This document shows, one piece after another, positions 1 through 64,000 of a stretch of 64,000 bases of DNA. How positions within the stretch are numbered: position 1 is the first letter of the stretch; every line of letters begins with the position of its first letter. This DNA is from Caenorhabditis elegans (Eukaryota > Nematoda > Chromadorea > Rhabditida > Rhabditidae), in contig NC_003283.11 in NCBI RefSeq assembly GCF_000002985.6, forward strand, positions 9,796,001 through 9,860,000. The letters are read 5' to 3'. The position numbers were made by a program, and so were the translations under genes. The notes beneath the pieces were generated by a model, which saw nothing but the letters and a program-made list of their open reading frames with translations, did no database searches and was not told the DNA's origin.

Positions 1-887
1 AAAAACAATTTAATACGAATAAACTGAATCAGATCATGATTCATTTTAAGTTTACCATCAACTTCAGTGTTTTTTGTCAAAATAAGTATGAGTGTCACGT
101 CACATAGCAAGCTGCATGCCTCCCTCACAATATCTCTATCTTTTTCAATTTTCCCGAGTTTTCGAAGGTGTCTAATATGGACATAAGCTGCTCTCGGCCG
201 CTTTATGACGCACTTCGTAGTGGACACGAAGATTTGATTATAATCCTCAATCGTTGTCGTCCTCCAACCAACAACCTACAGCTCCGCCCACTCTGCCCAA
301 AGAACCATGGAGGAGGACGATGATTTTTGACAACAACGACGACGCAACCTTTTGCGTGGATAATACACCGGAAGAAATCGTTTTTTTCTTGCAATAACAA
401 ACATTTGGATGGTGATTGACATTTCATCCAAAGGTTTCTCATATTTGTTCCGCCTACTTTACACATTTTATTAATTCTATTGTATCATTGAAATAGTGCA
501 CTCGATCCATCGCTAGTAAAATAATAGTTTCACTATAAACTACTGATCTTCATAAACTAATCTTGTTCTATGAAGTTCATTTCTTGACTTGGAGACCTCC
601 GATTTGTAGAAACTTTCCCAGAAGGATTAAAAAGAGTGCTTGATCAGAACGTACCGGACTGATGTGTTTCTTTTAATATACACATATTTATTATTTCTAA
701 AGAAAACTGCCAAGATTGATATTCTGAGTTTTCCGATGTAAATATAGTTTTATATTCGTTGTATGTCACCAATAATTTTTTCTGATCGTTTTGATGTATA
801 TCCTCCCGGCTCTGAAGTTTCACAATTTTTTCTACAACCGTTAATCTATAAAATTTTTCAGCAACGCATTGTCAGCTATGAAGTGAG
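1..887. other. Intergenic, no gene recognised
   Basis: I see no convincing exon here. Positions about 245-345 are less AT-rich and hold a loose inverted repeat (GTCGTCCTCC near 257 against GGAGGACGAT near 312). The minus-strand reading frame across it has no splice or family support. The stretch from about 700 to 887 lies just upstream of the first gene and ends in a TTTTTCAG splice acceptor at about 852-861, so the first gene may have a 5' non-coding exon or be trans-spliced there. Confidence 0.5.
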
Positions 888-2074
888 ATGCGCATTCTGT
901 CGGCATTCTTCGCAGTGCTCTTCACTTTCATCAATCCAACAATGATTGTGAACGTCATTTCACAAGTGGAGGCGTTTCTAAATATGAATTCCCAACTGCC
1001 CGATCATCTTCGATTCAATGCCATTGATTTTGTTGTAAACCATCTAAAGTCAAGCGATCATCGAATAAAACTCTATGTTTATGGATGTGGTGAGTTGATT
1101 AAACATCAAATAATTTCATTGGATTTTTTAAAGACGCGGCCAAAAACAAAAACAAAGTTCCCAAGTGCTCAAGAACAAGTTCTAAAATCAAACTATATTA
1201 ATTTTATTTTTATTTTCAGTTGTCCTAGTGACAATTCTACATGTAATGTTCACATGCTTATCACTCTATGGAATATATTCGTGTCGAGCGAAATTCATGA
1301 AACCATTGATTGTGGATATTATAACAAGTTCGGTACGTTTTCCCTTCATAGTTTCAGAAAAATGTGAAAACACATACTTGATGAGCTAAAATGAATAATC
1401 AAAGAAAGAATTGCATAGATAATGTGCGTTTTATATTCTAGCTTTTCCGGTGTGCGTTTAAGCTTGTAAAATAACTATTAATTCAAGATTACATATAGTT
1501 TTATAATTGAAAATTTATTTTTCTGCTTTTGACGCGTGTGTTTAAAATTTAAATCGTTTGTTAAAAGTATAAAAAAATCATTTTTCAGATTTTCCTGCTC
1601 ATTTTCGTATTCTTCTCGTTATTCATGTATTGGAGGCTCAACACTCTTGGCTCAATAACTGAAAAAGAAACGACAAAACTGCAACTTCGTAACATGTACG
1701 TAGGAGTTGGATTTCTGATAGTTTACGCTATTTGGACGATAGTTCAATGTCTTGCACACTCCGACACAAAAAAGTTACGTGCTGACTTCATGTATTGGAT
1801 AGAAGAAGAGCGAATGTCGATGAGAAGTCGACATAATGTTTCAGTTGATAATCGATCGGATAGATCATCAAAAGGTTCAAAAGCATCAAGAGCATCAAAA
1901 AGTTCAGCGAGAAGTGCAAAATCTGAAATTGGAACAACTGCAAGTACTGAGAGAAAATCTCCAAGAGAAGGAACTTCCAAAGGAGATTATCAAAAAGTTT
2001 CCACAAACTCATGCAATACATCAATATGCAAAAAAGTTTCAGTAACGAATGCAAGATTGTCCGTACCACTTTGA
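888..2074 (+). CDS. Four-TM membrane protein, nematode type, function unknown
   Basis: Three exons, 888-1089, 1220-1332 and 1589-2074, join in frame to give about 266 residues. Both introns are GT-AG. The protein has four hydrophobic segments: residues about 1-25 (LSAFFAVLFTFINP), 67-90 (VVLVTILHVMFTCLSLYG), 106-122 (IFLLIFVFFSLFMYW) and 142-162 (GVGFLIVYAIWTIVQCL). After TM4 comes a hydrophilic tail of about 100 residues rich in Ser, Lys and Arg, including a run of S/K/A/R repeats (GSKASRASKSSARSAKS), likely cytoplasmic and a candidate for phosphorylation. The topology resembles small tetraspan proteins, but I recognise no diagnostic motif and give no function. The start was chosen because the ATG lies just after a TTTTTCAG acceptor and opens directly into TM1. 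TM1 could instead be a signal peptide. Confidence 0.75.
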
Positions 2075-2925
2075 GCGAAGGTACCGTTGAAAAATTAGTG
2101 TTATATTATTAATACTCTCATTGAAATACAGGTTTCATCCCTTTTCCTTTCCGTTTCAATAATAGTTTTCCTATTTTTCTTTGTGCTCATCCCTGCCCAG
2201 AACGTGTCTCCAAAATTCCTGTATGTGTTCCTGATATGGTTGTATTAAAAAATAAAATTAAATAAAATGGTTTTGATAAATATAAATATAAAATTTAACA
2301 ACGCAAAAAACCGGAAGTTTGAGTCACGTCGGAAACAGACATGTTGAATGAATCAACATCCTCCACACATTTTCCTCATTTTCAAAAACATTAAATGCTG
2401 ATTAGACCAAGACGACACTTTATCCTTACTTGAGAGAGTTCTCGTTCGAAGAAGTATATCTGAGAAGGTATTAAAATCACTTGTTGTAGAATAAAAGATG
2501 AATCCGATTCATTGATACAAATATCTAAAAAAAAAGCATACCGAGGACATTGATTTATTCTTCAATAATTAGAAAGATCGAGAGGAAAAATGAGTTCATG
2601 TTAAGATATTTTGGATGATCAGAACATTTTTTAATGTGCTTAAATGAAAGCTAACGTTTCATAACATAAACTCCCATTGCTTCGGTTGAAAGAAAGTGCA
2701 AAAAACTATGATTTTTGAACCGGAATTTTTTGACAGATCCAATATGATACGACTAACGGCTTGAAGCAAGAAGAGTATTCGGGTCTATTTTAGAATTACT
2801 TTTAGCCAAGAAAAATAGCAATTAAGCAATTACGAAGTACAATTATTATCAGTTAGTTAAAATATAAAACTGTTAAAAAAGATAATATTGAAATGCTCAT
2901 ACTTTATTCGTAATCAAATGTGAAT
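2075..2925. other. Intergenic, mostly noncoding
   Basis: This holds the 3' flank of the four-TM gene (AATAAA-type signals near 2250-2275) and the 3' flank of the convergent peptide gene (AATAAA on the minus strand at 2903-2908). No further gene was recognised. Confidence 0.5.
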
Positions 2926-3163
2926 TCATCCCCAAATATCCCAGTAATCAATTTGTGGGTTTGGTGAACGCTTGTATCTTGAGCCGTCGACGGTGTCACC
3001 AATATTTTGATCATTTCCTCCAATCAGGAAATCATCACCGATGTTTGCAGATACAGTTGCGAAGATTGTCACCAGAAGAACCACACACTGAAAATTTATT
3101 GATAATAATCCTGTAAGTAGTAGGAATTCTTACCAAGAGGAGGTTCTGGTTGAAGAAGAGCAT
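2926..3163 (-). CDS. Putative secreted neuropeptide-like precursor (63 aa)
   Basis: Two minus-strand exons, 3163-3134 and 3087-2926, are separated by a 46-bp GT-AG intron whose acceptor is TTTTCAG. They join in phase 0. The 63-residue product starts with a strong signal peptide (hydrophobic core LLLCVVLLVTIFATVSA, residues 8-24, likely cut after VSA). The rest has no cysteine. It carries an acidic propeptide of about 24 residues, then a dibasic KR site, then the C-terminal peptide SPNPQIDYWDIWG directly before the stop. A terminal Gly after cleavage would be an amide donor, giving a peptide ending ...WDIW-amide. The stop is followed 18 bp later by AATAAA. Signal peptide, dibasic site and C-terminal Gly are the standard features of neuropeptide precursors. 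I do not recognise the peptide as a named NLP. A secreted antimicrobial or structural peptide is an alternative. Confidence 0.72.
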
Positions 3164-3491
3164 TCTGAAAGCGAATGATAAAGAAAACACAATATTAAGC
3201 TTTCTTATGGGGGCCGTTTAATTGGATTAGATAGTTGAAGGCGGAGTTCAATCATTTTATGGATTGTTTCCCTTCGTCTTTCCTGATCTTCATGGGAAAC
3301 TCAATTCAAAAAATATTGAAAACCAAAAACCGTTAAACAAGATTCCAATTGATTTCGAAATGCACAATGACCTTATTTTATAAGAAGTAACATTTTCAGT
3401 ACATCGAATGACGTCACTCTTTTGCAAAATACAATTACAAATAATTCAGAAATAAAACTTTATTGACATTGAAAATGGTGAAGCAGTGAGA

Positions 3492-6310
3492 TTATGTGCC
3501 CTTCTTACTTTTTCTCGATTTCTGAAATTAAATTTCAAATTTTGAAGGCAACAATGTTAAACTCACATCCTTTTTCAGTTTTTTCGTCGAGAAAACAAGA
3601 TCTTTTCTCTGAAATATAAAAAAAGCTAGATGGAAATCAAAACTACAGTGCGTGCAACTTCTATAGCGCCCCCTATTTTTTTCGTGTTTCGTCACTTTCC
3701 CAAACTTTTTTGAGAAAACCATTATATCCATTCGATTTCAAATGTCAAAAAACCCCCTGTCCGAAATTTTCATGAAAGAATATCAAAGACTACGGTAATT
3801 AGGCCAAAAAGTCTGAAAAACGACCGTGCAACTTCTATAGCGCTCCCTCGAATTTTCGCTATTTTTCAATAAAATACCTAGTTTTATGAGATTTCTGAAA
3901 AGGATATAGTATTATATATTAAGAAAAAAGCATTCATTACGAAACTTGAACTAATAATTTAATTTTGTTCACTAAAGATATTTTGAAAGGTTGATATTAA
4001 ATTCGGTAGAGATAGGTAAGGTAGATAGCGCTGCTCATTGTGAGGAAATCAGTTTTTCTCTCTAGAACAGAATTTTGCGACGTGCCAGAGATTGGACGCG
4101 GTTCATTTCTAGTAGAAAAGCTTCATATTCATTGTTGAAATTTTTATAAGTGTTATTCGAACAAAAAACTTTTGAAAAATGATTGGTCCAATGCAGGAGA
4201 TCTCCTTTAAAAAAATTGCACATACATCAAAACTGGGCAAGTTCACTGCCCGCAGGTTTTTGGGTGAATTTTTAGTTTTTAACAAACACTTTGAAATATT
4301 AAGTTCGGATGCAAGTTCTGTGACCCCTCTGAACACTTCGACAGTTCTTTTGTCGTTCGATCTCGAATGAAACGCGCGGAACCACGGGAAACAGACCCGC
4401 CCAGTGTTTCTGCACATGTTAATTTGTTTGAGGGATATTTCTCGAATTTTACCGATCATTTTCCAACATTTTTCGATCCGGACAAAATTTGTTTTAAATA
4501 GTTAATTGAATGGATATCTTGTCTACCAGAAAAGACGCACATCCATTCTCTGACATGCCTCAGATGTGTTTTATCGATAGAACAACTGATTGGTTACTAG
4601 ACTTACTATTAACTTGGTCTGTCAACCTGGCCCATATTGACCAAATTTTATGACAACTTATTGAAACATTATCAGTAAATCAAAATGAAAATTTCGGTCA
4701 AGTTTCGTATCAATACATGCAGTGGTAGCCGAGAACTGGCCACTAACGCAAAGTGAAGCGTTTCAGGCCACTCTTGGGATCCCAGAAGTTTTCACGTAAT
4801 ATATTTCTGTTGAAAATTGAAAAATGAAACCTTATGATCATTTTTCTTAATATATAATACTATATCCTTTTCAGAAATCTCATAAAACTAGGTATTTTAT
4901 TGAAAAATAGCGAAAATTCGAGGGAGCGCTATAGAAGTTGCACGGTCGTTTTTCAGACTTTTTGACCTAATTACCGTAGTCTTTGATATTTTTTCATGAA
5001 AATTTCGGGCAGGGGGTTTTTTGACATTTAAAATCGAATGGCTATAATGGTTTTCTCAAAAAAGTTTGGGAAAGTGACGAAACACGAAAAAAATAGGGGG
5101 CGCTATAGAAGTTGCACGCACTGTATACTACTTTTACAGTTAAAAAAAATTACCACGGATTTTGCAGGTTCCTTTTCGTTTTTCCCAGTATCGATTGCAT
5201 CTTCAAGTGTCATATTGGTCACATGCTGAGTGCTCTCAATCTCTCTGGCACGTGGATCAGATTGCGTCTTATCAGTGGTTATTGTTTTTTCTTTCTTGGG
5301 GATAATGGATTTCTGGGACTTTTGAAGAATAGGAGGCGGTTGAGCAACTGAAATCGCCTGTGCAGTCTTCGGGCCACCTGATGGAGTTACAGCTCGAATC
5401 GTTGGTTGTTTTGAGACAGGCTTCTTCTCCATCTCAACAATGTTCTCCAATGTTGCACCATCCTAATTTGGTGGGACAACTGGTCGTTCAGGCATCTGGA
5501 ACTGTGCAAGAGGGTTTTCGTCGTCATCTCCAACAATTGAATCTCCAGTTTTCTCAGGTTTATCCTTCTTCGCTAAACGCTTTGCCATTTCTTTGAAAGC
5601 ATCATCCCTGAAAAATGATCTTTAAAAAAATTATTTCAAGTAAAGTCGAAAGAAAAACAAGTTGTGACAACATTTTATGCCTATCCAATCACCCCAAAAA
5701 TGCAGAAAACTCACGTGGAATCTGGTTCTTTACTGCTTTTGACTCCTCTCCGACCTCCTTTCGTTTTTGTTGAACCTCTGTCATCCCTGTCAACAATCCT
5801 CGATTGTCTTGAACATTGCGGTAGCGGTGTGGTTCCCTGAAATTTGGATGGTATTATCAATTATTCAATTGCGAAGTTCAAGTTCTAAACTATGAAACAA
5901 TATTGAATTACCCGTGGAGTGACTTCCTCTAAAGTAGCCTTCTTGTCCTTCTTCAATTTTGCACAAAAAACGAGAAAGCTATTACATGATATTGCAAAAA
6001 GCATCGAAATAACAATTATAATGATCATTATGTTGACAGTTGAATTGTATGCTTGACCAGATGAAGAAAGTAGAAATAATTTTTCTAGTATAAATTGACC
6101 TTATCATTTTTAAACGTTGTTCTAATTAGCGGTAAACAAACTTTAGAAAAACGCGATTCAAAGTTAAAAAAAAATAGAGACCAGATGTCTACGCGAATTA
6201 TTTTTTCAATCATTAAAAGAATAATTTTTTTCGTAAAATATTTACATTCCAGAAGTTCTGAGAAATTCAATTTTTGATCATTAGAATAATTAATTCGTAC
6301 CACTCTTCAT
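3492..6310 (-). CDS. Single-pass membrane protein with in-frame TAG; exons continue past it
   Basis: Six minus-strand exons join in phase: 6310-6301, 6084-5912, 5836-5715, 5607-5154, 3608-3567 and 3521-3492 (stop TAA). They span 277 codons. The N-terminal part has an N-glycosylation site (NST) and one TM helix (IMIIIIVISMLFAISCNSFLVF, about residues 31-52), then a basic stop-transfer segment (KLKKDKK) and a long Lys/Pro/Asp-rich tail, so an N-out, cytoplasmic-tail topology is likely. Codon 150, at 5465-5463, is TAG. Reading on in the same frame gives 100 more plausible residues, then two short exons rich in Lys, all splicing in phase 0, and an AATAAA at 3464-3459. The gene therefore looks built to be longer than the TAG allows: a nonsense allele, readthrough, or a misread base. 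A 72-bp intron ending at that TAG is possible but has a poor donor. I recognise no family. Confidence 0.6.
3646..5123. mobile_element. Tc1/mariner-like foldback DNA transposon, non-autonomous
   Basis: Two inverted arms of about 280 bp (3646-3929 and about 4841-5123) face each other around a 0.9 kb centre. The outer ends read CAGTGCGTGCAACTTCTATA and its complement, and TA lies directly outside each end (3644-3645 and 5124-5125), the target duplication expected of Tc1/mariner elements. CAGTG termini are also typical of that group. Each arm contains the core GTGCAACTTCTATAGCGC twice, near the tip and about 175 bp inwards, so there are four copies. No transposase frame is present; the 117-codon frame in the centre (4109-4459, minus) has no recognisable motif. 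The element sits inside intron 4 of the single-pass membrane gene and leaves its splice sites intact. Confidence 0.85.
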
Positions 6311-7475
6311 CAAGTTGTGAATGAAACAATATCGAAAAAGTGAAAATGCTGAATTCAAGCGGAAAGAAACCAAACTTGGGTCAGACTAAGAAGACCAAGA
6401 AGGCCACAAAAGTTCAACTGATCATTCTTTTCGTTTTGCTCAAGCATTGAAAGATGTCAGAAATATGATAGTTTATTTTGTATAATTTTTTCATGCGATT
6501 TTTCCCCATTTCTTTTGCGTCTGAAATTTTCTACTCAACTGGCATTTCCTTCAAACTAAAAATCATTTGATTCGCAGATTAGAGCAACGCACCCAAAAAC
6601 TTATTTTTTGCAGACTTGTTTGTCTCTGCAGGAAAAAACATTATTTGTTGGGGCGTCGCATTAGTTTACCAATATATTTGTACCCAAATGTTTTTTAAAC
6701 AAGAATAGTACTTTAGTTTAAACATGAAAATCCAGAAAAAAACTAGTTATTTGAAGGAAAAACCATTGAAATCACTTACCAAAAACCTGCGAAAGAGCGT
6801 TTTGAGCTATGTTGAAAAAATCTGAAACTTTGTTCGCCGAATTCTATTTAAAAATTTAGGTTTTTTCGAAATATAAAAATTCTAGAAAACACCTCAAACT
6901 GTTGCTAATCTTTTAGAATATCTTGCAATCGAAAATCGACAATAATTGATTCTGATGAAAAACTTTTTTTTCCGATGTTCCAAAAAAGCAAACTCTTCTG
7001 CAGTTAATTTTTGCGGTCACCAATTATTAAGGTTTTCTTTCAAATATCGAAGGCTCCAACTGGCTGTCGAATATTCAGCTGAAATACTTGCTTTGCTAGT
7101 CCATAATTTCATTTACCAGGAACAATCATTCGTCACTTGAATAAAAACGCGTAAACACTTTTAATTCTTATAAGTGAATTCAATTTCACTCATTTTCTGC
7201 TATTATCCACATTCCAGAAACAGGAGACCAGACAAGACTTCTTATTTTACACTTTTTCACATCTTTCGCATGTACTACGAATTTCCCGAAATACATGACC
7301 TTAGCACCTAAATAATCCGGTATATATGTAAGTATAAAAGATGCAAGTTTAAAAATTGATCTTTTGCCAATACACGTACTGCTCAATGAAATTTTATGAA
7401 TAGCTGGCAATTAAAGCGCCTACTTTCAGTAGACATACGTCAACCACACTTTTCATTCTTCGAATAACTTCCAAC
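6311..7475. other. Intergenic, no gene recognised
   Basis: This is the shared upstream region of the minus-strand membrane gene (start at 6310) and the plus-strand receptor (start at 7476), so it probably holds both promoters. No open frame here has splice or motif support. Confidence 0.5.
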
Positions 7476-8607
7476 ATGTCTGTTTATGGACATATACCAA
7501 TTGATAATAAGACTGAATATTCCAATTTTACATATTCATTCAATGTTTGGACTGTTTTCGCAGCAGTCACTTGTACATATACACTGTTTTCGTTTTGGAT
7601 TACACTAAAAATGTGCATTTTTTATTTGAACAATAAAAATAACGAAGAAGTGAAAAGAGGACTTCGTCTTGATGTTTTTCGATTGTTTCTTTTGATGCAA
7701 GTATGGAAAGAATTTCATGTTTTGATGGATTTTCTGATAGTTCGAATTCCACTTACATCATTATTTACCAGTTATTGCTATCAATCGAAGCCAGTTCTAC
7801 TTTTAAAAATATTATCATTGATGTTCACAGGAGTTGTATATACATCTCATTCATTAACTCTTGCGTTTTGCATTCAGAGAGTTGCATTATTATATGCTCA
7901 TGAATATCACAAAGATGTATGTCAACTCATGAACCTCTAGTGTTAATTCATTTCATTTTCAGAAAATTGCAAAAATATTTGATATTGTCAACCCTCTCAT
8001 TATATTTGTTGGGCATGGTTTTGGAATACCGTTCTTTTTTGCATCAAGCTCTTGTTATCAAATGGACGAACCATTTCCATTTGGAGCAATTGTAATCACA
8101 GCTCTACGCCGGGATATGGTGGTTCATAGAAAATCCAAAAGTTAATCGTAATGCAAGTATTTTTTCAGAAAACTTACACTATTATTTACTCAATTTTTTC
8201 TAATACAAATATAACACTGACGATTATATTGACAATCATGATGTTTGTAAAGCTGTATCATAAACGGAAGATGTAAGTTAAAATTCCTTATAATAAATTT
8301 TACACAAAACTTTTCCAGAACTTCCGAGTTGCGCCGACCAGTAGATTTAAAATCAGAAAAAGTATTAACAGCTACAATGATTCTAATTCTTCTCCCTGTT
8401 GTGGTTCCATCAATTCTGTCAATTGCAAATCTTTTTTCTTCAAATTTATATGCTTATATGTTTCTCCTGCGTTGCATTGCATTGGATGTCCGAGCTCATA
8501 TTGTTTCTTGTTATTTCTATTATACGCATTACATTTTTAAAAAGAAAAACCGTAGTACTAAAATTCGAAACGACAGCACTATTCGAACAGTGTCAACATA
8601 TTTTTAA
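7476..8607 (+). CDS. Sru-type 7TM chemoreceptor (copy 1 of divergent subfamily)
   Basis: Exons 7476-7916, 7963-8118, 8169-8272 and 8319-8607 join in frame to about 329 residues. The protein starts MSVYGHIPIDNKTEYSNF, matching the short extracellular S-x-Y/H-G...EY-x-N-F head of Sru receptors, followed by seven hydrophobic segments, an R-I-P-L-T-S turn before TM3, a conserved loop cysteine region (SSSCYQMDEPFPFGAI) and a C-terminal THYIFKKK in place of the family's usual THPMF. The second intron uses a weak donor (ATG|GTGGTT), where the neighbour at 9461 has GTAAGC. Sru belongs to the Srg superfamily of nematode chemoreceptors, expected in the cilia of sensory neurons; the ligand is unknown. 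Srxa is the nearest alternative family. Confidence 0.78.
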
Positions 8608-9460
8608 TGTGTAATAAATTATTTTGAATTTGTCTTTTTTCGGATGAAAAAATATTTTTTTTGGGTTCAAAAATTTCAAAGCACAAGTTTTTAATGTGAT
8701 AATAATTTTCTGGATACTAGTTTTTATAGTGCATTCATATCACAAAAAGTGAAGTGAAAAAGTTAAAAACGTTGTCCAATTTTTTTCTTTAAGTTTTCGG
8801 GGAAACGTTTCAAAACTTTACTTCATGGAACGCATTGCTTGCTAAGCAATTTACCGCAATTCGTGTAATATATATTGTTCAATGAACACCATTAAAGGAA
8901 AATAAATTTTCATGAAAACTCGCAGGATAGTCAGAAAGTCTTGCCTTTTGGCTGCAAAAGGTAGAGTGAGCATTCAGGATCTCCTGGAATACATGGTTTT
9001 TCATCTAACAAATTTTTGAAAATTCAAAGAAACAATTATAACCAAACGTGACTATTTGAAAATCAAAGTTAAGTAAAATCAAAGTCGAGAGTCACTAGAC
9101 TGCTTGCTTTGAACATTTATTCATTATCAATTTTAAAGCAACTACAAACAATTTGGAACCTGTATACTTTTTTCAGTATCATATCTGTGTAGGCGTATAA
9201 GATCCCAATGCCCACTTCTTGCTTGATTTGTCATTTCTTTGTTTTGGAAGTTTTCAAATGAGTCATAATTAAATCAAGTTTTCCATAAAGTATTTATGTC
9301 TGCTCCATAAATTAGAGTTATATTATTTGGTGATTATTGATGCCATATTTGTTAAAGAATAACACAAAAATCAGTAAATTAACTTTTGAATTGGCTCCAA
9401 AACAATTCCTCCCCAATTCTTTTCTATCCTGGTGTTATTGTTCGGTGATCTATTTTTGAG
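8608..9460. other. Intergenic, no gene recognised
   Basis: AT-rich spacer between the two tandem receptor copies. It must contain the promoter of the gene at 9461. I see no exon or clear repeat. Confidence 0.5.
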
Positions 9461-10600
9461 ATGTCTGTCTATGGATTTAAGGCGATCGATTTTCAACCGG
9501 AATATTTCAATTTTGAATACACATTCAATTTTTTGACTATTTTTGCTGCTGTCACAGCTATCTACGGTATTTTTTCGTTTTGGATCACTGTGAAAATGTG
9601 TATTTTCTATTTGAAACATAAACATTGCAACGAAATGAAAAAAGTATTGAGACCGGATGTTTTTAGAATATTTCTTTTGATGCAACTGTGGAAAGAATTT
9701 CATGTTTTCATTGATTTTTTAATTGTTCGAATTCCATTGACATCGATTTTCACAGCGTATTGTGCAGAGTCAAAACCTGTATTAATTCTTAAAATATTAT
9801 CTTTACTATTTATTGGAGTTGTTTATACATCTCATTTAATGACTCTGGCATTTTGTGTTCAAAGAGTTGCACTTTTGTATGCTGCTGAGTATCAAAAGGA
9901 TGTATGTTTTGCACGGTCCATTTTTAAAAATAATAAAAAGACATTTAGACAATATCCAAGGTGTTTGACATAATCGCTCCAAGTCTTATAATAATTGGTC
10001 ATTGCTTCGGAATTCCTCATTTCTTTTCCACAACTTCCTGCTATCAAATGGACAAACCTTTTCCGTTTGGAGCTATTGTTATCACGGCATTGACAAGAGA
10101 TATGGTAAGCATTTGATTTGATAAAACGCTTAAATTATAAATTTTTCAGAGAATTTACACAATATTCTACTCAATGTTTTCAAACGCTTCGATTATTTTA
10201 ATTATTGTCACTGCAATTTTGATGTTCTTCAAACTTTTGCAAAAACGGAAAATGTTAGTGTCAATTGCATTTGCTCAAGTTAAAATTTTAAAATTTCAGA
10301 AGTTCCGAGCTACACCGAAAAACAGATCTAAAATCTGAAAAAGTGTTGACAGCAACAATGATTCTGATTCTTCTCCCAGTCGTGGTACCTGCAACTCTAT
10401 CCTTTGTCAATCTTTTTGCACCAAGTGCTTATCCTTATATTTTTCTCTCTCGGTGCATTTGTTTAGATGCTCGGGCCCATTTTGTATCATGTTATTTTTA
10501 TTTTACCCACCACATTTTCAAAAAGAAAGAGCAACCTAAAAATAATATCAAAGTTGTATGTGATGTTAGTCCAAAACGAAGCATCTCTGCACATTTTTAA
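9461..10600 (+). CDS. Sru-type 7TM chemoreceptor (copy 2 of divergent subfamily)
   Basis: Exons 9461-9901, 9949-10104, 10150-10253 and 10300-10600 give about 333 residues. The first three exons have exactly the same lengths (441, 156, 104 nt) and phases as those of the gene at 7476, so the two are tandem duplicates. The product opens MSVYGFKAIDFQPEYFNF, has seven hydrophobic segments, the LIVRIPLTSIF motif before TM3, a TSCYQMDKPFPFGAIVIT loop and a C-terminal THHIFKKK. The exon-2 start was placed at 9949 because it restores the paralogue's S-K-V-F-D-I sequence; an uninterrupted frame runs past the donor for 24 codons and is a false extension. The role is expected to be ciliary chemoreception, ligand unknown. 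Confidence 0.8.
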
Positions 10601-11634
10601 TTTGAATAAATATTTAATTTTTTGAAGAGAGTGAAACACATTTTCTAATTTACAAATTGATATTTTATAGAACTTTTTTGTCGCAATCTTTTCATAATCA
10701 AATTAAAAAATTTTCACAGAAAAAAGTTTATCTTTCCGGAAAGCATTATTTTGTGGTATCATGTGTATGTTGTGATCATTTCCAGAACTCACCGTTTTCT
10801 CAAAATATTGTCAAATTTTCGTTAAAATCGTGTAAGTTGATTCAAATTGGTAACAATATATTGAATCTAATAGTCACTGAAAACAAATTCACCTGCACAT
10901 TTCTTTTCTTTTTTCTTCGTTATTTTTCTGTGAGCCTAAAAGATGTGTCTCGTGATTCGATTGGCAATATTTCAATTCAGCTGAAAATCAACGTTTTTTT
11001 TAAATTTTTAATGATCTCTAGAAGCAGTACAGCCATGATTTTGAATTCACGAAATGCCACTAACACGTACTGGATTTTTATGTACACACAAAATGTAGGG
11101 TAACCATAATTAAAAAATTCCATATTAACAATGTTTTTATTTCCATTTGACCTATTATTAAACTTATATTTTTAAAGGATTATGAAGTTAAAAAAAAAGT
11201 TTTAAAAAAATATTTCATTTTCGGAGTTCCATTTTTTCAAACAAAACTTTGTAATTCCGAATTTTTAAAGCCGGGTTTTTTTTTTCACTAACAAGCTTTG
11301 AATTCTTGCAAAATATTATCTAATTAGGTGCCTATAAATCATCTTATATGTTGTTGGTATCATTTTAAATTTGAATAACATACTACCTTACTTTTTGGGA
11401 TTTTAAGTTTTCTTGAAAACAAAAACCTGCTACTTTTCCGATACATTCTCTTTAATTAAAAACTAAATCCGTAAGCAATTTATTTCTTCAGACCCCCTGT
11501 TTTCTCGCGTTCTGATATTTACGACTTTCTTTCTTTTCGCTTGCTCTTAAATTTTTAGGGAGGTAGAGTTTTTCTAAGGGGAGCTTTTCTTTTCACATTA
11601 AATAATAATTATTTTTGATTTTTTTTTCAGGATA
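10601..11634. other. Intergenic, no supported gene
   Basis: A 148-codon open frame at 10657-11103 is rich in Phe, Lys and Asn, as expected of AT-rich noncoding DNA. It has no family motif and runs through poly-T tracts. The last 40 bp end in TTTTTTTCAG two bases before the ATAATG of the next gene, suggesting a trans-splice or 5' exon acceptor. Confidence 0.5.
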
Positions 11635-13432
11635 ATGAGCGAATCGAGCGCGAAAGATTCAATACACGGAAATTTGATTTATATCAATTTCGAGTTTGAA
11701 CTCAATTTTTCTCTACTTTTTCCAATTGCACCATTTTGTTACATCGTTCCAACAATTGTAGTAATGTGGAAAATATTCAAAGGCTATCAAACTCAACCCG
11801 CAAATCTTACTAAATTAACACTTGATGGGCATTTATTCTCATTGTTGATGTGCTATTTCATAACGGTAGGTTTCAATTATTTCGCTTCCTCGAGCAATTT
11901 CTACATTTTAGAATATTGCTTTTTTCTTTTCGGATCTATTTCGTTTCAACCTACCATCTTCTGGATTGATCACTTCTTGGTGTGCGAAGTTGCAACCAAA
12001 TTATTCATTCACACTGCTTATATTGGTGGCCGATTTTTTGAACTACTGTATTTTGATTCTCCCCTTTTTGGTTTCAATAATTAGACTCACCCTTCTGCGG
12101 AGTGCTTATAACAATGTTAATGCGAGTGAAAATAGAATGGATGCAACACAAAAGAATTGAAAAAGTGATTTTTCCAATTTATGAAACTTAATATTTTGCA
12201 ATTATCCAAGCTACAAAAACCAAGAAAAACATCTGAAATTAAAAAAAATAACATATTTATTCTGAAACGTCAAATATACGACATTTGTTTGTGCACATTC
12301 ATAGTAGTAGAGAGGCTAATTAGCAAGGTTGACACAACACTCTTTTTTCTTTAACTCAAATTAAGAATTGTACAGAAAATGTAGAAAAAAATACATGTTG
12401 TATGTTAGAAATTACTTCTTGTTTTGCAATTTTTTCATAAGTTTTAAAACATCTTTTCGTTTTCTAGATGATTTTGTGTTTGTGATGTTTTGCTGTTGTG
12501 CCTATAGTTTTTGAACAGAAAATGTAGAAAAAACAACTAACTGCTTTCTGGTACCAGGGAAGTTGATTAAATGCCTCGAAAATACCCCAAATTATTTTAA
12601 TTATTTTCACTAGCTACTGTCTACATGAAAACTAATTCTTAAAATCACATGAAAATTACAGTGTTTCATAACAACACGTTGAGACATTGGTAAAAGTTAA
12701 TTTATTTCAGTAATACAACGAAAGTTGAATAAAAAAGAACCCTAATGTTCCTAGTACTGCGCTACCTTAAAAACATTGAAGATTTGAAAATTTGAATTTC
12801 TAGATTCGCACAAAAATTATGAAATGGGTGGTTTTTCCTCTTCTTGTTTTTGTTCCATTATTTTGTGTCAGTTTTATGGTCCCATCAACGGGATACTGTA
12901 GGCAATTGGGAAGTCCGTTTCTCTTTGGTGCAATTGATATTTACTACACAGGTGGATGGCTCGGGGTAAGGAAAAAACTTTTGGGAATGTACCCGGAAGT
13001 ATGTAAAAACGGAACAATAAATTTCAGCTGCGCAACTCTTACTTCATTCTTGCCCTTTCTATAATTTGTTGGACTTTTTCGGCGATTCTCTCATTTGTAA
13101 TGTCATGTTATTTACGGACCGGAACAATCCATAATGCATCTAGTCACACCAGAAAACTTGCGAAAAAGGCTGAAGTTTCGATATCCGTAACACTGATTTC
13201 AGCAGCTGTCCCATTTGTCACAAATACCATAGTTTGTGTGACAACTATATGGACACCAGAATATTTATGTTATTTCACAATTCTCCGTCCAATTGGGAAT
13301 GATTTTGAGACAGTCATGATGCCATGGATACTTTATTTCACTCATCCAATTTTTCGTGAGAGGAATGACTACTCTGTACAGATCCGAAGAATAATATGTG
13401 CACAGATGGTGTCCCAGAGGAGTGCTTTCTGA
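11635..13432 (+). CDS. Sru 7TM chemoreceptor
   Basis: Exons 11635-11865, 11912-12115, 12804-12965 and 13028-13432 join in phase 0 to about 333 residues. Sru hallmarks are clear: the DSIHGN head followed by YINFEFELNF, a Y-I-V-P-T motif in TM1, LPSSGLITSWCA after TM2, GYCRQLGSPFLFGA in the long extracellular loop, and RPIGNDFETVMMPWI then FTHPIF in TM7 and the tail. The intron before exon 3 is long (688 bp). The intron that interrupts the end of TM6 in the neighbours (after N-S-I-V-S or N-T-M-L-T) is missing, so this copy has lost it. A plus-strand frame that runs on past 12115 for 15 codons is intronic. Confidence 0.85.
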
Positions 13433-15442
13433 CGACATTTACTTTCTGACTTCATCATTAGATATTATCAAATGAATCATTTTTGAAGGAATACGTAATT
13501 TACATGTAATTGTCATGTACCATTTAGTTCTACGAAATAAACCTCAGTGTGCGACATTTTCTTCACTCAATTTTTAGATTTAATCCAAAACCCATCTAAA
13601 AAATTCATTGGAAAAACAGACGATAATAATTTATTTTTGGTGATTTATAATTGTTTTTGAATAATTTTTAGTGAGCATCCAATTCAATGCTCAATAATCA
13701 GTGTTCTGAAATCAAAATAATTACCTGGTTCAAGTTTTATCTAAAGGTTTAGCTTTTGTAAGTAAAATATCAACAAAAAACATCACTACGTCACAATCAC
13801 CGCTCCTTTAAGTTTTTGATCACAAGAAAACGTAAAAAAAATTCAAAAAAATTCTGAAAAACCTAAACCATGTGCAAACATCTACTTTGGGAGAACATTT
13901 ACGGACCTCTATAGCTCTACAGAACTTTTTTTTTCTAATTCAAAGTACTTTTCTATACTTTTTGTAGAACGTCGTAGATGAGGAGAAATAAATAAATATA
14001 AATAGAGACTAATTTTCCAATATCTTTCGAAAGTAGTAAATTTTTTGTAGAAAACTTAGTTTGATATAGTTTAACCAAGGAAAAATACATACTTTTCCAA
14101 TATTTCATCAATTATTTGGACGGTTTTAGGTTCAATTTATTCAGAATATTAGAGACTGCACGACTAATAAAGGAAATACGGTATATCCTACCCATAACCT
14201 AATTTATCATGCCATTGAATGTTATACTTGCTCAAAAGTTAAGCAAACTTGGATAAATTCTAAAATTGATGAGTCTCTTACAATTAGATACGTTCATGAT
14301 CACACTACTTGAAAAGCTATCTATAGAAATTATATTGCATACCCAGTTTGATTCTTTTGATCTGGTGATTGCAAAATTTTCAAATCAAATCATCCCTCTT
14401 CCATCACTTCAGCACAACGTCATTCGGATCAGAAATGTGCTAGACACAGCGTATGCCCTATTACTATTATTTTCTGTATCATACACTTTGAAATACGCAT
14501 TTTCGTTCATCACTATTCTAAATTGTTGCTGAACTTCTGGTTGTTTTGAATTGCAAAAACAAGTGTTCCCGCTACGAAAACCTAAATTATTTTTGTTCCA
14601 CATGTTTTTATGTTTATGTTTTTCCTGCTAATTTTTGTAAATTGCGTTTCATATGAAAATTCTGAACCAATCTATAGAGAAATAAGACAAGAAAATTAAA
14701 AAAAAAGAAAAATGAAAACGCTGTAACTTGTTTAGGAGAGGCTAATTTTGTAAGAAATATGTTGAACGCTGTTTTAGTTTTAAAAAAGTTTACCCGAATT
14801 TTTTTTGGAGTTCGAAAAAATTGTTTTTTTCTTGGTATCAGTTTTTCTTGGTTATGAATATACCATTCTTTCTTAATGTTGAGTATGAAAAGATTTTCAA
14901 TATTTATGCCACATTGAATACATTGACTAGAAGCTCATCATTTTCCAGTAATCCTATTAACGTTTTTTGAAAAATTTTATGAGCTCTCTAAAATATGTAT
15001 AAAGCTATTAAAACATTTCAAGAACGGTTTGCTTCTGTTAAGTTTCTTTCTACTTTTGCGTCATAGAATTTTTTACTTACTGTGGTTTTTCATCAATGCA
15101 GACAAAACAAAAGTATTCTCATTAATCAAATCGATCGCACTTTAATAATATACTATTTTTATCTAAAAATCTTATAATAATTTCCCGAAACGTGGGATCT
15201 CGGTTGTCATATATGATCATTGATGGAAGAAATTACTCTTTAAAATTAATACTTTGTTCCAAAAGCGTTATAATTCATATGACATTTTGATCTCTTTGTC
15301 TATAGAACTTTCTGATCTAAATAGAATCAAATTACTCATTCTCAACCTTGTCGTTAGAGCTTTTTACAGCTGTTGCAGTTCTTAGAATTCACTTATTCCT
15401 TGTTCACTCTTAACTTCTCCTCGAAATATCCGAAAATTTAGA
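13433..15442. other. Intergenic, no supported gene
   Basis: Two kb of AT-rich spacer. An 88-codon frame at 14266-14532 has one hydrophobic stretch near its end, but no splice signals, family motif or plausible start context, so I do not call it. Confidence 0.45.
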
Positions 15443-16619
15443 ATGGCTCAACCACTGAAAATGCCTGCTAATGATTCGATATACGGACTACAAATGTATC
15501 GAGATTTCTCTCCCGTCTTCAACTTCACTACGTTTCAAGGAATTCTCCCATTTTTATATATTCTACCTACCACTGTGATTATGATAGCAATTCTTGTGAA
15601 GTATCGAAAAGCTAAAGCTACTTTAAATTCGGCAACAATGGATCATAATATCTTTGCATTCATTATGTTCTATTTTCTATTCGTGAGTTGAAGTACAATC
15701 AAAATCGTAAAACGATATCCAAAAACTTCAGAACATATTGTTTTTTGTTGCTGACTATTTTCATCTAAATCTCCCAACTACTGGATATGTCACATCTTGG
15801 TGCGCAGATATTCAACCGAATCGTCTATTCGCAGCATTCATAGTTTTTGTCTATGCCAGTAACTATGGAGTCATGATTTGTCCATTTATGGTTTGCTTGA
15901 TGAGAATGACAATTATGGTTTCTCCAAGACACAATGAGAGGGTAAATTGTTTTAATTTAGATTACGAAATAAATTATTTTGTTTCAGTATTGCCGTCTTA
16001 TTATGTATAGATTTGCTATTCCATTTCTATTTATCGTCCCATTAGCATTGTCACTTTTCAATGTTACTACAGTAGGATTCTGCAAGCAGCTCAATCCTCC
16101 ATTCACATTTGGCTCCATAATTTTGTACGAAGGAGAGGAATATGCAAAGTTGAATGCTATTATTCATCTGTCATTTTCGAGTTCAATTTTCTGTGCAAAC
16201 GCTGGAATGACAATATTCATGTTTTATAAGCTACGGATGACTCAGAACAATACGACTTCGGAGAGAACAAAGGAATTGACGAGGAAAGCTGAATATTCCT
16301 TATTCCTGGCAGTTGTTTCAAGTATTGTACCTTTCATTACAAATGGAATTTGTTCGGTAAGCGATTTTTCAAAACTCTGCAACAATATAATTTGTTTTTG
16401 AAGACTACATTCCTAATCAACCGCCCATATTGGTATCAAATATTGTTCATTCGTCCAATCGGAAATGACTATGAGACAGTTATGATGCCATGGGTTCTTT
16501 ATCTAACACATCCAATGTTCCGCCAAAAGAAAACTACCGTGAGCCCTGGAACTGTATCCAATGCATTGGTCTCTACTAACAAAAACACAAGTCAATCAAG
16601 GAGTTCGAAAATGTTCTGA
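15443..16619 (+). CDS. Sru 7TM chemoreceptor (block copy A1)
   Basis: Exons 15443-15682, 15732-15941, 15988-16356 and 16404-16619 give about 344 residues. Sru signatures: NDSIYGLQMYRDF head, LPTTGYVTSWCADIQPN after TM2, VGFCKQLNPPFTFGS loop, RPIGNDYETVMMPWVLYLTHP at TM7 and a Ser/Thr-rich tail. Exon 4 follows a TTTTTGAAG acceptor instead of the TTTTTGCAG found at the same place in the gene at 20690. Its closest relative in the window is that gene: exons 2 and 3 are 210 and 369 nt in both, and the sequences align along their length. It is the first member of a duplicated two-gene block. Confidence 0.87.
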
Positions 16620-17837
16620 TTTTTCAAAATTCTAATCAGTTTTTTGTTCAGAAGTTTTAACATAATATTTATGTTTGATTATCTGAACTTTTGGAAAACG
16701 TTGTTATTACACATATACTAATTTCAATTTTTGGATCGACTTGCACGAAATATCTGCCTTAATATCGTTTGATCTGTTTTAGTTGTTTGAACTTATATCC
16801 AATTCGTTTTAATAAATATGCAAACAATTCATTAACATATGTATAATTTTTCTTTGCAAACATAAAAAGCATGAAGTGTTAAAAATCTTGCCTAGTTAGA
16901 AGTACATATATAAGTATATAAGAGAAAATGGCAACTTCATTTATAACATTGACAGCCTAATGTAACTCTGCAACCTATTTGAGAAGTATCTTTTTCGGTT
17001 GCCAAGTTGCTGCCAGAAAGTTACTTCCAAATGCCGAAAATATCTACTATATCCGAAAATACAAATCTTTGAGGTTTTCTTGCAAAATGTGATGTTTTTA
17101 TTTTCAGAAAATAAAACGAGATTATTGATAAATGCATAATTATATGTGAAAGCTTAAAAAAGTGTAGCTTATTAGCAATTTCTTAAATTTTATTGACCTT
17201 ACAAATGTTTATTTTATCGGTTTTCGCAGATATATTATTTTTCATATCAACTCTATTTTCAATCCAACACGTTTTAATATCTGGTTGAGCTCTGAAAAAG
17301 CGGAAACGAATAGTAAAGGTTATTCTGTCCTTGGTTTTCTTGAGCTACACACTTTTGCACCAATTATAACTGCACAACCCTTGAAATGAGATTTCGTTAG
17401 ATCAACAAGCTCTAAATAAACTCGATATTGAGCATAAATATTTAAGTAATCTCTACTTATTTTCAAATACCATCAGAAATAATTTGTGAAATCAGAGACC
17501 AATTCGTAAAATTTTCCAATAAAGAGCATACATTGTCAGACGATTTCTGTCTCAAAATGATTTTCCTTCAATTTTACACACTCCAGACACCTCTAGGGAC
17601 TGATTATCGTACCTAGTTGATCATTTCCCTGTTCTTTTAAGATAATTTCTGTTTGCTCAAAGCCGTTGTGGGATCTTCTGACAAGGTTTTATGTTGATGT
17701 CTGATTTACCTAGATCGGAATCAAATTTTTTTTAGATTTGCAGTTTTTCAAGTTAGTTCAATCGTTCTATTATTGTTAAATTAATTAGTCATTCCGGCAT
17801 GATTAAACCGCTCAATAAAATAAATTTTTAGCTAAAC
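16620..17837. other. Intergenic, no gene recognised
   Basis: AT-rich spacer containing the promoter region of the next receptor. No exon-like sequence was seen. Confidence 0.5.
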
Positions 17838-19007
17838 ATGGTCACCTTATTCCCCGCAAATCAGTCGATTCATGGAATGCCTGCATACATGTCATATGCA
17901 ACAAATATTAATTTTACAACTATGCAAGCGTTTGTTCCATTCATTTATATTATTCCAACGTCTGTCATAATGATTGTAATTCTAATGAAATATCGAACAG
18001 CTAAAATGATGATGAACACAGCTTCCATGGATCCAAATATTTTTGTTACAATTATGTTTTATTTCTTTTTTGTAAGATTTTGTCAAGAGCCTCGTCAATA
18101 ATTCCATATTTTTTTCAGAATATTTTGTTCTTCATTGGCGATTATGTTCACTTGAATCTACCATCATCTGGGCTAGTAACTTCATGGTGTGCAGGCACAC
18201 AACCCGGCTGGCCCCATACTCTCATTGTTACGTTTGCTTATTTCGGAGATTACGGAACTCTTTCTAGCCCCTTTTTGGCTAGTTTGATTAGACTTGTAAT
18301 GATTTTGTCACCACATAATCACGGAAAGGTTAGCAATTCTGAAACTTGGGAATTATTTTTTATTGGATCTTACTTTCAGTATTGTCGTCTACTAATGCGC
18401 CGCTTCGTTTTTCCGTTTATCATAATTGTTCCATTTTCCCTATCGCTTATCAGTCTACCGGCTACTGGTTATTGTAAACAACTCGGACCCCCATTCAATT
18501 TCGGCGCAATTATTGTCTTCGAAAGCGATTTTTTTGCCAAGATCAATGTCATCGTGCACCTTTCTCTTTCAAATTTTACGTTTATTGGTCATTATTCATT
18601 GTCAGCATACATGTTTTTCAAAATTCGAAAAACCACTTCCAACACTTCAAATCAAACAAGAAAACTCAGCAGAAAAGCTGAACTCTCTTTAACACTGACA
18701 ATGGCTTCTTGTATAATTCCTTACATCACGAACTCTATAGTTTCGGTAAGAGAAAGCTCTAAAGATGTTTTTTTTTAATTAAAAGCATTTTCAGTATACC
18801 TTTCTATTTGACCGTAATAATTGGCCACGAGTCTTATTCCTGCGAGTCATTGGAAATGACTATGAAACATTAATGATGCCATGGGTACTATTTTTCACTC
18901 ATCCATTATTTCTTCGAAATAAAATTGCAAGAATGAACACGAATCAGGGGTCGTCAATATGGAATAGTGGCAGCAATACTCCAAGACGTTCGTCACAAAA
19001 GTTTTGA
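17838..19007 (+). CDS. Sru 7TM chemoreceptor (block copy B1)
   Basis: Exons 17838-18071, 18119-18328, 18380-18745 and 18795-19007 give about 340 residues. It starts MVTLFPANQSIHGMPAYMSY and carries the Sru features LPSSGLVTSWCAGTQP, ATGYCKQLGPPFNFGAI, the basic cluster TRKLSRKAELSL before TM6, and the TM7 motif VIGNDYETLMMPW then FTHPLFL. The tail ends with a Ser/Asn-rich segment. Exon structure matches the pseudogene at 23279, its closest relative, with identical lengths of exons 1 and 2 (234 and 210 nt). R-P in the TM7 motif is R-V here. Confidence 0.87.
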
Positions 19008-20689
19008 GTTTTTAAATTTTATATTATCTTCAGTTCCACCGGTCTATTAAATCCTATAATTGACACGTTGCACTTTATGTTTATCCATAAATGTGAAATA
19101 TAAATATATTTAACCAGTATATAGTTTTTTCCTATGAAAAAAAAACAATTATTTTGGGAGCAGGGACTTTTGAAAACAAATCATTTGTAAGACTCATATC
19201 CAGTAAATTTGGTAGTGAAGATGTGCTTGAGTTCTGCTGAATGATAAGCTTTTATTTCCGTACTGTGTTGTTTCGACATTCTAAAAATAAATGTAGTTCT
19301 ATTTGGAAATTTGTTATTTTCACACGTCAAAAATTGTAATAATTATATTTGTCTACAACCCAGGCCTGGGTAATGCATTTATAAATTCATATTTTTTTCC
19401 CTAACAGTATTCTGTATGAACCCTGTTTAATGTTTAGAACTATCCACAGTCTGCATCATTTTCACACAAAGCTTTAATTATGTCAAGGAATCGACCAGAC
19501 TACACGAAAATTGCTCTTTCACCGAGCGTCTGGGATTGAGTCAGAAAATTCAGACCTAAAAGAACAATTATGGTAAATGCTATCATGATCGTAGATATAA
19601 TATGAAATTCATAGTTTAATTTTTTTTTGATTCAATAATTATGTTGCCTGGGCGTTGTTTTGATTTCTGGCGCAGAAAATCAAATGCCATTTTTATCAAC
19701 GGTTTTTTATTATTATTATCATTATTAAAGATTATGTTCGGCCTATGCTTTTTTGTTCTTTTGAATACTGACAAATACTCTCGGCTTTTTTATGCTTTTG
19801 TACTATTTTCCAGTCATCTTCTCATTACAAAAAAGTTGGCCGACAAGATCTTTCTTGCCTACATCTCATAGTCAGTTTGAAATTATGAAAACCAATTTGT
19901 GTCTGGAAAATTGAACTACCTGAACAAAAACATTAATTATTTTTGTGGTAAAAACAGATCCTTAATTCTCTTGAATTTAAAAATTGTTTTCCAGATATAA
20001 ATCATTATAAAATTTGCTTTTTTTCCAATTGTTTTCATTTCTTCCTCATTGCAAAATTGACTTCAAGTAAAATTTTCCAAAACTATCAAGGCCTGGACTA
20101 TCAATATGCTTTACTGCAGACCAAAAAACAAGTTTTGATATATTTTTAAATGGCAATCGTTTCCTGACATTACTAATAATAGAACTATTCTAAGAAATTT
20201 TTGTTAATAAAATTGAATTGCTCTAAAAAAGTTCAACAAGGCTACGATAGTCTAGACAGTTAAATTATTTTTCGGAATAACAGCCTCTCACGGACTATTG
20301 AACTAAATAAGAATAGTAGGCGGTATAAGTAAAGATTAATCTTTAAATTTTCCCTGATTTCCTAGATTTTCAAAAAAAGATAATTTAAATGCTCAATCAT
20401 GAGGTAACATGATTTTTCTCCAGATTTTTTTTCCGTTTGCTTAAATTCAGCTTCTTTCCACTTCAGCCACTTTGACTTTTCCAAGTTCAAATCTTCTTAT
20501 TTGAATCAAATTTTACTATTTAATTTTGTAACAATTAAATGCGCATTTATACTGTTCACACTTTTCCACCTACGCTTTTTCCTTCTTCAATTCCTTCTTC
20601 CTACCATTTCTTCAATTCCTTCTTCCTACCATTCCTTCTTCAAAACGTTGTTTCCTCAAAATAAATTTTCTTATGATTCCAGAAATAAA
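19008..20689. other. Intergenic, no supported gene
   Basis: A 76-codon frame at 19641-19871 is hydrophobic but AT-driven and has no relatives in the cluster. Close to the next gene, 20579-20641 holds an imperfect direct repeat of the pyrimidine-rich motif CCTTCTTCCTACCATT. No gene called. Confidence 0.5.
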
Positions 20690-21862
20690 ATGTCAACTTC
20701 ACAGCAAATCCCAAGCAACGATTCTATATACGGAATTCAAGTTTATCGGACTTTTGTACCTGTTTGCAGTTTATCAACACTGCAGGCGTTTATTCCATTT
20801 TTGTACATTATCCCGACCGTCATCGTGATGATCACTATTCTGATAAAATATAAAATAGCAAAAGCAACCACAAACACTATCATGGATCGTAACATTTTTG
20901 CTTTCATTATGTTTTACTTTTTGTTTGTGAGCTCTTACATGTATTGAATCCTGTGTGAACAAAGTATTTTTCAGAACACGTTGTTTTTTGTTGGAGACTA
21001 CGCTCATCTCAACCTTCCATCCGCTGGATTCATTACTTCATGGTGTGTTGATGTTAAACCTAACCGATTATTTTCTTTGATTATTACATACACTCATGCA
21101 TCTAGTTATGGAGTTTTAATATGTCCATTTATGATTTGTCTAATGAGATTGACAATTATGATGTCCCCACGACATCACGAAAGGGTACCGAAATCGAGTA
21201 CTGATCTTCCAATATATATTATTTTTTCAGTACTGTCAGCTTATTATGTACAGATTTGCTATTCCATTTTTGTTTCTTGCCCCATTTGCTTTATCCATAT
21301 TCAATATAACTGGCGTTGGATTTTGCAAACAATTAGATGAACCATTCAGTTTTGGATCTTTGATTCTTTTTGAAGGAGAGCAATATGCAAAAATTAATTC
21401 GGTTATTCAACTAATTTTTTCAAGTTCCATCTTCTTTTTCAACTTTTCAATGAGTGCATTTATGTTCTATAAACTTCGTCGCACGCAAGCCGAGTCTGTG
21501 TCTGTAAGGACAAGAGAATTGACAAGAAAAGCTGAATTTTCATTGTTCTTGGCAGTTGCGTCAAGTGTGGTTCCAATAATTACAAACTCGATTTGTTCGG
21601 TATGTAAAATTATTTGAAAATCCTTCCTGGAAAACTGAAATTGTATTTTTTGCAGATCACATTTTTATTCAACCGTCCATATTGGTATCATGTTTTGTTT
21701 CTTCGTCCAATAGGCAATGATTATGAGACTGTTATGATGCCATGGGTTCTATATCTAACACATCCAATGTTTGGACCAAAGAAACAGCAACTTAAACCTA
21801 GCGGTGCATCAAGCGTTTTTGTTTCAACTTGCTTAAATCAAAGAAAAAGTGAGAGAGCTTAG
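20690..21862 (+). CDS. Sru 7TM chemoreceptor (block copy A2)
   Basis: Exons 20690-20926, 20975-21184, 21231-21599 and 21656-21862 give about 340 residues. The ATG at 20690 aligns with that of the gene at 15443 and opens MSTSQQIPSNDSIYGIQVYR; an open frame extending 63 codons upstream is low-complexity and excluded. It has the full Sru set: LPSAGFITSWCVDVKPN, VGFCKQLDEPFSFGS, the basic RTRELTRKAEFSL segment, and RPIGNDYETVMMPWVLYLTHP at TM7. It differs from its paralogue mainly in the N-terminus and the tail. Function is inferred only from family: an orphan ciliary chemoreceptor. Confidence 0.87.
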
Positions 21863-23278
21863 AAGTTTTAATTAATTTAATATGAATGGATTTTTCAGAA
21901 TCTTTAACTTAACGACACACATTTTCCATTTTCATAAACTGTCAATTCGTAAATAAATTGTTTGAATAATATTCTTCTTAAGTTAAATAAATTCTTATTA
22001 CACATAAATATGTGCAATTAGCGGGACGCTATTTCTTTTTACCTCGGACGACCGCGAACTTTTCCTGGTTTAGGGTTATCTCATTAATTTTTCACTTTGC
22101 ATGAAACATTGTTCTGAACTAATTTGATTGATTTATTATAAGTCAGAACGACAAAATTGTGAGTCACATATATAGACGCTATTTTAATCAGAATGATTCA
22201 ATAATATTCGTAGATATTAAATGCACGTACTCAGAGGGTATCACATTTACCAAAATTCCCCATAGATTAACATACGTCAAATTTAGTCTACAGAGCATCT
22301 GAGCTGCTTACTTTCAGTTTTGAACTTTTTCATTAAAATTTTACAATCATCTCGATAAAAAGTAATGGATTTTTCGATTTTCCTTTGTTTTAACACCATT
22401 TTTTCTTTTTGTCAAATATCATTTTGTGAATTAAATTTTCTAAATTAGTTTTCAATAGTTCAGAAAGTTTCATTACAAAAAATAAACAAAAAACACAAGA
22501 AATTATTTAGAAAAAAAAACTAAAAATCGAGACATAGGCCGCGTTACAGTAAACGCTACCACTGATGCATATCTAAAGATCTATATTAAAAATCTTCAAT
22601 TATAGTGTTTCTGTTACATTTTTTGGTGATTCAAATCAGACAGAACTTAATATTTTAGAAATAATGCAACACCAGTCGGGAATTTGTTAAAAATTTAATA
22701 AATTGATACAAAAATCACTTTTTCAAAACAAAATTTTTTTTGTCAGAACATTACAATCGGGACAATCAACAAAGTTCTAGTAAGTATCTTTGTTTGCAAA
22801 AGAATTCACACAGCTTATAAAATCATTAGATCACTTTTCATAATGAAATCTTTCCCAAGATATATACGACGAAATGCAAATAATAAGAAACAGCGCTCAT
22901 ATCATTCTTGAAATCTACATTTTTAGAATTAATTTTTCATTGTAACACATTGATTTTGACATTCATGACTTCTGGAACAATTCAAGATATTCTTCTATTA
23001 GATTAGTTGCAATATTTTTAATCTAATTTGTTTATTAAGGAATTCCATGGTAGACAATCACGCGGTTTAATGTCCCCCTTTTAAGAATCATTTTGAAAAT
23101 TATAAAGGTATTCCTAGACTTGTTGACACTAAAATGCTTAAAATTCATTAATTGCAGCGCTAGTTTTGTTTTTGATGTCTACTTCATTTTACGTTTTTCG
23201 AAGTTTTTTACCTGTACGTTTCTATAAATATCATCAAACTCGTTAAAATTTTCAGTTCATAGAACCCAGGTTTGGAAA
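21863..23278. other. Intergenic, no gene recognised
   Basis: AT-rich spacer between the second-copy block genes. No open frame with splice support, and no clear repeat. Confidence 0.5.
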
Positions 23279-24210
23279 ATGTCGAATGTTTTCCCTTCCA
23301 ATGGATCAATACATGGAATTCCTGTATACATGGATAATGTCCCAACAATCAACTTTGCAACGATGCAAGCATTCGTCCCGTTTATATATATAATTCCAAC
23401 TTCTGTTATCATGATTGTTATACTTGTAAAATACAGAAAAGCAAAAATGATTATGACTGCAGCTTCCTTGGATTCAAATTTGTTTGTTACAATAATGCTC
23501 TATTTTTTCTTTGTAAGTTATCTAGTATACTTTACTATAGTCTGCCAAGAGTTCGCTCCGTGGAAACTACAGTGCCGCAATATTGTTCCAAATTCGGAAC
23601 AAAGATAAAAAATGAATTTCAGAACGTTTTATTTTTCATTGGAGACTATATACATCTTAACCTCCCATCTTCTGGTTTATTGACGTCATTGTGCGCTAAC
23701 ACAGAGCCTAGTTGGACTTACACGTTCATTGTCATTTTTGCGTATTTCGGTGATTATGGTACCATATCAAGTCCTTTTTTAGCCAGTTTAATCAGGTTTA
23801 CAATAATTATATCACCACATAACAATACAAAGGTAACTTGTTTAATTATTTTGAACATCTATTTTACAATTCAATGAACCAAATTTTAATTTTGGTTTTT
23901 AGTACTGTAAAACAATAATGCGATGTTTTGTATGGCCTTTTATAATACTAGTTCCAATAACTCTTACTTTTGGAACTATCCCAGCTACTGGTTATTGTAA
24001 GCAATTGAGCTCACCATTCAATTTCGGTGCATTTATTGTGTTTGAAGGAGAGTATTATGCTCGAATTAATATCATTATTCATTTCATATTTTCAAATATC
24101 CACTTTTTCTTCGCAAAAAGAAGTCAGCTACTAGAGTGAATGGAAATCAGGGAGCTGCATTTTGGAATAGCAATACAAATACACCAAAAAATTCGTCTCA
24201 AATGTTTTAA
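23279..24210 (+). pseudogene. sru pseudogene with internal deletion (block copy B2)
   Basis: Exons 23279-23512, 23623-23832 and 23903 onward match the gene at 17838 exon for exon, through FPSNGSIHGIPVYM, LPSSGLLTSLCA and ATGYCKQLSSPFNFGAF. Near 24100 the sequence jumps from the exon-3 text of its paralogue (IIHFIFSN) straight to exon-4 text that matches the paralogue's THPLFLR and Ser/Asn-rich tail (encoded at about 24099-24210, in a different frame). About 335 bp are missing relative to 17838, taking the end of TM5, all of TM6, the last intron and TM7 with its RPIGND motif. The current frame runs into a stop at 24137-24139. It cannot make a seven-helix receptor. Confidence 0.88.
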
Positions 24211-24553
24211 TTTTAATAAAAATGATTGTTCAGTTCAACAGGCAAACTAGTTCAACAGGCAAAATATGGCATTATAATAAATACATTTTTTGTTTCAACG
24301 TATTCTCGACATTTGGCGGAAACTTCTAGCCAAAGTTACAAAAATATTGTTCAGCGACCAAAAAATGTTTTACCTAACTTAAGCCTACTTCTAACATAAG
24401 CCAAGTTTATATGTTTTCGTCAAACCTGAGAAACAAATTGCCACCAAACGATGAATACTCTTTATTTGCCAAATTCATAATACTCAATGGTTTTCGATGA
24501 TTCAAAGTTTCTTTATTTAAATGTTAATTCACTCTTCAATCAAAATTTCAAAA

Positions 24554-25824
24554 CTACACAGTAATTGCAAAACTATTCAAAAGTGTTTGGCATCTGACAA
24601 CTGCAACTTGATAATTATTTTTCCAAAACATCAATTTTCGGAAAATATCATTGCATCCTTCCCGATAACTTCTAATGATCAAGAGAGAAGGAAGTGGATC
24701 AATAGCTGGATAAACAGCGATTGTTAGTCCAATAAATGGATATTTGAGGTTTAATTCAATGTTTAGCATTGGAAAAATGAATGCCATGCTGATAGGGAAG
24801 TACATGAGAACACTTGGAATTGCTGATTGTACTACAAGTGCATAAAATAATTGTTTTTGAAGGGATTTCACAGTGTTCGATTGGGTTTCGACAATTTTCA
24901 ATTGGTGTGATATCCAACGATAACATCCAATTCCGAAGTAGAGGACGCTGCCAATAGATGCTCCCTTGAAATAAAATTAAAAAAATATTTAATTTATAGT
25001 ATAACTTACCACAATAATCCACATCAAAAAAGTTCCGAAAAATGAGTCGAAATCTGGTCTCACTGTTCCATTTTTCCCCATTGGCCAATAATTAGCACTG
25101 ATGTACCCAACGTCTTCAATTCTTAAGCGGTAATTATCCATCATATTTTTCCTAGAAAATTTGCCTTTTTTGAAAACTTTCTCTTTTATCTATGTACCTC
25201 AAGTAGTCAGATCTTTCAGGTGTTTCCCCACAATAAACCGAACAAACAATCCCCCAAATGATTCCGATTGATATTGGTCCAATGTACAACAGTAAATGCT
25301 TGGACCCAGAAATATATTTTTTGTGGAATTCTCTGAAATTTATTATTTTTTTTTAGTATTAAAAACTATTTTCTTACAGTTCAACTGTACCATAACGATA
25401 GATGAAATGGCAGGCAATAATTGCCAAAGAAAATCCAAAGAATGAACAGTAATTGACTAAAATTTTATAATTAAAGGTTAATCACTTTCAGTTTAATTTA
25501 CCAGCCATAAATTGAGAAATCAAATGGAAATGTTGATCTTTTCGGAACACAATAAATGCTGAACCAAATGTTCGAACTGACTGAAAAACACAAATCAGTA
25601 CTTTTATATAACAAAGTGAAACCTACACAGCCAGCGAATAGGTTCACAAAAGAGTAGGTCAGTTCAAAAATGCTTGTGTACATCATGAGCCATTTATATA
25701 ATCCAAGAGCATCAGGAGATCTTTTCAAAATCAAATATATTAGGAACAAATTTGTGAAAATGGAAATAAATCCACAAACATCTTGAGTTTCGCCTTCAAA
25801 CTGGAGCCACTCTTCAGTGAGCAT
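24554..25824 (-). CDS. Str-type 7TM chemoreceptor
   Basis: Six minus-strand exons, 25824-25627, 25580-25502, 25456-25378, 25332-25198, 25151-25010 and 24964-24554, join in frame to about 347 residues. Str features: W-L-Q near the N-terminus, TNLFLIYLIL in TM1, LGLYKWLMMYTSIFE into TM2, CHFIYRYGTVE at the end of TM3, a ...YLRKNM... loop, and the C-terminal YPAIDPLPSLLIIRSYR signature of the Str/Srj group. The start was set at the ATG for MLTEEWLQFE; sequence upstream is open but has no ATG. The last acceptor is TTTCAAG rather than TTTTCAG. In C. elegans the Str family includes ODR-10, the diacetyl receptor; the ligand here is unknown. Srj is the closest alternative family. Confidence 0.82.
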
Positions 25825-25949
25825 GACGGGACAAGTGAATGAGGAACCGTTGAGAACAAAGGAGGAGCTAATCAAAACTGAAATCAAGACGTATTAATCC
25901 CAAAAGAACTAAACGTAGGTGGATCTGTGTTTGATAGTTCATTAAGACA

Positions 25950-25976
25950 CTGTCTACTGTCTACTGTCTACTATCA
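25950..25976. repeat. Short tandem repeat, CTGTCTA x3
   Basis: Three perfect copies of the heptamer CTGTCTA followed by a partial fourth, in the spacer between the two minus-strand str genes. Confidence 0.7.
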
Positions 25977-26286
25977 ACTTTCACGGTGTTTTCATAGAAA
26001 ACAAACTGATTCTGACTGTCTATGGATGTGATTACTGTCTGACTATATGTTTTTAACGGATGTAATTTTTTTCCAGAACTTCCTCTTTCAAAAACCAATT
26101 TTACACCTATCGTATCCTTTTAGTTTTGTCCGAATTTCTCGTTAGCCGAAAAATATCTCATCGCTTGTTTGACAGTTCGTGTTTTGTGACGTCCCCACAA
26201 AACCATCACTCAATGCCCATGGAATTTCTGATTTTCTCCACAAATGTTGGCGGGAAATTCAATGTTTTTTCAGAAAAAAATTAGCG

Positions 26287-26405
26287 GGTAGTAATACAAG
26301 AAATTTTATAGAACAGTTTTGGCGGGAAATTTTAGGGATTTTAACTACCACACTCCAGTGAAATTTTCAAATAACATTTGAGCAACCTTTTCTTGTATTA
26401 CTACC
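26287..26405. repeat. Small inverted repeat, MITE-like
   Basis: A perfect 17-bp inverted pair, GGTAGTAATACAAGAAA at 26287-26303 and its complement at 26389-26405, encloses about 85 bp. The motif TTGGCGGGAAATT occurs once inside (26319) and once just outside (26247). This looks like part of a short non-autonomous element, but no clean target duplication was found. It lies upstream of the str gene at 24554-25824. Confidence 0.55.
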
Positions 26406-26663
26406 TGTTTTGAAATTAAGTTTCTAGAAATTTAATTAGAAATTAAGTTCGATATCTGATCAAACAAGAGAAAATCATATTGCTGTTGTCAGAAAGTTGC
26501 CAGAATTTAACAGAATTTTGCTCTTAATTTTTCGGCTGAAGATTCAATCACTTCAAAAGGTTGCATTCAGTCTGATGAACTTTATCGACTCAGATAGAAA
26601 AAAATGAATTTATTACAACGCCATACGATTACATATTTCCTGGTAATTGTCTTCATTTAAACA

Positions 26664-28249
26664 TTAATTTGTCACGTAAATACTATTGCTTGCGCTCATA
26701 GGAAGAGTATAAGCGTGTGAAGGAACATTAGGATTAACTGCAACTTTGTTTTTTTGTCGACCTGTCAAACATCGAAGAAGTTCATAAAATCCTCGTCGAT
26801 AACTTTTGATAATAATAATAGTGGGAAATGGATCAATTGCGGGATAAATTGCAATTGTAATTCCAATGAAAGGATATTTCAAATTAAGTTCTGTGTTAAG
26901 CATCGGGAAAACAAAAACCATAGCAGCAGGCATGTACATCAAGAAAAGTGGAATTGCTGACTGGATCAGTAGAGCATTGAATAATTGACGTTGCAAAGAT
27001 TTAATGGAATCAGATATATTCTCTATCATCTCAAGCTTTTTGGTCAGCCAACGGTAGCATCGTGTTCCAAAGTAAATTACGCTGATCATGGATGATCCCT
27101 GAAATTTGCAACATACGATAATGAGAACTCAATTTGATCAAAGATTTATCACGTGCTCGGAAATGAATGGTCCTATTTTGTAAATCAGACCTCAATTAAT
27201 CATAAACGATTTTTGAACTTTAAAGGGTCAATTTTAAAACATGTAGAGTTTGATTTCTAATGGCGATGCCATTTATAATTTTGAAAATAAAAATCGAAAT
27301 TGCAATTTTACTTGAGTTTCACATTTCGTCTCACTTCAGATTTCAAATCGAGACGTGTGGCATTTGAAACCTCAAGTTTATACTAGGAGACTACAGTTTT
27401 AGTAAGAAACATTGAAAAAAAACTGACAAGTATAATCCACATTACACCGATGCCAAAAAATGAATCGAAGTCCGGAAACAAGTAGTTATTCTTATCTGAG
27501 ACCCAGAAACGAGCACTAATGTATGCACATTCTTCAATTTTCAATCGGTAGTTGCTGAGCAAGGTTTCCCTGAGAAATTAATTGAGATTAAATATGTATA
27601 ATTGCTATATTTTAAACCTCAAATAGTTGGTTCTATCCGGCGTTTCTCCATAATAAATCCAGCAAATGACACCCCATAGAATCCCATAGCAAAATGGAAG
27701 AATATACAAAAGTGATTGTTTGAAACCAGACAAGTATTTTTGATAAAACTGACTGAAAAAATTATGGTGATTAGAAATTTTTTACAGTGGATACCTATCA
27801 ATAGCTCCGTAACGGTAAATGAAATGACCTCCAAAAATTGCCATTGAGAAACCAAAGCAGGAACAGTAAAGACCTATGAAATGTTAAAGTATGTTGTTTT
27901 AACTGATAGTACTCACAAACTAGAAATTGTGCAACATGATGACTGAAGTAAAATGTGTTCATGTCTTGAAATACAATAAAAGCAGACCCATATGTGTGCA
28001 CAAACTGAATAAAATACTATACAACTATTTTCCAAATTAATAAAGTCTTACCGGTCCTGCAAACAGGTTCACAAATGCGTAGAAAAATTCAAAAAAAGAC
28101 GTGTAAAGCATAAGCCATTTGTATGATCCAAGTTTAGATGGAGACTTTGTCAATATCAAATACATCAAGAGCCCATTTGTAATCACAGATATCGAACCGC
28201 CAGTTATTTTGGAAGTCTCTTCCAGCTGAATCCATTGCACAGTCGGCAT
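26664..28249 (-). CDS. Str-type 7TM chemoreceptor
   Basis: Minus-strand exons 28249-28052, 28004-27917, 27873-27795, 27752-27618, 27569-27428 and 27098-26664 join to about 358 residues. Start: MPTVQWIQLEETSKITGG. Str signatures: TNGLLMYLILTKSPSKLGSY, LMLYTSFFEFFYAFVNLFAG in TM2, GHFIYRYGAID at TM3, YYGETPDRTNYLR loop, and YPAIDPFPTIIIIKSYRRG at the C-terminus, followed by a 35-residue polar tail. The last intron is unusually long (329 bp). Exon lengths 3, 4 and 5 (79, 135, 142 nt) are identical in the str genes at 24554 and 33068, which supports the splice choices. Expected to act as a ciliary chemoreceptor. Confidence 0.85.
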
Positions 28250-30237
28250 TTTTATGGATCACGAGTATTCGGACAAAAAAGTCTGGAAGCAAAATTATAA
28301 TCGAGAATGGTTGAAATAAAAACACAAAAAGTGAAGAATATTAATTTCCAAAAACAACACATGATAACTCCTTAGAGAGATATTATCACCAGTTGGGAAC
28401 ATGAAATCATTTATTTCTTTCTTGCAAGAAAATGCTTCACTTAACTGACTCCTGGTTTTTCCTACGGGATTCGCTAATCACTCCAATTTTTCACAAAATA
28501 TTTGGTTTGTCAACTGTTATTTTGTACAAATATTCATGAAAGGATCATTAGGAACAATTTGAAATGATTTGACTATTGAAGAAAGACTTTGGTCTGTCTA
28601 GAAGATGTTTTTATCGTTTACGCATACAAACTTCGTTGTGTAATAAACAAATCAGACAGTTTTATTTGAAAGAAAATTTTATGAACCAGTAGTTCAGCAT
28701 AAAATATCAGGAATCCTAAGAAGTGACGCTATACTGTACAGTTGTTCAATCGAATTTTTAAGCTCAAACAAAAAACATAGTAGGTTCTCAGAAAATGGAC
28801 AAAGATCGACTAAAAATGTTACCCTAATGTTGAAAAAAAAATTTAAAAGCTCAAATAATATCCAAAATTTCGTTTATGATTATACTTTCCGATTTCAGAA
28901 TCTCAAGCATATCTACATAACTGAATAACTGATCTAGATAAGAAATTGTTGAGAACAAACAGGGATTAATAAAACTGAAATACAAAAACAATATGTTTAA
29001 TTCTCTAAAGAGCTTGAAAATTAGAGACAGACTATATACTATTGAAAACAATGTCTACGATTATTATTGAGAGAAGATTTGAACTATTTTCTTGGTATAA
29101 TCGAACCATTAACAGTATTATGTTTAAATTTGATATTTCAACCAAATCAGAGTTCCTTCAACCAATAATCCGAATGAATAGAGTTTTTTAAGTGAAATCA
29201 ACTAAAAAAATGTAATATTAATAAAAGAAACAGCTTGAATTGAAAGATTATTTTAAAACGTACACGAAGTTCTACGTTTTTCGATAAAAGGATAATCCAT
29301 CCCTTTCAAGGAATTAAAAACTTTATTGGTGAACAAAGGAAGCTGAACTGAAAACACGCATTTGATGTATGAATGATGTTTGCTTCATAATAAACCACAC
29401 AAAAATTATCGTTCTATACAATAAAAGTATGTTTTAAATCATGTATCAGCGAGGAAATCCAATGAGACAAACGAACAAAAACTGACCCTATCTCTCCCAG
29501 GTGTGGAAGTCTGGTCAGTTTTGTTTTATAGGCGTCGTAGCCTTTTGGGAGTATAAAATACCGTTTTTCGAATTACTTAGACTGATATTTGGTATTGAAA
29601 ATTTTTTGTTTCACTTTGCCTAAAACGAAATAGAAATGGAATTTGAGAAAAATATTCGACGTTGTCCCAACATGTCTACAACGCATCCCAGATGTTTCCT
29701 ATTTAGAACATGAGAATTACGAAATGCTGAAATATCAATTTATAAAAATTAAAAACTATGAATTCGAGAAAACTGATCTGGGAAGATAAGATTTAATTCA
29801 AATAACGCACATCACTGTTTGGTTGGCTTCTTTGAAAACTTGCATACATAATACCTAATTGGAGTTACTTTTTTTAAACACTTTTTTGTCTTAATATGAT
29901 CAATAAGCTGCACATTTTATATTGGGCAAAAATTTGAACCAAGATAAAACTGTATGAGTGTATAATCAATTGTTTCAACTCCGCCTGCCTCATGCCTATA
30001 TAGGTAAAACACGACTTCAAATCTATTACGGAGCAGTCAATGGCGAAGAACGCTTCATTCTGAAAAAATAATATGACTCGTTCCAAAACTTGTTCCAAAA
30101 AGAAAGTCTCATGGAGCAGATGTAAAACTGAAACTAGAAAGCATTTTATTGTAGTACGCTGAGTAACCCGAAGTTTCTTAAACATATATCAGATCTTGAA
30201 TAACGAGATGTCTGACAACTGATGATTGCAACATAAA
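28250..30237. other. Intergenic, no supported gene
   Basis: AT-rich spacer upstream of the minus-strand str gene. A 103-codon minus frame at 29874-30185 is the longest; it has no family motif or splice support and I do not call it. Confidence 0.45.
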
Positions 30238-30660
30238 CTACCCACATAACATTATTTCCTCCTGCCTGACCAACCTTGCGTGGGTAATGTACCCTTTAAT
30301 TGGGGCAGCGAAGCTTTTCAAGCGGCCTGGTGTGGCTGCACGAGTTCCCCTTGTAGACTTTTGACTCTTGCGAGTCCGTAGAGTCTCACGTTTCCCTGAA
30401 CTTTCGGTTTCATTAGAACCGTCAGCTCCTGGAATTGGAGATGGAGAGTTTTTTACGATCGATTTTTACGAACGAATTTACGATCCGAAGACATAGTTTG
30501 GCGATTGCACGAGCAATATTCCCGGTCGATGCACCATGTTGAACGGTCAACTCGACCAGGTGGGTGTCAGAGCCCACAGACCGTTCAGAAGCGCGCATGT
30601 GGTGGAATTCGGAGCAAAATCAAGCGGTGGAGAGTGAGATAAGCAATGCAAGGTAAAGGA
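30238..30660 (-). other. GC-rich island, likely a relic of a coding or mobile sequence
   Basis: About 420 bp stand out as roughly half G+C in a region that is about one-third G+C. On the minus strand 30456-30238 reads open for 72 codons with protein-like composition (P-S-P-I-P-G-A-D-G, then a Ser/Thr/Arg/Lys-rich stretch RETLRTRKSQKSTRGTRAAT). Just upstream on the same strand an ATG at about 30495 starts M-S-S-D-R-K-F-V-R-K-N-R-S then stops in a different frame, as if one frameshift separated them. The other half holds a nested inverted repeat (TGAACGGTC at 30539 with GACCGTTCA at 30582, enclosing GTGGG/CCCAC). A run of AAATT repeats follows at about 30806-30829. I cannot assign it to a family. 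Confidence 0.4.
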
Positions 30661-31153
30661 GCAAACTGTTAACAAACTTTCGTTCCTATTTATTTTTCTT
30701 AGTTTTCTTCCCACTTATTCAGTGTATTGTATTTATGATCTATTGTATGTGAACATTTTTCTTTTTTTTTCAACTTTTTCCACGTCTCCTCGCGAGCGTA
30801 AACAAATTAAATTAAATTAAATTAAATAATGTGATGAGAATCCAAGGCTAAAAATAATTACGTAAATGTTAATCTAAATTTTTTTTGATACTTTATAAAT
30901 TTTTCATTTTTTTATTTTTTCATATAGATTTTTCTCATCAATTAAATATTTTTAGCCTTGTTTTTTGGAAACGTTATTTTTCAATCTCATAAATGGTTTT
31001 CATGAAGGAATTTTTACTTCCGGTCCACAAAATAATAATGTAATAAAATATAATAAATATATAATACAATTACTTCAAGCCCACATCTACGTCATGTTTT
31101 TCTTTCTCAAATCATTGATATTCATATTTTATGTAAATTGGTAATCTAAAAAA
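30661..31153. other. Intergenic spacer
   Basis: AT-rich, with the AAATT repeat run at 30806-30829 and an imperfect AT-rich inverted pair (AATCCAAGGCTAAAAATAAT near 30840 with TTAAATATTTTTAGCCTTG near 30943). No gene recognised. Confidence 0.45.
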
Positions 31154-32400
31154 AATGAACGGTTCTATTTACGGAATCCCCGAATACCAAAGTTTTCAGT
31201 ATACTTTTACGTTTCCTACAATTCTGGCGTTGATCCCATTGATTTATATGCCACCTACCATTGCTGTAATGTGGAAAATTGTCAGCACTTATTGGATGGT
31301 CCAAAATTGCTCCAATGAATAAATATATTTTCATCTGCATTGCGATGCTATTTTTCTGTGTGAGTTGATTTATGCAACGAAATATTTAAACTCAAGAAGC
31401 GAAAGATTTAGAAACGTTTCCTATCAATTTACTGAGTATTTCGTTTTTCATGTTTGAGTTTCTTCGTGGCTCTATTCCTGCAACTGGAATAATCACTTCA
31501 TGGTGTGCGTTTGTCGAACCAAATCATTTTATAAAAACTATTTTCTTAATTTTTAATATTTTAACTATTCTGTCTTTTTTCTTCCATTCTACTTGTCACT
31601 GTTCAGAGTGATAATCTTGTTACGTCCCAATAATCACTTTTTTGTAAGGAAGTATTAGTTCACATGGGAATATATGTATACATGTACTATTTTTTCAGAT
31701 CTGCCCAAAATTAATGAGTATTTTATTACTTTTGTTGTTTCTTATACCATTCGGATGTACCGCTTTTATGATTCCCGCCGTTGGTTACTGTAGGAGTATG
31801 GGACACCCGTTCCCATTTGGTTCAGTTTATCTATATTATTCAGGAGGCTGGCCAGGGGTGAGTGCTTACTAATTAAAAGTGTAATGAAATGGGAATTCAG
31901 TGGAGAAACTCTTACATTCATTTTGTATTATCAGTTGTATCCTGTCTCTTGACGCTTTTATGCACTTCTTTGATGCTATTTAAATTACGACTGGCTAAAA
32001 TCAATAATAACGTGTAAGATTAGTGATTACTGTAGTTCAGTTCTATAATTTTGAATTTCAGTTCGACATTCACCAAAAAAAGTTCAATACAAGCATAACG
32101 GTCTATAACTTTAACAATAATTGCATCGATGGTTCCATTTGTCAATAATACTATTACAACAGTTCGATTTTTAATTGTTTTACTCTGGTTAAATACACCT
32201 AGATCTTTCAGATTTTGTATCTCAATCTTCCACAATACGTATTTTACTTTGTTATTTTTAGACCATTTGGGAATGATTTAGAGACCTGTATTACACCATG
32301 GATGCTATTTACAACCCATCCGATGTTCAACGCAAATAAAATCAAAATCAACTCTAAATCTACACTTTCTGTGTTATCACCGGAGACTCATGTATTATAA
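31154..32400 (+). pseudogene. sru pseudogene with several frame lesions
   Basis: The order of Sru exons is complete, but reading frame is broken several times. Exon 1 starts at 31154 (MNGSIYGIPEYQSFQYTF) and shifts frame near 31290-31310, where TAA at 31318-31320 follows; the correct TM2 text resumes in another frame and ends at a GTGAGT donor. Exon 2 (PATGIITSWCAFVEPNHF) shifts again near 31565. Exon 3 is intact (AVGYCRSMGHPFPFGSVY). Exon 5 has a TAA in the TM6-preceding segment near 32096. Exon 6 (32217-32400) keeps RPFGNDLETCITPWML and THPMF. The closest relatives are the genes at 45692 and 47866. I list it as a dead gene. Confidence 0.85.
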
Positions 32401-33067
32401 ATGTTTTATTTTAGAATTAAAATAAAGTTTGATACATACTTTGAATAGAAAAAGTACATGTTTCAAAAACCCCAGCTTTCGTTCAGTCATAGCTAACTCC
32501 TGTGATTTCAAATTGATGCATCGATTTACGAAATATAATTATTAATTTTAAAAAATTTCATGCTGATTAATGTTTTAATCTGGTTTTGTAATTTTCATAG
32601 TCATGAGAAGATAAACTTTTAATATTTTTTACTGAGAAACATAAAGCTTCACTGAATATCCAGAGAATCTTAAAAGAAAGTCTGACGCAATTGAAAAAGG
32701 TATCACTAGCGACTAAGAATGTTAGAACTGAAGCTAAAATAATTGCTCAACATCGGCCTTGCAATTTTTTAAACAAATTAACATAATTAAACTACTTTGT
32801 ACTTATACCTAATTGTTATAAATTGTGTATTCTTACATAAATGAGAACTCTTGCATTCCAAACTCATTAAAAAAAGCTTCCTGAAACTATTATTTTTCTA
32901 ATTGTTATTGTCTCAAGATAGAGCCAGTTAGTCTCGTGGCCCACAAAACATGCTCACCATGTATGTTGTGCTATCATCGAGCCTTCTGGGATTATATCAG
33001 TTTTCTTTATTTACACTACTGAAAATATTCCATTATAATATTTTTCGATCAGTTTCGTGTTTTAGCT
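32401..33067. other. Intergenic, no gene recognised
   Basis: AT-rich spacer between the sru pseudogene and the str gene. No exon or repeat recognised. Confidence 0.5.
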
Positions 33068-34444
33068 ATGCCGCCCGAAAACTGGTCGACATTGAATTCG
33101 GATACAATAAGCATTGAAATTGTTTCATTATTATCAAATGGACTGCTAATGTATTTGGTTTTAACAAAATCACCATCTCAAATGGGATCTTACAAATGGT
33201 TAATGCTTTATACGTCACTCTTCGAACTAGTTTATACCATCGTTAACATGTTTGATTGTCCGGTAAGTCGATCAGAACATTTTTCGAGTAATATTTAAAA
33301 AAAAGAAACTTACAACTTATGGATCTACACTTCTTGTATTCCACGATTTAAACAATTCTTGGTTTGGGCACAGTGTTACTACTTTTTTAATTTGTAAGTA
33401 CCGTAGTTTCGATTTGTAAATGGTAATATTATAATTAAACTCCGACAATAAATTAGAGGATTAAATACTCAAAATTCTCAAAACTCAAAATTCAAAAAAA
33501 AAAGATTAATGTATATCTTCAAAATTTATCAACAAATTTAAAAAAGGTTTTCAAAAAAACAACTTTTTTCATTGGTCTACTGCTCCTGCTTTGGATCTTC
33601 CATGTCAATATTTGTGTGTCACTTTGCATACAGATACGGAGCAATGAACAGGTTACAACAATTTAAAAATTTAAAAATTTACAAATAATTTAGCGTATTT
33701 TATGAAACATACTTATCCGGTTACAAACAAGTTGTTCTCTACATCGCTCCAATCATTTCTGGATTTATTTGGGGATTAGCCACGTATGCATTTATGCACG
33801 AATCGGATACCAAGTCAGATTTAATGAGGTGATTGATTAATTTATAATATAATCAATTTTGAATTTTATTTTCAGAGAGCAGATTAAAGCGTCTTTCAAT
33901 TTAAGCATTGAAGAATGTGCATACGTATCTTATAATTTCTGGGTTCCGGACAAAAACCACACAATGATTTTAGATCTTGAATCACTTGAAGGTGTTGTTA
34001 TCATGATTGCAATTGTTGTACGTATATCAGAAATTAAATTAAATTTTAATTTTTTATTTATCAATTCAGGGAGTCTCATTTGTTGGTGTTTTCTATTTTG
34101 GATTTCAATGTTATTCCTGGATATTTTCAAAACTTGAAATTCTTGACTTACAATCACAAGCAGCAAAATCTCTTCAAGTACAACTCTTTTCAGTTTTGAT
34201 ACTTCAAACTGCAATTCCATGCGTGTTAATGTATATTCCCGCTGCCATTATTCTCGGATTTCCAATGTTTAACATTCCTATTAAATTCAAAAATCATTTT
34301 GGAAGAATAACCATTGCCTGTTACCCGGCAATTGATCCAGTTCCGGCAATTATTTTTATAAAAAATTTTAGAAAGGGATGTATTGAGCTGCTCACGTGTA
34401 AAAAACAGAGTAATCAAGTTGCTATCAGTCACTTAATTAATTAA
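33068..34444 (+). pseudogene. Str-type receptor gene with one destroyed splice acceptor
   Basis: Five exons are clean: 33068-33262, 33306-33393, 33694-33828, 33876-34017 and 34070-34444. They encode the Str hallmarks (LLSNGLLMYLVLTKSPSQMG, LMLYTSLFELVYTIVNMF, YPAIDPVPAIIFIKNFR at the C-terminus). The missing exon 3 is readable at 33573-33651, 79 nt as in the str paralogues, with the expected VYCSCFGSSMSIFVCHFAYRYG. Its acceptor reads TTTTTTCAT instead of TTTTTTCAG: a single G-to-T change at 33572. All six exons would otherwise join in frame to 337 residues with no stop. Skipping exon 3 (79 nt) shifts the frame. It may be a recent pseudogene, or the gene may use a cryptic site I cannot see. 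Exon 2 also follows a poor acceptor (AAAAAAAAG). Confidence 0.7.
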
Positions 34445-34979
34445 ATTTATTTTATGATTATTCTGTTATGCTGAATAAACTTTCCGAGTGATTGTTATTT
34501 TTGGAAACATTTTTAAAAGTGTTTTTCTCTATTTTTAAAAATTTTGTATGCGTTTTTTTCGTCACCTTTTCTACCAATACTCCATTTTCCTGCAGAGATC
34601 TCCAATCTTCGAAAAATTCTTTAGCTCATACGGGAAAACGGCGTAGATCTGCCCATGAATGAAGGAAGTTTTGACAAACTTAATTTCGGTTGGTATAAGG
34701 GAAGATCTTCCTACGATTTGAGCATAATTTTTATAATTCTTTGAAAAGCCTATTGATAGAAAGTTAAAATTCAGTTTGAAAACGGCAGCAACATTGTAAC
34801 TCGCTGAAATCTCCATCGATTCAAATCTCATATTGATGTGGACATTATTGGGTTTTTTCACAACGTTTATTTTTGAGTTTCCTAATTTGTTTTCAATATA
34901 CCCTGAAAAAAAAATATTAGCAAACGTTTCAAACTTAAATTACAAATGTATTTTATTGGTATTTGAAACGTTAGGAGCT
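34445..34979. other. Intergenic between convergent str genes
   Basis: Short spacer between the 3' ends of the plus-strand str gene and the minus-strand str pseudogene. Frames at 34571-34861 and 34833-35108 are shadows or noise with no family support. Confidence 0.5.
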
Positions 34980-35908
34980 TTAATAGGTAATAGAAACTTG
35001 GTTTTTCTTTTTGCAAGTAAACAACTCAATGCATCCTTTTCTGTAGGCCTTAATAATGATAATAGTTGGAATTGGGTCAATAGCTGGGTAAATAGCAATT
35101 CCAAGTGATGAAATTGAATACTTCAAGTTAGTATCAAAGTTAAACATTGGAACTGAAAATATTATTCCAGCAGGCATATACATCAAAAAACAAGGAATTG
35201 TCGTTTGAACAATCAAAGACAACAACAACTGCTTTTGAAGAGCTTTTGAGACTTTTGATTGTGATTCCATGTGTTCGAGTTTTTTAGTTATGAATCGATA
35301 ACATTTTATACCAAAGTATATTGAAATGCCGAAGGAAGTTCCCTGAAAGTTGTTACACAATACAATTCAATTCAATTTCAAAAAACTCACAAGTATTAGA
35401 AACATAATAGCGACACCTGAAAACGATATAAAATCTGGATTCAAAATTCCACTTTCATCAGGTATCCAGAAGTGATAAGCAATGTAAGCACATTCGTCTA
35501 TGTTCAAGCCAAACCAATCCATAAAATGATTTCTGTAACGTTTTATTTAACGAATACAGACTACAATTATTAACCTCAAATATTCAGATTTCTCGGGAGA
35601 TTCTTTCATAAAAATCCAGCAATTTACTCCCCAAAGCACTCCACATAAAATTGGTGCTATATAAAGTAGAAGTTGTTTCGAGCCAGACAAATACTTTGCT
35701 TTGAACTCTCTGAAATTAGTGTTATTCAGACATACACTTTTACAAATTGCTTACAAGTTGACAGTGCCGTAGCGATAAATGAAATGCCCCGCAAACACTG
35801 AGATTTGGTAAGAATAAGGAATATCAGAAATGAATTTGTGCATACCGAAATGACTGCACAGCCTTGTTGAAACCTAGTTTCAAAATTTAGCCATTCTTCA
35901 GATGACAT
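34980..35908 (-). pseudogene. str pseudogene with internal deletion (TM2-TM3 lost)
   Basis: The minus-strand gene starts MSSEEWLNFETRFQQGCAV at 35908 and follows the Str pattern to TNSFLIFLILTK in TM1. At about 35790 the sequence then jumps to text that in the paralogues lies at the end of exon 3 (AGHFIYRYGTVN), in a different frame. Everything between, that is TM2, most of TM3 and two introns, is gone. Downstream exons are well kept: FKAKYLSGSKQLLLYIAPIL, the YLR loop, the last exon with YPAIDPIPTIIIIKAYRKG, and the stop at 34980. Good preservation of the rest suggests the deletion is recent. The resulting frame stops at about 35728, so no receptor can be made. Confidence 0.85.
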
Positions 35909-36076
35909 GCTGATCAAACAAGTGCTTTTTTCAGAGCGGAACTGAATCAATGTGAAAACATGTTGACGTTATCCATCAGAAAGAAACAACGACTGTATAC
36001 TCCCAATGGATTTTAACTCGAAAAATAACATTAATAGTACATAAATTAGTACATTTTATGAACTAGATCATTGATA

Positions 36077-36236
36077 TCAATTTCAATGCATATATTAGAC
36101 ATTGAGATCAAAAATTCAAACACATTCTTTCTCTTTGGAACTTTACTATTAGTCATAATTACTTGTTTTTGGAGAAGAATGAAGAATTCAAAACAACTAT
36201 CAATAGCGATAATTACAACTGCTGATATGGGAAATG
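36077..36236 (+). pseudogene. Possible orphan first exon of a 7TM receptor
   Basis: An open stretch from about 36077 holds one hydrophobic helix (FFLFGTLLLVIITCFW), then a basic loop (RRMKNSKQL), then SIAIITTADMGN, which resembles the TM1-loop-TM2 start of rhodopsin-like nematode receptors such as Srsx or Srw (compare KNKTLQHKC in the gene at 41979). It ends at a good donor, GGAAAT|GTATGT. No matching second exon was found downstream, so this is either a relic or chance. Confidence 0.3.
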
Positions 36237-36749
36237 TATGTTATCATCTCTTCTGATGTTGTGGCACTTTCAGTTAAAAATAATTCTGTAACCGTAAATC
36301 AATAATGAAGTTCAACATTATACATGGGCCTCATCGGTAGGTGGAGAAAACGATTGACTTAAAAAAACGACGACATAACGGATAAAAAATATTTTGAACA
36401 ATTTCTATGGATTCAAAACATTTTGAAATGTTCTTTTTGTATAATTACATTAAAATGTACAATTTCCTAGTTATTGAAAGCGGAGTATCTCCAGTGGTAA
36501 AATATTTAAAATCATCAAAACGCATTTTTTAAAGATGACGTATTTTTTTCAATTCTCCAATAATGGCGAAAACTCCGTTTTTCACATATAAAAATATTAA
36601 AAATCGACCAGAATAAAAATGTGTCTACAAACTTTTGACTGAAACTTTTGAGCAATGAAAAAATTTTATTGGTATTTAGCATGCATTTTTTAATGTATTT
36701 AGATAAAATCCAATCAGACGATACTCCATTTTTTATGAATCAATTTTAG

Positions 36750-38000
36750 TCATGGCAGATTTGCTAATGATCGGACGGTTATGGAATTAATTGTTTCTGT
36801 TTTTTTGAATATTGGATGGACCAAATAAAAATAGCAGGATACAATGCCGACCCGGAAATCTATAAAAAATGGCCGCATAATCAAGATATAGGAATGATAT
36901 TCCGGATTCATAAGACTCGACATCTGAAATCAATGAATCTGCTGTAATCCGTCGAGACAATTGAAAATTTACCGTTATAATTTGAGTTAAGAGAGATGGT
37001 ACCAGGATTAGAAAAATAGTCACGGTCAAAGTGACTTCTCCTTTCGTTTTATGATATCGACAATCAGAAGAATTCCTGAAAACATTAAAAAATAAGATGA
37101 TAATAATTTAGGAGATTGCAGAAATTCATTATATAGACAAAAAGTTTAGTTTTATAGATTCATGACAAAGTTTCATGTTGAAGCTTACAGTAATTTCCGC
37201 TTACGTAGCTTTACAATCATCAGACAAGTTGTGAAAACAATTGATAACATCATTAAACTAGAAAAAGTTGCATTTCCGATAGACAAGTGAGTCTGGAATA
37301 TGTTCATCTATTCAGTTTAAGAAAAAAGGCATATGTTGTAAATTTGTTCACTCACATTTCCATACACATTATCAGTGGTTATAGTAATGGCACCTTTCTG
37401 ATATGGAAAGTCTAACTGCATGCAAACAACTTTCGATGTTATATTTGGAAATGCTGAAACGGAACTGAGCACATATGTGGCAGGACCCCAGAAGACAAGA
37501 AATAATATACATAACTGGTATATCTTCAATAGATTTCATTTTTGTAAATTTAATTGTTGAATATTTACCTTATTTTTCTCATTGAACAGAATGAGAGTTC
37601 TTGTGGAACAAAACAAAACTGTATAAAGTTGAGATGAATAATTTGAAAAGTAATAAACTGCAACTAATAAGGGAACAATACTTTCAGCAGGGTCCAACGT
37701 AGCACAAAAATAAGTTAAAATTGTTGTGGAAGGTATTCGAACAAGAACATAATCGAAAAATATGAAAACCAAATTCCAGATTTGCATCCATATAAAGGAT
37801 CTAAAAATGAATGGGTGAATTTCTTGAGGAGATGTAGACACATATTTATTTTTATAAAAAATTAGAATTTTTGACAGACAATAAATCGATGGGATGCATG
37901 GAATTGTAGTTAATCCAACAATTATTGTGACGTAATCAAATTGATAGTCAAATGTTTTGAAATCTGTTAAATTTCCAACAGAGATCTGAGTGAGTTGCAT
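36750..38000 (-). CDS. Sru-type receptor, divergent; C-terminus probably frameshifted
   Basis: Minus-strand exons 38000-37569, 37523-37356, 37292-37189 and 37075 onward match the structure of the genes at 7476, 9461 and 38463 (exon 3 is 104 nt in all four). The product begins MQLTQISVGNLTDF and has VRIPSTTILTYFCA, the usual pre-TM3 turn. In exon 4 the open frame continues to a stop at 36787 but loses similarity after about 36905. The family's TM7 and tail are plain in the next frame: MRPFFIDFR, IVSCYFYLVHPIFKK, ending with TGA at 36752-36750. That frame has a TGA just upstream and no AG acceptor to enter it. I read this as a one- or two-base frameshift. A truncated but functional receptor is unlikely. 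Confidence 0.65.
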
Positions 38001-38462
38001 TTGTGATGCAGAATTATTTGTATTAGCTTTCAATGAGCCAATTGATTGTTACGGCTCTGAGCTAAAATTTGTTACACAGGAACTTGTTCTTGTCTTTCGA
38101 TGGACACCTACTATTCTGCTAGACAGGAAATTAAAACAGCTATTACATCAGTTTTCTATGAACATTGAATAACTATATTCTGATATTCGAAGCTATATAT
38201 GTTAATTTACAGTTCAATTTGCACTTCAGTAAAAAATATATTTCTGCTTAACTAAAATATCTAGTGATTAAAAATCCCATTATCAAAAGATGTGTAAATT
38301 GTCATGAAACTTGTGAAAACTTCAACATAACATAGTTTTTCTCTTTGAACTGAGAAAAGTCTTGGAGCTAGGAAACCGTTTAATGCAATTTTAACATCAA
38401 CATTTTATTTTCAGATTTACAATTGAACTACCATTTTAAATACTAAAAACCCGGAACAAAAT

Positions 38463-40045
38463 TTATTTCTGACCACTCTCACATTCAACCCTATTCAATT
38501 GTTTCTTTTTAAAAATCTGATGAGTGAAATAAAAATAGCATGAAACGATATGAGCTCGAGCATCTAAGCAGATACACCGAAAAAGGAAGATATATGGATA
38601 AAGACCGTAAGCGAATATATCAACAATCGACAGAATTGCAGGCATTACAATAGGAAGGATAATAAAAATCATTGTTGCAGTCAGTACCTTCTCAGATTTT
38701 GAATTGTAGGTACGATGCAACTCAGCGCTTCTGTAAATAAGTTTAAATTACTTTGCAATTCCGTTAATTCATTTTTCATTGATCACTTACAATTTTCGCT
38801 TCTGATGTAGTTTTGCAAACATGAAAATCGTTGTAACAACGATCAAAACAATCATTGCATTTGTGGAAATTGCATATATTATTGCATAAACTGGCTGGAA
38901 AACATAAACTTTGACACTTGTGTATTCAAAAATAAACCTACCATATCCATCCGGCTGGCCGTTATAACAATTGAACCAAATGGATATGGAATTCCCATTT
39001 GAAAACAAGAAGTTGTGAGAAGCAAATGAGGAATACCGAGAGAATGACCAAAAACAATAAGAATTGGGCAGACAATGTCAAACACTTTTGATATTATCTT
39101 CAAATTGTTTTTTTACAATTTATGGTAAACGCTTTTCGTAATAATTGAAGATTATTGAAAACCCCCGATTATTTGGAAAACCTATCTAATCCCTCTCACT
39201 AGATGCTCTGCATTCTGAAATTTCGAAAAACTTCGAGAAAGTAATTAAGAATATACGCAAAGTATAAAAAATGTCAAGAATATCGAAATGATAATAAAGT
39301 GCAAGTAGCGCGAGGCCAAAAAAAGGCCATAGGCTCGATCTGGGATTTTTTGCGAGTTTCAATCGAACGTTCGTGTACTTTTCTTATAATTCTTATTAAT
39401 AAAAGTTATCGGCAAATCGGCACCAATTCTTAACCACCTTTAGTCACTTTCTAGCTGCCATTAGTTTTCAACCACCTTCCAACCAACTTTCGCGAACTGC
39501 CACCAATTCTGTCAAGTTCTCCAAAACTTTTGAATTTGTTTATTGACTACGACCGGGCTGATCGGGAATCCATTGTTTTTTGAAGTTTTTTAATAGTCAC
39601 CTACATCTTTCTGATATTCATCCGCATACAACAACGCAACTCTTTGAACACAAAACGCCAATGTTAAAAGATGAGATGTATACACACATCCTGTGAATAG
39701 CAGTGTTAATATTTTCAATGCCACCTCTGGTTTATAAAGAGAGCAATATGAAGTAAATATTGATGTAAGTGGAATTCGAACAACTAGAAAATCCAGTAAA
39801 ACGTGAAATGCATTCCACAACTGCATGAGCAAGAATATCCGAAAAACATCAGCTCGCAAGCCACTTTTCAGCACATCAGAATTTCTATTCTTCAAATAAA
39901 AAATACACATTTTTAATGTAACTCCAAAAGAAAATATAGTGTAGGTAGCAGTAACAATAGTAAAAATAGTGAGAATATTGAATGAGTATGCAAAATTATA
40001 ATACTCTGGGAGGTTATCAATTGGATTGAATCCGTAAACGGACAT
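38463..40045 (-). CDS. Sru-type 7TM chemoreceptor (copy 3 of divergent subfamily)
   Basis: Minus-strand exons 40045-39605, 39097-38942, 38894-38791 and 38730-38463 give about 322 residues. Exon lengths 441, 156 and 104 are identical to those of the plus-strand pair at 7476 and 9461, so this is an inverted third copy about 30 kb away. It starts MSVYGFNPIDNLPEYYNF, keeps LVVRIPLTSIFTSYC, the CFQMGIPYPFGSIVIT loop and THQIFKKK near the end. The first intron is long here (507 bp) compared with about 47 bp in the others. Exon 2 follows a TTTGAAG acceptor. A 5-residue upstream ATG (MITFK) is in frame; I chose MSVYG by comparison. Confidence 0.83.
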
Positions 40046-41978
40046 TTTGAAAGTAATCACCAGACTATAGTGATATGGAAGTGGATATGAAGTGGAAGAA
40101 AAACGTGTGCTGGCTATTCATAACTTGATTTAGTGATTTATGGACAAAATGTACTGAGAGTGACACTGCTAACCAAATTCTGAGTCGCGAGACTTTTCGG
40201 AGTGAATTGATACACAATTGATATCTGATTATTATGATTCAAAGATCAGTGTTCAAAACATTTTCTTTCCAGAGATCTGTAACAATTTTTTCCTAGAGTG
40301 AACTTATAGAGTACTCTTATTTAATAAAGATTATAAAGTAACAATAGATGAATGATTGAAAAAATAGACTTTGCACATTGTTCAGATTTTTCCATTTATC
40401 AAAAGTATAAAAAGTTGAGTAGCACCATTTAAAGATGAACCGAATGTAGATTTCATCGTCAACCAACCGTTGACAACAATGTATATGTAGATGTCTACAT
40501 GTTTTATATCAACAAGTACGACGAGGTACGTGATGTTCTAAATAGTAGACAATTTTATGTTTTCACTTTTTTTCAGTATTTGAAATCGTGCATCTTGTTT
40601 TGTCATTTATTAGTTTTCAAAGTCTGAGTTAAAAACAAAGAGCGTTCATAGCAAAAGTACAAAAAACTCAAAGTCTATGTTCATGTATGAAACTTAATTT
40701 CTCATTGCAAAAACCACTTAACCATTTACTCGGAAAAATTACAAAGCTACAATGTTACTGATCTAGGTCTGCACACGAAATACTCATTTGTGCAAGCTGT
40801 TATTCTTTGCAGGTACATTTGTCGCAATTTTCAACAAATAAATAATGAATAGTACTTCATCAGTCAGGTATTGTGATACTCTCCAATTGCCATTATCATA
40901 AATGTTCATATATCTTCCACGCGATTAGAACTTGATAAAAAGGTACATATGGGAACGACCCATAAGTATCTTTTTTGTACTTTAATATGTTCTTAACTCC
41001 TACAATTAAGACTGTCTTGGATCTTTTCATGTTTCCTTTTAATTTATTGCTTGAAACCACCTTCCCCCATGAACTAAACAAATATAGGTACTTGTGTATT
41101 ACATGCCCTCATTTTAATAGTAATTTTTTAAGCCATGAAAAATAAAAACGTGAACCACAATTTGTATTTTTAGGCTTAGGAAATAACATTTTCTAAGCCT
41201 AGAGAGGAAAAATGTATATCACGTTTATTTTAATTGGAAAAATTAATGACAATTTAATTTAATTTGAAAATGAGGGCATGTAATACACAAGTACCCAAAT
41301 ATAATGAGCATTTCCGCTATTGGCACGCGAGTAACCATAAAGTATGACTGTGTGATGTTTTCATGCCTTTTAATATTATTTTAATTCATATTAAGCTAAT
41401 TTAACATAAATAGCTCGTCTAAATTTAAAATCTGAGAGTTTAGTGAGAATACGCTAAAAATATACAACCTTCAAATGAATATGCTGCCTGAAAACTTTAC
41501 CTTAAGAATCATGAAACATTATTCAAAAATACAAGTTTTTTTCTGATCAAAGAGATCACAATTCCGCAATTCAAAAGTCATTTATTTTTAGAGCATATTC
41601 GATTTATAGGTTAATGGCATTTGTAATGGTGTTTGATTATTTGAAAGTAAACCTTTATAACACATGTTTGACTTTTTGAAAAATATAAACTGACGTTGGG
41701 TTTTATATAAAATGTATTTATTTTATCATCAGGTTTCGATTTTACAAAATTAATTTTTTTTTTTGGAAAGCTTCACTTCAACCGATCTGGCAAACTTTTC
41801 GATATGTGTTTTGCGCTTTTTCGGGGAAAAAACTGTGATTTTTTAGATAGTTTGATTTAGTAAGCCTAATCACATTTAGACATTCTTGGAGCTTATTAGT
41901 TCAAGAACTTTTATCCGTGACTGGTTCACATTGTTATATTAAATTTTTAGATATAACAACTCAACTGAGATTGACAAT
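40046..41978. other. Intergenic with one MITE
   Basis: AT-rich spacer between the divergent sru and srsx genes, holding the hairpin MITE listed separately. No gene recognised; a 61-codon minus frame at 40896-41081 has no support. Confidence 0.5.
41087..41295. mobile_element. MITE with 8-bp target duplication (hAT-like)
   Basis: A 209-bp element bounded by about 28-bp inverted repeats (GGTACTTGTGTATTACATGC at the left end, its complement at the right end 41268-41295). It is flanked on both sides by the same octamer CAAATATA, at 41079-41086 and 41296-41303. An 8-bp target duplication is the mark of hAT-superfamily insertion. The centre holds a second hairpin: TAGGCTTAG at 41173 paired with CTAAGCCTA at 41193. 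No coding capacity. Both the terminal repeats and the duplication look nearly perfect, so the insertion is probably young. Confidence 0.85.
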
Positions 41979-43508
41979 ATGACCACAGATATTGACATTG
42001 AAATAATCCGTACTTGTTTGTTGATATTTGCTGTTATTGGGATTTTTGGAAACGTCAATATTATTTGTGCAACTTGGAAGAACAAGACACTTCAACATAA
42101 GTGTGGTGAGTTTTTAATTTATAGTTTTATTTTTAGCCTAAAAGTTTGTTCCGGGCCACATTACTGTCTTCAACTTTCAGGAATCATGCTTGCTATACTG
42201 GCGTGTTGTGATTCTCTTTGTCTGCTCAATGAGTTTCAATCATTCCTTCGGATGACTCTAAAACTGGGAGGCACTACATTAAAGTTTAACTCGCATTTGT
42301 ATTTTATCTTGATTAAACTAGTTTTAGAAATTGCTTCTGGGCAAACTCTTCTTATGTGTTTATCGAACCATTAGAAGTTTATATGATTTTTGTTTTGGCT
42401 GTAGATAGACTCATTGCTTTAAACTTTGTGGTTTATTATCGTACCGTGAATAGGAACAAATATATTTTAGCTTTGGTTACACCTGGTATTCTTTTTGGAC
42501 TTGCATTTCTTGTAAGTTGTTTTTCAAAGAGAATGATGATCTGAGATTTCAAAATATTCAGATTGTAAGCATGTTGCTACTTAATAATTTAAAAGTGGAA
42601 CCATGTATTCTACCAAATGCTATGCCAGAAAATGTTTGATACATAATTAATTTTGTAAATCGCTGAACTAATTTTTAGGTCTCAAGCTTCTGGAATCAAT
42701 ACAATTTGTGGGGCGCTATTGTGACTATTGTGGTTTATGTTTATACGTACTTGGTAGTTTACTGTTGTGGTAAGTTGGCGTGAATAAAATAAAATACAAA
42801 CCGTATCTCGGAAGTGGCCAACTACGCTTTGACCTACGTTGTTTTCATATTTTAATTGATTCAAAACTATTTATCAGAACGGAGGCATTGGTGTAAAATA
42901 TTGTCTTTATTGCCTGAAAATAATTTTTATGTGCATTAATGTTTTACATGATTGTGAAATCATCTTTTTTTTTTATTGAATAGCATGTTAAAAATTAGAT
43001 TAGGCATAAAGATAATTCCATATTGTTAACACTGATCACATAACTGCAGAATAATTTCATTTTTGATAACATCAGATTTTCAGCGTTCAAAAACAAAACC
43101 GAAAAGAATATTATGATCCAGAAAGCAATTCTCAACACAGTTATTGTGGGTGCCGCGGTGTTCTCCATATCATCAGTGTTATCTGCATCGCTAATTGCAA
43201 TTACGAGCAATATGAAAAATCCTCCGTTGGATCCAGATACAGTTGCAACTTATGCTGTTATTCCAGGTTAGTAGTGTCGAGAATAAAGAATGTGAAGTAG
43301 AAGAGAAGAGACCATTTTAAACTTCAATATTTTAGGACTCGTTTCTTACTCCTGTAATTTTTATGTGTACTACTGGCGTAGCACCGATTACCGTAATGCT
43401 TTCATCAAACAATTGTGTTGTGGAAAAGTGTTGACAACTCAAGAGGCAGTGGTTTCTACTATGTCAGTTTCCAATACTACATTTTCCAAGCGAGCAACTC
43501 TTCTCTAA
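41979..43508 (+). CDS. Srsx-type 7TM chemoreceptor
   Basis: Exons 41979-42105, 42181-42283, 42328-42511, 42679-42769, 43084-43266 and 43336-43508 join in phase to exactly 287 codons with the stop. It has a rhodopsin-like look: FGNVNIICATWKNKTLQHKCG in TM1 and the first loop, LAILACCDSLCLLNEFQS in TM2, the conserved NCFWANSSYVF before TM3, VLAVDRLIALNF at the end of TM3 (a DRL in place of DRY), and SCNFYVYYWRSTDYR at the TM7 end (YSCNFYVY in the NPxxY position). These fit Srsx, a solo nematode chemoreceptor family related to neuropeptide receptors. Intron 2 (42284-42327) has a weak GTTTAA donor, chosen because it alone restores NCFW; the open frame running past it to 42374 is false. Confidence 0.82.
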
Positions 43509-45691
43509 AATTGAATTGTGTACTATTCAACATTACAGCCCAACCGCTCTTCCGTCACCCATTATGAATAAAAGACCAACTGGTTTAATTACTATTTCTG
43601 GAGGCAGCTGAATTTTTTTTCTTATGAAATTGTAAAACTTTCGCATGTTGTGACTAAAAATAAATTTTGAATTTTGAATTTAATTATTGTAAAGTAACCA
43701 CTTCATAAATGATGTTTATTCAGCGTTGGGATTAAAAACAGTTTCTAGACGACACAGTGTCTCGGTATGTTGATATCACAACGATGTTTTGAATTTTTAG
43801 ATTTTGTAACGGTTGGTTGTCAAAATAAGTAGTGGGTAAAACATCCGGAAAATATTGACCATGAAAAAGCAACTCGACGTCTGCATTCTATTCTAATCAA
43901 GAATTTTTCAAATACGGCCTCACTTTGGTACGCTTCTTTAAAAAAAATCTGTCTTGAACCTAAGATACGTTTTCAATTCGAGAAGTATAATAATCTCACA
44001 TTTCCAATAAACTCGTTCCACTTTTTAAACCATTTTTTATGTTTTCTGGCAACACGACAACTTTACATAAGGAAGTATTTTATTAATTTTTGAGACATTT
44101 CAATGATCGTGTAGAGAACTTGAATTTCAAAGCGGATTTCTTTAAACTTTGACGGAAGATATTTCTACTATTTTCACTTGATATCTGAAAAATCAAAACT
44201 ATCTGTCTGGCCTGTTCAATTACTGCGTCTATAAAATTTGGAGACTAGTTAAATAGTAAGCAAAAACAATAATTAGAAGTCCTTGTGATCAGTTCCTTGA
44301 TCTGAAGCAGTCTAAAGACATATCACTTGTGAGATTATTGCTTTTACTTGTTTTACTCAGTATTAGTAACTTTATATTATGAAATACAAAACAAGTTCGA
44401 GAATCCCATGGACAATCGGTTGAAAGTTTTAAAAACAACAAGAAAAAAAAATGAATTTACGCTGAGAAACGAAGGAACAAACAAGTTTTGCAAAGACTTT
44501 TTGCTCAACCTAATATTAGGTTGGTTAATACGTTTTGTCGTTTTGTCGTTTTTTCTCAGTTTAGATTTTTTCTCATATTTTTTTGTGGTTGTATGGAAGA
44601 CTGTTTGCAAACTAACTGTAAACTAACTGTAATTGTAGCTGTAAAGCCTATCAATATCAATCATACTTCCGCATATGACTCCAAAACCAGTCGACAGATA
44701 AAAATACGATAAACAGCGAAATAATTGTATGTTAATTTAAAGCGTTTAATCATTTACTTGATTGATATTTCACGTATTTTTTGCAAGGTAAACGCCGCCA
44801 AAGAAATCAATTTATATAGTTTTGTAAAAAAATTGAAAAATACTTCAAGATTCAATTATTCTGTCCACAAACCCAACTCGGACTTGCAAAAATGTTTACA
44901 AAATCTGGGTTAGCAAATACGGATTTATACTCAAAAACACTTAGCGGTTTTTCTCAGAAATTTGTTTTTTTTTTAATTTTTTCACAAATTCAAAGACCTC
45001 ATATCTTTGCAAGTATAGTAAATATTATAAAAGTTAGAATTGCAAGAAGTGCTTAAAATTAACATACATTTTTTTGTTAGAGAAACATTTTTTGATCTGT
45101 TTTGATTTCAGAAGAGAACTAAACTATGTGAGAAAGTCAAAAAGTCCCAAGTAGTAACACCGCATAGATCATCCTTACCCTTCTGAAAATTCCATTGATT
45201 AGTAAAAACCTTACAGAAAAATATTAAAACGCATATTTAGCTAAGGTAGATTATTAAGTATGAGTAAACAGCCACATAACATAGTGACAGAAAACTTGAT
45301 TAGATTTTGATATATTCTGTTTTGTCCACATTTTATGAGATGTTATCAGTTCACAGAATTTAGTGCCTAAATACCGCATTCGTTTTCTTTCCGCGTTCAC
45401 TTTTCATTCACGTTTTTTAGTCAATTAATTTTAAAAAAATAAAATTGCGTTTTAAATTATTGGAAACTGATTAGAAAATTTATAAGTGATCTAAGATTAT
45501 TAAATTCAGAAGCCCATACCCCCGTGCGCTTTCTACCCTTTGGATTGTCTGGAGTGTGGGCGACTGCCAGCATTTCAATTGAAGTTTAATAGAATACTCT
45601 TGCCAATTTTTCTTGAAGTTTTAAAAACATCATTATTGCTCACATTTTAGTTCATCAAATATTAATATAATTAAAAGTTCAAGAGTCAATC
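43509..45691. other. Intergenic, no supported gene
   Basis: Overlapping open frames at 44348-44913 on both strands are low-complexity, AT-driven and lack splice logic. The 3' flank of the srsx gene includes AATAAA near 43660. No repeat with clear ends was seen. Confidence 0.45.
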
Positions 45692-47179
45692 ATGGAGGAA
45701 TCAATTCACGGAATGCAAGAATATCAAAGCTTTCAATATAAATTCACATTTTCCACGACTCAAGCAGTGTTCCAGCTGACCTACATGACACCTACTATTG
45801 TAGTCATGCTGAAAATCTTCATGTCATTCCGTGGGCCAAGCCATTGGAATAGTGCTCACACAATGAATCATCATATTTATGTTATTATTATGCTATATTT
45901 TTTATTTGTAAGTTTTTTTTTACCTTTCAAGTACTCGAGAAGAAAGTGTTGTTTCTGAATAATTTCTCAAATATGAGGAAATATCAATTAAACAATTTTT
46001 GAAACGCTTTTTCAAATTCTAGACTGTGCGACAAAATCGGAAAATCTAGACCTGACTGAAATGAAAACATACTTATAAAATAATACATTTAAACTGTAAC
46101 GTATGTATACTCTCTGAAACTTGAAATTATCCATAAAATTAGTTTTCCATTTTTTCGTTTATGGATAACGGACTAATGTTATGTTACCAAAAAGTTTGCT
46201 GTTCTAGTTTTCTGTTTTTCAGAACACTTTATTCTTTCTGTCAGATTTTCTACGATTCTCATTGCCCGCCACTGGGATTCTGACTTCCTGGTCTGCCAGC
46301 ATTCAACCCAATCATTTTTTGAATCTAATTTTCTTTTTTACTTTTTATTTCAATTACTGTATTCTAATTCTTCCACTTCTACTATGTTTGATCAGATTGA
46401 TTATTCTAATTTATCCGAAAGATCACCCCATGGTTAATATTTTATACTTTATTTGCAATCAACATATGTTTTTAGATTTGCTCCAAAATAATGATAATTT
46501 CACTTCCACTGTTATTTCTCATTCCACTTTGCTGTACTTCATTCATGATTCCTGCTCTCGGATACTGTAGACAAATGGGTTCTCCTTTGAATTACGGCGC
46601 TACGTATATATACTATTCTGGCGGATGGGATGGAGTGAGACCAAGTTAGATTTACCAATAATTGCATAATTTTTAGTGGCGAAACTCCTACATTCATCTG
46701 GTTATGTCTATTGTAATGTGTTCATTGACAATTTTGTGCTCCGTGGTTATGTTGTTTAAATTGAGACAATCTGTGTTCAGCAATTCGTAAGTTTATATGA
46801 AATTTATTAAAATGAAAATTATTGTTCAGGTCAGCAAGAACAAAAGAACAATCAAAACGAGCAGAATCGTCATTATCATTCACTATGATTTCGTTTATTA
46901 TTCCATTTATAAATAATACAATGCTGACGGTATGTGTTTCAAATTACTTTTAGTGGATTAATTTTCAATTAGAAAATTGATATTCAGATAGTGTATCTCA
47001 CTTTTCCTGGATGGGTGTATCATATGATGATATTTCGTCCATTTGGAAATGATTGTGAGACCGTGATGATGCCGTGGATTCTTTATATGACCCATCCCAT
47101 GTTTCGTCGAAAACGAACAATAAGCCAGTCTACGGCAGTAACGACTATACCGAGAATGAATTCGCCAATAATGCATTAA
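45692..47179 (+). CDS. Sru 7TM chemoreceptor
   Basis: Six exons, 45692-45907, 46223-46432, 46476-46634, 46677-46786, 46830-46929 and 46988-47179, give about 328 residues. It starts MEESIHGMQEYQSFQYKF. Canonical Sru motifs: LPATGILTSWSASIQPNHF, LIRLIILIYPKDHP, GYCRQMGSPLNYGA, a YYSGGWDG turn, and RPFGNDCETVMMPWILYMTHP, followed by MFRRKR and a Thr/Ser-rich tail. The first intron is 315 bp. It carries the largest number of introns among the sru genes here. The pseudogene at 31154 has the same six-exon plan and is a near relative in sequence. Confidence 0.87.
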
Positions 47180-47865
47180 TTTAATAAAAAAGTATTTAGA
47201 AAAATGTTGGGCTATAAGTTCCAAAAAACAGTATTGTTCTTACTATTATAGAATGACTTGAAATTCTCTGAAAAAAAAATTCACGAATCCTAGACGCGCT
47301 ACCGGCTGTGACGTTGAACAACTTCCAGTAATAAACTTAACGTTGTTGTAATGTAAACAAAACACAGAATTTGTAGAACTGAAAATTCAAAATGAACGAA
47401 ACAATTTTTAAAGTATGTACAGCAATATTTTTTGGGATTGTTTTTAACCCACAATAATAAAAATTTGTTACAAACGAATTTCATTACATTTTGGTACTTT
47501 TTACGCAAATAAAATGTTTGAAATCAAATTATCTCAAATTATCCTACTTGCAGTTTTATAAGAAAAAAAAAGTACGTGATTTTATAAAATAGTTTGTTTC
47601 TAAAGCTTGTTCTAATGAAGTTCAGCTTGACCAATATGCCACTAATATCCCTATTTGCACACTTCTACATCCAGAAGTTAAGTGGGAGTAATTCTCGGTA
47701 ATTTCATGAAAACGTTTGTGTCGTAAATTACAAATCTACGCGAGTTCTCTGGAGTCTTTGCTCTTTTTTTTTGGTTGACTTGTCACCACTGAACAAAGCC
47801 ACTCCCCCTCTACTTGTTCTTTCCAACCCATTCCTGTGCCATCGAAAATTTACTTTTAGGGAAAA
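47180..47865. other. Intergenic, no gene recognised
   Basis: Short spacer between two tandem sru genes, with an AATAAA near 47182 for the upstream gene. Nothing else recognised. Confidence 0.5.
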
Positions 47866-50161
47866 ATGTCAAATTTAACAAGAACACTATCTTCTAGTGA
47901 TTTTCCACAAGCAGTTTATGGAAACGAAACATATGAAGAATTCTCTCCAAAATGGGATTCCTGGCCAGTAATTGTGGCGGTAATCCCACTATTTTACATG
48001 TTTCCGACGTTATTTGTTATAATTCGAGTTATTCAAGTATATTGTAAATCACTTATTTCGTCAAAAAGTGTGCCGATAAATCAGCATATTTTTCTAGTTC
48101 TATCATTGGCCCAAGTTATGGTGAGAACTTTTTCAAGATTCAGACAACTGACAATAGAATACCTATAGCTAGTAGCCTTCAAGTCTCTATTATTTTTGTA
48201 CTCTTCGTTCTTGTTGCAAGTGCTAACTCAGATTTTTTTACAATTTATTATTTTGTTGAATTAAAAATTTTGCCGCGTCTATGTAAAATAAATTTAAAAT
48301 TGAACAAAACTTTGTGAAAGCCTGAATTTGCCAGGGAACCTTAAGGTTAACTTGAACGTTTCTGTTACAAAATTGTTTTGTACTAAATTAATTAGACTTG
48401 GAAAAAAAAAATCAAAAGTACAACTCTCAGTAATTTTATTTGGAAATTTCTTGTAAGTTTCACATTTCCCAAATCAGAAATGTATTCTAGTTAGAACCTT
48501 GAGATTCTGATTGTTTGCAATAATTTTCTTTCCATTTTTCAACAATAAAAGAAATATGATGTTTTATCACAAGATTGTTTGCAACCCCGCTTCTGCTTCC
48601 GCATGAGAAAATCATTTGAACAATGAGATTTTCAGTGATCACAAAGATTTCAAGTGACCAGGTTCTACTATTGTGCTTTTGCACTCACCAATGAAAATCC
48701 TAAAAATAGATGGAGAAACTCGACGAATAATTTTTGAATTTTCAGAGTTTTCTGTATTTCATTGCCGATTACATGATGCTCCGTTTACCAGCAACAGGAT
48801 TCTTCACTGCATATTGTGCAACTGTATACCCAAATCAATACATCAAGCTCATATTCTTTCTTACGTTTTACTTTAATTATTCTGCAATGGTTTTTCCATT
48901 TCTTTTGTGCCTTCTTCGATTAATTCTTATAATGTTTCCAAACACTCATCAAAAAGTATGTTGGTTCGATTGATTTTTTTATGTGGGAATGGGAATGTGA
49001 TACTTTGAACTTTCACAGCTAAGGCAATGCGTAAATTGAGATTTTAAATTGAATTAGGAATTGGCTAGGAAAAGTTTGTTTATATAGCATAACACTCAAG
49101 CTTTTCCAGAAAATGCAAATTTGTGACCAATCAAAAGATCTTGGTCACATTTTAAATATAAACTACGCTTTTAGAGTTTGGAAGTTGCAAATTCGCAGGC
49201 AATTTAATTTTTAGAAGGAAAAATATCAATTTTCAGATCAACAGTCGATTGCTGGCAGTCTCAGTTCCCATAACTTTAATCTACCCAATTATATTCACAT
49301 TCTTTCTTATTCCAGCTGTAGGTTACTGTAGACAGCTTGGAGGTCCATATCCATTCGGTTCTGTTTCAGTATACTATTCTGGCGGTGCATTAGGGGTGAG
49401 TTATAGTTTATTTAGTATTTGATGTTTGACTAAATGCTTGACTAGTTTTCATTAGGTAATCAGGCATATCAGACAATTCCAAGAACCTGATGTCGAGAAA
49501 AGTCGTTAAATTTTCAGATGCGTAATTCAGTGTTTCACTTTTTCAATACAGTATTCTGGATGGCTGCATGTTTACTTGTAAATGTTATTTTATTCATTAA
49601 GCTTCGAAGTGCAATACTTGCTGCAACACAAGGGACATCACGAAGCTCCAGGAGTCGAAAAGCTGAAATATCACTAACCGCCACTACAGTAGCCATGATA
49701 CTGCCATATTTAACATACGCCATTTTTATTGTAGGTGACAATTATTTTATAAACTCCTTGCGTTGGCAGTTTCATTTTAAAGTTAATTCGGAATATGACA
49801 GACGACAGTGGTAACAATTAGATGCGTTTCTCTTAAAATCTCATGAGAAGTTTTAATTGGAGGTTTAAGTGTTCGGAAATTTCGAGCGTACACAAAATAA
49901 ACTTTTTTCGGTTGATTCTGAGTACTGTAACTCAATTTTCAGGTATTGTACCTTAAAGTTCCTGCATACACGTATTATATGATGATAATCCGTCCATTCG
50001 GAAACGATTGTGAAACTGTCATTGTTCCATGGATCTTCTATTTAACCCATCCAGTATTCAAAAACCAAGATGGTTCAGTCATTTCGATAACCGTCATTCA
50101 ATCGTCAACGCAACGGAAAGAACGTGCGTCTATGATGCCTATTGCCAAAATTAACGTATGA
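47866..50161 (+). CDS. Sru 7TM chemoreceptor
   Basis: Exons 47866-48120, 48746-48955, 49237-49395, 49518-49730 and 49943-50161 give about 351 residues. The N-terminus is longer than in the neighbours (MSNLTRTLSSSDFPQAVYGN, with an N-glycosylation site at N3-L-T). Sru motifs: YMFPTLFVI in TM1, LPATGFFTAYCATVYPNQY, LLRLILIMFPNTH, VGYCRQLGGPYPFGS, YYSGGALG, RPFGNDCETVIVPWIFYLTHP. Introns are long (625, 281, 122 and 212 bp). It lacks the intron that splits the TM5-TM6 loop of the gene at 45692 but keeps the one before TM7. TM7 has I-V-P-W where most copies have M-M-P-W. Confidence 0.86.
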
Positions 50162-50597
50162 TAAATCTTTTCATTATTTGTTTTAAAACTTTTGGAAACA
50201 ATGAAGAAGGTAAAGGAAATACATAGAGCAATGCATAAAATAAATAAAATTGAAATTATTCACAAGAAAAACAGAAAAAAAGTCATTGAGTGGAGAATGA
50301 GATGTTCAAATCGAAATAGGAATCGGGATGAGGTTGAGTAGTTGTTTTTGGAAACAAAAGGAAATGAACAACTAAAGCTACGTCGATTAAGGCAATTTGA
50401 CCGAGGGATTGGCACTAGAAAATCAATTCATAAAGTTGGCCGTAACATGGGAAATCTAGCGAATTGAAAGTGAATTTTTTCAAATAGAAATGGTAAAAAA
50501 TCAGAGAATTATGAATCAAGAAGATGGAATTTACAAGCTCTTAATTAAAAACAACGACCCTGTTAAAACAAAACACAGAAAAAAAGAAATTACACGT

Positions 50598-53500
50598 TTA
50601 TCGACCATTATTGTTGGGGAAATATCCCATGTGCCCTGGATGGAACTGATTGGTGGCAGTTCCATTTGTTTGATGCGGAATATGTCCATTGTTATACAAC
50701 CATGGCTGCTGATAGTCCACTTGGTTGTATGGATAATTCTGATACGGGGGCTGCCAAATATTAGGATAGTTGGTGTATGGATAGAACGGTGGATATGCTG
50801 GCATCATATTCATTGCGTTCATTGGGAATTGCATCTGTGGATGAACTCCTTGAGGTACACCAGGAGCTGCTATTCTCTGTTGTGGTTGCTGCGGTTGTTG
50901 TTGCTGATGTTGATGCTGTTGTCTCGCCTTAGTCCGTTGTGTAGCAGCCGATTCGGACCTTCTTCGGCCATTGGCGGTGGTAGGTGCAGGTGGAATTGGA
51001 GGCTGAACAACTTGTTGTTGTTGAGATGGAGGAGGAGCAGCTGGAGGACTGCTAAACTGATGATGTTGTAACATGAGCTGATTTTGTTGCTCAATACTAG
51101 GCACAGTATTGATTCCTCCGATTGCACTCTCCTGAGACATCTGAAACCATTATTTTCATTATATTTCTTGAAGTGAATTTTTAAAATAAATTTATGATGT
51201 TCACTTTGTTTAAAAGGTAGTATCAGCTCATGTTTAAAAATCTTGAAACTTGTGAGACATATTCATGATAAATGTTTGAAGGGGTAGATTAGCAAATGGG
51301 GAAATTGCTTTGTTGCTTCTTTTTTCTATATCTCGTAACATTTCCGAAATCAAAACATTTTTGGAAGTGTATTATATTTGGTTATTTTCGAAATTTATGT
51401 AAGTACATTCAAGCGGAAATCCCCACTGCCCGTACCCACCTTTAAAATGTACATCTTAATTATGTTTTTAATTCAGGTTTAAAATAAACTCTCACCTGAG
51501 CCATTGAATGTCCCATCTCATATTGCTGAGGAGTATGCTGAAGCGAAGCAGGTCCACCAACCATTTCAATAGAATTACTATTATGGATTGAATGATTGGA
51601 TGCAACAGAAGCAGGCATTCCAGCCATGGGAGGACTCATGAATTGTTGACTTTGTTGTTCTGGAGTATGATGAGTGTAGGCTGGACCACATGATGGAACA
51701 CCTCCCGATCCAGGCGTCGCTTGCTGCTGTGAGTTGGGATGAGAGAATGGAGGTTGTTGTGGAGTTGTATTAATCATGCTCATTTGTGGTGTTACATGAG
51801 ATGATGTCGATGGTCCTGCATTCATTGAATCGTGATAATGTTGAGCAGTAGATTCCTCGTGATGAGTTATACCATTGTGCTGCACAATTGGAGCAATCAA
51901 CGGCATTTCTTCTTCATTATTTTCACTTTTCCCAATTTGTGGTGACAGATTTGGTGGCGCATCGTCGTCTCCAGTCGAATATCCGTCCACTGAATTATGG
52001 GAAAGAGGTGGTGCATCTGAAGGTCCACTTTGAAGAGTTACAGTTGGCTGTGGCGCTGCAGGATCATCTACTTCAGACACCAGATGAGGTGGTTTACTGT
52101 CATTCTCAGCAAAATGACAATCATTGTCCTGATATATGTTTTGTTGTGCCTGCATCAGTTGAGGCTGAGGAGAAGGTGTTGGAGAATGAGGTGGAGAAGA
52201 ATGGTAGGAATCAGGTGTGGGAATATTGTAGTCCTGAAAATAAAGAATAGAAACATAGATTTTGCGAAAATGTTTGGCAGTTATCTAATTGACATGTCTG
52301 CTGCTTTTCTAATTTCCCACGCTACTAAATTTGGATTATACATTTGGAAATCGTGTTTTCGCAAGAATTAAATATCTTGTCTTGGGGATCAGAATCGAAA
52401 CTTAATAGGCTTACCGTTATCGGAACCTCGTCTTCTACTCTATCATAAGCTTCTGTCGATTGATGATCCTCGTCACTTTTTGGAATATCTACTTCTGATG
52501 TTTGTTCGATGCCTTCAATCTTCGATTCAGAAGCTTGCATATTTATATCTGATACAGTGACTTTCGCTTCTTCTTCTTCAACCTTTTCCACAAGAATCAT
52601 CTCTGTTGATGGTCCAGGCTTACTCTCAAGACCCTCACCATCTTCAGAATTTTCAGCCTTTTTAGGTTCATCTCGATCTCTGACTCCAAAGTTTGGTGGG
52701 AATTTCTTTCCAGCCACTGACCTTCGCTTTTTAGAAACTTTCTTTCCTCTTCTCGATTTTTCATTCTTTTCCTTGTTAACGGATGTCTCAAAGGGTTTTT
52801 CATCATCAGTGGTTAAAGGTTCGGAATCTGTCGGATCATCGTCTTCCTCCTCTTCTTCAGTTCCATCTGTTCTTCTATTACGATATTTTCCTCGACCTGA
52901 CGAGGTTGCTGAAGTTTTTCGACCAGAAGGATTTGGTTCCGATTCGGTATTATTGCATTTGTTACCCCGTTGTCGTTTTCCGGATGGCTTTGTGGATGGT
53001 CCGGGTTCGTCATCTTCGGGAGTTTCTTCGCGAATATTTGACTTATCGAGAACAGAGTCTGAAAATTGATTGCCACTATTATTACGTAAACATCTAAAGA
53101 TGAGAATTTTCGCCATATCTTACGCGCGCGGGTCTCACAACGCTGACAACGAAGCTTTATAACTTGTACAAGTTACAAGTTTGTATCAATTAATCATAAT
53201 TGATCATATTTTCATTATAAAAATGCTAGCAGGTATTTTTCGTTTATCTTGAAACACGTGGTATCAGGCTGTCTCATTGTGGTTTGATCTACAAAAATTC
53301 AGGATCTTTCCCCGGAAAAAGTGTGACGTCAGCACGCTCTTAACCATGCGAAATCAGTTGAAATGTCTCTTTTCCCGCATTTTTCGAAGATCAAAACGAA
53401 ATGGGACTTTCTGACTCCACGTGTTGAAAATTATGAGGAAAGCCCGGTCCATGAAAGGGACGTACAGGTAAAATAAAGTTACTACTCTACTTTTAATTAT

Positions 53501-56500
53501 TCAACAACTTTATGGTCGCAATTGAACAATTTGGGCTATTACTGTTTACAAAAAGAATACTTTTTAGTGTTAAGAACAATTTTTAAAAATGACCAACAAA
53601 TTTTTCCAGAGATGAAGAATAAATATTAACTCTTTCAGACATACCTGCACATCTCGTGAAGATTTTCCTGTTTTGTTTCTGTTGTTTTTTATTTTCTTCT
53701 ACAGTAATCTCTTCATCAGTGAGATCTCTAGCAGCTGCCCATTCCGGAACTTTAACTTTTCTGTTAACTTCATGCTTCAGGTTTCTACCGACTGAACGAT
53801 TGTGCCCCCGACTTCTTAGTTCCTATAAGAACGAACGGATGAATTTGAATCTGACGAGCATAGAATACGTGCAAATTATAGAACGGTGATAGGTGCGGAT
53901 TGATGTGAGGAAACTGTTTCAAAGCATTAAGAATAAATAAAATTTTATAAACAAACTGTTTGAACTATTTGATTGAAAAAAAGCATAACCGGGGAATGTG
54001 ACAAGGAATACATAAGCAGGGGAAAAATTAGTTGTGCTTTGGTAGATAAAACAGGGTTGGACGTGGGACAAAAAGCAAGCAAACAAAAATAAGCAACAAA
54101 AACATTCAAGGACATTGTAAAACCAAAAAAAAAACGTGCAGTGGTATTAACAAGTATTATTTCTTTTTCTATGTTTCATGCCAAACTGAAATCTACGCTT
54201 ACGAACTTTTTTAACTGAGCCAACAGGCAGACTGGTTGTACTTGTGGGTGTTGCTTTTTCCATTGACACGTGGACTGGTGTTTTCTGTATGCTTTTTCTT
54301 CTTTGCTCATCTTGCTCAATCTCCTCTTTTGAAAGCTCGTGATAACCGTCCATTGATGGTCGCATTTTTCGAGGAACCCACTGAAAACTTGATTTTCATT
54401 AGCAATTCGAAAAACTGAAAAAAACTTACATCAAGACATTCTGGATCATATTGAACTTTTGTTTCTTTACTAGCTTCACTCTCTCGGAGAATTATCGAAA
54501 CCATATCCCAGTCGACATCCCATTCGAGCTTGCTAAAAATATTGAAATTGAATTTATTTGAATTTTGTTTTCTGCTTTTCACTTGTTTATTATCATAATA
54601 CTTTTTTAATTTAAAGAATGTTTTGAAGCCATATTTTTTAAAATTTAATTTAAAAATAATTTAAAAGCACAAACGTTAGTTAATTTTTTTCTCAAACGTT
54701 TTCAATTGAATTTCAAAAAACTCACTAATGATTTTTCTCATCGGGATCGACTGGTTTCGCCCAGCCAAGGGAACATACAACTTCTAAAATGTCATGACAG
54801 TTGACACCCGTATCGTCCGCGATCACTGTAAAATAATTGGATTTTGCTTGAAAATGGTTTTTTGAAATATAAACTAACTTTTAATCGAAATTCCTGATCC
54901 AAATTCTAATTCATCTTTTAGACGTCCGAGACATGATGCAATAGTTGTTCTCCAGTAACCACCATAGGCTTTTCGGCCGAGTTCCGATAATGGTTGCTCA
55001 GGACCACCAAACCATTTTTCTTTTCGAGACAATGCATAACTAATATCAATAAGAAATCGGCCTAAACCCATTTCTTGATAACACGGTAAAGTCATTATGC
55101 ACGATAGATTATTGACATCTGGCTCGTATTTTTCTTTACTGAAGTAACCAGCGAAATGACATCCAATGTCGTCATTTATTGTAACAATGTAGAAAAAGAA
55201 AGGTTCCGTGTCGTAGAATACAGTTTTGCTTTCCAAAAACATCCTTGAAACGAGACACAATGTTTGACAGTATTCTCTGAAAATATTATACTTATTAAAG
55301 AAGAAAAAAGTATAATTTTTTAAGTTTCATATGTTTTTTCGAAAATCTTCTTTAAAATTTTTTTAATATTCTAAAATTAGACTTTTCGCAAAAATCGGAG
55401 CCAGCTGTTGTTCGTGTATTTTCTAGTTTAAAATTACGTTTTTTCACATTTAAATAAGATTTTTAAATTGTATTTGTTTTTCCACAAGAGTTGACTTAAA
55501 AAATTTTTATTGGAATTTAGAATTGAAAAATTAAAGTATTCTTGCCTTTGCACAATTTGAAAATTCTTTTTTTAATGTTAATAAAATTTTACCAATTTTT
55601 TAATGCATTAACAATTCTAAAATTGTTTTCCGATTTTTCACTGTTGACGAAAAATGTTAATTGTAACTTACACTAATTTACACACTCAATAAAATTTTGA
55701 ATGTTTCAAATAAGATTTGAAATACTTTTTTCGGAAATTTTGTTTGCAAATTTTCAATTTGAAAAACTTCAGTTATTTCATTAAGTATAAATAAAAACTC
55801 ACTTCTGCAACCGTCCGTCTACTTCAAATACAGAAATGTCCCCTTTTCGATAAATTTCCAGACCAGGCGGCGCTCGAAGCATACATTTCTTTGCATGATT
55901 CTGCATAATCTCATCGGATCGTGCGTAGAAAAAACAGAATTCACAGATGAATAGCTTTTTGACATTGATGAATTCAGCAGGGAATGGAGATCCATACCAT
56001 GTCTTCATAATAAATGCTCCAAAATGTATTCTTTCTGGTAGTCGAGCCTGTTCTCCTTTCGATGATCGATATATTTCGGAAATTTGAGCAGGAGAAAATT
56101 CGTTTCTATCACTGACCGATTTTTTCACTTGTTCGAATATTTCTTTATGCTCCTTTGTTAACTGAAAAATTTAGGAGTGTTAGGAAAAATAAGTTAATTC
56201 CACAAATTTAAATGTTTGATTCACAATCACTGGAAATAAAGAAAGTGCAATAAGTTCTGCACAATTTCATTTTTATTTCATACTTCAAAACATACATAAC
56301 GGAACTTACCACATAACTGGGATCATCAATGACAATTGGTAGATTATCGAGCTCATTTACGGGATCATCATCTGAATCCAATTCCATTGGCTCATCTTCT
56401 TGAGATAACGGAGGCGATGGAGTTTTTATTTTTCGAGATCGAGCCGCTGATTGATTCCCTTTTCTTCTCTGTTGCGAAGTACGATCCGGGTCAGGCGTTG

Positions 56501-59500
56501 ACTGCAAAACCTTTTTTTTTAAATAATTCGTAAAAAATAATTACCAATCCGCATGATGCAGCACTACTGCTACTTGGAGCTGATCCGTCTACGTTGAGAT
56601 CATTACTTCGATTTGTGTCAATTGTCAATGCGCTCAGACGAGAATTTGTTCGCCGCTGAGCTTCTGGAGAATATCGAGGACGTGGTGTGCGAGGTCGTTT
56701 TGCTATTTCTGATTGATCATTCGATAACATCTGAAATTAATTCAATATACATTTTCAATTTCTAAATTGTGATCAATTTTTGCGATTATTTTCAAAAATA
56801 TCAAGAGAAAAATGTGGAATAAAGGTTTTTCATTTTCTAGAAAAATTTTTAAAAAATTCTTTTTAAGAATTTTTCCTTACAGATCCTTTAGTTTCCAATT
56901 CGACGAGAGTGAAAACCTAGTGTGCTTCAAAAAAAAAAGAACGGTGTGGTAGTAAAAATTATTTACCAAACAAATTTTCGTTTTTTCAAGAATGAAAAAT
57001 TCAAAAATTAGAAAGTTGTAGGTGATCAACATGAGAAAATTCCATGGATTAAAAAAAGGTTACGGTGAGAACCTGCACGTCTAATTGCGGCGGCAGCTCG
57101 CAATTCTATTTTTTAAACGAAATATCACTAGTGTTATAAGATTACTGTATTAAAGGTGCATTTTTTTGCGAAAAATGACAATTGATACTTTATGTTAAAA
57201 TTTGAGTGTTTTTTTTTCAAATCTTCTTTTGTGATTATAAATGTTCATGGGAACAAAAATCAGTTTTGGTTTTTTTAAAGCTCAAACATGAAAAGGACGA
57301 CACAATTTTCTAGCTGGAATTATTATGTGAAAACAGGCTTTTCAGACAAATACAAGGGAAATAAACCTACTTCATCGTTATCTGAATTTTCCGAATCGAG
57401 AATTCCTCGCATAAGTCTTGTCACCGGAGTCGAGTGTGGGTTTGAAAGCAGGCTCGCACAGCGAGAATTGTTTGTGTTTCGGCGTTTTGACGAAGTCGAC
57501 GACATCTTGAGAAGGGAACACATAGTTCAGAGTTTTAGACTTTAGCAACACAGGGTTAGAGCTTTTTGTGAATAAAATTATGGTTTTTTTAAATTTAGAA
57601 ATTAAATAATCAATGTTTTTAAGTTAAAAAAAATACTTACTGGATCTTTCTGGTCGCCTTCGGGGCGGATAACCGTTGAAGGTGTATCTTGAATTCTTGG
57701 GGGATTAAAATCCCTGCTGCTGTCGTGGAGCCGTTTTGTTTCTGAAAAAGAAAACTTACTTACTTACTTACTTTACTTGTTATTGCGGAATGAAATCCGA
57801 AATTTTAACATGATTATTTATACGAAGTCTGTCAAAAAAGTCACATAAAAAAAAATTTTTTAAAAAGTCACATGAAATCGAGACTCAAGACATTTTTTAT
57901 TTTGTTTTCATCTGCTTTCTCTGCTCCTCCATTTCTTTTTCTGTCTCATCGTGCCAAAGGTTGACAAAAAGCAAGAATAAAAACGGGAGGAGATGAGGAA
58001 AGTGAGACATTTTGTGAGATGAAAAAAAGCAGAGGAAGAACACAGAGAGAGAGAGTGGATGACAGAAAGAGTGTATGTGTGCATGTTTTATGACCACGAA
58101 GCCTGGTTTTGGAGAGAAAAGAGAGTGAAAAGAGCTTCGTCGTTTAATTTGGCTTGGTTTTCGTCAAGTTTTCGGAATATAGAGAATTGGTTTGTTATAT
58201 ATAAACAGGTGAAATTTCGGGCCTTCATTCCGAGATGACAAACTTTTTGGTGGCAAAGGTTCTTTGGGGGCATAGTATCCAAGGAGACAAAGTATCCAGT
58301 AGACAAACTGGGGTGTATCTTGGGGGGCATATCTTTGGTGACAACCTTTTTTTCAACTAGATTTTTATATGTATTTTTCAACTAATTTTTGTTCACATTT
58401 TTCTGGAATAAGTTTTTTAATGCAATTTTCAATCGATTTTCGGTTATAATTCCCTCACAATTGAATGTATGAACGATGGTCTTTTGGGAAAAGGCTGTAA
58501 AACGTCCAACTAACTTGGAATATCGTCAGGCTCTTCCTGATGGTCTGATCCTTCAGCTCCGAAGGATCACATGGGTACCTTCTGATGATCTGATCCTTCA
58601 GATAAGAAGGATCGTAAGGGTACCACCTGATGGTCTGATCCTTCAGATCCAAAGGATCATGAGGCTCTTCCTGATGTTCTGATCCTTCAGCTCCAAAAGA
58701 ACATGGGTACCTCCTGATGTTCTGATCCTTCAGCTTCGAAGGATCATATGGATTTTTGACAAAATTTGAAAAAAAAAATGTTGAAAAAAAACTCGAAATT
58801 TTTTTTGTTATTCTTTATTCTTTAAAGAATAGTTCAAATTTATCATGATAGGACCGAAAACTTTCAAGAAACAGTATAACTATACATGATAATCAGCTTC
58901 TACCAAATAATGATAAATTCTCCGCGATGACAAACTTTTGGGTGACATCGGAAGGATCAGATCATCAGGCAGAGCCTCATGCTCTTTTGGAGCTGAAGGA
59001 TCAGAACATCAGGAAGAGCCTCGTGATCCTTTGGAGCTAAAGGATCAGACCATCAGGAGGTTCCCTTACGATCCTTCTTATCTGAAGGATCAGAACATCA
59101 GAAGGTACCCATGTGATCCTTCGGAGCTGAAGGATCAGACCATCAGGAAGAGCCTGACGATATTCCAAGTTAGTTGGACGTTTTACAGCCTTTTCCCAAA
59201 AGACCATCGTTCATACATTCAATTGTGAGGGAATTAAAACCGAAAATCGATTGAAAATTGCATTAAAAAACTTATTCCAGAAAAATGTGAACAAAAATTA
59301 GTTGAAAAATACATATAAAAATCTAGTTGAAAAAAAGGTTGTCACCAAAGATATGCCCCCCAAGATACACCCCAGTTTGTCTACTGGATACTTTGTCTCC
59401 TTGGATACTATGCCCCCAAAGAACCTTTGCCACCAAAAAGTTTGTCATCTCGGAATGAAGGCCCGAAATTTCGTGAAAAACTAAGTGTCGCTTGTGCGTA

Positions 59501-62500
59501 AATACTTCAAGGAATAAGCTACTGATGTAAAATCTCAATAATCCGGCTTAGGTTTTCGGGATTAATGATTAGACTTTCAGATCTTTAAATTTTCAAAACC
59601 GCGAACTCGAAGTCTATCAAAACGAGTTTTACATTTTGCATATTTCTGAAGGCGAAAAATCAAAAAATGAACTCAAGAAACTGTATCTTCAATTTTCAAG
59701 TGAAAATTTATACATTTTCTTTCGAAATACTGAATTTACATAATTTTCAATAGTATTTCGAAATGGGAAATCTAGTGAATTATTACAATCTATTTACAAT
59801 AATAAAATAATAATGAAAATTTTACAAATAATAAAGAAGACGATGAAGAAATTGAGTCAACAAAAGGGAAGGGTGCGGAATCGATGAAGAGAAGGGGTGC
59901 CCGGAAAAAGAAAAACGAAGAGAAAAAGGAAAAAGAAGAGAGAATTTGGTCCTCTAGCACAGAAAAGGAAGAGCTAGAACTGGAGAAGTTCCAATGTTTT
60001 TCTGTTTTCTGGTTGTAAGAAATAAATTTGCGGCTCCAAGAAGTATGCCTCGCTTTAAGAAGAATGAAGAAGAGGAAGCATGACGCCATTTACACAGGAA
60101 ACGGATTAATAAATATATAGATGGATGCACTTCATAAATTTTGTCTAGCTTTTCAACACGGAAAATGAAGAATTTTAAAAGAAACTGATTGAACTTTTCA
60201 TTTGGCTGAAGAAATTTATTGAAAACTCTAATATAAGGTAAGATGAGCAAATTTAAGAAAGATTGACAGGCTTACCGTTAAATACTAATTTCTGGAGATG
60301 CTGGTAACCGGTTTCAATCGATAAAAACATTTTAAAATAACAATGGTGAGCTCTAAAACAAAATTTCCCACGCTTATTTCAGATTTAAATCAAGCAGTTC
60401 AATAGAGCACATTTGCATCAGGGCGGTGCTAAATTCGTGAAAATGTGATGGTTTGAAAGAAAACTCGAATAGATTGGAAATTAATTTCGGCCCAACAAAA
60501 AAACACCTCATAAACTGGTGAAACCTACGAATAATTTTAATATTTTTTATTCGAGGAAAAAGGAAGTGTCTATATGCATGTCTTTGTGTGTATGTGTCGA
60601 TTGTATTGGGACGCCGATGAGGGTACTTTTTGGCGGCAACGCAAGAGATAGTACGCAATCGGTAGAGGTAACATACGAAACACAGAGGCATGTCTTGATG
60701 AGATAGTACGGGAATGCAAGAGCGTTCTGGGAAATGGAAGAAAGAAAGAAAAGAGGTGGGGGAGGAGGACCAGCCGATCACAGTCTCTCTGCATTGATCA
60801 ACGGGAGGAGAAAAAATGGAGAAAGGAGAGAAGAGGTTATTGGGATAAAATGCGCATTGCAGAAATTGTTTTTATGGATTGAGATCGCATCCCAGAGTTT
60901 ATATCGTTTATAAACTCTCGTGAGTATCGTGAGTTTATAGAGTTTATAGAGTTATTACTGTTTATATCGATTAGTTATATGCCCATTGACCATACAAATA
61001 GGGAAATTCGTACCAAAAGGTCAACGGAATGTGAACAGCGGAAATTGAAAATATTTTACACAAAAATCATGTGATCAAGCATCTTGTGTAACTTATTAGA
61101 ATTTATGAAGTTTCACAGAACATTTCGTGCTTAATCAATCAACTGATAACTGAAAGATAGGGGAAACCCAAATGCCTTTATGATGAAACACTATAAATAC
61201 TTTGGCAATTATCACGAAAAATGTTAATATTATTAGTTGACTTCTTTTCAGTGAAGTAATGATATGGACTTATTTACAATTACGCTTTGCCACAGCTAAA
61301 TTACGTGGTAAGTACGGTAGAGTATTATCTGTTCACGTCGAGATATAACAAATTGTGATATAATCGAAACATGTGCTGTCCGCAATTGTTACTTTTGCAT
61401 GACTATGTAATACTATTTTGCAGGTTACTTCCTAGAATATACATTCTATTTTGATATGGAAAATATTTGAAATTGGTTTTTGTTATACTATACAGCTTGA
61501 CGTCAAACTTGTATATTTAAGATTTCTATATATACCCTTATTGGTTAAAACCTATCTAGATACCCAAAGAGCAAAATATATATACTTCACCTGTTAGCCA
61601 CCAAAAAGTAAAAAAACATAGGAAAATGTTCAGCTTTTTCTTTTTTTTTTTGTAGCTACGAATCAAAAGTCGTTGAACTGATAATAATATACCTAGTTAC
61701 GATTTTTTTTCCTGAAATTTCATACAAAACAACTAAAAACACATATGAATCAATTGGAAAAAATAAAGCGTTTTTTCAAGATCAGAAAATATAAAAAATG
61801 GCAAAGAAGAAGGAGGAGATGAACGGGACAACGTCTTGTTTTTGAAAACAAGCTGAAAGAGAGCAGGAGAAGACTGGAGAAGGAGGGCAGAGCTGGTTGA
61901 AATTGCGAGCAAACGACCATAGAGAGGGCACGCAGTTTTTCTCAGTGGACATATTGGTTATCAAAAGTATTAATTAAAGTGTTCTTGTCTTGAAATGTAC
62001 GAAAACATACATCCTAAATTGAATACTATAGGTCTAGAGATGGAGGAGATCTTCCTCTTGGGGACCAAAATATTGCACCACCTGATTGTGTAATTTTTCT
62101 TACAGATTGTATTTTGATTGCTATTGGCTTAATCAAAAATGCACCAACTGATAAAATATTGAAAAAACATTATTTTTCAACAATTGGTAGTTAAACAAAA
62201 AGTCTAAATGAAGCGAGCCATAAATAAGAAAGTTCAGATTTTTTTGGCGTTGTTTCTCAATGGTATACTTTTTGAATATTATTATTTTTGATTTTGTAAG
62301 TTAAATGAACATCACATTTTTTTGTGATCCGGAAAATCTGCAGATTCAACAGCTAAAAAAGTAGGAGTGCAAGCCGAAAGTTGGGGTTGAAAATGTTTAA
62401 CTTGTTCGCCAAAGAATTTAAAAAATTTAAATTTTTCAAAAAATTCGAAGAACACGATTGGGTTAAATAACTCACCAGTTACTTCCTGATCTGTGCTTTC

Positions 62501-63953
62501 TGTACTCAGGACATTTTCTGATACAGTTACGTTTTCATGTTGTGGGCCTGTAACACTTTCAACAGCATCATTGTCAAGATCAATAAGTGGAATTGGAACT
62601 TCAACTATACATCCTTCTTCAGTTTCTTCAAAATTCTGAATAATTGGCAAACGGGTAGTTCTTCTCCTTCTTGTATGAGATTGAAATACTTCTTTTTCTG
62701 TTAAGGACATATTATCCCATAACTTTTCAGCCTCAGTTTTCTTCTTTTTTCGTTCAGTTATTTTTCTAAAGTGAAAATTGATTATCATCTCTTCGTTATA
62801 ATTTTAAAATTGAAAACTCCATACTGAAATGTTTCGAAAAAGGTTAATGTTCTCTCGGACAAAATATGTTTTTTTTGGTTTTTTCTTGAAGTGGAAAAAT
62901 AATTAAGCATTTGCACGTCCTTTCCAAATGAATACTTTTTGCTAATAGTGCTCTGATTTTCTAAAGAAATATCTCAAATAGAAAAATACTTACTTCGTTT
63001 CTCTGAAAATTGCAATTTCTGAACTATGCGATTCATTTACATCGTGTAAGTGTTGCATCTCTGGATCTTGAGCAATGCCAACACAACGGCTTTCATGGAA
63101 GTTTATAAATCCGTCATCGGGTTCCTGTTTTATAGAAACATGTGGGAAGAATAGATGTTGAGCAGCATCAGTTTTTCGAGGACGACCTCTCCGTTTCTGT
63201 GAAACCTCTTCAATTGGTGAAATAGCTGGAACTTCTTTGTTGGCAATTTGGACCGCGCCGTGATCTTTGCCGTATTCATCAGAATCATATTCTTGTGGCT
63301 CTGCCTTGATCTTGAATCGTATTGGAAGAACATGATCAGTTCTTGCACTGACTGGCACCGAAGATGGGCCGGGTTGATTTGGGTCATCGTAGTCGGTATC
63401 CACTGGCTCCCGCTTGATCCGTTCCTACAAGTTTAATAGTTAAATTATTTAACTTAACTTAAATATTAACTTAAATACAAATAGGTTCCTGCTCAACTTT
63501 GGAAGTATTTCTGATAGCCTATCAGAAATACTTCCAATTCTGCACCCATTTTGATCATTTCACAAAATCATTATTTTTAAAATTATGGAACAATAAATAA
63601 TAAATGACTTGTTTTAGGCTGTCACGAAGTCTTTTCTATCAAAAAGGGGCAAATTTCATAAAATTCCTACTAAATTTATGTTTGTTCTCCCTGAATTATC
63701 ACAATCAATTATTAAAAAATGTAAGATATAACGTTTCAGATAAGCCCAAGGTTAGAAAATAACATACCAAGCTGAAGGCCAGACTGCAGAAATTACTGGC
63801 ATCTTCGAGGGAAAGTGCCACGGCCTGACTGAGGGCGACGTTTTCCCTTCTGGCTGCTGCAGTTGGACGGGCTGTCCGATCCTTTGGGGACGGAGTCGAG
63901 ACTTCGTCCTCGTCACTGGACCGCTCCGGTGAAGGCTTCCTTTTCTTTCCCAT
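50598..63953 (-). CDS. lsy-12: MYST-family histone acetyltransferase (MOZ/MORF-like), probably lsy-12
   Basis: Minus-strand exons: 63953-63768, 63424-62994, 62765-62476, 57741-57641, 57505-57371, 56730-56545, 56501-56310, 56161-55803, 55276-54879, 54825-54726, 54532-54430, 53822-53645, 53058-52415, 52233-51496 and 51140-50598. All phases agree, giving about 1527 residues. The centre is a MYST catalytic domain: C2HC zinc finger CEFCFFYARSDEIMQNHAKKC, then GLEIYRKGDISVFEVDG, catalytic Cys in NNLSCIMTLPCYQ, acetyl-CoA loop GLGRFLIDISYALSRKE and catalytic Glu in GGPEQPLSELG. It transfers acetyl groups to histone lysines in the nucleus. The N-terminal third is charged and Ser/Pro-rich. The C-terminal tail is acidic, then Gln/Pro/Tyr-rich, as in the activation tails of MOZ/MORF. 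In C. elegans LSY-12 is the MOZ-type MYST enzyme required for ASE neuron asymmetry; the symbol rests on that resemblance. Confidence 0.82.
54147..54380 (-). CDS. lsy-12: Alternative last exon of the MYST acetyltransferase
   Basis: This exon follows a TTTTCAG acceptor, joins in phase 0 to the exon ending 54430 (...DPECLD|), and runs WVPRKMRPSMDGYHELSKEE to a stop at 54149-54147. It ends in a basic tail (KKVRKRRFQFGMKHRKR). Using it gives a protein of about 904 residues that contains the whole MYST domain but none of the Gln/Pro-rich tail. The next exon (53822) needs the same phase-0 donor at 54430, so the two are mutually exclusive choices. I found no in-phase donor inside this exon to link it to the long tail. 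Confidence 0.7.
   Translation of the reverse strand, partial: WVPRKMRPSMDGYHELSKEEIEQDEQRRKSIQKTPVHVSMEKATPTSTTSLPVGSVKKVRKRRFQFGMKHRKRNNTC
58212..59474. repeat. 1.26 kb near-perfect palindrome (foldback element)
   Basis: Two arms of roughly 515 bp, 58212 to about 58730 and about 58950-59474, are almost exact reverse complements around a central spacer of about 220 bp. The outer end reads GAAATTTCGGGCCTTCATTC on the left and its complement on the right. The inner part of each arm is a degenerate tandem array containing CTGATCCTTCAGCTCC-type units. An identical 50-codon peptide frame appears in both arms (58455-58652 minus and 59079-59228 plus), a by-product of the symmetry. No terminal target duplication could be fixed with confidence, so the transposon class is unknown. 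Confidence 0.85.
58532..58745. repeat. Degenerate minisatellite, units of about 50 bp (left arm)
   Basis: At least five units share the core TGATSNTCTGATCCTTCAG followed by CTCC/ATAA/ATCC and a GGATCAT or GGATCGTA spacer. The mirror copy runs from about 58948 to 59158. Units differ by a few bases within an arm, while corresponding units in the two arms match closely, so the palindrome formed or was homogenised after the array expanded. Confidence 0.75.
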
Positions 63954-64000
63954 TGTCTTTCAACTGAAATTTGATTTTAAAATAGGCATCTTCAAACAAA

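Follow-up and report, generated by a model that had tools for sequence, protein, structure and literature searches.

Does a short, interrupted open frame in the window (the whole 64-kb stretch of DNA analyzed here) encode a secreted neuropeptide precursor and, if so, does its peptide belong to a family that is already known? The gene lies on the minus strand at window positions 3163-2926, where two exons and a 46-bp intron give a 63-residue protein consisting, in order, of MLFFNQNLLLCVVLLVTIFATVSA, NIGDDFLIGGNDQNIGDTVDGSRYKR and SPNPQIDYWDIWG, followed by the stop codon. Its features, in window coordinates, are as follows.

3165-3170, minus strand: TTTCAG 3′ splice acceptor, one base 5′ of the ATG
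3134-3163, minus strand: exon 1, codons 1-10 (MLFFNQNLLL), with the ATG at 3163 and the beginning of the predicted signal peptide
3088-3133, minus strand: intron of 46 bp, GTAAGA...TTTTCAG
2926-3087, minus strand: exon 2, codons 11-63 and the TGA stop
3046-3087, minus strand: remainder of the predicted signal peptide, whose cleavage after VSA (residue 24) follows from the (-3,-1) rule applied to the translation
2968-3045, minus strand: acidic spacer NIGDDFLIGGNDQNIGDTVDGSRYKR, from translation and composition, with the KR convertase site at 2973-2968
2932-2967, minus strand: predicted mature peptide SPNPQIDYWDIW, with a presumed C-terminal amide
2929-2931, minus strand: Gly63, the predicted amide donor, abutting the stop at 2928-2926
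2903-2908, minus strand: AATAAA poly(A) signal, whose first base is the 18th past the stop

The presence of the gene in the sequence as described was confirmed. The two exons, 46-bp intron and 63 codons proposed by an initial annotation were found again, as were the AATAAA that it had placed 18 bp beyond the stop, its single KR site (K49-R50, the only dibasic site in the translation) and its Gly directly before the stop (Gly63, then TGA). The protein had also been described as having no cysteines; it has one, Cys11, which lies within the predicted signal peptide, and the translation contains none after it. The signal peptide is a rule-based prediction, and the N-terminus also passes a simple home-made rule. 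Retention of the 46-bp intron would put the frame out of register and lead to a stop codon, so splicing is required. A TTTCAG ending one base before the ATG is what is expected of a trans-spliced nematode gene, and it is probably a trans-splice site or, alternatively, the end of a 5′UTR intron.

We put at roughly 0.75 the probability that this is a real two-exon nematode gene, probably trans-spliced, whose product is the secreted, single-copy precursor of a neuropeptide or peptide hormone. The spacer is acidic, 26 residues long and ends in SRYKR, and the three basic residues among the 39 that follow the signal peptide all fall within this motif. The precursor holds one copy of the peptide and has no internal repetition; we attribute an apparent three-part periodicity of 13 residues (NIGDDFLIGGNDQ / NIGDTVDGSRYKR / SPNPQIDYWDIWG) to chance. 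An amidated precursor is the preferred reading because, past the signal peptide, basic residues occur only in SRYKR, cysteines are absent and no confident fold is predicted. This layout is the ordinary one for such precursors and, judged from the translation, the product is probably SPNPQIDYWDIW-NH2 (predicted MH+ 1532.717; m/z 766.862 for the 2+ ion). Signal peptidase would cut after Ala24, and a PC2-type convertase (EGL-3 in C. elegans) would cut after Lys49-Arg50 in dense-core vesicles. A carboxypeptidase of the EGL-21 type would remove the basic residues from the spacer (EGL-3 is given as a convertase and EGL-21 as a carboxypeptidase in PMC10077061), and a peptidylglycine amidating enzyme would convert SPNPQIDYWDIW-Gly to SPNPQIDYWDIW-NH2. 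The X-Pro start would confer resistance to aminopeptidases, much as XP ends are described as shielding cnidarian peptides (PMC9545775), and the amide would confer resistance to carboxypeptidases. The aromatic amidated tail, YWDIW-NH2, would be the likely receptor contact, presumably at a G-protein-coupled receptor. The initial proposal of an amidated precursor finds partial support in the anatomy, the codon bias, the splice signals and the clustering of basic residues at one site. Its option of a pyro form does not apply to SPNPQIDYWDIW, since the residue after KR is Ser; the Gln could be exposed for an N-terminal pGlu only if both X-Pro dipeptides (SPNP) were trimmed.

Comparison with known peptide families places the gene near the nematode NLP precursors (encoded in C. 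elegans by nlp genes, which are neither FMRFamide-like nor insulin-like). The two have in common a small gene, a signal-peptide-like start, a KR site, a C-terminal Gly as amide donor and the lack of an RFamide tail. Of the features typical of NLPs, the peptide is bounded by a dibasic convertase site (K49-R50) and carries at its end a Gly amide donor (Gly63), which is common in these precursors without being universal. The gene differs in encoding a single peptide copy and in its YWDIW-amide tail, which was absent from the full-text literature searched. With the MIP/Wamide peptides (C. elegans NLP-38 is MIP-1) it shares an amidated C-terminal Trp after an aliphatic residue, here Ile, and the presence of two Trp within the peptide. 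The MIP motif is given as W-X5-8-Wamide (PMC6380545) and Wamide precursors are described as repetitive (PMC7270403); membership was rejected, the Trp spacing here being W-X2-W and the copy number one rather than several. A Ser-Pro start, recorded for C. elegans FLP-22 and one FLP-7 peptide in an appendix (PMC3527849), is likewise found here, together with a Gly amide donor and a similar length. The RFamide C-terminus of those peptides is missing, and FLP membership was rejected since the protein ends in DIWG and not in RF-Gly. Membership of the RPamide, RFamide/RYamide and GLWamide families was ruled out on motifs.

Searches for relatives confirmed none. With the protein or its tail as query, tblastn found no second copy in the window, the next best tail match having an E-value of 0.30. 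Against Pfam, the protein matched only DUF6550 (E 0.078; 13.6 bits against a cut-off of 27), which we treated as chance, and no PDB entry matched at E up to 1. Pattern searches with the protein returned 13 stretches in IMG/VR and 97 in GTDB contigs, none of which was confirmed, and searches with the DNA pattern returned nothing in either; both collections are without nematode genomes, so absence from them is uninformative on conservation. Scanning the window for Rfam families (at gathering thresholds) and for tRNAs gave nothing. Pfam matches elsewhere in the window, which is nematode DNA, comprised Sru and Str chemoreceptors and a MYST acetyltransferase with a MYST zinc finger. The plus strand carries a multi-exon gene at 882-2074 that appears by eye to encode a multi-pass membrane protein whose tail is rich in Ser and Lys; two pieces of it were compared with Pfam, giving sub-threshold matches for one and none for the other. 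At 58211-59472 there is an inverted duplication whose two arms of ~520 bp, 97% identical and in opposite orientation, encode the same YDPSYLKDQ-like repeat runs on both strands.

The gene may be the ortholog of an nlp gene that has already been named, perhaps one restricted to Caenorhabditis, in which case the peptide would not be new and the mechanism would be the same. We regard this as a serious possibility at clearly less than even odds; it overlaps the amidated-precursor reading and does not exclude it. In C. elegans, the likely counterpart of the MYST gene (50-57 kb) is lsy-12, a gene on chromosome V. Several nlp genes, including nlp-80, are placed on chromosome V by a strain list (PMC10077061). 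In addition, nlp-65, -78 and -80 belong to a group of 13 nlp genes of C. elegans that are listed as having no counterpart in any of the nine parasites examined (PMC8764417), and the numbering of nlp genes has been extended to nlp-118 (PMC9881375). Against an already named gene, the full-text literature searched yielded no occurrence of the peptide sequence or of four variants close to it, which is weak evidence given that sequences are usually placed in supplements.

A different product would result if the gene encoded a small secreted protein (defense, seminal or epidermal) that is active uncleaved, with the KR and the terminal Gly incidental. In favor of this reading, the spacer is twice the length of the peptide. 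Permuting the 39 residues after the signal peptide gave KR or RR in 10% of cases, Gly at the end in 15%, and both in a usable arrangement in 1.2%. The low figure for the pair counts for a precursor, but across the many small proteins that are secreted it would not be negligible. Single-sequence structure prediction of these residues yielded a weak two-strand hairpin over the SRYKR/KR site and the tail, in blocks with pLDDT of 66-69. This hairpin counts against a cleaved precursor; a folded miniprotein would show the same. However, the confidence of that model was low overall (mean pLDDT 56; pTM 0.28; no confident fold), no cysteine occurs past the signal peptide, and every basic residue lies at the one cleavage site. 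Taken together, we consider an uncleaved product unlikely.

The immediate surroundings of the gene bear on where it starts. Upstream of it, in the same orientation, lies a gene whose last exon we read as 3521-3492 and whose AATAAA, at 3464-3459, is 294 nt before the acceptor. The ATG exon might therefore not be the true start, either because an upstream exon joins it or because the gene is a downstream operon member after this neighbor, as the TTTCAG acceptor one base before the ATG, the position of the neighbor's AATAAA and a frame that extends 18 codons 5′ of the ATG until it reaches TAA would allow. The hydrophobic start, however, fits a true N-terminus. Gaps within worm operons are typically ~100 nt and Ur-like sites usually lie nearer the acceptor; here, such sites (TATTTT) lie at distances of 268 and 152 nt on the 5′ side of the ATG. 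An independent gene is favored because the gap exceeds those usual in operons and the Ur-like sites are far from the acceptor, and we judge a different start or operon membership to be improbable.

A 1.48-kb element at 3644-5125, apparently within an intron of the upstream gene, has 285-nt terminal inverted repeats that are 98% complementary and ends reading TA-CAGTGCG...CGCACTG-TA, which resemble those of a Tc1/mariner-type insertion; a 130-aa frame inside the element matched nothing in Pfam at E up to 0.1. Elsewhere in the same gene, an in-frame TAG (5463-5465, minus strand) breaks the open frame between ...PERPVVPPN and DGATLENIV..., and the gene may be truncated, be a pseudogene or carry a nonsense allele.

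A perfect cAMP response element (CRE) was also found upstream of the peptide gene, and the same palindrome recurs in the window.

3409-3416, no strand assigned: perfect CRE, TGACGTCA, ~246 nt upstream of the ATG
23681-23688, 53324-53331 and 61498-61505: the three other TGACGTCA sites

The four perfect TGACGTCA palindromes in 64 kb compare with 0.67 expected, and no shuffle out of 100 contained as many. With this number in the window, the CRE is not specific evidence for the peptide gene, in which the site at 3409-3416 possibly has a role; flp-18, a worm neuropeptide gene, is reported to have CRE sites (PMC5965667).

How often would such a layout arise by chance? Our scan required a start resembling a signal peptide, a dibasic site 4-40 residues from the end of the protein and a Gly-stop, and it allowed a short intron flanked by splice signals of the worm type. 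These criteria were written after the gene had been seen. The window was compared with 6609 dinucleotide-preserving shuffles of its 64 kb. The combination of start, dibasic site and Gly-stop occurred at one locus in the window, the peptide gene, against a shuffle mean of 0.041, and at least one such locus was present in 4.0% of shuffles. With an AATAAA within 60 nt added, one locus was found in the window against 0.0033 per shuffle; when TTTCAG or TTCCAG was further required in the 30 nt preceding the ATG, the count was one against none in the 6609 shuffles. Signal-peptide-like starts alone were more numerous in the window (23 loci) than in shuffles (4.5), as were those with a dibasic site only (12 loci; shuffle mean 1.39), presumably owing to the window's many receptor genes. 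Scaling by 12/1.39 lifts the expectation for the layout to ~0.35, or to ~0.03 if AATAAA is required. When the Gly requirement was dropped and the poly(A) signal (AATAAA or AATGAA) kept, the window contained five loci.

Codon usage was examined using a set of C. elegans optimal codons and 18 comparison exons hand-picked from the 76 stop-to-stop frames of the window; six of these exons were scanned against Pfam, five giving strong matches and one (50598-51149) none. Third-position G+C was 0.48 in the gene, the intron having 0.26 and the flanks 0.27-0.34. Taken alone, third-position G+C gives p 0.026. The optimal-codon fraction of 0.47 exceeded that of all 18 exons (0.20-0.38) and also the values expected for the same protein from background triplets (0.28; p 0.002) and from the usage of the compared exons (0.29; p 0.0025). 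Plain codon log-odds were modest at 0.084 bits per codon, with exon 1 slightly negative. Among 269 stop-free runs of at least 53 codons outside the training exons, a group that could contain exon 2 as well as unannotated exons, 11 matched or exceeded the gene's log-odds and three reached its optimal-codon fraction. The modest log-odds, the single peptide copy and the post-hoc criteria of the scan count against an amidated precursor. A chance open frame or a decayed gene without a protein product would accord with those log-odds, with the scaled expectation of ~0.35 that applies without the poly(A) signal and with an area that is not pristine, its upstream same-strand gene carrying an in-frame TAG and a transposon-like insert, but is very unlikely in view of the expectation of 0.0033 (scaled, ~0.03) with AATAAA, the synonymous-codon bias (p 0.002) and the intact splice and poly(A) signals.

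Within the amidated-precursor reading, a further processing route can be imagined in which, after the KR cut, a DPP-IV-like enzyme strips Ser-Pro and Asn-Pro and the Gln cyclizes, which would leave the octapeptide pQIDYWDIW-NH2 (predicted MH+ 1120.510); we give this route very little credence. The predicted MH+ values of the forms on the way to it are 1348.632 for NPQIDYWDIW-NH2 and 1137.536 for QIDYWDIW-NH2. A sea anemone study on a dipeptidyl aminopeptidase in neuropeptide processing may provide a precedent. Like the AKH/RPCH/GnRH-type peptides, represented in C. elegans by NLP-47 (pQMTFTDQWT), the trimmed QIDYWDIW-NH2 would have Gln1, an aromatic residue at position 4, Trp8 and an amide. 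AKH normally follows the signal peptide directly, whereas the peptide here is encoded behind a spacer and KR. Moreover, pGlu1, Phe4 and Trp8 with an amide are described as prototypical of insect AKH (PMC6838013), whereas position 4 here is Tyr rather than Phe and position 3 is Asp rather than a polar Thr or Asn. The core motif of AKH/GnRH peptides is given as [FW]-[ST]-X2-W (PMC7303124); it is missing from the peptide, and membership of the nematode AKH/GnRH family was rejected. If the trimming did occur, pQIDYWDIW-NH2 would be an amidated pyroglutamyl nematode peptide of AKH/RPCH layout with a processing route unlike that of NLP-47, and a candidate ligand of an orphan GnRH/AKH-like receptor.

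Taken as a whole, these results suggest that the locus is probably a real neuropeptide precursor gene of an already known kind. At least 159 precursor genes are predicted in C. elegans (PMC7615469), and short genes such as this one are easily missed by gene finders. If the amidated-precursor reading is correct, the list of nematode peptides would gain a member with an unusual acidic YWDIW-amide tail; orphan receptors still await ligands. The general picture of neuropeptide biology would be unaltered unless the AKH-like processing proved to be correct.
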